Source of the DNA: Eublepharis macularius
Taxonomy: Eukaryota; Chordata; Lepidosauria; Squamata; Eublepharidae
NCBI RefSeq assembly: GCF_028583425.1
Contig: NC_072806.1
Coordinates: 38,238,001-38,302,000 of the forward strand
Length of the DNA stretch: 64,000 nt
Reading direction: 5' to 3'
A program made the position numbers and the translations under genes. The notes beneath the pieces were generated by a model. It made no database searches. It was not told the origin of the DNA and saw only the letters and a list, made by a program, of their open reading frames with translations. This document shows, in pieces, positions 1 through 64,000 of the stretch. The number at the start of each line of letters is the position of its first letter. Position 1 is the stretch's first letter.

Positions 1-1759
1 GAATCAATTCAGAATTTGGGAGAATTCTCAATTTTTTCTGATTTGGAAAAAAAATTCAGATTTACCAATTTTTTGGTTGCACACGCCTAGCTCTGACACA
101 TTTAAGTCTTTGGCCTCATTTGGCTCAGAAGCAAACACCACTAAAATGACTGGACTCGGAGGACTTTTCTCAGCAATCATTTTATTCACTATCAAGGGTC
201 AAAGAGGCAGGAGGGGCATGCCTTGTGATTAAGACTGTCTGTTTGATGAGTAGGGCATGTTCACAAATTGAGGGAAATTTCCTTCTGAACAGGGAAACTT
301 CAAACGCTAACAAGCCACAGCCATTCACCCAATTCTCATATAACGCCAACTCTCAAATAAAGCCCTTCTCCCGTCCCTACTACACCTGAAGACTCTACTG
401 TGCATGTTGCATGAGTTCACTCTGCAATATTCCTCCCCTGCCCCCAGTTCTATGCTGGTCCATTGCCAACTAAGCAGTGATGTAGTTACAGGGACTGGGG
501 GGCCTACTGGTCCTCGCCAGCTGTCATGTGTTTGCTTCTATGGTCCCGCAGAATAATGGCATTGTGACGTAACCAGTAAACCACAATCCATTGCTGGTGG
601 GCCATACTGGCCAATTTAATGCAGGCTTCAGAAGTTGTGCCTATCTCCCAACAGCCAGACCAAATTTTGTTCTCTCTTGGAAACAGTACAGCATTAAGAA
701 AGCAAAACAGACTGCATCCTGCAATAGGAAACCCATACTCCCCGAGTATTTTTTTTTATAGGGTGAAACAAGAAACTGTCCTTTCCAACATTAAGGCAGC
801 TGTTCTCAATGGGTATTAGCCATTATGGCTTTATGGAAAACTCCGTGCTCAGAAGCGATGTGGCCTCTCTGAAGGCCAGCTGCCAGGGAAGAACAGCAGG
901 CAGCTTTCGCATGCGCGCTATGCTTGTAGGCTCGCGGGAAGCCTCTGGCACGGCCACCACAGGATGTTGCCTTTTCCATCACCCCAACTGCACCTGAGAA
1001 GAGTTACTGCCTTGTTATGAATATTTGTGTCCGAGGAAGGGTTTTGCCAATTCTCAAGATGCTGGATTCTCTTCCCAGGACAGACAATGTACCCAACACT
1101 GAGAATTCCTGAACACAGACGCACAGACCCCTCTGCTTGCCACGGTGTCTGAAGATGAGCCCCTATTGATCCTCTCTAAATAGTTAAGAATTCATGCTGA
1201 AATGAACTGCAAGATGGTTGTTTTGAATACATTCAAAGGCAACTAGCTGTGGGACATAGTGAAATCAACCAGTTTTAAAGGGATTCGTTTGTGAAGTCTG
1301 AACATCTGATCCCGATGAAGGCAGGAGCACGCAACATTTGTATGCTGTACCACTTACAGAACTCTAAGTCCTCTCATGATGTTGTTGCATAAGCGCACTG
1401 AATTCTCCGGGAAAAAACAAGAAGCACCTAACTAAAGTCAGAAATTCACCCTCTTTAATCAGAATTAGTCTGTGGGTCTTGTGTACACATGACACAAGAT
1501 CTTCTCAGAAAGAGAAATTACTTGCAACAAAGATGAGAAATTCTGCTGAAGACCTACCTTTCTGAAAAGGAGCTCAGGGCAACATATTCCACGCCCCGCC
1601 CCATTTCATTTTCACAAACACCCTCAAAGACAAGTTACCCCAGTACAACGCACAGCTGGCCTCAGCTTTGGAGCAGAGTTTCTATTTTAACCCAGTCCAG
1701 GCCTCACACCGACCATTTTCAAGTATCTTTTCCACCAATAATAATACCCAACTCAAAAG
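1..1759. other. unexplained flank downstream of AKAP1
   Basis: No gene, RNA or convincing complete repeat was recognised here. The first 100 bases contain degenerate T- and A-rich copies of AATTCAGA-like words, suggesting the end of an old interspersed repeat. A TTTATT at 181-186 reads as AATAAA on the minus strand and could be a distal poly(A) signal of AKAP1, but nothing else supports it. Short ORFs (up to about 70 residues) have no recognisable content. Confidence 0.4.
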
Positions 1760-2994
1760 CCATGTTTAAATTCATGTATGTTTTAATGGTATTAAATTAA
1801 CTTAAATTATTTGATTCTTTTTTTAAATTCCACATTTGAAACCAATCTAAAGAGGAGCAAAGAGAGCAAGACACACCACTGCAATATTAATTCCAAATGT
1901 TACCCTCCCCCCTCTTTTTTGAAGTCAGATCTGTACAACAAAGTAGTAGCAAAGAGTCTGTATATTACTGTCCATCCCATTCAGCAAGCTAGCGGAAACA
2001 GTCATCCTATACATAAGAGTGCAAAAGGCCCCCACAGCTTCCAGCACTTCGCTGCACTGATATAAGCCAAATCATTCTTAATTACAGAGGACATTTCGGT
2101 GTAAAAAAGTTGATTTCATTTTATGTTCCCTTTTAGGTTTTTTTCTCCAGTGTTATTCCCCCCTCTTGTACAAAATATTACAATATTTTTATATATATTT
2201 ACATAGGTTGTTGCACAGCTAGAAAACTGGAATCCTATCTATCAGGCTTGGCAATCAATTTTTGTTTGTTTAAGCATGATCTGGGGATTTAAAAAAAGAT
2301 TGCTGCTATCATGGTTTATTTAATCAGTTTAAGGAGTCTGCAAAATGGCAGTTGCTTTTTCTTGCACAAACTGAGCCTTAATTATAAAACCAAGTCAACA
2401 ACAAAAACAGTACCACAATGATGGTTCTCCATTCATTTTCCAGCTACTACCATCAAGCTGACTACAGCCAACACGTTTGGAAATTCAGAAAAACATGGGG
2501 CTGTGCGCTCCCAGAACTCCAGCCCTTTCCTTTACTTATTGCTGGTCTGAAGAGATCTTTGCTTCCAAGCAGGATTATCTCAAATGTTAATGCAGCAGTC
2601 AGTCTGACAATGGGTGTGTGTGTTCAACACACAAGTTTAAATCCATGGCAATTTCCCATCCTACCCTGACAGGATTTTTCATTCATATATACTTTTTTTT
2701 AATCTTTTGGACCCAGGTAAGGGAGAGAAGAAAAAAATTAGGCTTCAGAGATACAGTATCTTTATGGCTTATGGTTTAACTCCCTTCCTTGCGACAAAAT
2801 GAAGTACACAGGTGGAAAAATGCATAACTATCAGATGAACATATTGGATCAGACCAGATGTGCCAACAGCATATGCTTTGTGTGTTGAAAGGGATCGCCA
2901 AACCTGATTCTGAAACAGTGCCAACACACACACAAAGGCAATATAAAGGAGTGGACAAGGGAGACAACTAGTCAGGAGAACACCAGCGCCTTTC
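1760..2994 (-). other. AKAP1: probable AKAP1 3' untranslated region
   Basis: This stretch follows directly after the AKAP1 stop codon at 2997-2995. It is AT-rich and free of recognisable repeats, most clearly between 1730 and 2420, which contrasts with the repeat-filled introns and fits a maintained 3'UTR. Candidate poly(A) signals read on the minus strand are AATAAA at 2320-2315 and ATTAAA at 1787-1782. I took the second for the approximate end; the true cleavage site cannot be fixed from sequence alone. Confidence 0.4.
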
Positions 2995-3057
2995 CTAGTA
3001 GCTTTCAATCCACTTCGCGAACCCTCTTTCCACCATGGTCCGGTTTATAGACACCAA
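2995..3057 (-). CDS. AKAP1: AKAP1 exon 11 (C-terminus and stop)
   Basis: Acceptor CTCTTCCAG|TTGGTG at 3058/3057. Twenty codons encode [20 protein letters not shown], then TAG at 2997-2995. Human ends [24 protein letters not shown], so this protein stops three residues earlier. The intron before it is 9.6 kb because of the nested transposons. Confidence 0.93.
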   Translation of the reverse strand: MVSINRTMVERGFAKWIESY

Positions 3058-6000
3058 CTGGAAGAGAGGAAAACGATTTAAGTTGCCTCATGCAAGGAAA
3101 GCCTCTTTATGGGTTTACATGACAATCAAGGAAGGAGAATGGCGTAAGAAGAAGCCTGCTGTGTATAACATACTCATGTCTTCAGATAATTGCTACCATA
3201 AGACAATGATACCATAATGAAGAATATCTCAGTTCCTCAGAGTGGCTTGCTTGCTCTTGCACCACAAACCCTAAGGATTTTGTTTTATAAATTTACTCTA
3301 AAAATTCTGACATTAGCACTAGGGGTGGGTGGGTGGGAGCGGAGCTGCAACTATACAGAAATATGGACAGGATGTAACACCTGGTACAGCATTCAGCTTC
3401 TTAGAGATTTGTCTAAATACTGAACACAAGTTTCTAGCCCTTCAGCCTTACTGGGGAGCAATGCCTGTTGATCTAAAAGCCAGGCAGGCTAAGTCAAGGA
3501 ATTCCAGTGCAGGACGGTCATGGGGAAGACTGGTAGGCAGGTCAGAACAGCAGGTCTCACAGAGATGCGCTTGGCAGCCTCCTGCGTGGGTGGGTACTTG
3601 AAGCTCACTGGGGACATGAACAGGGCACCTTAACAGCTTATGGCCTACCACGTACCAGTTCCTCAGCTTTGGTCTCTCTGAACACAAGTAGTACAGATTT
3701 GCCGAAAAACAGTGTTGCGCTTACCTGTAACTGTTGTTCACAGAGCTCTTCTGTGCAGGCACACCTGGGCACACACAGCAGGCCTGCCGATCGGAGATTT
3801 CTAAGCTATCTATTAATCGAAGAGTTTGACAATCCCTGTCTTTGGAGTTCTGACAAAAAGTCTAAGATGTGATCTAATGAACATTCAGTGGCATTAATGT
3901 CTCTTTTTTCTGCCCACGCAGTGAACCTTCCCCACTTCCAAGCCACAGGACTGTCTGGTGGATGGGCGTCTGGCCTATCCACCAGAGCTACATCTGGGGA
4001 AACCCCTTACGGTGTTATTAACCACGCTGTCAACCGGAGCTTGTCCACATCGTGATGCAGTGTCCCTTTTCAGGACAACAGGTCTGGTACATCGGGTAAG
4101 TGGAGAATCTTGTTGTTGGCCAGTTTCAACAGGCTGTGGAACCACAGCTGCCTGGGCCAATATGGGGCTAACAGTATTATCTTGGTGTTCTCTGACTGTA
4201 TCTTGCTCACTACCCGTGCAAGTAGGGGAATAGGTGGGAAAGCATCATACAGATGTCCTGACCTGCTCAGCTGGAACGCAACTCACGAAGAACCCTTTCC
4301 CTGGCCGCCTCTTGAGCAAAACCATTTGGTCTTCCAATTTTCTTTTGTTGTGAATAAATCTACATCTGGGAATCCCCATTGTTGAAAAATAGGGACTATG
4401 TACTTGTCTCGAATGGCCCAATCATGTGGGTTTACACCTAACCTGCCTGAGTCTGTCTGCAATAGTATTGTCTGTTCCCAGTACGTGTACCGCACTGATG
4501 CCAATGTTTTGACCTATGGCCCAAGTCCACAGTGACATGTCCTCTTTGCAGAGTGTCCGGGAGGTAGTGCCTCCTTGCTTGTTTAAGTAAAACATTGCAC
4601 TGGAGTTGTCTGTGAGAATCTGCACATTTCTTCCTTTCACTACATCTGTAAATGAAACTAAGATATAATAGATAGCTCTTTATTCTAATAAATTTATGTG
4701 GAAACCACCTTTCATTGGGTTCCCATGGGCATAGGGCCCCTCACAGTGTGCACTCTAACCTGTGTTTGATGCATCTGTGGTGATAGAAACTTCTGCTATG
4801 GTATGTCTGAATTGGACCCCTTTAAACAAATGCTCAGCCATGAGCCACCATTGAAGGGACTTCAAAATTGTTCTGGGAATGTTAAACTTCCTCTCTTGCG
4901 AGACCGATTCCCCATGAAACACTGAAATAAACCATAATTGCAGTTCCCTCATTCATAACCTTGCAAAGGGAGCGACTGCCGTGGTGGACACCAGAAGCCC
5001 TAATAAGGTCTGAATTCCCCCTGCTGGTAGGAAACGGCATTCCTGAAAAATCCAAATTATCCCTTTTATCTTTCTTGCCCTCTCTTCAGGTAAAATAGCC
5101 TTGTTGGCTGAACCACCCGCTGTTGCAACTATGAACTGGATTTGTTTAGTTGGCTCTAATCTAGATTTTTTCTGGTTTACGAAAAGACCTAGTTGCAAGC
5201 AGGTACACAAGGTTACTGTCACTTATCTAAATGCTCCTCCTTGCCAGAGGCAGAGCAGAAGCACCTGGGCTGAGGCCAGAGCACATGGTGGAGAGCTGCG
5301 GCTAGAAGGCAAGGGGTTGTGGTCTTTCTGCCCTTTTGCCCTTTGCCTTTCCTAGCTACTGTGTGAGAAGCGGAGGGTGAGTGGGTTCTGTGTAGCTTGC
5401 TAGAGAGTGCTCCTGGTTAAGTTCTGTGTGGGGCTGTTGGGGGCTGAGGGAATTGCTGTTGTTTGCTGCTGGTTGCTGTTGCTCTTGGTTACAAGCCCCG
5501 CCCCCTCGTGTCCTGGGCCCCTGCTGGGCTAGGCAGGGAGTGACCTTTTGAAACAAAAGGCTCCTCCTCGCCAGAGGCATGAGCCTTTGGCACGAGCCCA
5601 AGGGCTCTTGGCCTGTGGCTCTTAGCCTGGGGATCTGCCTGGGGGACCTGAAACTCTGCTGGTATACTGGTTCTGCTGGTACTCTAGGTATATATTTGGA
5701 AGGCAATCCTGTCTACTGAAGCCCCCTTCGCAGTCACCTGCATGGAGTGTGTCATGTTTGTTTTTCTCCCAGAAGAGAAGACAGAGTTCACTTGCCAGAA
5801 GTGTAAGCTGGTCAGAGTTTTGGAAGAAAAGGTTCAGAGCCTGGAGGAGAGGATCACCACCCTTCAGGAGATCAAGGAGGGAGAGGATTTTATGGACAAC
5901 AGCCTGGGGGCTCCGCACAGCCAAGAAGAGGAAAGTCAAGGAGGAGAAGAAAGAGTCAATCTCCCTTCTGAGCCTACTCTCAGATCTACGGTACAAACCC

Positions 6001-9000
6001 AAAGACATCATCGAAGAAGATGCTCTGGTCCACTTGAGCTCAAGAATCACTTTGAAGTGCTAGAGATGGTGACGGAGATGAGAGTGGAAGGAGAACTGCA
6101 AAGATCTGGAAGAGGGAGTACAGAAGACATGGGGCCACATGGAAGTGGAAAAAAAGGGAAGGTGGTGGTTGTTGGGGACTCTTTGCTCAGGGGTATGGAA
6201 CGCCATGTCTCTAGGCCAGATCCCCAATCCCGAGAGATGTGTTGCTTGCCGGGGGCCAGAATTCAGGATACTACCGACTGGCTGCCGAAACTCATCAAGC
6301 CTGCTGATAAGTACCCGTTTGTGCTGATTCATGTGGGAACGAATGACACAGCTGCGAATACTGTTGCAAGAATTAAAGAGGATTATGAAGCTCTTGGAAG
6401 GCAGCTGAAGACATAGGGGGCTCAGGTGGTATTCTCTTCTATCCTTCTAGTCACAGGGAGAGGAGCACGCAGGGAGCAGACCATACTTGAGGTGAATCGC
6501 TGGCTGAGATGATGGTGCCGGCAGGAGCGCTTTGGGTTCTGGAACCATGGGATAGGTTTTCTTAGAGAAGGCCTTCTAGCACATGATGGGCTTCACCTCT
6601 CAAGGGCAGGGAAGAAAACGTTTGGAACGAACCTGGAGAACTTCATCAGGAGAGCTTTAAACTGATGCCACAAAGGGCAGGGGATGATCGACATGGGGAC
6701 TTCAGTGATGAAGTGAACACAGTGGGGACCCACCTGGGTAGGAAAGGTCAAAGAAAGGTACAAGGCTACAAGTGTCTATATACCAATGCCCAAAGTATGG
6801 GTAATAAGAAAGAAGAGCTTGAGCTTCTATTGCAAACAGAGGGCTATGATATAGTAGGAATTACTGAGACTTGGTGGGATGATTCCCATGACTGGAATGT
6901 GCTAGTGGATGGGTATGAGTTGTTCAAGAAAAACCGGAAGGGTAGAAGAGGAGGTGGAGTGGCGTTGTATGTGAGGAGAGGGCTTGATTGTCAAGAAGTT
7001 ATGGAGAATGGGGCGGACAGCCCAGTGGAAAGCATATGGGTAGAAATAAGGGAAGGACAAAGGGTATTATTGTTGGAGTCTGCTACAGACCACCTGACAA
7101 GCGAGAAGAAATGGATGCTGCCCTCTTTGAACGGATTGGTAGAGTATCCAGACATCAGAACCTTGTAATTATGGGTGACTTCAACTTCCCCGATGTGTGC
7201 TGGGAGACAGGCTCAGCAGAGCATCATGAATCACGCAATTTCCTGACCTGCCTTGCCGATAACTTCCTTTTTCAAAAGGTGGAGGAAGCTACAAGGGGCT
7301 TGGCTGTACTAGACTTGATATTAACCAACAGGGAAGAATTGGTAGATGAGATGAAGGTGGTGAGGACGTTTGGGGGAAGTGACCATGTCCTCCTTGAATT
7401 CCAGTTGCTGTGGGGGGCCAAGGACGTTCGTAGCCAGACTCGTAGGTTAGATTTTCGTAGGGCCAACTTCGATGAACTCAGAGGCTTGATGAGAGTCATT
7501 CTGTGGGGGAGTGTGCTGGAAGGGAAAGGAGCGAGTGAAGGGTGGGCCCTTTTCAAACATGAGCTTTTGCAAGCTCAAGCCCTCACTATCCCAGCAAGAC
7601 GGAAACATGGTAAGGGCTCCAAGAAACCCATGTGGATGTACAGAGAGCTCCAGAATAAGCTAAGGGAGAAAAAGGAAATGTTCAGGAAATGGAGAGAAGG
7701 ACAGACCTCTAAAGAGGAGTATATGAGGGTTACTAGGTACTGCAGATCAGCCATCAGAGAGGCCAAAGCTCAGTACGAGCTGGGTCTGGCCAGGAGGGCT
7801 CGCTACAATAAGAAAAACTTCTACAGATATGTGAGAACCAAACGCAAGGTAAAAGAGGCAATTGGACCGCTGTTGGGAGTAGATGGAGAAACTCTGATGC
7901 AGGACAGAGAAAAAGCAGACAGGCTTAATGACTTTTTTGCCTCTGTTTTCTCCCTGAAGAACTCAGGCACATCTAGAGATAGTAGAAAATGTGGCAGGAC
8001 ACCTGAGTGGCTAGTTGACATTGACAGAGAGGTAGAGGAGAGGCATCTGGCTGCACTGGATGAATACAAATCCCCTGGGCTGGATGGGGTGCACCCAAGA
8101 GAGCTGAAAGAACTTTCTAGAGAACTTGCAGAACCCCTGTCCATCATCTTCAAGGCCTCCTGGAGGACTGGGGATGTGCCACAAGATTGGAGAAGAGTGA
8201 ATGTTATCCCAATCTTTAAGAAAGGGAGGAAGGATGACCCGGGAAACTACAGGCCGGTCAGTCTGACTTCTGTTGCTGGGAAGATATTAGAACAGATTTT
8301 AAAGGGATCAATCTGTAAGCATCTGAAGGACTGCTCAGTGATCCGGGGAAGTCAGCATGGTTTTGTTCCTAACAGATCTTGCCAGACCAACCTGGTTTCC
8401 TTCTTTGATCGACTGACCAGCTTACTGGATCGGGGGAACTCTGTTGACGTGATTTATCTGGATTTCAGTAAAGCTTTTGATAAGGTCCCCCATGACATTC
8501 TGATGGGCAAACTGGAAGACTGTGGACTGGACTATAGGACAGTTCGGTGGATAGGGAACTGGTTGAAGGACCGCACTCAAAGAGTGGTGGTCAATGGCAT
8601 TTCATCAGATTGGAGGGAGGTGTCCAGTGGGGTGCCGCAGGGCTCGGTTTTGGCCCTGGTACTTTTCAATATTTTTATCAATGATCTGGATGAAAGAGTG
8701 GAAGGGCTGCTCATTAAATCTGCTGATGATACCAAATTGGGAGGAGTAGCAAACACCCAAGAAGATAGAATTAAAATTCAACAAGACCTGAATACTCTGG
8801 AGAAGTGGGCAGCTGTGAATAGGATGCAATTCAACAAAGACAAGTGCACAGTATTACATCTGGGCCACAAAAATGGGAAGCACAAATACTGGATGGGGGA
8901 TACACTTTGGGCAGTAGTATATGGGAAAGGGATCTTGGGGTAAGAGTGGACTGTAAACTAAATATGAGCAGTCAGTGTGATGCGGTGGCAAAAAAGGCTA

Positions 9001-12000
9001 ATTCAATCTTGGGTTGTATCAAAGGGGCCATAGCGTCAAAATCGCAGGAGGTCATAGCCCCTCTCTATACTGCCTTGGTCAGGCCACACCTGGAGTATTG
9101 TGTGCAGTTCTGGAGGCCTCACTTCAAAAAGGATGTGGACAAAATCGAGAGGGTGCAGAGGAGAGCGACAAGAATGATCAGGGGTCTGGAGACTAAGCCC
9201 TACGAGGTAAGGCTGAGGGCCTTGGGAATGTTTAGTTTGGAGAAGAGGAGGTTGAGGGGGGACATGATTGCTCTCTTTAAATATTTGAAAGGCTGTCATT
9301 TGGAGGAGGGCAAGGAGCTGTTCCAGTTGGCAGCAAAGGGTAGGACCCAAAGCAATGGGCTTAAATTACATGCACAAACGTACCGGCTGGATATTAGGAA
9401 GAACTTTTTCACGGTCAGAGTAGTTCAAAAGTGGAATCAGCTGCCTAGGGAGGTGGTGAGCTCCCCTTCACTGGCAGTTTTCAAGAAGAGGCTGGATGAA
9501 TACTTGTCAGAGATGCTTTAGGCTGATCCTGCACGGGGCAGGGGGTTGGACTAGATGGTCTGTATGGCCCCTTCCAACTCTTATGATTCTATGATTCTAT
9601 CTATGGACCTCCTCCTCCGACATACCTGTAATGAGCCAATTGTCCAGGTAGGGATAAAGAGGACATTCTAATGTTCAAAGGTGGGCAATAACCACCGCCA
9701 TGCACTTAGTGAAAACACGTGGTGCAGTAGATAAACCAAAAGGAAAGGCCCCAATATTGGAAAATCTCACCTTCCTATATAAATCTAGGGAACTTCCTAT
9801 GCGCTGGGTGAACAGAGACATGGAAGTAAGCATCCTTAAGGTCTAATACAGCGAACCAACAATCTCTTGCCAACTGTGTCAAGACTGTGTGTAAAGTTGT
9901 CATCCAGAATTTTTGAGTGGTAATAAATTTATTCAGATCCCTCACGTCTAGAATGGGTCTATGTTCCCCATCCTTCTCATCCACTAAAAAGAACCTTGAA
10001 TAGATACTTAGTTTTGTTTCTTCTTTTTAGACGGGTTGTATTGTACCCTTATCCATTAGTGCTTTCAGTTCCACCACCAGTTCTGGTCGTTTCTGACTTT
10101 CTGAGCAATTAGGAAGACTCAGACATGGGGAACAATCAAACTCAACTTTATAACCTTCAAGAACAATATTCAGAACCCATGTATCAGTGGCGATAAGAGC
10201 ACCATGCATCACAGGATGGTAACAGCCTTTCACCAAAGGTGGGTTCTGGACCCTGGTCTAGTCAGAACTGCTTGGTGCCTTGATGCTGATCCTTGGGCTG
10301 ATGCGATTGTGGCCCCTGCCTAGGTCTGTGGGGCTGCTTCCTTTTTGCGAAGCCCTCTTAATTGCCCTGGTAAGACCTTTGGGAAGGATATGCGTATCCC
10401 TGATAGGGCTGGAAGCGATAAGACTTCCCTTTGTATTGAGATTCTTGTCTGAACTGTCTTCCTTGGCTTTGCTGTGTTGGCGGGAGGATGCCATAGGAAT
10501 GTGCTGTCTGACGATCTTTCCTTTTCTGGGATAGGTAATCATCCGTCCTTTCTGAAAAGAGCATCTTCCCCTCCAAGGGCAAGTCTTCCACCTCCGCACG
10601 TGTCTCGGCGGGTAGTGCTGTTGCACGCAGCCATGCAGGCCTTCTCGGTACCCCCGCAGATGGCAGGGATCTCACCGAGATGTCAGCAGCATCACGTCCA
10701 GCGTTCATTTGATGCCTGGCAAGCCTCAATGCTTCCCCTTGAATGACTCTGGCCAGAGACCTCGGCTCTTCTGGCAACTTGTCATGGAAGGCAGCTGCTT
10801 TGCTCCAAAGAAAAATTCGGCATGCTCCCATCATTGCATTGTCATTTGCAATGTTTATGTTCAAGGCAGCTGAAGAACAGTTTTCTTCCTATGGCATCCA
10901 CTTTGTTTCCTTCTTTATCAGAAGGGGTGGAGTGTGGGCCTTGTCTCGGGTGTGTCTGCATTTCCTCAGTTACAAGCGAGGAGGGTGGAGGATGTGCCAA
11001 CAGAGGCTCTCAGCCTTCTTAGTGGTGGCTATAGCCGATGCGCGTTTCTCTGGAAGAGCATTCATCATCTCAGCTCGTCCCTCGATGATGAGGAAAGCTA
11101 CGTTAGATGTAGAGCCTGAGTAGAGATCCTTGAGAAGCTTATCTTTGGGCTTGGGTTCAGTTGAGGAGATATCTGTCTCCAAGGATCCTCATGAGTTGCT
11201 CTGTATACACCCGGAAATCATCCATAGGCCATGTGTTTCCCGTGTCCCCCACTGTCTCATCTGGTGATGGGTCTGAGCGGTTACTAGGACTGTCTGCGGC
11301 CAGGTATGGGTCAGGACCAGCTTCTGATTCAGAAAACTGGAAAGCCCTCCTGGAGCTGGAGAAGGAAAGTTGTCTCCTCAATGGTCTTGGAGACAGTTCC
11401 CTGGGCCATACGTTTGTGGGGTATGCTCCCCCAGTGCCCACCTCACAGTAAGGTCTGTTAGTATGTCTGGAATAACTCCTTCTAGACAACAGTTGAGTGG
11501 GGAGATCAATATCTCCCGTGTGAGATCTCTCCTGACAAGCTTGGTGACAAGTGTCCTGGAGCACACTGAAGACGTCCTGGAGTGCACTGAAGGAGTATGG
11601 GGAGGTTTGATAAGCAGGACCTACTAGACAAGCCATCCACTCCTAGGAGGTGTCCCAGGAATATCCTCCTTAGGGGCCAGATGTTTGGTCTTCCTTCTCT
11701 TCTTCCTAGGAGGCTCTTCCTCAGAAATTGCTTCTCTGCCAGATGGTTCTGACGTAGCCTGGAAAGGAGTCTTGGAGGCTTTTGACTGTTGGGTCCGGTG
11801 CATCGGATCCGATAGCATTGGAGACCGTGGATTCGATTTATCAGGTTGGGCTCAGGTCAGTTCCGTCAAGCTCTATGTTTTGAGCAGCATCGGTTCTGTC
11901 TGTCCTGGTTGGATCCGAGTCGATTCCAGTGCACTTAATGCCTCAAGTGATATGGAATGGAACTCCGAGGAGTTCTCAACTCCAAAGAGCTGGGTCATGG

Positions 12001-15000
12001 ATTCAACGGGGGCTTCGGATCTGAAAGCTTGGTGCCATCCGGCTGCCTGGTTTGGCCGCCTTTGGAGATGATCCCGCAACAGCTAAGGCTTTCTCCCACA
12101 ACGACGTCTTTAATCAGACAGCCCTCTCAGCCCTTGCTTTTGGGGTAAAGCTTTGGCAATGCCTACAGGATTGGGGATTATGCCCTTCTCCTAAGCAGAT
12201 CAAACATAATGAATGCCCATCCGTTTTGGTCATCTTAGTGTTGCAACTTGCACAATGCGCTTGAACAAGGCTTTATCAGCCATCGTACTCACTCTGCTTG
12301 ATGAAAAACAATAAAAGAGAAAAAATGCTACAAATGCAATGAAGCTTCGATGACAGTCTCAGCTAAGAACCTCTCTAACCGGTGGCAAAAGAGGAACTGA
12401 GGGTACGAGGGGTGCCCTGCCTCCCTAAGGGGCTGTTTCGGTGGGAAAACAGCCACGCAAGTGCACGAGAGGTGAGGGCGCCCTCTAGTGGTTTTAAAAG
12501 AATATAGCTATGAAATCTCCGATCGTCAGAACTGCACACGTGCAGCGTCATGTGGGACTGCACAAGAAGACCGAAAATGAACCTACATTCTTTACTCCAA
12601 CCTAGGAAATAAGCGTCAGATTTCTGGGCACACGCTGAGAATTTTCATCTGCACACTTTTTCTGGTAGTCCTCCTACCTCATCTCCCATCATGCTCCACA
12701 GCTGTATCAAAGGCAGCCCCGTCACACTGTCATAATTGGTAACCTGGAAAGAGAGATGCCAATTAACACCCATGAAGAGATGGGCTGTTTCGAGAAGGAG
12801 CATGACAGCAGCACTCTGGCAGGAAGCTGTCTGAAACAGAGCACCTAAAGGCTCAGGAGGGGCAGCTCCAGGGTCAACACCAGCCCCGTCCGATCTTCAC
12901 TCCATCCCCTCCCCAAAAGTGACTCTTGGGCAGAAGCCAGCCATAGTTCTGTACGGGGATTCGCTAAACATACCACTCCAGTGAGCGTACCTGTGCCAGC
13001 AACGGCGTGCCTCGAGTCATTTCGCTAACCGCTGTGTCAGCTTCTGATGAAAAGTGGTCTTCATCTTTGATGCAGCGGGGAGGGAGAAGGGATGAAAGAA
13101 AAAGTCACTCTGAGAATCGGCTGAACCTACTGTCAAGGCAACGTTGAACACAGAGGAAAAACTGATGCTATAATAGTTACTTTAAAATGTTATGTTACCT
13201 TTCCACCCAAATAGTGTCTCCGAAGGCAGAAAATAATTGCATACGGTATACCCGCCCCCCCGGACTTCACTACTTCCCTCACTGCAGTCCAGTTCATTGT
13301 CCGAATGCTGCCTTCCTCTACACAAGAGCTCTCCCTGCATGTAGACAGCCAGCACGCCAAGGAGGAAACGACAAGGTGCCTAAGGATCCTCTTTATCACT
13401 CTCCTACTTCTGAGCTTTGTGCATTGGAGGAACAGCTTCCAAGCAGGGAGGTAAACGACAGCATTTAGCGTGATTGACTTCATACCTCATGCAGCATCTT
13501 GAGTCTCCTCAGCTAACACAAAGATTAGGAAACGTTTGCTGTTCTTTCTTCCAAATGGGGATCTGGGGTCCTTTTCCCTCCCCCCCCTCAGATACACAGA
13601 CGGGGGGGGGGAACGCACCTGCTTGTGAGCTGGAGGGTGCCTCCCATTTTATGATCTGCAAGCTACCATTTTCTCACATAACCTAGTAAGTACAGTAACC
13701 TCTACCTTATTTTTACTGACTTCGTTTATACCTTGCGCCTTCCTCCCCATTAGAGACCCAAAGCAGCTAACATAATTCTCCTCTCCTGCATTTTATCCTC
13801 ACAACAACCCTGTGAGGTACAGCACCTGTGTAACCAGAAGCAGCAGCGCCTAAGCTCAAATATGCAATCCTGCATAAATCCCTCCCCCTGGTGTGCACAC
13901 GGGTCTCTCAACCGAACGGCTGCAGAGGGCCCAATCCACAGAACGTGACTGCAAAGCATCATTCACATAGCCTGGATTAAGCTTTTCATACCTTCCCTAA
14001 ACATTGTATTCAAAATATACACAACTACATAAGCCCCAAACGCCCAAGCCTGCATTACCTGGAAGGGGCACTATGTTGTCCAACAGGACTTCAGCTCCTT
14101 GGAAAGGGAGTGTTACAAAGTCAGACCTTTAAAAAACACAAAAAGTGTCTAATACAAGAAATATTTATTAGTAGCATGTTGCGACACAGGATGACAGCGT
14201 GTGTTGTGATACAGAGGCCTGGGTCCAGACTACATTTCCTGCTTATTCATGGCATTTCCCTCAGTGGAACAGAGTTTTCCTGCTTCCCACGTCCTGCTGC
14301 CACCTAAATCCCACACCTTGGGGAGGGATCCTGGTTTAGCAGCAGGGCATCTGCCTTGCGGGCAGGTCTCAAGATCAATCCCCAACAACTCCAGTTGAAA
14401 AGGACCAGGCAGCAGGTGACGTGAAAGACCTCAACCTAAGTCTACCTGGAGAGGTGCTGCCAGTCAGAGTAGACAATATGGAATCTGATAGCCTGACTCA
14501 GAAGAAAGCAGCCTCATGCGTTCACCTTAAACTACAGTGCATTTAATAAACCCGCCAGATAAGTCCCTGTTGCCTAAACTTCTGAAAGTCAAGGCAAGAC
14601 ATCTTTTCTTAACTGAAACTTGGGCATTCTTCTCACTTGTATAAAGAGGATCAGAATAAAACAATTACCAACTTGAAGAAGATCAGCAACTCATGCAGAG
14701 ATTAATAGGCTGCCTCCTCTGCAGGCAGAGGGTGCAGCTGCACAACCAACCCCGGTACAGGTACTTTGGAAGAAGGCACAGACACAGCTCTCCCCATGGG
14801 GAAGGGGTAAAATGCATGGGGAGAATGCTTGAAACACACAGAAGACGTACTTTTACTTTTGTCTTACAGCAATGCGGCTTCAAGTTCAATGAAACAGGAC
14901 ATGAAGTGTGTGTCTCCCCCCACCCCCAAATCAGCCTGACTTTCCTGACCACCACACCTGCCACCAGATACCAAAAAGAATGGATAGCTTTTGCACAGAG

Positions 15001-18000
15001 AAAGACACACAAGAAACGCAGGGCTTAATTGGCAATCTAAAGTCAGCAAGCCATTCAAGGTTCACACCACCTTTCCCTCTGCACTTTTTTTTTAAACACG
15101 GAGCAGAGAAATGTGGAATTCCACCCTGCTCACCTGATCTGCCTGAGCGTGTCGATTTTGACTCTCTCATATCCACCGTAGTCCACGTATCTGATCTCCA
15201 CTTCACCAGCATCTTTGAAGTAGCCAACGACTTGCGCTCGCCACCAGGCACCATCCATGCCAGGGGCAGCACAGACTACGCCAACTGCAGGAGGACCATT
15301 GAGAAGGGGGTTAGTGTGCCCCTCCCCCAAAGAAGAATACCCTACAAACTGATTCCCAGAACTGGCAAGAGGCCAGGATGACAGACCACCACGAAAAGGA
15401 ACCAGTGAAATCTTCCACAGAGGGGAATCAAAACCGGAGCTGCAACCCACCAGTTACTGACATCATTGGTTAACTCAAGTTGGTTGTACTTGACACCCAC
15501 TCAGAAAAACAACTTAAGGAGATTCCTATTTGCATAATTTTTAATTTTAATTCATTACATTTATATTCTGCCCTCCCCGCATCAGCGGGCATAAATAAAG
15601 ATGTGAAAGTTCTGTAAACGCTGAAGCCACAGAAAAACAGTTTTTCCTGCAACAGGAAAAGTGGGATATACGTATTTTGATTCATAAATAAAAGTAAATA
15701 GTTAAAGAGATGCCTTCAACTTGGAAGGTCTCGGTATCCCAAGCAAACATGGCAGTGTGTCTCCAAGTGGGCCTACATATACGCAGGAGTTTTCCTCTCC
15801 ACCGAGAGGCTCTCAGAAGTTGATTTTGTTCTTGTAAACCAGGAAGAACCAAAACTGGAAGACTTTTACTCCACTGATCAGTGATATTTGACTCTACGAA
15901 ATGCAATTAAGAGAGCCAAACGCCATCAAATTACGCAACTAAGTATTACTGGTAATTGACATGTTGATAGATAATCCATAAAATTTCTGCAGCATGAACA
16001 CTGGTTGTCAAGTGCCACAACACAAGGAAGTGCCACAACACAAGGTTACACAGTCAAAAATATACACAAGAGTAACTTGTGCAATTGTTCTAGCTCTCTG
16101 GCATAAATCTATGCACCCTTTACATTTCGATTCCTGGCAACAGTTCCCTCTCTCATTCCCCTTTCTGTAAAACATCTCTATGAAACATTTTTTGTCCCAG
16201 AATAGGCTTTGCTTGCCTTTCTCTTCAACTTAAAAGTTATCATTTTCTTTTTAAAAGAACCGTATTTGATTTTGTACTGAGCCCATTTGGTTCTGGAGCT
16301 ACCTGTTGCACATCCCTGCTCTAATGCCACAACTTCCAAGATCCCAGGGTTATAAAACACTTGGCTAACCTCTGAGTTTCTGCATGACAGCAAAAGTGAT
16401 CGCCCCGATAGTGGTCAGTGACAGCAACACTTTCTTCTTTCTACTAGACAACACTTGCTGCTTATAGCAGAGCTGTGGCTGATAACTGCATTAGAAGTGT
16501 CCGGAACCACTCAACTGATTTATGCCAACAAGTCACTGGAGATCTACAGCACTCCATTCACATCAAAGAGCTACTAGAATTTCTGTTCCAAAGTCTTCAT
16601 TGCTTCGCCCCTCTGTGGCATCAGAACAGGTCAGCCAATGGCAAAGAAGCAACGCAGGCAGAGGTCAGAGAACAAAGGAGACTAGGGCAGCTATGTGGTT
16701 TGATGACAGACTGTTTGATACTGATGAATCTAGTCTGAAAAAAAGATCTTTGTTCCACATATGTCTGGATAAGCGTGTGTGCAAGTACACAGCATGGAGA
16801 TCCTAAACCTAGATTGCTTATTAATTCTCACTGCTAACCCTCAAAGGTAGGACAGAGCAGATGAGGCTACGAGATGGGCATGGTCTGCCTGGGTGGATGC
16901 AGGGAGAAAGCAACTTGCCCAGGAAGGAATCTGGAGCAGTGACCACAGTTTATTCTTTGCCACTGTGAGGATATCAGCTCCCACCAAGGCCCAGCCAGCT
17001 TCACATATTTCCTTCTAAGAAGTCCCAGGAAATCACGTTGCAAGGTGCTTACCTTCCACAGGCGTTGGCATAGTCGGAATTCCAGGCTGGGAATAGCAGA
17101 GGTACATCTGCTCGTCTAAGCTACGCAGGACATGAAAAGTGGGGTGCGTGTGCTGCTGTACAAAGAGATGCCCAGCGTTGACTTGATTAACCACTATTAC
17201 TTCCACCGTGACTCCGTCGGGAAGCATGAGCTGCCACAGAGGAAGGAGAGAATCTATTTACTTTTTTACTTATGTATTACACACACATGTGCGTACCACA
17301 CATCAGGAAGGGGACTCACAGGACAAAGGAAATGCAAGATGCCTCCAAGAGGGAGCTTTGTGGTTGCTACCACCAACCTAGTTTGCTCATACTCTGATGC
17401 TGCAACTAGGATATTGTTACCATTTCGGACTGTTTCCTACAGGACCCTAAACAACAGCCGCAGCTGGCCATGCTGCATGGATTTTTCCAGTCTGCACAGG
17501 AGCTCTCGGCTGTTCGATATTGTGTCTAGGCAAACTCAGTGTAGCTAGTTCCAGGGCTTTTTTCCAACACAAGTCAGCAGCACAAAGCTGCAACAACACA
17601 ACTTGGGAGAACGGGCTGCTATAATGCAGATGTCTAAAAGCTGCAGCACAAACAAGATGCAAGAGAGAAAAGAACCTTTTGATTTGCCCAAAGGAAAAGC
17701 TGTTTAGGTAGCAGAGGCAGGCCACAGTTTCTGACCCAAGAGTACTCTCTTGCTCCACTTAATATTTTCCCTAAAACGTCTGGTACCACGGGCAGCGGTA
17801 CTTAAAAACAGGAACCACATTTTACTTTACACGCAACGAGATGTAGTTTCCCCCTACTACGGAGGTTTACAGCGCAATCCTAAGCAGAGTTACTCCAGTC
17901 TAAGCCCACTGAAACGAATGGGCTTAGAAGGGAGTAACTCTGCTTAGGACTGCACTGCTAGTTTATTAACATCAGGCTTGTCATCCCCTAGGATTCACTC

Positions 18001-21000
18001 CAGTAGGTAAGACACCTGCCCCCAAGGACAAGCCTGTGTCCTGCAAGCCCACACAGAATCCAGGATCTGTTATCTGCCTGCAAGAAACGGTGTGATGCAA
18101 CAACCTGACCTTGACAAGTTAGTGACTTGGCTTCTTTAAAGGCACACACAGGGAAACCAGAGTCCATCCTTACCCAGGAAGTCATAGGGAGGGAATGCAG
18201 GGGCATTGCAGGAGGGGGCAGAGCATAGACATTGGCGAGGCTCAAATCTTTGAACTTCTTGCCAATCAAATTCAAGGCTTTGTCAACATTTTGCTGGGAG
18301 CCTAAGCAGAAAAGAGAAGCAGCAATTATTGTATAAGCATAAACCCAGAAGGTTCAAAGCAAACTGTCACAACGACCTTACACTTGAGACTGAGAACCGT
18401 GTACAGCTGTTATTAATACAAGTGAATAACAGTTCATTTGTATACCACTTTTCTGGACAGATTAGAACCCACTCAAAGCTGTGAATAAAGCCAGTGTTAT
18501 TATCCCCACAATACAGCTGGTGAGCTGGGGCTGAAAGGAGTGGCTTACCTGAGGCCACCTGGTGATTTCACAGAAGTTGTAAGAGTCAAACCACCAAAGC
18601 GCTGCAAAGCAGCTCAACCACTACAGTATACCAGCTCTACACCTGCGCACGTAACAGTCAACCAGGCAGGGAGATTTGAACAACGGCAGGTAAGTCTGTG
18701 GCAGAGACGGAATTTGAACCCAAACTGTCCAAGGTCTAGGCCTCCATGCTATCTAGAGAACCTCATTGGCCCTTAAATTGTTATACTACTACTTTATCCC
18801 CCCCACCCCAGCCCTTTAAAGTGTGTTGAGCTGAAGACAACCAGTGGCCCAGGACATGCAGTGGACTTGAATGCAAAGCGGAGAGTAGAATTTAGGCCTC
18901 CCTGACTCTAGGGAGACACTAACGCACTGACAGTACGTAGGGAGACAGCAGTACCAGTTTCTGTAACACTCTTCATTTGCAGGACTGGATGGAACCCGAA
19001 ATAGCTGGGGGAGGAGGCACAAGTGGGGCAGCCAGCTTAAGTTGATCTTTGATCTTTGAAATGGGCAGGTTTCAGGTTTGTACGGCTGCTAACTGTCCTG
19101 GAAGCACGTGTGCCTAAATACCCCACAACCCCCCCCCACTGCAACCTGCAGGTGTTTTGAGCAAATCGGGCGTGCCATTGAATGAACTCATCATACTAGC
19201 TGATGTTCCCGCTAGATCCCTAAAGGGATCCATCCCACCTCACCTTCTATATGGCAGATCTGGAAATCCTGAGCATAAGAAACTGTCGAAATGTAGATCT
19301 TGGCACCAGACGCTTGTTTCAGGAAGCTCACGTACCGCCCCTGCTTACCGATTAGCCGTCCAACTAAATGCTACAGGGAAAGGACACACAGAAATCACTA
19401 GAGAAGATAACCTTTTCAGAGGGCGAAACCTGAAACGGCCGACACAGTGGCCATAAACCGAACGCAATTCAACACAAGAATTTGCACAGAATCGAAGCTA
19501 TTCCTTGGGTCAGAGTGGCAGCAAGTCTATCTGGCAACACTACAGGGTTCCCAGTCTAGAACACATGCTTATAAAGCAGTAATAAAGAATCGAGTGATTC
19601 CTGATGATCTGGAAACATTAGATCATCAGGCAGAAAGAGATAATTAAATGGTTTCCAAAGAGGAGTCATTTAACTCCAAGTAATAGTTTTGCCACTGAAG
19701 GAAGCAGAGTGGGACAAAGACCTTTCAGCATCTGGGTCTTTACACAGGAAGATCCAGCAGGGACAGGATATTGCTGCATGTTACTGAACCCAACTTAAGC
19801 CACATAGTAACAAGCAAGGGTTGGGAAACCTTGCCAGTTTAGACTGGTGGACTTCCAAGGACATCTGTCCTTTAGCTACAGAAGTGCCAGAAATCCAACC
19901 TGCAACTCAGAGGATTGTGGCCCAGTGGTAGAGTGCTTGCTCTGCATGCACAAGGTCCTAGGTTCAATTCCCAGCATCTCCACCTAAATATCTCAAGCAG
20001 CAAGTACTGGGAATCTCTGCTCAAGAGCCTGGAAAACCTCTGCCAAGTATGACCCGGCAATACTCAACAGTTTCGGAGAAATGCATTCAAACAGGCTGTG
20101 GATTTAAAAAAAAAATAGAGCTGTGTTTTTACTGCAGACAGAGCAAATAATTTGCTCTAGTTCCAGTTGCTGCCACCACCTCTACACCAGATTGTAGTTG
20201 CAACCAATCAGGCAGCAAAGCAGGCGGAAGCTTTATGCTTTGGCTCCTGCCAAAAATCGGAAGGGAGGAAGCCTCTTTCATGTTACTAATGTACCCCCCT
20301 TTCCATCTTTCGTTGTTCACAGCAGTGGCACCTTTCTCCTGTGCAAGGCGGTCACTGAATAATTTGGGCTATATACTTGCTGCATTTAAACTGACTTCAG
20401 CTTTGCTTCACCTGTTTTGGTTGCTGTAAACTGCTTCAAGCTCCCCAGTGGACTGGGCAGAAGGACATACATTGCAGAAGACAGAAAGAAGGTGCTTCTA
20501 ACAGATGGAAGAATATCCATCTCTGAACTCTGAAAATGAACAGGGTGCAGGGGAGAATGCTAACCCCTTGCTAAATTCACCCAGCTAGTTAGCAGGCCTT
20601 ACTGCTGAATTGGGTGGAAGGGAAAAATGTCACGCCCCAACCACTGCTTTCTGGCATAGACCCCAACAGCTCCTGACTGGCTGACAAAATACAACAAGCC
20701 TCGTAAATGTTCCCATTTGCAAAATGCCTTTGCAAAATCAGGTCTGGTTCACATAAAGCATTTGGTAGTAGAATGGACGGCACCATTTTGAACTACAGGT
20801 GGCAGATGACGTTTTGGAAAGCTCCCATACGTTAAGACTCCATGTGCAACTGTTTACATTTGGCAGAGGGCATTCCAAAAGAATATCTACCATCTACAGC
20901 TTGAAGTGGTGCAGTCCATTCTACCACCGTATTCCTGGCCATGCGGGAACCAGGCTTAGAACCTGTAGCTTTGGCGTAACTCCATTCCTCTCCCAAACCT

Positions 21001-24000
21001 GTACAGTAGCCAGAATCTTTTCCCCCAGGACATGCTTCAGTAGACGCCAAATGTGATCCCTCCCTAGACACGCCCTTTCCCACTACTCCCAACAGCTGTA
21101 CCTGCTCTGTTTTGAACACTAGAAGAAATGTGAGTGTTCTGAAGTTTAAGTATTGCTTGACCAATGGTCCACACGCTAACTGGACACACACGGGTGTTGC
21201 AAGCTGCAAGCCTGGCTAAAGTTGCGAAATCCCACCAGCATTTCCGCTCATTTGGGCCAACCTATTCAGCAACCCACTACCTGAATTATTCTGTTCATGA
21301 TGCAGCCATATGCAAAGCAAGTTTGTGTTACTGCCAGTGAGACGCCATCAGAGGAATAGTTTGATTATTACCTTTGGTACCTCAATCTCCCAGATAACAA
21401 ACTCCGCCTTATTTGATTCAGCTCCCAAGTTCTGGCAACCGCTGTCCACAGAATCCATGCTATTTACATCTGAACCTATTTTTTAAAAAAGAAAAACACA
21501 GCACTGAGACAGACTGGACAGCTCGGAGATGAAAGAAGGTGCATTTTTCTGAATCGCAGAACCCAAGAATCCCACTGGAGGGTGCTTCTTACATTTCTTA
21601 TGCCTGCAACGATAAACAGAAACACTGCCTAGCACTGGGGTCCACAGCTTTTTACACTTAACGAACCAAACAATGTGAAAATTCAGAGCCAAAGATCAGA
21701 GGGCCACCCTAAGGAAGCCCATTCACCTAGCTGAAAACATACAACCTACAAGTGATAATTGACATGCAGATTAATAAGCCTGTAACATTTCCAGAGCCTA
21801 AAGCTTGTTGTTCTTAGTCCTTAATAAGGAACTGGCACACACAAGGTCACACAACAACCAATAAATATACAGGAGCATGTTGCACAATTCAGTGCACTGG
21901 CATAAAGCTGTGCATCTGAGGGCCAAACTACAAGTGACGCCTGACACAGGTTGGACCCTTGTCAGCTTCTCTCAAGTTTTGATGGGAAATGTAGGCAGCT
22001 TGGCGGAATGTTGGACAAGTGACAGTTGAAAAGTCCACTGGACAGCAGTCGGAGAGCCAAGCTGCAAGACCAGGACGTGCCTACATTTCCCATCAAAACT
22101 TGAGGGAAGCTGACAAGTGTCCAACCTGTGTCAGGCGTCACGTGTAGCTTGGCCTTGAGACTGCTGGCAACTTTTCCCCTCTATAATTTCCCCTTCTGCG
22201 GAGCCTCTCCAAGGGGCCCTTTCATGCAATAAAATCTTTGCCTACCATTCCCTTCTCATACTGCTTATTGTAGCATCCCAACTACTCCTTCAATATGCCT
22301 TAAGGAAGATTTCATTTTCTTTTTAAGAGCCACATCTGGACTGAATCTGGCTCTAGAGGCACAAGAGGAAGACCCCTGCTTAGACTCATACGAAACAAAG
22401 TCCTCGCAAAACCTGTGGACTAAGGCGGCGTAGCTATGATTGCAGAGGCCGATGGTTCAAATCTCAACAAGCTACATTTGCTCAGTCCCTTATCTGCAAT
22501 TCAGAGAGAACACTGGCTGATTTTACAGGACTGCTGTAGGACTACCATAGTAAAGTACATATTTTGAAAACTAGGAGTGCTATTCAAGAAGAATAACATT
22601 TGTATAGCATTTGCATTTGCTATACAAATGCTAAGAAAAATCTTGAAACGTCTTGCAGTTCTTGGGGCTCCCCAGATTACCAGCAGCCCAAGAAAAGCTG
22701 CAAGCTATGTAAACAGGCCATGTAAACAGGCATCCAACAAATACTGGACATGATTAATACGCACCATTGTTTCTAGTTCAATAAGCAGAGCAGACAAAGG
22801 GGGAAGGAGCCCCGTGCAAGGAACATGAGAGCCGCCCTTCTGTTTTGTGTCCCTTCTTCCGTTACAGAAAACTCAGAACAATCAAAAGTATTTCACTCTG
22901 CAAGTTGTTACGTTCTGGAATTCCCCGCCAGAGGACAGTAGCAAAGACAGCTGTAAAAGGGGACTGACAGATTGGCAGAGGAGACGCCCGTCAATGGCTA
23001 AGAGCCACGGTGACTGAAAGGAACCTCCAGATTCAGAAGAACAAGATTCGGGTCCGGTAGCACCTTAAGGACCAACCAGACTTCCATGATACGAGCTTTT
23101 GAGAGTCGAAGTTCCCTTCTCGAAAGCTTGTACTGTGAAAATCTAGTTGGTCTCAAGGTGCCAGTGGACCCGAATCCATCTTCAGAGGCAGTCAACCGAG
23201 GAGGAACACCCACAGAAAGCCTTGGCCCCTAAGCCCTGCTGCTGGCCACTGTAGGAAACAGCCTGCTAGAGTAGGTGGTCTTCTGGTCATTCAGACCACC
23301 CCTTTAGCAAAAGGAGGGCAGCCAAACCCCACCAACTTGCTGCCCCCAATGAAGGACCTTGAAAGAGATGTCAAGGGGTGGGGCGGTGGGGCTGATACAG
23401 CTCTTCAAATTCTCATTTAAAAAGGGAGTCCTTTTCTTTCAGATGATGCTTCGACCCCATACCAAGTAGTTTGAACTGCAGTAATTGTTATCAACCTTGA
23501 GTGCGCCAATGAAAAGGCAGGATCCCCGGGAAAAAGACCCACTAAAACAAAAGAGATCATGCAGAGATCTCCCTTCCACCGAAGGTGTAATTTGGCTACC
23601 AAAGGAGCCACAAGAGGGACTGAAGTCCCAGGGGTGGGAAGGGGGGGGGGCTCTTTGACCTCCAGTGTTTCCACAACCCCCCTCCCCATGAGCAACTTTT
23701 AAACCCCAGTGGGGGGAGGAGAGGCACAAGCCCCATATAGGGGCTCATCTTTCAACAGTGTTAACCCCCTATATACCCAGCATTATGTTCAAACCACATT
23801 GCCCCCTCCAAGCTACTTTTTATAGTTAAATTATACCCAGGGAGATGTGATCACAGACCCCAAACATTCTGTTTGGCTCGGCCCTCCATCCTGAACATAC
23901 AGGCTTCAGCGGCAAGACCAACTGCTCACGAGTCACCTTGCAAGGAAAGGCGCTGCGATTGCCTGCACCTGATGCTACCATAGCACATGTATCTTAACTT

Positions 24001-27000
24001 GGGGGCCTCTGAGAAGTAGGAGAAGGAAAAGTTGAAGGCAAAAAACAAATTCTGTAGTGAAGAAAACAAAGTATGTTTGGACAGAAACTCTCATAGAAGT
24101 CACAACAGGTAGAACTACCCTATATATTTGTAGTTTAACCTATGAGATTGAAAAAACACTGCTCTTTAATAACATTTTCACTAGAACCTCAATTGTTGCC
24201 GAAATTATTTACGTTTAAACAAAAAAGTTTTAAATGTTTGCAAATGTTGTGTGTATACAGTATACATAGAAATTATCATTACCTAATATTATAGTCTGTC
24301 TTATGTCATAAATCATACTACATATTTTGAGTAAAAAATTCTTTCAAATTCTCACTGTAAAAGCAAAAAAAGTCACTTTTTTCTCCCAGTATTCCACAAA
24401 TTCCTCAATTTTTCTGTTGGATTTTTTTTAAAGTACTTAAAAATCCCGTTTCATCCTCAAACCCCCTCCCCTTTCCCCAAGCCATCATATCTCTGGCCCT
24501 GCAACCCAATGGAAATGTCCTAAAGAGATATCGAAGAGGGCTAAAAGAAGTGATATGGGTTTTCTCGAAAAATTTGGACTGGAAAGTTATCCAGTGTCAT
24601 AAAAAGCATGTGAACTAAATTTAGCATGTTCAATCTGTTTAGTAAACAATATACCCCATGTTAATTTTATGTCTCAATAGTAACAAATACTTGAGCATTT
24701 TATTAAGGGGAATATAAAATGTGGTTTAAGTGTTACGTGCAAGACACATTCAAAGTTTTACGAGAAAATAATTTTTATTGGGATAATACTAGTAAAAGCT
24801 TTAAGACAACATAGCATGCAATTCCCTTACAATGACAAATGTAAGGGGGGAAAAGGTGCTAAAACTGTAGACACTCTAGTTTAAAAGCACACTCAAAAGA
24901 ACTGCATGATGTGCTGTGCTTGTCCGTTTATCTATTTCACCAGACCACGACGCCTGCTCACAGCGACCACTGGGCTTTCTCCGACACCTGCAGTACCTGC
25001 TGATTCCATATCAGATGGGTGGTGGAAAGTGCCATCCAGTCGTAGCTAACTTACGGCGCCCCCTGCTGAGATTTCTAGGCAAGAGACAAAAAGAGGCTGT
25101 TTGCCATTGCCCGCCACTGCACAGCGACCCTGGTCTTCCTTGGAGGTCTCCCATCCAATTACTAACCAAGGCCGACCCTGCTTAGACTTATTGTCGAAGG
25201 CTTTCACGGCCGGAGAGCGATGGTTGTTGTGGGTTTTCCGGGCTGTATTGCCGTGGTCTTGGTGCTACACCTCTGAAGATGCCAGCCACAGCTGCTGGCG
25301 AAATGTCAGGAACTACAATGCCAAGACCACGGCAATACAGCCCGGAAAACCCACAACCACCACCTGCTAGGATCTGAGGAGACAGGGCTATCCCATATCA
25401 GACTGGTGATGACAATACCCCTTGCACTGTGTGAGAGGAGGCACGTAAGAGTTTTAGCTTCGGCTGTCCAAGTCAAATTAAAAACATGTCAGGTGAATTA
25501 GTAACTTGATTTTTTAAATTAGTGGTTTAATCTCCCTATATCCAGTTTATAAAATCAAACATATATTTACACTTTTCTGAGGGAAAGTCACCAATAAACA
25601 TGACAATTTCTGAACTACCACACTTGCCAAATGGCAAATATGTGAAAAATTTTCTGCGGAAAAATAAAGCAATAGAAAGATTTCTGTGGAAATCTTCTAT
25701 CTCCAGATAGAAGCATGCAAGCACTAAAGATCAGATTCCTAATTATTTCAACTTAAGCACAAAACCACGTTCTTTGGTTCGAGTTTTGGAGTAGACGGCC
25801 ACATCCAGTCCAAGCCCTTACTGAAGCCAAAGGCAAAGACGCTGCGCTTTCTGCCGGTTTTTTTTTCCAGTGTTCACACTACAACCAAGCAGCACCAACA
25901 ATATTTCATGGGGTTTCTGTTATTTTAAGCTGGTTTTTTGCTAGCTTTATTTCGGTGCTTTACTCGTAGTGTTTTTGCAGTTTTAAGTTGTATAACAGTG
26001 TTATTGTTCTACTGGTAAAAAACCCCAGCAACTAGTTTTGGTTGAGAGGTGGGGAAATAAAAATTTTTGCATTTACAGCCCACCCGCCATAAACTCAAAA
26101 CAGTGCACACAGAATTCCAAAATGCGCCCCCCCCCATTCAGCTACCAGCCACCTTGTCGTTTTAACAAACCTGCTCCATTCTGCCCCCTTCCCCCACTTT
26201 GTTACAGGGCATACATGAATTAATCACATTTGCACTTTAACGTACTTGGTTAATTAATTTTATTACTGCTTATTGTATGTTGATTTTAGAATTACTGTTT
26301 TCTTGTTTTTACTGATTTTAACTGTTGTTCACCGCCCAGAGCCCCTGAGGGGGGGGGGTGATTTATAAATCGAAATAATAAAATAAAATAAAGCTGCAAA
26401 ATTTGCATGCTCTTTCTTTATCCAAGACCCTAAAGAGCCGTCATCAGACTGGAGAGCCAACGCCAAACTAAATAGTCTAATAGTGTCAGATTTTCTTTAT
26501 TCCATGATAAACTGGTTCTATTTATTTCAATAGGGCTTGACAAAATTTCTACATGAAAAACATTAACTTTCTAAATCCTGAATCTGCACAACAAGTATGC
26601 AGTCTGTATACCACCATCTAGAGCGCCTGGGAAAATATGCCAGTCACATGAGGTCATACAGCCAACTATCCTGGCCAAGTTAGTTATGACCTTTTAACTT
26701 GCCCTACGTAACTAGCATGATCTTCTAGCAAATAAAGTTATGTGAATAAGCGTCAGATGTTTCCTCTGCATTGCAGATTTGAGGTGGGAGGCAAGAAAAT
26801 ATGTGAAGAGAGTGGCAGGAAGGGACTACAAGAGCCCACTCTGCAGGAGGCCAACTAATTACACCCTGCTTAGATTATGCAAACCATGGACTAGGTGCAT
26901 TTGGTTCCACTGCCCAATTTATTTGACTTCTAAGTTGTGTGTTTTCAGTTACTTTAAATTTTGTTGCAAGGCTTGTAAAAATACAAGCAAAACATACTCG

Positions 27001-30000
27001 AAGCAACATACTTGCGGCCAGCAAACAGCAAGCTTCTCTGGAGTGCTTCGCCTTCAGCCAACTCGTGAACGCCAGTGTTTGGAGTGTCTATGACAGAAGA
27101 GACCCTGAGAGCTAAACTACAAGAGATGAATTACACGAGGACACTCGTGTGAAGGGAGCTGCAATGTTAGCCGGGAAGCTGAGTTTTAAAAGACAGATCG
27201 GAAGGCTGTGTCGATTTCCCCTCTCTACAGAGCCGGCAAAGATGGCTCCTCAGAGGGGTTGCTAATTTCCTCTTCACCTCCTAGAAGGGGAAGTGAAACT
27301 GACAGAGCCTTCTGAGAGGCAGAGAGGAAATAAACCCTCTGAGGAGCGGATCTTTGCTGGCTCTGTAGAGGGAGGAAATTGACAAAGCCTTCCGATCTCT
27401 TTTAAAACTCAGCTTCCCAGCTACACCACAACTCCCTTCACGTGCGCATCCGTGCGTAATTCGTCTCTTGTAGCTTAGCTCCCAGTTCCAACTCCCACTC
27501 TGTCATAAAACTCACTGGCTGCTTTCTCTTGGCATAGCCTCCCTTACAGGGGGAGTTCTCAGGTGCCTGCCACTGGCAGCAAACACCTGGGGATTTGCCT
27601 CCTTGCCCGCCAACCCGCCAGTGGTCAGTGGGAGGTGGCAAGCTTCCAGAGGTTGCCCGCCACCAGCAAGCATCCCAGAAATGTGCACTGTGCGCGCAAG
27701 CTCCAAAGGGATGCAACGACGTTACCCCCGGAAATGAAGCTGTTGCACCGGCCACAGGAGCATTCCTGCGTTTCGTATGGGGCCGATTTGGGCCCCAAAC
27801 AGGCCGAATCAGCTCTGCACGGATCATGGGAGTGCTCCCGTGGCCAGTGGGACGATGTCACTTCTGGAGGTGACGTCATCATGCAGGTGCCAGAACACAT
27901 GCAAAGAGGACCTCGCTGCCAGCATGCCCCCCCCTCCCCAGTGGGAGAGTATAGAGACCCGGCAACCCCACTCACAGGATCACTACGCAGAGAAAATGGA
28001 GTAAAATGTTCTTGGATGGATCTGAGTTTAATTTCCAGATTCTGAATGGGAAAACCAGAATGGGGCAATGGTTGAATTAGGATCTGGGAAGACCCACGTT
28101 CAAATCTCCACGCTGCCATAGAACCTTTCTGGGTGACCTTGGGCCAGTTACACACACAGCCTAACCTACCTCACAAGGTTGTTGTAAGGATAAACTGAAG
28201 AAGGGATAAAATGTTGTAAGGCCCCTTGGGTTCCCACTGGGGAGAAAGAGTAGATATAAGTGAAATAAATAAAATGAACGAAAAACCCTTGCTGTACCCG
28301 GTGATCACAGCAACGGGGTTGAATCCAAAAACGTGTTCTCAGACGGGTCAGGACAGGGTCTCCATGCGCAGATTAAAGAGTCCCTTGGTTCACCTTTCTA
28401 GCCAGGGCTGGGAAAAACACCTGGCCGAGTCACTGAAGGCCCAAGAGCCAAACTAGATGAAAACGGGGCTGCCACCTCTGCTTAGGCATGCCTGGCTCCA
28501 TCGGGTATCTGCTCGCCACCTGAGTCAGACCCTCAGTCCGCAGAGCGCAGCTTTGCCCGCCTCTTACGCAAGTTGACTGAGGGCGAGGAACCTCGGAGCC
28601 CAGGGCTGGAAAATACTGGGTCATCAAGGCAGGGAGCCTCGGGCAGGGGGGTAAGGCTTTCTAAACACCTGTTCCTGAGAAAAAAGCTGGAGAAGGAGCC
28701 CAGCGGGCTTCAGCATGCAAAGCACGGGCTCTACCATGCAGGGGTTAACAGTGTGTGCAGGCAGCCTGGAGGAAGAGTGGCCTTGCTCGACAATGAGACT
28801 CCCCCCCAATAAGGTGGGGAGCTGCATCGACAGCGTCTACCACACTCAAGTCTGCTGTGCTTGCCTCCAAACGTGGTGCTAGGCTGTACCACTACAGACT
28901 GCAGGTGGGAAAAATCACAGGGTTAAAGCACCCCCCCCAACCGTGTCAAGATTCCCTGCAAATTAGCACATTAGGAGGGAAGATTCTAGTGCTGTGTTAG
29001 TCATCCCACTTACAGGGATGAATGTAAGGGAGGGGGAAGATAAAACGCTTCATTCAAGTTCAAAGTGGTACAGTCCATTCTAACTTGTTCTGCTGCACAG
29101 GGAGAGCAGCCCATAACCACTGGATACTCAAGTAATGTGAAGCTCGGTGTGAGCCACCTCCCTCAACCCTGCCTCAATTTGGCTAAGTGAAAGGGACCCC
29201 ACGCTAATGCCACTGAGCTCACAGCATTCAGAGCAGCCACGTGTGGCAATTTAAAGCCCCCCCCCCCCACATCTGGAGCCAGTTAAGGATGCTCAAGCTT
29301 CCGGGCCCACCCAGGCATCCATAAGAGACAGCCGGGGCACTCACGGCAGGCACATTCTGTCGGCTGAACTGCTGCATGCAAAATTTCTCACATTCCAAAC
29401 TGAGAGCTTGGAATATTTGGACATTTTGGCACAGGAGTAACTGACAACACTTCTCTGCCTCAGCAAACAGATCTGGCATCTTCCAGAGATCCCACTGGGT
29501 GGCTCCATTTGAGCAACGGGAGGCCAAGCGCAACATCAGCAGCCATGGTTTTAGACAGAAGCCGTCTGCAGGCGATGCAGAAGTAGAAACTACAAACTGG
29601 TTTTGCAGCAGTTCATTGGTGAGGCCGCACCTTGTCCCTCCTGTGCAAAAAAAACCCTCAAGGGACTCAAATACTACGCAGAAGGCGGGCTGCTTCTTAG
29701 TCTGACTTCACTTCTCGGTTCAGAGGGCTTTGCAGAATAGGTGCACATCTGCCAAGCTTTGAAAAAGCTCAACAGCCGCAACTTCACAGCTGGGAGAGCT
29801 CATTGGTACACACACAGTTGCAGAAGCCCTTCCAAGAACACCACCACCAAGTAGGTCAGGACCTGATCTCACTGCTGCAGAGACTTATCAGCTTGCCCGA
29901 GGCGGCCCCTGTGAGTTCATGGCGGAGGCAAGAGACGGCAAGCAGGACTCGGGCTTCTCCGCCTCTCTTTCACATGTGAGAGAGGAGCTTCAGGTCAGGC

Positions 30001-32269
30001 TTGAAGAATAAGCAAGACTGACTGGTGCTGTATTGCTGAGCTATTTTTTCAGAACTCCACTTTGGAACATGTTGGACAGATGCCAGCATTGTCTGGAGGC
30101 CAAAGGAGGACGCAGTGAACTGTGCACAAATGGTTCACACTACACAACACAACTAAGGCACAGAAATGGGGAGGAGTCAGTAAGTTCAGGGGAAGAGCTT
30201 CCTGCTTTGTATTGTCGAAGGCTTTCAGGGCTGGAGAACGATGGTTGTTGTGGGTTTTCCAGGCTGTATCGCCGTGGTCTTGGCATTGTAGTTCCTGACG
30301 TTTCGCCAGCAGCTGTGACTGGCATCTTCAGAGATCTCTCAGTGTCACATCTCTCACTGTGACACTGAGAGATCTTTTGGTGCTACACCTCTCAAGATGC
30401 CAGTCACAGGTGCTGGCGAAACGTCAGGAACTACAATGCCAAGACCACGGCTATACAGCCCGGAAAATGCACAACAACCATAGCTTCTTGCGTTGTACAC
30501 TGAAGCTCTGGCATCTATCATTAAAGGATCTCGGGTGCACAGGACAGCCACTACCAGTCAGACCACAATGATCTAGAAGGCTCAATGATCAAAGTATTAA
30601 GCTTTGCATTAAAACACTGAAAACTGCATCCCCGTGTCATGTTGCTCACCTCCAGAATGTCTAGAAAATGCTCACTGAGTGAGTCCAAGTGTTTCACCGT
30701 TCCCCCACCAAGTACTTAATTATACAAAACGCACAGTAGAAACCATCACAAGCAGCTCTAGGCCTTTAACAAATGGCAGAGATGCCCGTTGGATGGAAGA
30801 CCCACAGCTCCCACGTGCATCTCCACCGTACGAGCTGGAAGAGCTGCGTTAAGAGCTGTAAGACCACCAGGAGTCCAACCCAACTTGCTCTGCTGAGAAA
30901 AGCAGACAGATGCAGGAGCTGGAAAGAGGCCCTTACCTCCAGAGTGATCAGCGTCCACTTCTGTCGGCCACGGCTGCTCATGGTGCAGGTCCAAGCTGTC
31001 CTCCCGCAGTACTCCGTTGCTATACGACACCTTATTCTCAGACGGCATGGGGGACGGAGGTCTCTTGCTGAGTGCAGAATTCTGCTCCGAGTCTTTGACT
31101 GCGGACACAGTCAACGAATCCAGGCGTTGCCGAGAAATGGGAGAAGAGCCATTTTTCAAAAGGTCTTCCGTGCTCACCGCATCTTCTGAGGTGCATGCGC
31201 TGCAGTCAGAATCTTCTGTCACAACATGAACATCTTTAAACTCCTTGTGGTTTGCAACTGTGGTTGGCTCACCAGCAGGCTGCTGGACATGTCTGGAGTC
31301 CCTGGGCTGGCTGCAATTCAGGTTGGCCAAGACGCCATGTGTCAAGTGGCTTGAGAACGTTGCGTGGCAGTGGGTTCTCTCTTCTGGTGGGGGAGGAGAT
31401 CCCACTGTTGCCTTCTCAGAGACGCAGTCATTGCCCTTGGTGGATTCTGCCGGATGAACAGCTCCGGAGGGCACCTTTTCCAGCGGTTTGTCAATGTGGC
31501 TGGCTGCCATCTGACAAAGCCTGTCAGTCATGTTACTAACTGAACTGGAAAGCACTTCCTCAGTGGCGGCCAAGATGACCTGTGAAATTATATGGATGGC
31601 TACCTGCTCAATTTTCTCAACTTCCTCTTCGTCCAAACTTACACCTCCAGTCCTCTTTTTCTCTGAGCTATCCCCCAATAACTCTTCCGGACGGGGGGAT
31701 TCCACCGAGGAAGCCACCAACGGCACCTGGTCTGCAACCTGACTAGAATCCGGCCGGCCCCCAGCAGTAATGTCAGCGCCGAGGGAGTCACTGGTCATTT
31801 GTGCGGTAAGAAAAGGCTCTTGTGCAGGGAACCCAAACACACCCTGGGGCACCACCACGCTATCCAGTTTTTTACTGTCGTCCTGAGGCATGTGGGATTC
31901 AGGGGTCGTTCCAGCAGGGGCAGGAGGGTCTCCTGAGGAATTAAAGCTCTGGGCACTCTGCTCTGACGGGGACGCCCTCAGGGGTGGTGAAAGTGTGCAA
32001 GTCAGTCCTTCGGCAGAACACGCCGTTTCTGAAGGCAGAGCGAGCGTGCTGTCTGATGGCGCGCCTTCTCGGGCACGAGGTCCGGGATGTTCCCTACAGC
32101 CAGGCTCCCTCTTGGGAGAGCCCACCCTGCACGCTTCCAAGCTGTCCAAGTCTGGTCTCTCATGATTGCTGGCACGTTCTTTTTTACGCGACGAGAGCCA
32201 CCACCATCCAATGAGCGCCAGCACTCCGGGTATGGCAAAAGGTAGTAAGGTGCGGAAGCGCAGAGCCAT
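2995..32269 (-). CDS. AKAP1: A-kinase anchoring protein 1, mitochondrial (spliced, coding exons 2-11)
   Basis: AKAP1 (D-AKAP1, AKAP149, S-AKAP84) tethers protein kinase A and other signalling proteins to the outer mitochondrial membrane and binds RNA. Ten coding exons join with consistent phases: 32269-30937, 21469-21372, 19370-19244, 18301-18174, 17230-17053, 15284-15134, 14126-14059, 13064-12991, 12743-12678 and 3057-2995. I count about 761 residues; human is about 903, and most of the difference is in the disordered exon 2 part. In order: a hydrophobic anchor with WWW then basic residues (about 10-30); a PKA RII-binding amphipathic helix at 216-240 ([15 protein letters not shown]); a KH domain from about 469 with GxxG loop GKQG at 485-488; and a Tudor domain at about 625-690 with AWWRAQV and VDYGGY. 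The ATG at 32269 has A at -3 and G at +4 and matches the family start. No frameshift or stop was found. The identity is from recalled human sequence, not a search. Confidence 0.96.
3058..3711. other. AKAP1 intron 10, part left of the DIRS fossil
   Basis: Intronic sequence with no recognised repeat. A GGGT-repeat run lies near 3325-3340. Short ORFs here (up to 90 residues) show nothing recognisable. Confidence 0.5.
3713..3809 (+). repeat. left inverted terminal repeat of the DIRS fossil
   Basis: This shares CTTCTGTGCAG and GATCGGAGATTTCTAAGCTAT-like words with the reverse complement of 12503-12590. It lies at the left limit of the DIRS coding remnants. The outer edge is approximate. Confidence 0.6.
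5742..6665 (+). pseudogene. CR1 ORF1 (coiled coil and GDSL-type esterase), two in-frame stops
   Basis: CR1 ORF1 encodes a nucleic-acid-binding protein with an esterase domain. The ATG at 5742 opens a frame with a CQKC pair (possible zinc knuckle), a leucine-rich heptad stretch ([18 protein letters not shown], about residues 28-45), and an esterase domain with [10 protein letters not shown] and HVGTND, the catalytic Ser and the Asn/Asp block. A TAG at 6414 breaks it, and a TGA near 6512 breaks it again. The same frame continues in typical fashion ([20 protein letters not shown]) to a natural TGA at 6663-6665. That stop overlaps the ATG of ORF2 as TGATG. Confidence 0.85.
6665..9521 (+). pseudogene. 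CR1 ORF2 (endonuclease and reverse transcriptase), two frameshifts
   Basis: ORF2 supplies the AP-type endonuclease and reverse transcriptase for target-primed insertion. Endonuclease motifs: [35 protein letters not shown] and [10 protein letters not shown] (6780-7410). RT motifs: [39 protein letters not shown] and the active site at about 8720. That site reads SADDTKLGG where the family has FADD, a Phe-to-Ser change beside the catalytic Asp pair. The reading frame shifts near 7060 and near 8905. The C-terminal part ends [13 protein letters not shown] with a stop at 9521. Length of about 950 codons is normal. Confidence 0.9.
12503..12590 (-). repeat. right inverted terminal repeat of the DIRS fossil
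   Basis: Reverse complement matches the left end, including GATCGGAGATTTC and TCTTCTTGTGCAG. It lies about 80 bases from AKAP1 exon 10, so the fossil nearly abuts the exon. Confidence 0.6.
12678..12743 (-). CDS. AKAP1: AKAP1 exon 10
   Basis: 66 bases between acceptor CTTTCCAG|GTTACC and donor GATGAG|GTAGGA. It encodes [20 protein letters not shown] plus DE, close to human [21 protein letters not shown]. Phase 0 on both sides. Confidence 0.93.
12744..12990 (-). other. AKAP1 intron 9
   Basis: A 247-base intron with GT-AG ends and no recognised repeat. Confidence 0.8.
12991..13064 (-). CDS. AKAP1: AKAP1 exon 9
   Basis: 74 bases between acceptor GCATCAAAG|ATGAAG and donor GGCACAG|GTACGC. It encodes [16 protein letters not shown] then LLAQ, matching human DDQFSPEADAAMSEMT...LLAQ. 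Phase 1 in, phase 0 out. Confidence 0.92.
13065..14058 (-). other. AKAP1 intron 8
   Basis: A 1-kb intron. The segment 13715-13840 has TTTATCCTCACAACAACCCT and TGTGAGGT, the inverted tail words shared by many tRNA-derived SINEs, so it is probably an old SINE fragment on the minus strand. A run of G lies near 13602. The rest holds nothing recognised. Confidence 0.6.
14059..14126 (-). CDS. AKAP1: AKAP1 exon 8 (Tudor extension)
   Basis: 68 bases between acceptor TTTAAAG|GTCTGA and donor CTTCCAG|GTAATG. It encodes [20 protein letters not shown], against human ...LLDSVMP. Too short to show as a long open frame; it was found by reading for the expected continuation. Confidence 0.93.
14325..14530 (+). 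repeat. tRNA-Ala-type squamate SINE
   Basis: Head: CAGCAGGGCATCTGCCTTG followed by a B-box-like TCAAGATCAATCCCC. Body: AAAAGGACCAGGCAG, GTGACGTGAAAGACCTC and GCTGCCAGTCAGAGTAGAC. The order matches a common squamate SINE with a tRNA-Ala-like head. It lies in AKAP1 intron 7 and is moderately diverged. Confidence 0.65.
15134..15284 (-). CDS. AKAP1: AKAP1 exon 7 (Tudor core)
   Basis: 151 bases between acceptor CTCCTGCAG|TTGGCG and donor CAGATCAG|GTGAGC. It encodes [18 protein letters not shown] and [17 protein letters not shown], ending LRQIR. The aromatic residues of the Tudor pocket (WW, Y, YGGY) are present. It enters in phase 1 and leaves in phase 2. Confidence 0.96.
15285..17052 (-). other. 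AKAP1 intron 6
   Basis: The segment 15540-15600 (ATTCTGCCCTCCCCGC) looks like an inverted LINE/SINE 3' tail. A perfect-looking tandem duplication of AGTGCCACAACACAAGG lies at about 16012-16043. The rest shows no recognised repeat or ORF. Confidence 0.5.
17053..17230 (-). CDS. AKAP1: AKAP1 exon 6 (link from KH to Tudor)
   Basis: 178 bases between acceptor TGTGGCAG|CTCATG and donor GTGGAAG|GTAAGC. It encodes [31 protein letters not shown] and [18 protein letters not shown], nearly identical to human AKAP1. This is the start of the extended Tudor/SN-like unit. Confidence 0.96.
17868..17962. repeat. hairpin MITE (TAAGCAGAGTTACTCC family)
   Basis: The left arm GCAATCCTAAGCAGAGTTAC and right arm GTAACTCTGCTTAGGACTGC are near-perfect inverted copies around a short loop, about 95 bases in all. 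A relative lies at 56205-56305. It sits in AKAP1 intron 5. With no coding capacity, it would be a non-autonomous DNA transposon; the superfamily is not clear. Confidence 0.7.
18174..18301 (-). CDS. AKAP1: AKAP1 exon 5 (end of KH domain)
   Basis: 128 bases between acceptor TCTGCTTAG|GCTCCC and donor TTCCTGG|GTAAGG. It encodes [19 protein letters not shown], the last helix of the KH domain, then a proline-rich link ending LPMTSW, as in human. Phases are 1 in and 0 out. Confidence 0.95.
18410..18635 (-). repeat. tRNA-derived SINE, old copy
   Basis: Read on the minus strand: TATACTGTAGTGGTTGAGCT at the head, then GTCAAGGT/GGTGGCCTC-like words, AGCCCCAGCTCACCAGC, TGTGGGGATAATAAC and a tail with CACTTTGAGTGGGTTC. 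The family is that of 62630-62885, more diverged. It lies in intron 4. Confidence 0.6.
19244..19370 (-). CDS. AKAP1: AKAP1 exon 4 (KH domain core)
   Basis: 127 bases between acceptor CCCTGTAG|CATTTAG and donor ATAGAAG|GTGAGG. It encodes [19 protein letters not shown] and SGAKIYIST followed by ICHIEG. The GKQG loop is the nucleic-acid-contacting GxxG of KH domains and is intact. The variable strand near the end (VSYAQDF) departs from human LPYTQSV, an ordinary amount of divergence. Confidence 0.95.
19371..21371 (-). other. AKAP1 intron 3
   Basis: Contains one SINE fragment (19912-20060), an A-run at 20106 and otherwise no recognised element. The ORF remnants have no recognisable domains. Confidence 0.6.
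19912..20060 (+). repeat. tRNA-Ala-type SINE, partial
   Basis: The head is very tRNA-like: GGCCCAGTGGTAGAGTGCTT (A box), GCATGCACAAGG, GGTTCAATTCCC (B box) and AGCATCTCCA, closely resembling tRNA-Ala(TGC). The body then matches the 14325 family weakly (GGGAATCTCTGCTC, AAACCTCTGCCA). It is not a functional tRNA gene, because the acceptor stem does not pair and a SINE body follows. Confidence 0.65.
21372..21469 (-). CDS. AKAP1: AKAP1 exon 3 (linker into KH domain)
   Basis: 98 bases between acceptor GGTTCAG|ATG and donor CCAAAG|GTAATA. It carries [11 protein letters not shown], matching the conserved NSMDSVDS of human AKAP1, and ends in IWEIEVPK, the first strand of the KH domain. It begins in phase 1 (joining G to AT to give Asp) and ends in phase 0, as the next exon requires. 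Confidence 0.93.
21919..22155. repeat. palindromic MITE with about 100-base arms
   Basis: GTGACGCCTGACACAGGTTG at the left has its reverse complement CAACCTGTGTCAGGCGTCAC at the right. The arms continue inward through AAGTTTTGATGGGAAATGTA and its complement TACATTTCCCATCAAAACTT. The loop is about 60 bases. It lies in AKAP1 intron 2. The target duplication is not clear, so the superfamily is open. Confidence 0.75.
22412..22570 (+). repeat. tRNA-derived SINE, partial
   Basis: Contains GGCGGCGTAGCTATGATTGC followed by a B-box-like GGTTCAAATCTC, then SINE body words. Diverged. Confidence 0.45.
22597..22630. repeat. short perfect hairpin
   Basis: CATTTGTATAGCA and TGCTATACAAATG are perfect 13-base inverted copies around an 8-base loop. 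The context is intronic and no function is indicated. Confidence 0.6.
23030..23178. repeat. palindromic repeat (AAGCTTGTACTGTG type)
   Basis: The left arm ATTCGGGTCCGGTAGCACCT and right arm GTGCCAGTGGACCCGAATCC are inverted. The centre has CTCGAAAGCTTGTACTGTGA. The related repeat at 55853-56045 shares GTAGCACCTT and CTCGAAAGCTT. This is probably a non-autonomous DNA element. Confidence 0.65.
23180..24940. other. AKAP1 intron 2 segment, no recognised element
   Basis: Mixed sequence with a G-run at 23640 and an AT-rich block from about 24000 to 24900. There are no ORFs of note and no repeat that I recognise. Confidence 0.4.
25010..25405 (-). repeat. 5S rRNA-related SINE, split by a MITE
   Basis: On the minus strand the segment 25185-25140 reads AAGCAGGGTCGGCCTTGGTT and then TTGGATGGGAGACC, which are 5S rRNA internal-promoter words (5S: AAGCAGGGTCGGGCCTGGTT, TTGGATGGGAGACC). 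The upstream part CTCAGATCCT lies beyond 25362, interrupted by the palindromic MITE. Downstream is the SINE body GCAAACAGCCTC / CTTTCCACCACCCA. This is a SINE, not a 5S gene. Confidence 0.7.
25188..25364. repeat. palindromic MITE (GTCGAAGGCTTTC family), nested in the 5S-like SINE
   Basis: The left side TTGTCGAAGGCTTTCACGG leads into GGTTGTTGTGGGTTTTCCGG. The inverse, CCGGAAAACCCACAACCACC, lies at 25341-25360. The inner arms GCCGTGGTCTTGG and CCAAGACCACGGC also pair. A second copy is at 30205-30482. Its position inside the 5S-derived head shows that it inserted later. Confidence 0.8.
25406..26265. other. AKAP1 intron 2 segment, no recognised element
   Basis: AT-rich intronic sequence with a T-run near 25858. 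Nothing recognised. Confidence 0.4.
26266..26398 (+). repeat. L2-like LINE 3' tail
   Basis: Ends with CACCGCCCAGAGCCCCTGAG, a G-run, then GATTTATAAATCGAAATAAT and an AAAATA repeat. This is the usual 3' end of squamate L2-type elements (CGCCCAGAG...GGCGGTATATAAAT). Confidence 0.55.
27105..27482. repeat. MITE with long inverted arms (AGCTAAACTACAAGAGA family)
   Basis: The ends GAGAGCTAAACTACAAGAGA and TCTCTTGTAGCTTAGCTC are inverted. Inside, AAGCTGAGTTTTAAAAGA pairs with TCTTTTAAAACTCAGCTTCC, and GGAGGTGAAG-type words flank the centre. It is about 380 bases. A half copy is at 60895-61080. No coding potential; non-autonomous DNA transposon of uncertain superfamily. Confidence 0.75.
27550..27985. 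repeat. fold-back repeat, diverged
   Basis: The words CCGGCCACAGGAGCATTCCT and its imperfect inverse GGAGTGCTCCCGTGGCCAGT lie on either side of GCCGATTTGGGCCCC. Nearby, GACGATGTCACTTCTGG and GGTGACGTCATC add further symmetry. The segment is GC-rich and ends in GACCCGGCAACCCC. The long opposite-strand ORF (27625-28155) is a by-product. Confidence 0.4.
28055..28275 (+). repeat. tRNA-derived SINE
   Basis: Words in order: GGCAATGGTTGAATTAGGA (head), ACGTTCAAATCTCCACGCTG (B box), GGGTGACCTTGGGCCAGTTA, CTAACCTACCTCACAAGG, GTTGTAAGGATAA and a tail ending in ATAAATAAAAT. Clear family member in AKAP1 intron 2. Confidence 0.7.
28280..30200. other. AKAP1 intron 2 segment, no recognised element
   Basis: Ordinary intronic sequence with C-runs near 28802, 28930 and 29258. 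ORFs up to about 100 residues show no domains. Confidence 0.4.
30205..30482. repeat. palindromic MITE (GTCGAAGGCTTTC family), longer copy
   Basis: The left arm has TTGTCGAAGGCTTTCAGGG, GGTTGTTGTGGGTTTTCC, TGGCATTGTAGTTCCTGACG and TTTCGCCAGCAGCTGTGACT. The right arm repeats these inverted (CTGGCGAAACGTCAGGAACT, AATGCCAAGACCACGG). The centre has a second palindrome, AGATCTCTCAGTGTCAC against GTGACACTGAGAGATCT. It lies about 0.45 kb from exon 2. Confidence 0.8.
30483..30936 (-). other. AKAP1 intron 2, part next to exon 2
   Basis: Intron start (GTAAGG at 30936). The exon 2 frame stays open here for 59 more codons to 30758. The residues do not resemble AKAP1, so read-through is thought accidental. 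Confidence 0.6.
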
Positions 32270-32293
32270 TTTGAGTATCCTCAGCAATTATAC
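30937..32293 (-). CDS. AKAP1: AKAP1 exon 2 (start codon, mitochondrial anchor, PKA-binding helix)
   Basis: Acceptor CCTCCTAG|GTATAA at 32294/32293, then 24 untranslated bases, then ATG at 32269-32267. It encodes 444 codons plus one base. Residues 1-30 form the outer-membrane anchor. Residues 216-240 form the RII-binding helix. Most of the rest is low-complexity, Ser/Pro/Glu-rich linker, which evolves fast in the family. At the position of the human PP1-docking KGVLF the chain reads PQGVFGF (residues 141-147), with no basic residue. The donor is TCTGGAG|GTAAGG with the last exon base at 30937. The frame continues open into the intron to 30758, but that part is unlike AKAP1. Confidence 0.95.
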
Positions 32294-32919
32294 CTAGGAG
32301 GCAAAACAAAGCAAATCATGTAAAGGTTTTTCACTGTTTGAAGCGCTTCGCTAGCGCCATTCCAAATCATTTTTAGATTGCTTTCACTAAGAATTCAGTT
32401 CTCCAAAAGTTTAGAGATTCTAACGGGCGCAGAATTTAAACTCACTTCAACGGATGTCCTGATTCTTGCTACCTTGATGAGCACATGAGCTAGTTCTTAA
32501 TCTGTCTTTTCTACAGGGCCAAGTCAGACAGCACTGTGTAGTGGTTGGAGCAGGGCTCTCTAGTGCGGCACGCAGAGGCACCATAGAGTCCACCTGCACT
32601 TCCCATGGCATTCTCCAATCTTTCCTGAAAGTGGGTGGGGCCACTGTAAGGCACGGCTTCATATATGCTGGTCTCCTGCAAAAGAAAGGATCTCCCACGG
32701 CTGCAATATTAGCCACCGCCACTGGAATATGAGAGCAGGCAAGTGTCTGGCACTGTGGTTCTCTTTCCTGTTCTACCACCACTACCCAAGTCTTTCCTTC
32801 CTACTCTCCCTCTGTAATTCTCAAGCAAAGCAGGGAGGAGGGTCCTGTGTTTGCCCCTGCCTCTTCCAGAAGCCATTCCAGGTTTGACTCTGCGTCCCCC
32901 TCTCAAAATTCCAAGGGAG

Positions 32920-33100
32920 CACTTGGGTTAGATTGCTGGACCAGCACCTGGGAGACCCGGGTTCAAATCCCCACCATGCCACGAAAGCTCCCTGGGTGAC
33001 CTTGGCTAGTCACCTTCAGACTAGCCTACCTCAGGAGGGCAAAATGGAAGACAGAAGAATGGCATACGACTGGAGAGAGAAGTGGGCTATGAACAAGCAA
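32920..33100 (+). repeat. tRNA-derived SINE, partial
   Basis: Contains CTTGGGTTAGATTGCTGGA (head), CGGGTTCAAATCCCCACCAT (B box), CCCTGGGTGACCTTGGCTAG and GCCTACCTCAGGAGGGCAAA. The tail is lost. It lies in intron 1. Confidence 0.65.
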
Positions 33101-33469
33101 ACATTCAAAAGAAAGGTGGTCAGTCAGATGATGCTAGGAGGAAATGGGAGTCAAGTGCAGGCAATGCTATCACATTGCCTTTTATATGGGACTTCACTTT
33201 TATTTTGTTGTTTTTTATTGAGTATTTTGCAAATTGTCCTGGGGACCCTTGGTCTCAAGACCTGCTTTAAGGGACTCAGGCTATAGATCCGGGAGCCTGT
33301 TTAGCCACATTGGGGGGGGGGTCACTTTTCCATGGTGGGGCCCAGCAGCGCAGGTGTTAGCCACAGGACAGTCATCGGCAGAACACTGATGAACTAAGAG
33401 AGAGAACGGCTTTTAGAAGAGTGATTTCATATAGTTAAGTGGTATTTGGTTAAGGGACACAGCTGAGGA

Positions 33470-33705
33470 CTATACTACTGAGTAGCAGGTAGCGACCAGG
33501 TAACTTCTGCATCATTTAACAGGCCATGTCTAATTGCTTATCCTATGTTTTGGCATTGTCTCAGCTCTGTATTGGATCTCTGTTTGCATTCAGATTTCTG
33601 TAATCCATACCCGATTGCAGTGTTATTGAATGTCAGAGCCATTGATCGTATGTGTAATCCACTTTGAGACTCAGGGAGAAATAACATAAATAGGTAAATG
33701 AGCGG
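33470..33705 (+). repeat. LINE 3' tail
   Basis: Ends GTAATCCACTTTGAGACTCA, GGGAGAAATAACATAAATAG, the same tail type as 37400-37455 (ATCCACCTTGAGTCTCAGTG, GAAAGGCGGAATATAAAT). Confidence 0.5.
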
Positions 33706-34958
33706 CACCCCAAAACTCCCTCCATGAGTTTAGTGACTAAAAGCATCGCTGGACTCCATGCCCCTCTAAACAGAACAGCCCTGACCAGAAGCCAGGTCAG
33801 TAGTATCAGGGCACTGGGTGGCAATGAAATGGCACCCCATGAGATGGGCATCAGTTCTTAAGAGTTCTTAAGAGGCTCAGACACTTGACACGTTTTTCCT
33901 TTAAAAGGCTAACAAAAAGCAGGCAGATTTTGCATAGTAAAACCATGTGGACATCCACCTTTGCATAGTAAAACCTTTAAACCTTTGCTTCCTTCCCAGC
34001 ACGACCCCGAGACAAAATGAGGCTGCATGACACTGCAGCTTGTGTGGAAGGAGGCTGCAATCTTCAACTCATTTAAGCTTTATGTGCTGCCAAATTGTTG
34101 GTATGCCAAGCCCTGAAAATTAAGGGGGGGGGCAATTCTTGATGCTATATTTTCACTTTGAGGCCTGCTTAGTTGCAATCAAGGTTGATTCTAGCCCATG
34201 TAATTGTTTCAGTTGTGCACCCCTACTGAAGTGTCCTGGTCCAATGACAGGAAATACAAGATGTGTGGCAGATGACCACTAAATCATTGCACAGAGCAAA
34301 GCTCTCATGCTGCTATGATTACAAATGGCTGTGTGAACTTGCTGAATTTGACATCTTGGAACACAAAAGCAGCCAAGCTGCACATAGAAAATGGTTTCAC
34401 TTCCTTCTCCACCCAACATCACCACCACCAAAGAGTCCCAACTATTATGCTGAATAACTTCAGCATCCCAACATATTATCCAGTAGTGGTTAGGAGGTCA
34501 AGGAACTTGCTACCCCTCTGGCCCCCAAGTCCCATCCCCAGAGCAGCTCTCTTGCCAGAGCTCAGTGCCAGCACTAGCAATGCTCCAGGAGGTGGCTCAG
34601 CGACACCACGAGTCTCTCTCCTTGGAAGCTAGCTGTGCCCAGCACAAGATAAACCAAGCTGGCATTTGCAGAGTTGAAGCTCCTTGAGAAGAACAAGGGG
34701 GCCACCCCTGATGAGCTCTGGAAAAAGCTGGGCACACAAGTCCGGCTGCCTTGCGACAGAGACAGGGTAAGGCCACTCCCAGACGATCTCCAAGTAACTA
34801 CAGTAACTGGTTCACCGTTTGTGTCGGTTTGTATTTTATTTCAGTATTTGAGTGCCTTTTGGCCAAAGAGCAGGATACAAGCTCTGCTTGAGACCCTAGA
34901 AGGTCGCCCCCACCAGAGACTCACGCACCACTCGGAACAGGTAAAACTTTGCCTTAAA
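33706..34958. other. AKAP1 intron 1 segment, no recognised element
   Basis: Contains small local duplications: AGTTCTTAAG twice at 33855-33870 and TTTGCATAGTAAAACC twice near 33930 and 33960. ORFs of up to 105 residues show no domain. Confidence 0.4.
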
Positions 34959-34964
34959 TAACAA

Positions 34965-35567
34965 CATAGTAATAACATTTGATTTATATACTGCCCTTCA
35001 GGATGACTTAACACCCACTCAGAGTGGTTTACAAAGTATGTCATTATTATCCCCACAACAAACACCCTGTGAGGTGGGTTGGGCTGAGAGAGCTCCAGAG
35101 AGCTGTGATCAGGCCTTTTTTTCAGCAGGAACGCAGTGGAACAGAGTTCCGGCACCTCTTGAAAATGGTCACATGGCCGGTGGCCCCACCTCCAAATCTC
35201 CAAACAGGGGGGAGTTTAGATTGCCCTCCGCACCAGTGGCGCAGAGGACAATCTAAACTCCCCTCTGTTTGGAGATCAGGGGGTGGGGCCACCGGCCATG
35301 TGACCATTTTCGCTGAGGGCAATTTAAACTTTAAAAAACTCCTCCCTTGTTCCAGCTGACCCAAAGTGATGTCATTGTATGGTCCCAGGAATGTGCATGC
35401 ACTTTGCACGTGCGCATGTGGTACCACCTCTTTTCACAGAAAAAAAGCACTGGCTGTGACTCACCCAAGGCCACCCAGCTGGCTTCAAGTGGAGGAGTGG
35501 GGAATCAAACCCTGTTCTCCAGATTAGAGTCCCGTTGCTCTTAACCACTACACCAAACTGGCTCTTA
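34965..35567 (-). repeat. tRNA-derived SINE, split by a hAT MITE
   Basis: On the minus strand: GAGCCAGTTTGGTGTAGTGG head, GGGTTTGATTCCCCACTCC B box, AGCTGGGTGGCCTTGGGTGA, then (after the insert) AGCTCTCTCAGCCCAACCCA, GTGGGGATAATAATGACA, GAGTGGGTGTTAAGTCATCC and a tail with TATATAAATC. Nearly identical in layout to the copy at 62630-62885. A hAT MITE occupies 35110-35452. Confidence 0.85.
35110..35452. mobile_element. hAT-type MITE with fold-back core
   Basis: The element begins CAGGCCTTTTTTTCAGC and ends GAAAAAAAGCACTG. The flanks GCTGTGAT (35102-35109) and GCTGTGAC (35453-35460) form an 8-base target duplication with one mismatch, the hAT length. Inside, ATGGTCACATGGCCGGTGGC pairs with GCCACCGGCCATGTGACCAT, and GGAGTTTAGATTGCCC pairs with its inverse. 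It has no coding capacity. The same family is at 57117-57388. Confidence 0.85.
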
Positions 35568-35910
35568 AAGTATTTTACCCATTCCAAAAAAAAAAAGAAA
35601 AAGGGGAAAAAGCAACATTTTCATGGAAATGTTAGTAGTATTCCAACATATCCCAGTTTTTCCATAGGAAATACTGAAAGAAGTCTCACCCAATTTTTTT
35701 TCACCCCCAGGCCTTTACACTTCCCCTTACGAATCTGGGCCCCAAACTGTTTGTAAAGAATGCTGCAATCTCAATCAATCAATCCGCATAAATCTCTATG
35801 GTGTCGGTGACATATCTTTGTATATATAATCATTCAGATTGCCTAGTTAGATGTTAACTATTTGGTTTCTATGTATATCTATGTATAGTGTTGACTGTTC
35901 TTGTACTTCT

Positions 35911-35930
35911 TATATATATATATATATATA
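35911..35930. repeat. (TA)n microsatellite
   Basis: Ten TA units followed by an A-rich stretch. The preceding 100 bases are AT-rich with no recognised element. Confidence 0.8.
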
Positions 35931-36839
35931 AAATAAAAGAATGCTACAATCTAGTTTATGGTCCAGATGTATGGACAACGGGCATCATTCAGTCATGGAC
36001 CATCCTCCAGGAGATCTTATGGACTGTGGTCAGCAAAAGAGGCTTCACCAGCTAGTCCAAGTTTCACCCAGTTCTTTTTTTTTAAAAAGAGAAAAAAAAA
36101 CTCGTGTTGCGAGAAGCAAGGCAGCCTACAGTCAACCATTACAGCTGACGGGCTGGCTAACAAGAGACGTAGGTGTTCTTGTTATGCAGCCACAGGCCAC
36201 AGCTGACAAGGTGCTGCAGCCTCAGGGAATATAAAATGCCACCTCTGTTCTGTCTAAAGGACCACAACTATCCTGTTAAGAAATATAGACCCCCCCCCGG
36301 GGGGTGTCTATAGTCACCAATTCTGCAACCCTGCTATAGGCTAACCTCAGTTTAGTTATGACAGCCATGCATTTAGTTGAGGTGAGGCTGGACTTTCCAC
36401 ACGTCCTCATGCCAAGATTAGAACTGGTGAATGAATACTTTTAAACTTGTACTAATTATTGGGACTGCTCCTCCCATGTGAATCTTGGGACTCTTTTGGA
36501 GGCCTCCTGTCTGGTCCCTCTTTCTTAATAGAGCGCATTAAGGTCTACTCATGTTCCACTCCGTCCACTGAGATCTGTTAATTTTATTGTTGCGCTAGAG
36601 CCCGTTATGATTTAATACAACAGGTCCTAGCAGCGGGCACCGGCCAGCCTGCTCGCACCACAGGGGGCTGCTGGGCCGGGCCACCTAGCAGCTGGCCATA
36701 CCGCAGCTGGCCGGGCCGCCCGGCGCAGCAGCAGGGGCCCCCTTGCCCGTGGATCACCTGGGCATGGAGAAAGCAGGTTCACCCGCCTTCTCTCTGCCCA
36801 GCTGAGGCAGGGTCCACTGCCTCACGCTGCAGTGGGCCG

Positions 36840-37455
36840 CCAGAGATTTTTACTCTGGATCAACTGATTAAGTTATAAAGATGAACAGGTTCTCTTGCAT
36901 GGGCCGGCCTGTACATGGGCAAAATCAACAGCAGCCCGTACATGGGCTTTCTCTGTGGTGGCCCCTACTCTATGGAGGAGGACAGGAGAGCCCCTGCCCA
37001 CCTGGCTTTCTGCAAACAATGCAAAACTGAATTATTCAAAAAGGCCTTTTTTCTCAGCTAAGAGGGTGGTATTGTAGGAAAGGGATCCCAGAGGTTTTGC
37101 TAGAGAGTTAGAAACCACAGATTTCACCATTATGTTACCTTACATATTATCTGTTGCTTTAAATATATACTCCTATATCCTACCTGTGCTTTACGTTGTT
37201 CAATGTAAGTCCTAGAATTGATTACTGTTTCAGCAATTCCTCAACCTCATACTGGATCCTTGCTAATACTGTACCTTTGTAAACTTATATTCTTGAAACT
37301 GTATTCGTTTACCCTATGACATTTGTGGAAATGTTCTTGACACTGTGTGGAAATGCCTGCCCTTGTCCTTGCCTCTAATTGTACTGATTTCACACTATGT
37401 AATCCACCTTGAGTCTCAGTGAGAAAGGCGGAATATAAATAATAAAAATATGTAT
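36840..37455 (+). repeat. LINE 3' fragment (RT C-terminal remnant and tail)
   Basis: The frame near 36940-37060 reads FSVVAPTLWRRTGEPLP and KRPFFS, a decayed version of the C-terminal motif (VAP.LWN.LP...FK..L) of L2/CR1-clade LINEs. The tail has GTAATCCACCTTGAGTCTCA and GGCGGAATATAAATAATAAA. Confidence 0.6.
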
Positions 37456-37459
37456 TTTT

Positions 37460-40400
37460 ATTATATTTTATAATTGTATATTTTATATAATAATTGCATA
37501 TATTTCTCCCACTCCAATATTTCTCGGTTTCCGCTACTGAAAAAAAAACATTTTTTTCATAGCTTCAACATTTTCAGTCTCTAGACTTCACACAAAAGAT
37601 GTGCAACTAAAACTGATATGGAACAGTCCAGCACTATGCACAATAGCTAGTCAGCTTGCTACACATAAGTTAATATCTAAAATCAATTTAGAAAAATCTT
37701 CTCTTCTGAAATTATCTATTTGTTTTAGCAGGCTCATTTTTTTTTTTTTTAGCAAGACAGATGTTTGCAGGAATGTTTCACACATCCTTCTCAAGAGCAA
37801 TACAGCTACAAATTTAGGCACTTCAACACAACACTGCCAGTCAGGCTGTTTGTATGGAGTCTCCGTTGGAGTTATAAAAAGACAAGGCCGGCATTCCTTT
37901 CCTTAACAGAGGAGAACGGGCAGGCCCTGTGGGTGGAATGCAGGGGGGGGGGGGCGGGGGGAGAGATAAAACAGCTGCCCGTTCACGGAAGAGCTTGCCT
38001 ACAGTTTATGGCAGCAGACTTTGCCAAGCAAGACGCTGTCCTTGGAGACACTGAATGTTGGAAGTTCCATCCTGGGATACAAATTCTGAATCCTTGTTCT
38101 CTCCAACTTGAGAAACTGGGGTTGGACTGGACCACTTTTGATTGATTGGAGAAGTGGTCACGTGACAAAAAAAGATACACCCTTAACATGGAAAACGAGC
38201 ATGCTATGCTACAGACCTTTTGACTGGCAAGCCGATTGTCAACATGGAGGGAGCTCGTTTTGTGTGATGGAAGAATCAGGTCTAGGATGTAGCTGTAGAC
38301 ATGACTATGGTCACTCAGCCTCAGTAACAAGGCCTCAAATCACAGTAAAAAAAAAATCTGTCTCAAGGTTGTGACCAGTTGTGATCATGTATATGAGCAG
38401 TATAGGACTCCATGCCAATAATCTCCGAAGTCCCACCGATCCTCCAGGCCTCCGGACTAGGGATGTACAAAATGAAACAAACGAGCCAGAAATACTCCTG
38501 AAGAATCACTGGTTCAGTTAGTTAAAACAACTTCTGGAACGGCAAAACAAACTCAGGAAACAAAGCTGTAATGACTCCCTCTCACCAAAAAGTTCGTGTG
38601 TCTCAGTTCAGTCTTACCATGCAGCAGCAGTGCAGGCAGGCACTGGACCAATGCATCATCTGTAACTGTTTTCCTTACTGGCAACCAGCCAATTGGATCT
38701 CGTTGGTGGGAAGGGGAATGTGTACATTGTGTATGAGCGCATTGTGTCTTTGGGCAATGGCATTGGCTCTGAGTGGCTCATCCTCATAAGGATCAATTCA
38801 CAACAGACTTACTTTGAGCAGCGGGAGGTCGGCTTCACCTCGCCCATCTCTTTCTATGTGCTTTTATGCACAATGCAAGATAAGGTCAGCAATCCACATC
38901 CACGCAGCTGTGTACATGCAGGTTTGGGGAGAAAGGGATCTCTTGCAACCTCTGAGTTCCTGACTGCCACAAAGACTCATGTAATGCACATTACGATGAA
39001 AATTGTTAATAACAAAGCATTATTACAGGAGAGCTGCACTGAGGACAACACAGGCCTGTGGGGGCCAGGCTGCCCACTCTGTAGCCTTCTGTGGCTGTCC
39101 TTTGCTTAGGTGCCACAGCAACTTGCCAACTGTGATTGAAGATGTCAACCTAAGATAATGGGTCAAGAAGCACCAGGAGACGCTTCACCTTGCCTAGAAA
39201 AGACGACGACTTCTTTTCTGGGCCCTGATTAAAACTGTTAACCCTGTGTTAAATGAGCAGAGATAATAGGGCTGCGTATGCACTAATGCATGGATCCATG
39301 TAGACACTCAAGTCTTTTCAGATCAGTATTCTACATGGACCGGTCTAGTTAAAGACTGGACTCCCTTCATTTGAGACTAGCTTTGGCTTCAGTTCTCCAT
39401 CATTCAAATCTGGGTTAATAGTTACCCGCTCAGCCTCCCACCTTTACTGATTAAAAAATGGAGAAAAGAGGGTCACCCTTCATTCCCCCAACATCCCATT
39501 AACAAAACCACAGGACCCCCCACCGCTGCTCCCAATCTCATCACGGTGGACTGTTTTAGGAAAGAATCCCTGGGGTAGGGGGAGAGGAGTGAAACACAGC
39601 ACTCATCCCTGTGGTGACGGCACAGCAACCCCCCTCCCCAACATTTCTGTACCAGTACAGCAGTACAGCATTATGGCCCACTGTCAAGACAAGAGGTCCA
39701 AACAAAGGATCAGGGCAATGGGGTATGCATGGTCTACTCTGGTTGGAAACATGGCAAATTTCGAAGAACAGCAGCTGTTCAGAGGCAGAGGGCATCGAGT
39801 TAAACGCCAGTCAGTTTCCGCAGGTCTCTCCAATGTGACCAAAAAAATCTGATGCTGAGATTAAAGCCTTTATGGGAACACTCTGCTCAATTTTGAAGTC
39901 TGAGAAGTGCTCCACAGTGCTCTTTCCCGGCTTTTCAGTTCTGGCATTCAAAGATCAGAGCCGAGGACTGAGTTCGGTCAGATCCACCCACATCAACTCT
40001 GGTGGGGACTGTACAGCCGACACCCCTGGCCAGGCACACACGCCACAGGCCAAAACTCATGAAAGCGGAAAAAACAAACCGGTTAGAGCTGAGACAGCAA
40101 CAGCTTGCCTGGAACAAAGCAAGAACGGAACGGAGTTCGTTCAGATGACCCAGATCCAAAACTGAGATGGAAATTTCCTCAATGCACATGCATATTCTGA
40201 ACCAATCCTTGCAATTTTGGCCTCATGAAAATCCAGATGTTTGCCAGCCACGCCATTGGATGGGAGGGGGTGAGCCCCACTCAGTTTAAGATTTGGAACA
40301 GAGAAACTTTTTCATCAGATAGGGGCTATCGTGGCTCTCGATAAGAGTGGCAGTTTAGCCACAATTTTTATTTGGATTTTAGGCAGGCTTAGGGAAGAAA

Positions 40401-41990
40401 ACTTATTTGTAGGTGATAAATGAAAGCCAGAAGTACCAAATCAACTTGGGCAGCTTCTGTGAACCAGAAACTGTGAGGTGAAATGGTAAAACTACACCTT
40501 CGAGATAACCTGTCTGGGGAAAGGAGATCAAATCTCCCTTCAGTGTCTGTATTAACTGAGGCTCAGTTTCAACTATTAGGACAATTTATAACTCCTGGGG
40601 AATGAAGCTGAGAGCCAGCTGTACATTCTATACAAACGTACTACACAGATGTTTATCCTTTTACACACCTTATTTTCTGCAAGTAAATCTTTGTTGTTCA
40701 TTTTTATCTGTGTCTTGTCTATCATCGAATCAGCTGTGAAAAGTGGTTTATACTTGCTTCACCATTAAGTGCATTGTTCTTGTAGGGGGCCAAATGAGAG
40801 CGCTTTAGGGAAGACAAAGCTTGCATGCTATCAACCAGTTTATCACATCTTGTGCCTTCCTGACTGTAAGCCACTTGGGTTTCAACAAAGAAAAAGCAGG
40901 GAGAGCGGGAGTGGACAGCCGTAATTGGCAGAGGGCAGAAGCCGCCTCCTCTCATTTCACCCATCCCATCATAGCCACCACACCACCAATTCTGCAGCGA
41001 GCGCTCAGAGGGACCTGCGTGACTTTGATCCACTGCTATTCTGCTGTGGTGGCAACAATTCTTTTTGAACTACCTGAGATTCTTTTCCAAAGTAGGGAGA
41101 CGAATATGAATTTGGGGGGTGGGGGGTGGGATGAGACATGCACAACTGAGGAATGTAATGGGGGTGAAGGAGTGAGAACGGCTCTGAAAGGAACCTGTAT
41201 GAAGTCTGCTCAACTCACCATCCAAGTTTCTCAATAACATTCCTTGTACTAATTCAGAGATTTGATGAAGTGATGAAGACCGGCAACCTGTGAGCCTGGG
41301 CAGCACCTCTCGATTAGGCCAGTGCCTGAATCCCAAAGCCGGCTCTTCCTGCTCTGCCAAGCGTTTAGAGCCCCACAGAGCCAAGACACCCTCTATGCCC
41401 CAGAATGACAGGTCATACATTATGCAGCAAGGCCTCGCAGGCAAGGATTCATTAAAAGACACAGTTATGAGCTCATGATCTTAACAAGTCACCTAGTACA
41501 ACTGTCCAGGGAGGGGTGGGGAAGGGAGAGGAGTACACAGCAATCCAGATTTACTACCTCCGCTGGAAACCACCAGACGACAAGCCTCGCTGGGCAAAGG
41601 CCTTGTCACCCAGTTTCTTGAGACAGGGAGCTGGTGCCACATTGGGGAACAGCGCTCAGAAGTGTCACCAGTGGCAACTCATGAGCCACTTTGTGACCTC
41701 ACAAATCTATCAAGCACCAGAAAGCAGCAAGAGCTGGGTTTCCCCAAGGGCAGAGACCAGCACAATCCCAAGCCCTTCTCCCTTGGAAAAGGGGAGATGC
41801 TGGAAGCCCAGCATATGAGAGTGAATATCTCTAAAACTCACTGTGATGTTAGGACCCCCCCACCCCACCCCCCGCCAGGGGGTGGGGAGTACAGATTTTG
41901 ATTGCCACTGGGTGGATCCAGCCATCCTCCAAGGAACCTCCCTCCAATTTTATGTAGCCCTCTTGACCGTCTGCCAACTCGCCTAATATG
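37460..41990. other. AKAP1 intron 1 segment, mostly unrecognised
   Basis: Contains a T-run at 37737, a G-run at 37943-37954 and, at 38455-38560, a stretch beginning CTAGGGATGTACAAAATGAA that resembles the end of an old interspersed repeat. Sequences at 38600-39100 and 39880-40200 look like ordinary intron. No domains in any ORF (maximum about 138 residues). Confidence 0.35.
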
Positions 41991-41994
41991 ATGT

Positions 41995-42235
41995 ATGCCA
42001 TCAGCCACCCCAAGGGATGCACTAGGCTGGGCGTGGTTTATGGGCTGTTGTGAAGAACTGCTGCCTCCTGTACAGATTTTTATGCACTGGTTTTTATGCT
42101 TTTAATGTATTTAAATGCACTTATGTACTTAATGTATTTTAAAACTGATTTTACTGATTGATGTTCCAGCTCTGAGCCCGCTTGCAGGGAAAGCAGGTTA
42201 TAAATTTAATATAAATAAAAATAAATAAAATTAAG
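41995..42235 (+). repeat. LINE 3' tail
   Basis: Ends ATGTTCCAGCTCTGAGCCC, GCAGGGAAAGCAGGTTATAA and ATAAATAAAATT. Tail type as in 56800-56870 (CCGCCCTAAGCCTG...GGGAGAGCAG). Confidence 0.5.
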
Positions 42236-42239
42236 AGCT

Positions 42240-44015
42240 ACTGAGGTTGGAGGAAAGCTTCAAGATTGCTTGGTAGTATATGGACAGGATCCAAACCATG
42301 TGGGCACGGAAGTACCTTCCTTGGATCTGAGGGGTGTCTGAATAAGACATCGCATGGGGACTTCCCTTACTTGTATTCTTCTACATTTATCCTTGCAGCA
42401 ATGAGAACTAGCAACTTATGGCCAACAAATGCTACTCACCTAGGCCACATCTTGCTTCCTATCATTCTCTGAAGAGCTATATGGGCTGCAATTTACAGGT
42501 TTTGTGGTATATAGCTGCCCAAAACTAAGCATTTAGAAGCAACAAAGTTACACAAACCAACACTAAGAACACAACATGCAAGGCCTGGCTCTCACTAGGT
42601 TTCCTGAGGTCAGTGCCAGACCTGGACCATGGCACACGGAGACTAGTATGATAGAATTTTCCTCCATAACATTCCCATGCAAGCAGAAAACTAGTAAGTC
42701 AGGGAGAAAGCTAGGCTGGAACCCTTCTCCAGCTCAGGATTCCCACATCACCAAGGCCTGTGTCACACAAACACCTCTCAGCTTTCACACAGAAATAGCT
42801 TCAGGTCTAGGGATACTTCCTTTGGTGAAGCAGCTTAGGCGGTCTGTGTTTCTGAGCACCAACAGCCAACAGAACAGAGGACAACAAGTTCTTTCCCTAA
42901 GAGCGACTCTCTTTAATTTCATCACTCATCTCCAATACAATTTTTATATACCAACTTACAGCATAAACATGCATGATGCGTACATGATGCGTCCATGGAA
43001 ACCACCACCGCCGGATAAATCCTGCTGGACCATGGCACATCCTGCGCAGATTCCCATTTCACAGACTGGTCAACCAGAGGCCTCCAGAAGGCATGCAAGC
43101 AGGGAACACAGACCAAGGCCTTCCCCCGCACCAAGAGAGATGATCTATTTACGTGTTGCTGCTAAGAGAACCTAGCCCTAATGCCATGGATTTGTTTAAC
43201 CTAGTCTCCACCACTGTATCTTGTAGCAGTGGGTTCCACAGGTTAATTCTGTGCTGTACTTTCATCTGTCCTCAATCTACCACCCAGCAACTTCACTGAG
43301 ACCAAGTGTATTACGACAGAAGATGCTCTTAATACAATGGCATATAAAGCCTCCAGCCCTGCCCCTATCTGCTTCCCGAAGAGGGGGCCGAGTCCTCCTT
43401 TATTGCAACAGAACCACTAAGCACAACTCCGCGCCCAAGCAGGGCTGCTCAGCCTTCAGCAAACAGGGCCATATAAGGCTAGAAATGATAAACAGGGTCA
43501 TGTTTTCAGGAGAGACTAAAGAACAATTCTGCTTAAGATCCACAAGGGAAAAAGCCGGCTGATTTTGACTTCAGCCAAAACACAAAAACTTCCATGCCAG
43601 CCAAGCCACTGAACTGCAAATGCCGACTTGATTGTGAAGTCTGAAAGAGCTCGTGAGGGGCATACCCCTCTGTGTTGGACAAGCCCAGAGACCCCAGCAG
43701 TCTGATCAATGGGCAGACATTTACCTGGGCACCCCTGCTGGAGACCACGTCCACTTTCGTGTTGCGAGGAAGAGAATCGGGATAGGGGCTGGTGTTTAGA
43801 ATCTGCATGGCTGGGCACCTGCCGAGGGCCCAAGCTTGGCAGAGGGCCCGTCCCATGACTGGCAACATTAGTTCAATTTCCAACAGAAACAGTGCTGGGA
43901 GGAAGGGAAGTGCCGAAGCAGCCTGCTGTTCTTGCCTCCCTAAGGGACCACCCCAAATCAGTCCCCGCAACACTGCCCGTGACTTTCTTGCCTCTTGGCA
44001 TCAATGAGTGTTTCT
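42240..44015. other. AKAP1 intron 1 segment, mostly unrecognised
   Basis: A 199-codon open frame on the plus strand at 42576-43175 has no recognisable domain, biased composition and no gene context; I regard it as chance. The segment 43190-43330, read on the minus strand, has TGGAACCCACTGCTACAAGA and AAACAAATCCATGG, words like those near the 3' end of some CR1-type LINE fragments, so a decayed fragment is possible. Confidence 0.35.
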
Positions 44016-44019
44016 AAAA

Positions 44020-44125
44020 AGCATTCAAATTCCCACTCTGCCGTGGAAGTTCACTGGTCAAACCTAGAGCAGTTTCTGAGTGACCTGCCTCAAAAGGCTG
44101 TTGTGAGAATAACATTGTAAATGGC
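44020..44125 (+). repeat. SINE fragment
   Basis: Contains CATTCAAATTCCCACTCTGC (B box-like), CTGAGTGACCTGCCTC and GGCTGTTGTGAGAATAA, the body words of the tRNA-SINE family at 28055. Confidence 0.5.
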
Positions 44126-45039
44126 TTTGGCTAGCATTTGCCATATACTGCTTGACAAGCTTCCAGTCCATGCCAAGTCCTGCTAATACAATGGCAAGTA
44201 ATGGCAAAAACAGAAGCAAAGGAAGCGTATGAAGGGGAGTGTGCTGAGGAGACACAGGATTCTCAATGGCCACCATGTCGCCCCCTCCTCTGAATCACCC
44301 CCTTTTCTTTACAATCACATAATAGTTGCGTATTACTGGAGAAAGAGAGACGGGCAGTAAAGTGTCAGGGAACGCAACTGACCAGGCAGAAAGACATTCT
44401 GGATGGGACCCGGTTGCATGAAAAACTAAAGTCACGGGGGCTGGGGAATTTTTCCATGTTAAAAATAGCCCAAGGACACCCGAGCTGCCTTATAAGCCAA
44501 CAGAAGCTGGAGATCCCAGAAGAGATAGGTACGGAGTTAAGCTAAGGCAAAAGGGAGGCAATGTCGTTTCCATCTCAAAGACCCACCCTTTGCCGATCAG
44601 CTAGGCTGGCACAGGGCTGCCTCAAACGCTCTGGAAGATCAGGACACCAAGCCAGACATGTTGCTGGTGTGCCCTTGAAGGGGGTCTCCTGCCAACTCCG
44701 GAGCCTGCAGGGGAGAGGGGCACTCTTCCGATGCCTTCCTTCCAGAGCAGAGCAGAATGCCCTTTCCGCCCTTAAACTTCCACAGGCTTGAAAGCGCGCA
44801 ACACTGATTAGGGTGGCTGCCTTCAGACACGAACATTGATACAAGAAAAGGCCATTTCTAGGCAGAGAAAAGAGTGCCACACACCACAGCACTCAGCTGC
44901 CAGCAAAATCTCTCCCTCCTTTGTTTAGCTCCATTATAACCCTGCTTTCCGTGCCCCACCCCCCCACTCAAGACAGGTAACTTGTTAAAATCCTAGCTTC
45001 ACTTTGTTCAGGGTTGAACATCAATTCAGTACATTTTCC

Positions 45040-45215
45040 TCCTACCCTTCCACTGGCAAGTTCAGAGCGGCATACATAATCTCTATTTTATGCACACAAC
45101 CACCCTTTGAGACTAAGAACTGACCCAAGCCAATGCCATGCCTGAGTGGGGATTTGAACCCAGGACTACCAGGTCCTAGAGCATTAATCACTATGCTACC
45201 CCTTGGACCATACTG
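45040..45215 (-). repeat. tRNA-derived SINE, old copy
   Basis: Read on the minus strand: GCATAGTGATTAATGCTCTA (A box), CCTGGGTTCAAATCCCCACT (B box), GCATTGGCTTGGGTCAGTTC and CATAAAATAGAGATTATGTA. Confidence 0.55.
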
Positions 45216-46329
45216 GCTAAATAAAGCCAAGACAGCTGCTTTGAGTGCCCATATGTAATTTTTGGCATGGATCCGGATGAGCGTTTCACTCCCTCCACGC
45301 AGGCACAAGGACTTCCGCACGCAGAACATGGTTTTCCCACCTAACTCCTCCCACAGCAACCCTTGACATCCTGTTCCGGGGTGGAGTTGGGGGTCTGGAA
45401 TTTCAGGGGACATTTTTGGACTGCCACAGGAGGGAGAAAACATGCTTTGCCAAGCAGAAGGTCCTTGCATCTAGTCTGGATCAAACCTCTTGAAACCAGT
45501 ATTTTTTTGTTAAATAATTCCAAGATAAGGCCCAGGGAATGCAGCAGGAAATAAAGCTCTCAAAACCAGTGGAAAAAGTGAACACTTCAAGATGCAAATG
45601 GCAGAACTGAAGTTTTATTTTTTTCTACCAAGCAGCTTGGTTGCAACATTTTGAAAAACTACTGTACAGCTGTGCCTGAAAACCGTGTTGTTCGGGAACA
45701 GAACGGTGCCTGAGAAATGTACTTTGACCTGCATTACACAAATAAAGCACTCCAGCATTAAAGCAAACACAGAAAATGAAGTTGGAAAACCAATGGTGGA
45801 CAGCACACAAAAGGAGACTTGACCCAGCAGCTGCGGAAGCTCAGTTTAAAAACCAAGTTAATTTCAGCAGAAAACTTCCTTGAAATTAAAACTTGCAGTT
45901 AAAAGACTACCATATAATTAAATACTACTCACTAGTGTCCTATCACAAAGTGTCTTGACTGGTAAGGTCTGACAAAGACATACCCAGAAGGCATTGCTGC
46001 TTTTTCTGATTGAAAGACTACCTTGCAACAGATTGGGAACCTCACATCTATAGGTGAAAGGAGGCCCTTAGGCAAGTAGTATTGCCACAAAACCTACTAT
46101 TTCATTATCTCGCAAATGGTCAGTTTTTCACAGTGCTCAAGTTACAGGAGACCACAGCTGCTGCCGCTGCCCCACCCACCTCCTGTTTTCAGGATGCTTT
46201 CCTTGGTAAGGATTAGAGACAGTCACAGGGCATGACAGGGCCTTTTAAAAGGTGGGACCTGAGAAACTGCCCTTCATAACTCTCACACTTACTGTTTTCA
46301 AAGGCTATAGAGATCTAGGGCAGAAAGAT

Positions 46330-46530
46330 TGAAACCTATTGTGTTCCAACAAGCGGGGCTGGCCTAAATGTGTTTTAATTGAGTTGTCCTGTTCTGAGTT
46401 AAATTACTTAATATGATTATATTTTATATTCTTATTGTTTTATATTTGTATGTTTTATTTTTGCTGTATACCGCCCTGAGTCCTTCGGGAGATGGGCGGT
46501 ATAAAAATTCAATTAAAGTAAAGTAAAAAA
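46330..46530 (+). repeat. L2-like LINE 3' tail
   Basis: Ends TATACCGCCCTGAGTCCTTC, GGGAGATGGGCGGTATAAAA and AATTCAATTAAAGTAAAGTA. A classic squamate L2-type tail; the preceding 130 bases are the AT-rich 3'UTR. Confidence 0.65.
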
Positions 46531-46769
46531 CTGGGTTGTAAAGTGACTTAGAGACCAGCTGCAATAGGCCCTGATTTGCATCCCACTGCTGACACAAATT
46601 TTATTAGGTTGCCTCAGGCAAATTATTTTATTATCCTCCCATCTGCAATAGACATTTATGCTAGCCCCAACTTACACAACTCCTATGAGAACATTATATG
46701 ACATACCTGGAACAATCAACTACTCCATATAAACACAGTTTTTAAAATTTACATGTTCCACTGGCCCTT

Positions 46770-46880
46770 CCGCTAACAGCCTTGTCCTCCCTGTTTTATC
46801 TTCAGAACAGTCCTGGGAGGCGAGAGTGTGACCAGCTCAAAGTAATGCAGTGAGATTTGTGACAAAGTTAGGATGTGAAC
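46770..46880 (-). repeat. SINE fragment
   Basis: On the minus strand AATCTCACTGCATTACTTTG, GAGCTGGTCACACTC and CAGGACTGTTCTGAAGATAA resemble the body of an old MIR/tRNA-SINE-like repeat. Weak. Confidence 0.3.
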
Positions 46881-47044
46881 GCTTCCTCAGTTCAGAAGAC
46901 GTGTAGTTTCTGGAAAGGGGTGGGGAGAACTCATCAGGAGAGATGTGAGAGTACGGGCAGCGCGAGAAATCTGTTGGGAGGAACCCAAAGATTCCTGTTT
47001 TCTTCATTTATACCCCCCACCCCCCCCACTGGGGGCCTAAAGGT

Positions 47045-47235
47045 GCTTAGATTGGTCTCCTCTACTCCATTCACCCTCACAGTCGCCTAGTGAGATGTCA
47101 GGCCAAGCGTGTGCCACAGGCCAAAGGTCACCCAGTGCGTTTCCAGGGCAGGGTGGCCATTCACACCTGGGTGTCTCGGATCTCCCGTACTGGTCTCCAA
47201 CACCAACCGCTACACCACAGCAGAGCCACACAACC
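47045..47235 (-). repeat. tRNA-derived SINE
   Basis: On the minus strand: CTGTGGTGTAGCGGTTGGTG (A box), GAGACCAGTACGGGAGATCC, AATGGCCACCCTGCC, GGTGACCTTTGGCCTGTGG and GGGTGAATGGAGTAGAGGAG. Confidence 0.6.
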
Positions 47236-47239
47236 TGCA

Positions 47240-49385
47240 CCGTGTGACTATGCCCTGAATCGCATGAATGCCAATTTTACTGCATCAATACTTGAGTGCA
47301 TTAAAACATTACTGGTAAAATTCCATGGTTTGCATTTCCTAAGACGTACCACTTCTTAAAAATCCCACAGGAACAAGGCTCAAGACAACCGGTGTATCGC
47401 AATCTATGGAACAAAGCCAGTGATCAGCTAGAAGTTTGGCAAAGTTGAGATTTCACTCCCTGACCCTGTCTGCTCTCACAGGGCTGAGATTCCCAACGCA
47501 AACTCAGATAGCACCAAGCTTTTCCGTGGAGGACCGGGGAAATCCTTCCCTTTCACTGGAGGGAAAGTCCAAAGCACGGCAGAAAAGGTCCAGGTGAGCA
47601 GTTCATGGACGTGTTGTTTTAAGCAAGAAGTGCGAGGCAGTCTGTGATCCCGCCTACAGAGTCCGCTTCCACCAAGAAGCCACCAGCCCTCAAGCTGGAG
47701 AGGAAGGCTGCTTTCGGCCAAAAAGCCACCAGGAGGAAGTCAAATTAAGCCATAGATATGCCTCACGGCAAGCCCCAGTGCCCAATTCCTTTGAGCCAGT
47801 GGGCTCCATTCACTCGTTAAAAACCAGAGCAGAGGGAGGCTGGAGGAACGCAGCCGCGGCCCCGCAGGCCCACCCAAATGGTCCCTCTAGCCCAGCACCT
47901 GTTCCCAGCCAGGCTCAACCTAATGCCTCCAGGAAGCGCACACGATGCCCAGAGGAGCAAGCAAGCCTTTCCTATGACTGTCCCCTGGGAAGCCATATTC
48001 AAAGGCTCACCGGTTCAGAGCAAGGAATTCTTATTTCACCATAATGGAAGTCTTGCAAGTTAGGTCAAGTTGACACAGCAAGTGGTCTGTTACTAGCAGT
48101 GGGGATTTGAATGCCATCCTGCTAGCCCAATACTAGCTCCTTTTAAACACAGTTACCTCCACACTTTTAGAAGGTTAGCCACAAAGTGACTTTGGGTTTT
48201 CTGCAAAAATGACTCTCAACTGTGCAATGCTCAAAGCCCCTAGTTGTGGCTGCAAAAGTAATCTCATGGGTCTTCAGGAAGCTCCACCTACTCTGGCACG
48301 TAATAGGAGAACAATCTGGTCTATGGACGGGGAAGCATGCAGCCGCCACCACCCCGTTGCCCCTGCCTGCAGACAGCATCCTGCTCCCACAGTGCCGGCA
48401 TCACCAGGGGCAAAGCAGCACCCAGGGATTTCATCCAAGGCCTGAACAGCAGCTTCCTTAAAGGAGACCAAGAAACATCGCAAGGGAGCCTCCTAAACTA
48501 AAAGCACAGGTCCTCACAAACTTTAAAAACAGCTTTTCCATAAAAGCCCACAGCTGTTTACAGGGAAAATGTATGGCATAAAAAAAGACTTGTGCACGCC
48601 ACTACTTTTAATTACAAGTCTGCAGCCCAGCATAACCCTTAAAACAGACAAGCAACGCTAGGCAAGCAAACACAGGAACTAAGGGATCCCCTTTCTTCTG
48701 CACTTCCTTCCCTGCTGCATGGAAGAGATTCATAGAAGCAACGCCACGCTGACAAGCCCGAGGGGCCTCTGAGGGTCTCTTTCCAAACGGACATCCAGGG
48801 GGAGCTTTTAGAGGCAGACCCACCTTTTAAGTTTGACCAACGAGAGCAGTGTGCATGCCCACCTCCTCTGCCAAGCCAAACACGTGTAATGGGGGAAGAA
48901 AGTTGGGTGGCAGGTGTGTGCAGAGGGCAGGTCTGCACATCACAGCAGCCTTTTGGTAGGTGCTCCACAAAGCACTGCGGTATCCAACATGAGTGCTCCA
49001 TCCCAGGTGGGTTGCCACTTCTAGAATGGCAGCTGGAAGAACTTCTGCAGTTAATACACCCTTTTTGTGACATGGGGAAGAAGGGGGAACATAAGAGAGA
49101 GGAGGAGGGTCATGTTTTCACCTGTCTGTAAGTAACAGACTCCAGGGGCCGAGTGAAGAGTGTCTATTTTGCTAACTGCTGCCATCTCTGTGATCCCCAA
49201 TGCGGCACCTGGGCCACTACGGTGCCTGCCAGTGTACCTTCCGACACTCACTCGCCTCTAAAGTCTTGGAATAAAATCTAAACGGACTTCAAGAGAAAAA
49301 AATCAGGACCTTTGGGTGCCTCCTTATAACTGACTGAGTAGCAAATTACTTTGATCTCCGCAGGCAAGAATATCATAGTAAGAGA
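47240..49385. other. AKAP1 intron 1 segment, no recognised element
   Basis: Ordinary sequence with many short overlapping ORFs on both strands (up to 144 residues at 49073-48639, minus) that show no domains. No clear repeats. Confidence 0.4.
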
Positions 49386-49438
49386 CACAAGGCTTGCCCA
49401 TACAGTCTGTTCAGACAGCTCTGTACTGTCACAGGCCC

Positions 49439-50959
49439 GATTCGGTTTCGTTTTCTCAGCCATGCCGGACGCTCCTCTCGGCTGGTCCGGGAGGAAACGA
49501 CCGGGCACCCTGACCGGGCGGCTGATCCGCAAGGATTAGCCCCCAGGACTCCCAGGGAGGGAGCCAGGGTCCGGGACGCGGCGGGAAGAACTCCCCGAAA
49601 TCAATGCGGGGGGGAAATTGCCCGTTTGTCCCTATGGAGGCCGGCAGATGTGCGCGGCGCCTCGAGTGCCGCCGGGCAACGAGAAACGGCAAGTAAAAGA
49701 AACAGGCGGAAGCCTGTAAACAAGCGAATCCCTTCTGTTCTACAAGCGTTTGTGAAGGAGAGGTTGATCTGAAGAAGACTCGCTCTTCCCCTTCGTTGAG
49801 TTCCAGAATTTTGTTGGCGCCCCCCCCCCCAAATGGCAGCAAAGAAGCAAAGTCCCGCTCTCGGTAAGTCAATCTCGGCTACCTTGAAGGGGGAGTCGCT
49901 CGAAGAGTTGGTGCGCAGGGCGGTGGTGGAAGCCATAAAACCCTTTGTTGACAAGCTGAACGAAACTGATCAAAGGGTGGGCTTAATTGAAAGCGAGGTG
50001 AAAACCATTAAGGCAGCAGCGGGGGGGGGGGGGGCAGAAAAGTCTGCTCTGGAAAGTGCGTCACTTGTGAAGGCTACAAAAAAGGAGCTGAAGTTGGTGG
50101 AGAACCAGCTGATCGGGCTACAGGTGGAACGAACGCAGACAATTTTGCGTCTCCAAAACGTGAAAGAGGAGGAAAATGAGGATCTGTGGGATTTGGTCTC
50201 GGAACTACTGGCGACACCCGCGAGGACGACTAAAGAAGAGGTTAAAAGCGCCATTTTGGAGGTCCGTCGGGCTTCTTCAAAATATGCAACAAAGCGACAG
50301 TTGCCTCGTGAGATCATTATTGACTTTTCATCTAAAAAGATTCGGGACACCATCCTATATAACTCATATAATGCGGATTTGGACTTTATGGGTTTGAAAG
50401 TCAAGATTTTGAAGGACGTTCCATTTCTAGTCCGGAAACGGCGTTTTAAATATAAAAAGTTTGCAGCTCTTCTGAGGGACCATGGAATAAAGTACAAATG
50501 GTTATTCCCGGAAGGAATATGGTTCAGATATAAAGATCAGGCCTATAAGATATTATCAGAAGATCAACTAAAGGATTTTGAGAATAAAAACCCAGAACTC
50601 TGCTGCACCAAGAAAGAAGAAAAGGAGGAGCCGGAGGGGGGGGAGGAGGAGGAGAGCATCGCAACAGCAGTTGCACAGAGAGAACTGCGTCCAGGACCTA
50701 GAAGGGGGAGGAAAGTTTAATCAGATTTTGAAATGTTTATTCTCTGTATGATTAACCACTCCATCATTATTCTATGGAGCTATTTTTGTATTATGACAGT
50801 ATGAAGGGAAACATTGAAGTGTAGTGTTTAGTGTTTGTAGTTCATCCCCCCCCTTTTCTTTTTCCACTCCCCTTTGTCCCTTCCCTCTCCCCTTTCCTTG
50901 TGATAGTCTGTAGTGTTTTGTAGTTATGAAAAATAAAAAAATTTATTAAAAAAAAAAAA
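49439..50959 (+). mobile_element. ORF1-only LINE-1 element (HAL1-like), with target duplication
   Basis: A 1.52-kb element flanked by perfect 17-base copies of TGTACTGTCACAGGCCC at 49422-49438 and 50960-50976, and ending in an A-rich tail (AATAAAAAAATTTATTAAAA then a run of A). It contains a GC-rich leader of about 390 bases, one open ORF1 and a 3'UTR of about 240 bases with a C/T-rich stretch. No endonuclease or reverse transcriptase is present. The clean duplication, the A-tail and the open frame all suggest a fairly recent insertion by LINE-1 machinery supplied in trans. The alternative is an ordinary L1 that lost ORF2 by deletion before or during insertion. Confidence 0.85.
49833..50720 (+). 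CDS. LINE-1 ORF1-type RNA-binding protein, 295 residues, uninterrupted
   Basis: LINE-1 ORF1p forms trimers that coat L1 RNA. This frame has the family layout. A basic N-terminus precedes a helical coiled-coil region (about 20-105). Next comes the RRM-like part with TQTILRLQNVKEEENEDLWD (about 105-125) and LPREIIIDFSSKKIRDTIL (about 157-175). The C-terminal domain has GLKVKILKDVP, RRRFKYKKFAALLRDHGIKY, WLFPEGIWFRYKDQAYKI and the closing 'FEN'. An acidic and then Arg-rich tail follows. Human ORF1p is 338 residues, so this is a little short. A 14-base G run (50021-50034) within the frame encodes four Gly and keeps it open, but such a run is slippage-prone. The ATG follows a 10-base C run. Host expression is unknown. 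Confidence 0.85.
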   Translation: MAAKKQSPALGKSISATLKGESLEELVRRAVVEAIKPFVDKLNETDQRVGLIESEVKTIKAAAGGGGAEKSALESASLVKATKKELKLVENQLIGLQVERTQTILRLQNVKEEENEDLWDLVSELLATPARTTKEEVKSAILEVRRASSKYATKRQLPREIIIDFSSKKIRDTILYNSYNADLDFMGLKVKILKDVPFLVRKRRFKYKKFAALLRDHGIKYKWLFPEGIWFRYKDQAYKILSEDQLKDFENKNPELCCTKKEEKEEPEGGEEEESIATAVAQRELRPGPRRGRKV

Positions 50960-51079
50960 TGTACTGTCACAGGCCCAAGAACACAAAGAGAGCTTCAGAG
51001 CTATGGGGGGATTTGAACCCGGATCTCTCAGCCCCTAGCCCAATACTCTAACCAATACACCACAGGCTCCATCATCCCA

Positions 51080-54000
51080 TTACATCATGAGCTCAGGAAA
51101 TCCTCTACAACCAACAGCAACTTCAGTATGATGAGAATCATATTTTTCCATGTTTCACGATGTGCACAAGGCTGAAAACTCACCAAGAGGAACGGGAACC
51201 TGAATGCAAGCCCCATCTGAGCTCTTATCCAATCTGTGGCATACTGTTCTTCCTTTCCTTCCCGTCCCCCAAGTTAAAAAGGCTCCTTCTGTGCAAACGT
51301 TGCCAAAGAAGCATGCCTTGGCAGGTCTACTCAGGAGTAAGCCCCGTGTTATTCATCCTTAGGACAGCAGCCAATGTAGCGCAGCACTCAGAGAATTTGG
51401 TTCTCTCAAAAGGTTTTTTTGCAGACACAAAAATCCAGTTTCCAGACCGTGCAGTTCTGCAGGCAACGCTGACTTGGAAGTCTCAGAAGCCAGATGAGTT
51501 GACAAGCAAGGTTTGGGGAGGGGGAGATGTCCAGTGCCTCCTCAAGTAAAAAGAAGATCATGCACCCTAGCACACAGACAGGGAGTTGGCATCACCTGGG
51601 CATGAAGCTGCCCGTTCTTAACGGAGGAGAGCAAACCTAGCTTTGCCCCCACCCCAGCATCAGGCAGCGCTTCAGTTCACAACACACAACAGCAGCACTT
51701 TCCCTTGGAAATCAGCCTGCTCCCACCTGACCCCAAGCAACAAACGCAAAGCCTGCACTTCCTCTCAGGGTCACAGAGATCCAGGGGGCCGATTCTAGCT
51801 CGAGCACAGCTTTACCATCCCACACCCTTTGAAGACTTTCACGGATTGGATTTGTCCCTTAGAGGGGGGGGGGCGGTTTCCATGCTCCTGAAAGATGGCC
51901 TTGGCTGTTACAGATGTGGGGGGGGGCATGCACGGCAGGCAAGAACAAGCTACGAGAAACATCTTTGGAAGCAGTTTGTTTTGCAGCCAGATATAAGCTT
52001 TTAAGTGGACGAAACACCTCCAAGACACTGAAGTGGGAGGGGGGGGAGTATCAAGGTCAATTCTTCAAGCAGATGTTCCGCTTTGAGAGAAAAGCTAGCC
52101 AAACCTCCTTCCCCACTCCTGAAGTATCCACTGCCCTCCACACTTGGCCCCAAACCTCTTCTGAAGGTGGTTTTTCCAATTGGGAGTGCAACAGGAGGTG
52201 CAATTTTCCTGTGTCTTAATTCTGGAGTACCAATTAAAACCTTGTAAATATTTGGGCTCAAGCAACATCCAAAGTGGTGTCCACCTTATGCACTCTACCA
52301 CAGCCACCTAGCACAAAGGCCAATCCCCTAAGCATTCATCCAATTCAGATTAGCACATGGGAAGCCTACTCCAGAGAAGGCACCCCTTCCCTGCACAAGT
52401 CAGCAAGAAAGATGCACATGCATCTCTTTTCTCGAAGCAGTTTAAAGATTTTACTTTTTGAAGAAAAAAAATTTGGCGGTGTTTTGAAGCTAGAGCTACC
52501 ACCACACGAGTGTTCCCAACACTTGCAATGTTTTATGTATTTCATTTCAACTGGTTAGATGTCTTATGTCTTTTCAAACAGTCCCTGTTCTGAGTTCTCC
52601 TCATGAGGCGACCTGCAGGCAAAAGAATTTAAAAGATTACACAGCGCCTTGCATTCTTAGAGAACGGCAAGTTTTTTAAAAACTCAAAACACAACAGCTA
52701 TGGAAAGACTAACTGTACCAGCATGGTAGCCCCCAGTTCAAATCCCGGCCTCCTCAAATACACTAGGTGCCCCCAGCACCCTCAGCCCCAGTCTCTCCCC
52801 CCCCCCGCACTGCAGGGATAATACTGCACTATTTCACAAGACTATTGAAAATATGTTTGAAGAAACTGCAAATCAAGCACTTTTTGTATTTTCAAGTGTT
52901 CCGTGTAAGCCCTAAACACATTTATATGCTGCTTTTCTCTAGGATTTAAGCAGCTTACAAATTCTAAACTCCCTCAAATTCCAAACTCCCTCAAAATTCA
53001 AGGACATTACTAGAATTTTCAGCTGCACAGAGAGCCTGCAGTCCTCAACCTAAGCGCCACGGCCAGATTCTGCTCCCCACTCTGTCCAGACTATCACAGA
53101 AGTTCAGCAGAGCCTCCCTGAAGAAGAGACCAGCCCCCCACTCAAACAAGCCACATGATCAGCAATAACTGCTTGCCGAAATCCACCCCATGAGCCCTTG
53201 GGAATCTGCCTGGCAATCACTGCTCTCTACAGTGGCAATCAGGGAATCCACTCTGGGGCAGAGGAGCGAACTCTGCTTGGCAGACGGGCCAGCTCCACGC
53301 TCTCAAGAGGAAGGAAACGGGCGACGCTGATAAGGCCAGCCCCAATATCGGCAGCAGAGGAGGGAGCGGAGGCATGGCCATCACGGGCTGACATTTCTCC
53401 TCCTGTTACGAGTCACCACCACTAACCCCATTCAAAGGGGTAGCAATGGGTCGCCTCCTGCAGTCAGTTCACCAAGGAGCTGGGCCGGTGTTTCGCTTCC
53501 CAGCCGGCTGAAAGGGCCTGGCTCTAGGATCTGTCGGTGCCTGTTTATAGCAGGCAGGAGTGATCTTTAAAAAGAGAAAGCAAACAAGGCAACATGACCT
53601 TGTGAGCAAAGACAGTTCTGGCTCCTCCAATGACCCATGCGCCGCAGCCATAAAGGGTGCAGGTGTGCGTGCGTGCGCGCCTGCAACGCCCTCTAGCTCC
53701 TGGAGGAAAAGGGTGTCTTCACCGGTCCAAGCGAGAAAGGGGACCCCAAGGAGACCAGCCAGCCAAATCCCGCCCTTGCCATTACAAGGCACTTAAGATC
53801 AACAGACTTCAGACTGCGCTTAAGCCGAGGGACAGAGTCAGATCTTCATGTATGCTTGGAATGGTGTCCCACGGTTTAGCTGAAATTTTCAAGGTATTTT
53901 TAGCCCACCTTCTCCCCACCCCCACAAAACAACTTTAACTCCTACACAATACACAGGAATCACTGTAAGCCTTGTGTTTTCAATATCCATGCTGGTTTTA

Positions 54001-54480
54001 AAACAGCTATATCATGTTTGAAAGCAAGATCAAGACAGCAAGTTACTAAATACATTACAAAACTAGCGAGCAGTTATCACTTTGTAGAAGTGCCAGAAGA
54101 AGCTAATGAACATAAACAGCAAATGACTCCCAACAAGTTAAGAGTCCAAAAGAGAGCTTGTCTCTGCTTAACACCTTTCACTTTTAAAAATAAACCCCAC
54201 CATCTGGGAGAAAACCACATCTTTGCCCCAAACTCACTCCAGCCCCATCTTAATAACAGGAGCAAAACAGCGACAACTCATAGAACTGGACAGCTCAGTA
54301 GGACTAACAGGTGGAACATTTTCCTCACCCGAGAAGTGCAGGTGCGTGAGAGGCCTACCTAGTCACTGCCACAGGACTGCGAGCCACGTTTTGACTATTT
54401 CTCAGCGGAAGTCTAGGCCATGATGGGGAGAACCCTTCCACCTAGCCGTAGGTATAGCCTGCCCTTCATCCGAGAGGACA
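51080..54480. other. AKAP1 intron 1 segment near the promoter island, no clear gene
   Basis: At 51323-51370 the words CTACTCAGGAGTAAGCCCC and CATCCTTAGGACAGCAGCC look like one arm of the hairpin MITE family (17868, 56205). G-runs lie at 51865 and 51917. A small direct repeat CAAATTCCAAACTCCCTCAAA lies near 52975. Otherwise nothing recognised; ORFs reach about 114 residues without domains. Confidence 0.4.
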
Positions 54481-54489
54481 AAACTTGGT

Positions 54490-54590
54490 TCTAGCCTCTG
54501 AAATTTTATCCTCACAACAGCCCTGCAAGGCAGGCACGCAGGAGACTCGGGGCCAAGGCCGCCTGGCGGCAGGATGCAGAATGGACTCCA
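54490..54590 (-). repeat. SINE tail fragment
   Basis: ATTTTATCCTCACAACAGCC and CTGCAAGGCAGGCACGC match the inverted tail words of the tRNA-SINE family. Confidence 0.4.
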
Positions 54591-55406
54591 GCCCGCCAGC
54601 CTAACCGCACACAACGCCGGGCCCTTCAGCCCAGGGCTCCGTTGACTGGCACGGCAGGGACACGGGCCGGTGTCGGGTGCTCAACGTGCACGGGGCAGTC
54701 CAGCCAGGGCGATGCCAAGCCACCCGCCTCCGCCTTCCAGCCCCAAAGCAGAAGAGCCTCCACTGCCCCCCATTCGGCACACGTTTTGGCTGCACCCCAC
54801 ACTCGGGGCCGCTCCGCTTCCAAAGGTGCCACGTCGGAGCAGGCGGCAGGCGGGGAGCGGGACCGGCAAGGCGCGACGGGCAGACGGCAGGGCCGAGCGC
54901 GAAGCCTCCCCGCCCTCGCCCCCAGACCCAAGGAGCGGCAGCGCCGGGAACAGGCAGGGGAGCGAGAGAGGAGCCGCGCACGTGGGCAGAGAGCCTTCGC
55001 CCAAGGCGAAGCGCCAAGGGCGGGCGGGCGGTCGGGCGGCGCTGCCCGGGCAGCCTGGCAAAGGGCGGCACGTGCACGTGTGAAGCCGCCTCAGAGGCGC
55101 GGGCAAGCTCGGCCCGTGAACGAATCAGCGGACCCTGCCCGGGAGGCAGCCGCGCCGCAGCCATCACGCCCGGCCAAGGGCAAGAGAAGCGGGAAGGGCG
55201 CCCGGGGGCGAGCGGCAGGCCAAGACCAGCCCAGCCGCGCCCCGAAGCGGGCCTCGGCCTGCCCCTCCGGCCGGCGGCGAAGGAGCGCCAGCGGGACCCG
55301 CCGGGGGCCCCCGCCAGCCGTGCCGGGCCGTGCCGTGCAGCCACCAACAGAGCGGCGCGTGAGGACTAGCGCCTTGCCGGAGCCCCCCGCCCGGGCCGCC
55401 ACTCAC

Positions 55407-55560
55407 GCTGCGGTCCGGCGCGCTCGCGCTCCTCCTCCTCCGCCTCCTCTTCCTCCGGGCCGGGCCGCCCCCGCCGCCGGGCCCCCGCGCGCCGCCGCGC
55501 CCGCCCCGCCACCCGCCGCTCGGTCGCCCCCCACGTGCTGCCCGGCCGGGCCTTTCGGAA
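55407..55560 (-). other. AKAP1: candidate AKAP1 non-coding exon 1
   Basis: On the minus strand a consensus-like donor, CCGCAGC|GTGAGTGG, lies at 55407/55406. The upstream stretch is purine-rich (GAGGAAGAGGAGGCGGAGGA), as in many 5'UTRs. No start site can be read directly, so the 5' end given is a guess. Splicing to 32293 is not proven. Confidence 0.4.
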
Positions 55561-55688
55561 CGCCGAGACATTCGACAGATATACACGGCGTTCCACTCGC
55601 CCCGCCCCCCGCGCTCGCGCGAGAAGTCCGAGGCCACGCCCCTTCTCCCGGGCTTCCCCTGCTCGGCGCGGAGGGGGCGGGGCACGAG

Positions 55689-55700
55689 TGCGCAGGCGCC
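55689..55700. promoter_or_regulatory. NRF-1-like site
   Basis: TGCGCAGGCGCC differs from the consensus YGCGCAYGCGCR at two positions. The context (CpG island, gene for a mitochondrial protein) makes it plausible but unproven. Confidence 0.25.
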
Positions 55701-55852
55701 GCGGGAGGCGGGCTCTTTTGCCCCTTTCAGGCGGAACCCTGCGCCTGCTCGCCTGGAAGTACTCCCGCTTTACTCCCGAGTAAACATGCCTTTTAGGATT
55801 GGGCTGGAAGGCTGCACTGCCAAACGCACTTACTGAGATTACACGCATACAC

Positions 55853-56045
55853 ACATAGAAGAAAAGAGTCCAGTAGCACCTTTGAGACTAGCCAACTTTA
55901 CTGTGGCATAAACTTTTGACAATCACAGTTCTTGCATTTTGCATCTGAAGAAGAGAATTGTGATTCTCGAAAGCTTATGCTACAGTAAAGTTGGTTAGTC
56001 TTAAAGGTGCTACTGGACTCTTTTCTATTTTGCTGCTACAGACCA
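55853..56045. repeat. palindromic repeat (GTCCAGTAGCACCTT family)
   Basis: AAAAGAGTCCAGTAGCACCT at the left and AGGTGCTACTGGACTCTTTT at the right are perfect inverse copies. Inner CCAACTTTACTGTGGCATAA pairs with TTATGC...AGTAAAGTTGG. The centre has TCTCGAAAGCTTATGC. A distant copy is at 23030-23178. It borders the CpG island on its upstream side. Confidence 0.8.
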
Positions 56046-56129
56046 ACAGGGCTAACTCCTCTGGAAACATACCTACGTGCATACTGGGAAGCAACATCCC
56101 GTTGCACTCAGTAGGGCCACTAGCTTTTG

Positions 56130-56345
56130 ATTTTATTAGTTGCCAATCTCCAGACCAGGCTTGGAGATTCCCAGAATTACAACTGATTTCCAGACTACAG
56201 AGATTTGCAGTGCAATCCTATGAAGAGTTACTCCAGTCTAAGCCCATTGAAGTCAATGGCCTTAGACTGGAGTAACTCTCCATAGGATTGGACTGTCTGT
56301 TTCCCTGGAGAAAATGGCTGCTCCCCAAACTTGGCAACTGTACTT
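56130..56345 (+). repeat. interspersed repeat split by a hairpin MITE
   Basis: TTGCCAATCTCCAGACCAGG, GGAGATTCCCAGAATTACAA and CTGATTTCCAGACTACAGAG lead to the MITE at 56205. The repeat resumes with CCCTGGAGAAAATGGCTGCT. The family is common in squamates; I do not know its formal name. Confidence 0.6.
56205..56303. repeat. hairpin MITE (same family as 17868), nested
   Basis: The left arm GCAATCCTATGAAGAGTTAC and right arm GTAACTCTCCATAGGATTG are inverted. The inner parts TCCAGTCTAAG...CATTGAAGTCAATG...CTTAGACTGGA are a nearly perfect palindrome. Better preserved than the copy at 17868. Confidence 0.75.
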
Positions 56346-56409
56346 TTTGCATTTTTATCTCACCCTTTCTCTAAGGGGCTCAAGTCATGGTGCTTCCAGC
56401 TTCCAATTT

Positions 56410-56540
56410 GAGAGCCAGTGTGATGTAGTGGTTACTGTCAGACCAAGGAGGCCCCGTAGCCCCGCTTACCACACAGCTGAGTGACCCTAAGGTAGTCATA
56501 CTTAGCCAAATTTATACCGCAAGGTTGTTGAAATGGTGGT
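56410..56540 (+). repeat. tRNA-derived SINE, partial
   Basis: GAGAGCCAGTGTGATGTAGT and GGTTACTGTCAGACCAAGG form the head and CTGAGTGACCCTAAGG, GTAGTCATA the body; the rest is lost. Confidence 0.55.
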
Positions 56541-56544
56541 GTGG

Positions 56545-56872
56545 TGTACTATCTTTGGGCCGGGCCTCTAAGACAGAGATGTTCGCCAGGAATATGAGTG
56601 AGACTTCTTGCCGGTCTCCTGTTGGAAGAGGTAGTGTAACTCCGCCCCAATTTTCTACCAGTAGGACCACTGCTGTTCTTCACCTCCCACCCCTTGGAAA
56701 TGTTTTACTGGGGCTGGGAAGGTGGGGTACTGTCTAGAGTTGTTTTATGAATGAAATGTGTGTGTATGGTTTTAATGTAAAATGTTAATATAAATTTTAA
56801 TACTGATGTTATCCGCCCTAAGCCTGTTTCCAGGGAGAGCAGACTGTCAATCTAGTCAATCAATCAGAAGGC
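56545..56872 (+). repeat. LINE 3' fragment and tail
   Basis: Ends GATGTTATCCGCCCTAAGCC, GTTTCCAGGGAGAGCAGACT and AATCTAGTCAATCAATCA. The AT-rich part before it (TTTTAATGTAAAATGTTAAT) is a typical LINE 3'UTR. Confidence 0.5.
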
Positions 56873-57116
56873 TCCGACTGAGTAACAGTAAGGATTGACC
56901 AGAGGGGTCCTTCCTATCTGCAGCTTCAAGTCCCCTGAGGGAGACAGAAACAATAGGCAACTTAGAGTTTCATCTCTGGTAGGGTACAGCCTGTGTTCTC
57001 TCTGCTAGGAAACAGAAGAATGGCAAGTAGACGTCTAGTTCTGACGTTGCTTGTAGTAGAGTCATACTGGTCAAAACATTTGCCGACAGCCTTTCTCAAC
57101 ATAGTAGACTGAAGAC

Positions 57117-57388
57117 CAGGGCTTTTTTTTTCTGGGAAAAGAGGTGGTGGAATTCAGTGGGTTGCCCTCAGAGAAAATGGTCACATGGCTGGTGGCCCCG
57201 CCCCCTGATCTCCAGACAGAGGGGAGTGGAGATTGCCCTCCGTGCCACCAAGTGGCGCAAAGCAGCGCAGAGGGCAATCTCAACTCCCCTCTGTCTGGAG
57301 ATCAGGGGGCGGGGCCACCAGCCATGTGACCATTTTCAAGAGGTTCCAGAACGCTGTTCAACCGCGTTCCAGCTGGAAAAAAGCCCTG
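57117..57388. mobile_element. hAT-type MITE with perfect 8-bp target duplication
   Basis: The element begins CAGGGCTTTTTTTTTC and ends GGAAAAAAGCCCTG. It is flanked by CTGAAGAC at 57109-57116 and 57389-57396, a perfect 8-base duplication typical of hAT. Inside, AAAATGGTCACATGGCTGG pairs with CCAGCCATGTGACCATTTT, and CCCTGATCTCCAGACAGAGG pairs with its inverse, leaving a loop near GTGGCGCAAAGC. It has no coding capacity. Sister copy at 35110. Confidence 0.92.
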
Positions 57389-57399
57389 CTGAAGACACT

Positions 57400-58100
57400 T
57401 TACAAAAAGATGCTCAAGCACACAACATCCCATCAGGACTGCGGTCTGACTCAAAGGGGAAAGCATTCTGGTATTTCATTGGGCCGAGGGCCAAGCAAAC
57501 AACTACCTAGGTATAACAAAGTTTTGCATTATACATAAAAAGAGCAGTAATGGAAATAGAAAGCAGAAAAAATACACCACCCTCATCCAGTTTACAATTC
57601 ATAACATCAACAAGTTCTAGTTCACTTTTAAAACATTATTTTAAAGCGTTTTAAAGCATCGCATTTTTATCCTGCCCTAAAAAGCTCAGGGCGCATCCAT
57701 AGCTCCCCTGTCCCCTTGAGCCTTATTGGAGAAAAGGGTGTCCAGTACCTGTATATATTCAAAGGCACGTATGTAAGTGCTTGGACCATAGGTCAGTCCG
57801 GGGTCATTTTCGCCCTACACTGGGAGCACTTTCAAGTCAGAATCTGGCCTGCGTTTTCCAGGTCTGCGCAACACACGGAGAGATCAGTTGCAGTGCGGAA
57901 ATTATTCAAGAAAGCTTGGCTGTCATTTCAGATGGAATCCTCTAGGAGCTTCTGAGACGCTTCTGGGATCCCACAGTCTGGGGAAAGCTGTGATGATTTC
58001 AGGATTGGATCCTTACCCTGGGAAGCCAAAATGCTTGCTGGGAACAGCAAAAGCTGGTCAGTTAGATCCCCTGCTCGTTGAGGACGGGTGCCGCCTAGAT
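57400..58100. other. flank segment, no recognised element
   Basis: A TTTTATCCTGCCCTAAAAAG at about 57666 hints at an inverted LINE/SINE tail. Nothing else was recognised. Confidence 0.4.
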
Positions 58101-58104
58101 GTGC

Positions 58105-58235
58105 CAAGGTAAGGTAAAGGCAGTCCCCTGTGCAAGCACCAAGTCATTACTGACCCATGGGGGGAAGTCGCATCACGACGTTTTCTTGGCAGACTTTTTA
58201 CGGGGTGCTTTGCCATGGACACGACTGGAAACCCC
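58105..58235 (+). repeat. squamate interspersed repeat fragment (GGTAAAGGCAGTCCCC)
   Basis: Words AAGGTAAAGGCAGTCCCCTG, TGCAAGCACCAAGTCATTAC, TGACCCATGGGG and CATCACGACGTTTTCTTGG form an ordered series I know as a common reptile repeat, possibly a SINE body. Family name uncertain. Confidence 0.5.
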
Positions 58236-58774
58236 TCCCCCCTGTATTTTTATTCATGCATCTTGGTTTTCCAGGGTGTGGAGGTGGCTTTGTTACCCAG
58301 AAATGCTGGGGGGGGGGGATAGTAGCGGGGGTTACCATCAGCAGAGCAGGTCTTGATCCAATGCTGCCTCTACAAATGATCTCTGGCACCTCATTGTGAG
58401 TAGTCCTGGGATAATTCTGAACTGGGCATCTCTCTGGTGGGCAAAGCTGTAGCCTCAGCAAAGGGACACAGAGCTGTGGTGGGAAGAGAAGCAGCACTCT
58501 GCACACATTCAAAGGTGCTCTGTTCATAGTGTGCACATACGGAAGATGTGTGGTTTACACATATCTGACTGTGAAGAGGTCTTGAGTCAGCCATGAGGGC
58601 AGCGCTCTCTAATTGTGAATTCATAAGCCGGGGGCGGTCTGTGGTGATTCTGTGCAAGAAGAAATGCCTTCTATGCTGAGAAATACTTTGTTTTTTTATT
58701 ACAGGTGCTTATGAGCAAAACTGTTCCATCCTCTTGGGGTTAGCAAAATCGGGGTTAAAACCTCTGTGACAGAC

Positions 58775-59082
58775 TGTCAGGATGTTGGCACCTGCCGTCA
58801 GTCCCAAGGGTGGGGGACGAGGCAGCTGAGCTGCTCTTCCAAGGTTGTGCAGCCGAGTTGCTTCTTCCAGGGTGGCCTTGAGCTCTCAGGCCTTCAGGCC
58901 CAACCCTCACAAGGGCGGGGGTGGGGACTGATTGTCTGAAGCATGTGTGTGACTGGATTTTGCAGGTGCCTTGTTCCTAACAATGCCTTCGTAATATTTT
59001 GACATGCGGTCTTACAATAAAGCTTCAAAAAACCAACCAGTGGAGTCTTTTGTAATCCCTTGGCAGGACCCTTATCCTTACA
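58775..59082 (+). mobile_element. probable solo LTR (Gypsy-like), fossil
   Basis: A 308-base segment begins TGTCAGGATG and ends CTTATCCTTACA, with TG...CA ends. It contains a poly(A) signal in TACAATAAAGC about 65 bases from its end, followed by a region like the R-U5 part of Gypsy LTRs. No internal element lies next to it, so it would be a solo LTR. Target duplication is not convincing. Age unknown; treated as a fossil. Confidence 0.45.
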
Positions 59083-59330
59083 CAGGTTTTTTTTATCTGT
59101 GCTTCATTAAAGCTTCCAGAACATCCACTTCTGAGATATATCCCAACTCTGAACATCTCCCATTAGATAAGACCTAAAAACAGAGAACTTTCTTTGAAGA
59201 ACCTGTGACTGAGTACAAATAATTTGTATGGGTTGTCACACAGAGGCCTTTTGTTTGCAGAGATAGTTTTCGCTGCTTTTGGCTCCAAGCCTCTTCAGGT
59301 TTTCTTCCGAATTCTAGACAATTAACTCCC
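59083..59330. other. flank segment, no recognised element
   Basis: Ordinary sequence with no recognised repeat or ORF. Confidence 0.4.
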
Positions 59331-59384
59331 CCTTTGGATTTCAGTGCAGTATTTCAGGGTGTTTCTTCAAATTTTCTGCTTGCG

Positions 59385-59590
59385 CCTTCCCCCCAACGTT
59401 TTCCTTGACACAGTTTTGAGCCAGCGTCCTAGACCATGCAACATTTTCCTCCACCCTTCCTCCCGCCTTCTTCCCCCTCTTTGCTGGCTGCTTCCCACTG
59501 ATTGGCCTCTCCATCTCCCCGTTCCCCCTCCTCGTTCCTCATTCTCCTCCCTTCCACCCTCCTCAGCCTCTCCTCCTCCTTTCACTGAAC
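59385..59590 (+). repeat. polypyrimidine tract
   Basis: About 200 bases are very rich in C and T (for example CTCCCTTCCACCCTCCTCAG). The mirrored purine strand gives a Gly/Glu/Arg-rich frame that is surely not a gene. Such tracts can form triplex DNA. Confidence 0.6.
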
Positions 59591-60285
59591 AGACCTTTTT
59601 TTAAAAAAAGAAACTTAATGTAGTAACATAATAACGTTAAAAAATGCTGGTTCTCCCATTTTCTTCAACTGTCATTCCCTGTTGCAAATATTCTTTTCAT
59701 CAGGGCATATTTTTAAAGTGGGTAGCTGGATGCTAGGATCCTGGCTGTAGCGGTGTGTTGTGGACATTTACATTTTTTAAAAAACTTGATCACAATGTTA
59801 TTATAACAGCATCAAAACGAAAAGGATGCTTGGTTTGGTGGCTAGGTGGATCTTCTTATGTCCTTGAGGCTGAAGTATCTGTACTGCTTTGGTGTAACGT
59901 GGTTTGGGGTTAATCTGTGGGAAAGATTACTGAACGCACCATTTTGATTTGGGTTTTGCTTTCAGCATTCTGCAGCACCATTTTGTTTTTGCTTTTTGCT
60001 TTGGGTTCCCCCTCCCTTTGCATAGCTATAACCAGGCATGTGTGTTCACCAGAGAATCGCCCCCTGGCAAATCACCAGCCCATCGGCTGGGCTCGTGATG
60101 TGAAACAGCCAATCACAGCACCTTCGCTCAGGGCTCTAACTTTGAACTGCTTTCTGCAAGGTGAAGGGCAGCGCCGTTTCCTTTTTAGTAGCATTCCAAG
60201 AGCCATTATTAACGTGCACAGCTTGCCTCGCCCTGCTGCTAAGTCCGCCAGCGACACGACTGCTGGGGGCTGAGGGTCTCTTGGC
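59591..60285. other. flank segment upstream of the Myb/SANT-like ORF
   Basis: ACCATTTTG is repeated (59938, 59978) within an imperfect duplication around GGGTTTTGCTTTCAGCA / TTGCTTTTTGCTTTGGG. GCCAATCACAGCACCTT near 60108 contains a CCAAT box, so promoter activity of a former transposon is possible. Nothing else recognised. Confidence 0.35.
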
Positions 60286-60759
60286 ATGAGAGAGAAATCC
60301 TGGATCACCTGGAATTACGGAGCAAGAAAAAGGTGTAGGAGGCATTGGGCTGGCTCACATCACAACACAGACATTTATGAGAGGATAGCAGGGAAAGTGG
60401 CTAGCCGGGGTCACTGGCAGATAGCCCTGAATTGCTGGACCAAAGCGAATGCAGCGCGGCAGGAACATAAGCAGAAGGTGGTGCACAACAATGTAGCTGG
60501 GAATTCCCCTGCAACTCGTCCTTACCGCCTGCAACTGCACAGCATTCTGTGGGGTGAGGCGAGTGTGAAGCCCAGAAGACTAGCAAGAAGCATTCCGATT
60601 CAAATGGTAGCTGGGGGGTCTAGACAGAGAGAGGACTTTAATGTTGGGTCGGAGGAACTTTCCCCCCATGATCTGGTGATTATTAACCTGGGGGACATCC
60701 GCTGCTCCATGCCTGTTCCTGGTAAGTATTGCCTCATGGCTGTTTGCGGCTGTGCCTGA
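60286..60759 (+). pseudogene. Myb/SANT-like DNA-binding domain fragment (Harbinger-type relative)
   Basis: A 157-codon frame. Residues 29-100 read HNTDIYERIAGKVASRGHWQ, then KANAARQEHKQKVVHNNVAG, NSPATRPY, QLHSILWGEASVKPRRLARS. This follows the second half of the Myb/SANT-like domain found with PIF/Harbinger transposases and in many reptile multi-copy genes (IY..IA..L..RGH....QCR.K.K.L...Y..V..HN..SGN.P.T.PY..QLH.IL.G). The expected LL.LW helix before it is missing and the Cys of QCR is replaced (NCW). A strong donor, GTTCCTG|GTAAGT, follows at 60721. It may be an exon of a decayed transposon gene or of a host gene; decayed is more likely. Confidence 0.55.
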
Positions 60760-60894
60760 TCTGTCTGTCCCAATCTTCTTAGGAAAAGGCTGGCAACATG
60801 CATTGTGTGATTGATTTGTTGAGACTTCAGTTGACTTAAAAAATGAAATGATACACTTATATTGGAATGTTGCCCCCTAAAGCCTCTCTACGTG

Positions 60895-61080
60895 AGACAT
60901 CTTACACTGGGACACTCAAGTGTAGGGAGATCCAGTGTTAGCTGGGAAGTGCAGTTTTAAAAGACAGAGCCAGCGGAGATCGCTCCTCAGAGGGTTTGTT
61001 AATTTCAGGAGGTGAAATTGATAGAGATTTCGGTGAGGTGAAGAGGTGGTCCTTCTCACGCAATTAGCACCTCTAGATTA
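60895..61080. repeat. MITE fragment (27105 family)
   Basis: GTTAGCTGGGAAGTGCAGTT, TTAAAAGACAGAGCC, GATCGCTCCTCAGAGGG and TTGTTAATTTCAGGAGGTGA follow the order of words at 27160-27280. Only about half the element is present. Confidence 0.55.
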
Positions 61081-61299
61081 CTCCTTCCTTCATCAGCCTC
61101 GAACAGAAGGTTGGGGGGGGATAGCAATATTTCTCTGATACATTTTTCCGTTCTGAGGAGTCCCTGCACCAAAGATTTTTGGCACTGAATGTGTAGGCCT
61201 GGCGTGGGAAGCTGGGGAGAGAATGGGTGTTCTGCTGCTATAGTGAACACTGAGCTTGCCAGCTGACACCCTGCTGAGGCTGTTAGAGGCTGTTGCTGA

Positions 61300-63330
61300 T
61301 TGGGGGCTGCGGTTCCCCAGGTCAGTGGTCCTGGAGGACTTCAACATCCATTGCAGAGGCTGTCTTGTCAGACTTTACGGCTGCCATGGCAACATTGCGT
61401 CTGTCTCGGGTTGTGTCAGCTCCCACACATGAAGCTGGCCACGGGCTAGATTTGATCATTTGTACAGGAGGTTGATCTGAAATCTGTGGTTGTCGGTGAA
61501 CTGGTGCCACGGTCAGATCATTTCCTCATTACGGTGGGATTAAAGTTAGCTGTCCCCTCCCACTTGGGCAACAAGCTGATTTATGGAGACTTATGGATCC
61601 TGCTGGATTCCAGAACGCTTTGCAGGATTTCTCTGGGCCTGCTAGCAGCTTGCTCAGGGGGCCGACCAAGTCCTGGGATCAGGGTCTTCAGGAGGCCCTT
61701 GACAGAGCGGCTCCCCGATGCCCTCTTCGCCCTCTGCGGCTCCATGGTATGGTGAGGAGCTGAGAGAGGCAAAGAGGTCATGAAGACGGCTAGAGGGTAA
61801 AAGGCACCCGACTCATGAGGAGACTACGAGGACACGTTAGAGGGCTCCGCTGAAGGCCTAAGAAGTGGTGGTGAAGGTGGCAAAGAGGAACTACTTTCCC
61901 GCCTCTGTTGCCTCCACTAGTTCGCAGCCAGCTCAGTTTAGATTGATTCGGCAGTTAACTATCCATCTATGGAGTCTGAAGTGGAAGACGCTTTAATGTT
62001 TAACTATGATTTATTTGCAAGTTCTTTTACGGATAAAGTCTCTGTGTTTCGTGCTGACCTGTCTGCTAAGTTTGTTGCTAGGAGCATACTAGTGGCTCCA
62101 TCTGCATTGCTGGGTCCATTTTTAGACTCCTTCAGTCCACTTACCCCCGCAGATGATGACAGAATCCTAATGGCTGTAAGGCCCACCACCTGCTCATTGG
62201 ACCCCTGCCCCTCTTGCCTAATGATATCTTGCTGTGATGTGGTGGGAAGCCCCTCGTGAGCAATTATTAACTGTTCCCTAGCAGGCCAGTTTCGTAGCTC
62301 CCTTGAGGAGGTGACAGTGAGGTCACTGAGAGGGTGGTGGCTTCAGGAGTTTTTGAATGACACGTCAGCTCTTGAGCCATTCCAGTCTGGTTTCAGTCCA
62401 GGCTTTGGGACTGAGGCTGCTTTAATAGCTCCGGTTGAGTATATCCGGCTTCAGTTAGATAAGGGTGGTTGTGCGCTGCTGATTTTATTAGATCTGTCGG
62501 CAGCATTTGATACAGTTGACCATTTGGTCCTAGCCGACTGCCTCGCTGGGGGGTAGGCACCCCCCCCCCGGCCTTACAATATTTGCCTCTTTCCTCCAAG
62601 GATGCTCAAGGAGGGTGGTCACGGGGGATGAGAGCCAGTTTGGTGTAGTGGTTAAGAGCGCAGGCCTCTAATCTGGAGAGCCGGGTTTGATTCCCCCCTC
62701 CTCCGCTTGAAGCCAGCTGGGTGACCTTGGGTCAGTCACAGCTCTCTCAGAGCTCTCTCAGCCCCACCCACCTCACAAGGTGTTTTGTTTTGTTGTGGGG
62801 ATAATAATGGCATACTTTGTAAACTGCTCTGAGTGGGTGTTAAGTCATCCTGAAGGGCGGTATATAAATCGAATGTTGTTGTTATTATCCTGACAGGAGC
62901 TACACTGAGGGGTCCTGCAGGGATCGATCTTGTCCCCGATGCCTTTAAATAGATATATATGTGGCCTCTAGCAGATAATTTTAGGGGGTTTGGGGTTGGA
63001 TGCCACCAGTATGCTGATGACACCCAACTCTACCTTCTACTTGATAAGCAAGTGGAAACAGATCTCTTTTCCTTGGCCCAGTGCCTGGATGCGGCAGTGG
63101 AGTGGCTTAGGGGTAGCTGGCTGAAGTTAAATCCTTTGAAAACTGACGTCTTGTGGCTGGGAAGAACATTGGCTGTGGGGAATTGTCACTCTCATTATGT
63201 GACAGAGCCCAACTTTCTGCTGTGGGCTCTTTAAGAGTCTGGGAGTTTGGCTTCATTCTAAGCTTTCCATGGACAAACAGGTGTCCATGTGGCTCGAGGA
63301 GCATTTTGTCCGGGGTCTGAGCCCCAGCCC
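61300..63330 (+). pseudogene. L2-like LINE ORF2 remnant, split by a SINE
   Basis: Fragments in order: DFN-like endonuclease words near 61338; APTHEAGHGLDLII (61421-61465) and SDHFLITVGLKL (61510-61550), the end of the endonuclease; QSGFSPGFGTEAAL (62381-62422), LLILLDLSAAFDTVDH (62477-62524) of the reverse transcriptase; then, after the SINE, QYADDTQLYLLL (63008-63045) with the catalytic YADD, and WLRGSWLKLNPLKTDVLWLG (63102-63160). These are L2-clade motifs. Several frameshifts, stops and gaps are present, for example the stop after ADCLAGG at 62554. Old and inactive. Confidence 0.75.
62630..62885 (+). repeat. tRNA-derived SINE, well preserved, inside the L2 remnant
   Basis: GAGAGCCAGTTTGGTGTAGT and GGTTAAGAGC (A box), GAGCCGGGTTTGATTCCCCC (B box), CCAGCTGGGTGACCTTGGGT, CAGTCACAGCTCTCTCAGAG (with a duplicated CTCTCTCAG unit), CCCACCTCACAAGG, GTTGTGGGGATAATAATGGC and GTGTTAAGTCATCCTGAAGG, ending GGTATATAAATCGAATGTTG and TTGTTATT. 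Best copy of the family in the window. Confidence 0.88.
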
Positions 63331-64000
63331 CCAGACTTGACAAGAGGGAACAGCAGGTCAACTGGTCAGCCAGCAGACAATAGGTCAACCGGTCTGACTG
63401 GCAAGCAGAGGGGGCAGCCGGGGGACAGCAGGTCAACCCCTCCCATGGGCAAATGGAGCCAGAACCTGCCTGTGCCAGGGGCAAGGGGCAAAGGCCCAGA
63501 GCCTCAGGAGGCAGGGGGAGACAGAAGGAGGTCAGCGAGTCCCACTCCCCTGGGGAAGGAAAGGGGACTAAGCAAGGCAGAAGGGGGCAAGGGCAGAGGG
63601 GTTGGGGGCCCAGCAGTCACCCACCCAAAAACCTTACCTGAGGAGGAGAAGCAGCAGCAGCCCCAACAACCCAAAGCCACGCCCCAGCTAGAAAATAGTA
63701 GCCTGGCCCAGGAGTTGCCAAAAGCCAAGCCACTCCAGGTGGGGCTATTGGAGGCACTCTGCAGGAAGCCCTGGGCAACCAGCCAAGGAGCCGCAGCTGG
63801 ACCCACCTTCAGCCATCAGCTCAGCCAGGCAGGCCGGGCTGCTAGCCAGGGGACTGCAGCTGGACAGGCCTGCAGCAATCAGCCAAGGCAGGGAGGCTGG
63901 GCAGCCAGGGAACAAGGCACAGCTGGTGCTGGTCAGTGGGGCCAGATCAGCTACCCCAGCTGCGACTGCTTGGTGCAGCCCAAGACCAGGCTGGAAGAGG
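63331..64000 (+). repeat. GC-rich low-complexity region with ~63-bp imperfect tandem repeat
   Basis: Purine/Gly-rich DNA with no stop-poor frame of known type. From 63771 three units start about 63 bases apart (63771, 63835, 63898). Each contains a GGCAACCAGCCAAGG/GCTAGCCAGGGG-like word followed by GCAGCTGGAC, and the first two also share AGC.ATCAGC..AGCCAGGCAG-like words. An earlier local repeat CAGCAGGTCAAC occurs at about 63349 and 63428. The region may be a minisatellite or the leader of some retroelement that continues beyond the window. Confidence 0.4.

Follow-up and report, generated by a model that had tools for sequence, protein, structure and literature searches.

A young ORF1-only LINE-1 family, and a second distant one, in a gecko genome

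Structure and coding content of the element

The window, that is the whole 64-kb stretch of the Eublepharis macularius genome analyzed here (C17:38238001-38302000), contains an element of about 1.5 kb at 49439-50959, which is bracketed by the two copies of a 17-bp target-site duplication. The duplicated sequence, TGTACTGTCACAGGCCC, for which no strand is assigned, is found at both 49422-49438 and 50960-50976 without a single mismatch. Between these copies all features lie on the forward strand. A 5'UTR of 394 bp (49439-49832), which starts with GATTCGGTTT and includes a C-run directly ahead of the ATG (49820-49830), is followed by ORF1 (49833-50720), with its ATG at 49833, 295 sense codons extending to 50717 and a TAA at 50718-50720; the frame stays open for a further 11 codons upstream of the ATG. 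The product is similar to the L1 ORF1p and has an acidic/basic C-terminal tail, and the coding sequence includes a G-run (50021-50034; 14 G in the window copy) that differs among the copies described below. ORF1 adjoins, with no ORF2 between them, a 3'UTR of 227 bp (50721-50947) that has a pyrimidine-rich tract and an AATAAA (50932-50937) ahead of a 12-base A-tail (50948-50959). The first-pass annotation had described this locus as an ORF1-only L1 with an open 295-codon ORF, a perfect 17-bp duplication and an A-tail, and the window sequence bears out that description.

Sequence comparisons of ORF1 recovered solved LINE-1 ORF1p chains (2ldy, E 2.2e-4; 2yko, E 3.2e-4) at no more than 24.1 bits, and the human L1 ORF1p with weak similarity. 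The element thus encodes an L1 ORF1p as HAL1-type elements do, with a match to the Pfam Transposase_22 profile (E 0.003, 18.3 bits) that is below the cut-off of 22.4. The window element lacks an ORF2 with its endonuclease and reverse transcriptase, which sets it apart from autonomous LINE-1s; reduced to the LINE-1 half that binds RNA, it must obtain its copying enzyme from elsewhere. A predicted structure based on 11 near-identical ORF1s had a mean pLDDT of 40.9 and was set aside. Searches for relatives of ORF1 yielded 19 pattern stretches among viral contigs and 116 among prokaryote genome contigs, none of which was confirmed, and nothing among phages and plasmids. Within the 64-kb window there is no second copy of the element, and Rfam and tRNA scans gave no match. 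The window additionally contains self-complementary (palindromic) repeats at 27105-27485, 30235-30488, 35161-35311, 57173-57337, 55860-56026, 21912-22164 and 56208-56295, some of which are related copies with a foldback- or MITE-like appearance.

Copies of the element across the genome

We searched the genome to which the window belongs (2,236,738,225 bases in 72 contigs); in these searches the candidate numbers of the first look are not copy numbers, and the counts of scored matches are lower bounds. With the whole element as query, the best 40 of 2,691 candidates (window copy included) are all 97-100% identical and run nearly end to end, from query base 1-10 through 1516-1521, under a ranking by whole-element score that favours full-length copies. 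Likewise, the best 133 of 22,804 candidates obtained with ORF1 (window again included) are all 97-100% identical, and 130 of these scored matches have no internal stop, a proportion biased by the ranking on protein score. Among 30 loci cut out from the 133 matches, the window being one of them, none has an ORF2 and 29 are full length, the remaining one (L056) beginning at base 303. We refer to these closely related copies as subfamily A of family 1.

The UTRs were also used as queries. With the 3'UTR alone, the best 40 of 1,002 candidates comprise 23 copies already known and 17 further matches, every one of which has ORF1 in the upstream DNA: it extends over the whole 600 bp read in 13, is truncated in three and has an internal deletion in one. 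A query made up of the first 362 bp from the 5'UTR gave 1,363 candidates, the best 40 of which are all 99-100% identical. Eight of them were read, with 56 bases per locus taken at the expected end of ORF1; the 3'UTR starts at the distance typical of an ORF1-only element in all eight, and the last ORF1 bases are present in seven of the eight stretches.

Hence, no ORF2 was seen in any family-1 copy read, comprising 40 whole-element matches, 40 3'UTR matches and, out of 133 ORF1 matches, the 30 that were opened; as only top-ranked matches were scored, rare ORF2-bearing relatives could have been missed. The first-pass annotation had proposed that many copies with the same ORF1-3'UTR junction would speak for a family, and this junction indeed recurs in 40/40 whole-element matches, 17/17 further 3'UTR matches and 8/8 loci selected by their 5'UTR. 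Neither of the two outcomes that it had named as speaking against a family turned up at the loci read: there is more than one copy, and none of these loci has an ORF2 ahead of the common 3'UTR. As in HAL1, the absence of ORF2 is a trait of the family, as judged from the whole-element, ORF1 and 3'UTR matches, the 5'UTR spacing and the subfamily B described below.

Insertion sites and target-site duplications

Insertion sites were compared for 61 distinct copies (window included), 40 from the DNA search and 21 found by the protein search only. A target-site duplication of 10-21 bp (mode 17) flanks 58 of the 61, while a duplication of at least 10 bp is absent at L011, L030 and L046; in a control with mismatched flank pairs a duplication was found in 0 of 600. 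The start of the duplication is A-rich, with A at frequencies of 0.66, 0.67, 0.50 and 0.59 at the first four bases, the preceding base is C or T in 84%, and T occupies position -2 in 59%. Read on the other strand, this motif is TTTT/(G or A), which is the type of site used by the L1 endonuclease. In many copies 1-4 extra bases, often G, lie between the duplication and the start of the element, as is expected from capped mRNA templates. With their A-tails and 10-21 bp duplications at many loci, the copies represent independent L1-like insertions. We also observed C at -5 (48%) and C at -1 (50%) in addition to the T at -2 (59%) across the 58 sites, a CATC/AAAA-like target preference that could be the signature of a specific endonuclease.

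Age of subfamily A and integrity of its ORF1

The 40 copies selected by DNA search differ from one another by 1.2% on average (pairwise range 0.13-2.8%), and the tree of the 61 copies has a median end branch of 0.31% (0.0031) and 13 well-supported inner branches. Family 1 has therefore moved recently and has subfamilies. ORF1 is open over at least 285 codons in 20 of the 40 DNA-selected copies, with 285-305 codons in 17 and 306-307 in three, and is cut short in the other 20. In 19 of the latter a stop is met past the variable G-run, at codons 76-113, while L025 stops at codon 21. This G-run, which varies from about G8 to G14 among the copies, is the main site of frame-shifts; its variation could reflect decay, reverse transcriptase slippage, assembly error or tolerated slippage, and the broken ORF1s may stem from post-insertion decay, from slippage or from errors of assembly. 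Mapping cut versus open ORF1s on the 61-copy tree requires at least 12 changes. As the shifts lie mostly behind the slippery G-run, 21 of the 61 copies come from the protein search only and the number stands without a shuffled control, we draw no conclusion on cis-dependence from this mapping.

An older subfamily and selection on ORF1

One of the subfamily A copies (L069) is nested within a diverged relative, which represents an element of an older subfamily, B. This host element can be aligned with the window element over the 5'UTR, ORF1 and 3'UTR (69-74% identity), lacks an ORF2 and shows an imperfect flanking duplication as read by eye. With its 3' half, extending from the C-terminal half of ORF1 through the 3'UTR, as query, the best 40 of 3,376 candidates all span the junction; they include the query itself, and the others are 94-96% identical. 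Of eight B copies fetched, six are 70-72% identical to the window element in alignments that start at base 1-4 and end at 1517-1521, while L091 (from base 43) and L092 give two-piece alignments. Over nine B copies, ORF1 is open for at least 285 codons in three and cut short in six. The simplest reading of the 3'UTR that both subfamilies have directly behind ORF1 is that the loss of ORF2 preceded the split of A and B, which we regard as the most likely course.

Over 249 codons of ORF1, comparing the group state of the 40 A copies with that of the nine B copies yielded a dN of 0.125, a dS of 1.35 and a dN/dS of 0.092 (codon bootstrap 0.063-0.123). This ratio is approximate, since synonymous change comes close to saturation, and codons 1-60 and codons 69-115, each taken alone, have a saturated and hence undefined dS. 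The ORF1 dN/dS below 1 that the first-pass annotation had named, across copies, as a sign of selection is seen, at 0.09, between A and B. The C-terminal tail is looser, with an A/B dN/dS of 0.33 over 32 codons. The B copies, which differ by 4.5% on average, have a pooled pN/pS of 0.51. Within A, where the UTR spectrum gives an N:S expectation of 2.05:1, variants present in at least two copies show an N:S of 9:11 (p 0.053) and singletons one of 45:30 (p 0.22), with p 0.31 for shared versus singleton variants; taken alone, the selection signal within A is weak. These N:S patterns fit a constrained source lineage whose dead copies decay. The 5'UTR differs between A and B at 78 of 374 sites (21%) as against 103 of 164.5 synonymous sites (63%), a degree of conservation well above that of neutral sequence, which suggests that it too is constrained, or that there has been exchange between the subfamilies.

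Other L1-related elements in the same genome

A Transposase_22 search of the genome gave 22 matches among 150 scored of 9,780 candidates, and four were opened. L098 (404-2046) and L100 (C4:55717322-55718966) constitute a further element with ORF1 only, about 1,650 bp long and here termed family 2, with 96.7% mutual identity. Its ORF1 has 360 codons, scores 28.3 bits against PF02994 and is about 23% identical to that of family 1 over the aligned stretches. In a genome search with this element, identity to the query copy is 82-97% among the best 40 of 199 candidates; 30 of these run from base 1-7 to at least 1627, and ten are split or shorter. Duplications of at least 11 bp flank seven of ten sampled copies and one more has a duplication of 9 bp, while the mismatched-flank control (at least 10 bp) gave 0 of 90. 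Pairwise dN/dS over the first 310 codons is 0.15-0.45 (10 pairs from five copies).

The L1s at L097 and L099 each have an ORF1 frame of 300 codons together with endonuclease and reverse transcriptase, but their ORF2 is broken into several frames. When the reverse transcriptase of L099 was used as query, the longest open frame in the best 97 of 40,018 candidates was one of 1,244 aa at L101. This element has an ORF1 and an ORF2 frame that is open over these 1,244 aa, with endonuclease and reverse transcriptase domains; as the frame starts just inside the endonuclease, its start may be broken. The family-1 ORF1 is 25-32% identical to the ORF1s of these resident L1s over the aligned stretch, blastn between family 1 and the resident L1s gave no match at E <0.25, and a non-exhaustive search found no ORF2-bearing element that shares the family-1 5'UTR, ORF1 or 3'UTR. 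No duplication of at least 11 bp was found in the stretches scanned around L097, L099 and L101, the 3' end of L101 being unplaced; a 5'-truncated L1 copy nested in L099 has a target duplication of 14 bp. An AATAAA, a short A/T-rich stretch and A make up the 3' tails of A, B, family 2 and this nested L1, a likeness that is suggestive only, as such sequence is simple. Two further elements were noted alongside: an apparent tRNA-derived SINE, recognized by eye, on the reverse strand at about 6850-7100 of L101, downstream of the ORF2-bearing L1, and what we take to be CR1-type reverse transcriptase fragments at L088.

Mobilization of family 1 and alternative explanations

Taken together, these observations make it very probable that the window element is a young copy of a HAL1-like non-autonomous L1 family, which would supply its own ORF1p in cis and use the ORF2p of a resident L1. 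In such a cycle, the family-1 5'UTR would drive transcription of a polyadenylated mRNA, which would be translated into ORF1p, and the latter would coat its own RNA in cis. The ORF2p of a resident autonomous L1 would then be captured in trans on the A-tail, nick a target of the TTTT/(G or A) type and copy the RNA by target-primed reverse transcription. The cut-site bias and the similarity of the tails point, only indirectly, to L1 ORF2p acting in trans as the candidate mobilizing enzyme. For a pol II-driven Alu transcript, as for processed pseudogenes, ORF1p was required in human cells in addition to ORF2p (PMC2666806); an element that brings its own ORF1 would have to obtain no more than ORF2p from outside. 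Given selection on ORF1 in an element without an ORF2, the best-supported reading is that ORF1p acts in cis on its own RNA.

An alternative is that A and B are repeated deletion derivatives, which arose separately from autonomous L1s with the same UTRs and ORF1 that exist or once existed, purifying selection on ORF1 having acted only in those parents. The A/B dN/dS alone cannot place selection on a branch, and HAL1, which encodes ORF1p only, is described as having multiple origins among mammals (PMC5753468). Nevertheless, we consider repeated deletion unlikely, since in both subfamilies ORF1 is followed immediately by the 3'UTR that they have in common, and ORF2 is unseen across the whole-element matches (40), the 3'UTR matches (40) and the opened ORF1 loci (30 of 133). 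ORF1 might also be a mere passenger on a polyadenylated transcript from a strong promoter that is copied like a processed pseudogene, with the frame open only through youth. This would accommodate both the 20 of 40 DNA-selected copies with a shortened ORF1 and the singletons within A, which show no clear departure from neutrality, but it is made quite improbable by the A/B dN/dS of 0.09 and by the 0.15-0.45 among the 10 pairs from five copies of the distant family 2. Finally, an ordinary L1 with a single internal deletion, or a rearrangement confined to this locus, that kept ORF1 open by chance would look alike in a lone copy, and the window has no second one, but this is scarcely conceivable and was rejected in the face of dozens of copies with the common junction and their own duplications (58 of 61).

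Relationship to known systems

The reading of family 1 as a HAL1-like non-autonomous family invites comparison with other elements that depend on borrowed machinery. Like the mammalian HAL1 (half-L1), the best-known case of this lifestyle, on which Bao and Jurka 2010 is said to be the primary paper, family 1 is an ORF1-only L1 derivative. It differs from HAL1 in that its host is non-mammalian, its ORF1 resembles the human L1 ORF1p only weakly, its ORF1-only form is common to subfamilies about 28% apart, a distant second ORF1-only family is present in the same genome, and no L1 with family-1 UTRs was found. With the resident L1s (L097, L099 and L101) it shares an L1-type ORF1 and an A/T-rich 3' tail; unlike them, it has no ORF2, its ORF1 is only 25-32% identical to theirs, and no common UTR sequence was found. 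HeT-A of Drosophila likewise encodes only a Gag/ORF1-type protein and borrows its reverse transcriptase in trans; however, it is telomere-specific, its Gag is unrelated and it belongs to another clade. SINEs, SVA and processed pseudogenes use ORF2p in trans (PMC2666806), as proposed here for family 1, but unlike the latter encode no ORF1p of their own.

In the literature, L1 is described as the likely source of the machinery for HAL1s (PMC4161310), and one source reports HAL1 activity in rat and that inserted HAL1 copies keep an internal promoter (PMC8535693). For squamates, PMC6050309 describes genomes that abound in CR1, BovB and L2 and in which L1 does not dominate. Among the papers listed in literature searches, whose lists were capped and which covered few subscription journals, none deals with ORF1-only L1 families outside mammals, as judged by title and the opening of the abstract.

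Biological significance

Family 1 is therefore of a known, HAL1-like kind, and its interest lies in the persistence of the ORF1-only form and in the second such family alongside it. We give roughly even chances to the proposal that at least two distant ORF1-only lineages (family 1 with A and B, and family 2) have each maintained a highly diverged ORF1 under purifying selection, package their RNA with this private ORF1p in cis and compete for the ORF2p of separate autonomous L1s. If true, being ORF1-only would be a stable way of life in the gecko genome, comparable to that of a gag-only parasite. What makes ORF1p necessary, and whether its main beneficiary is its own RNA, is a standing question in L1 biology. 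A young, many-copy ORF1-only family with an old sister subfamily and a low ORF1 dN/dS presents a natural experiment in this regard: with no ORF2 beside it that its retention could serve, selection on ORF1 points to a benefit of ORF1p for its own RNA. The presence of two distant families in one genome also suggests that the half-L1 lifestyle is not peculiar to mammals.
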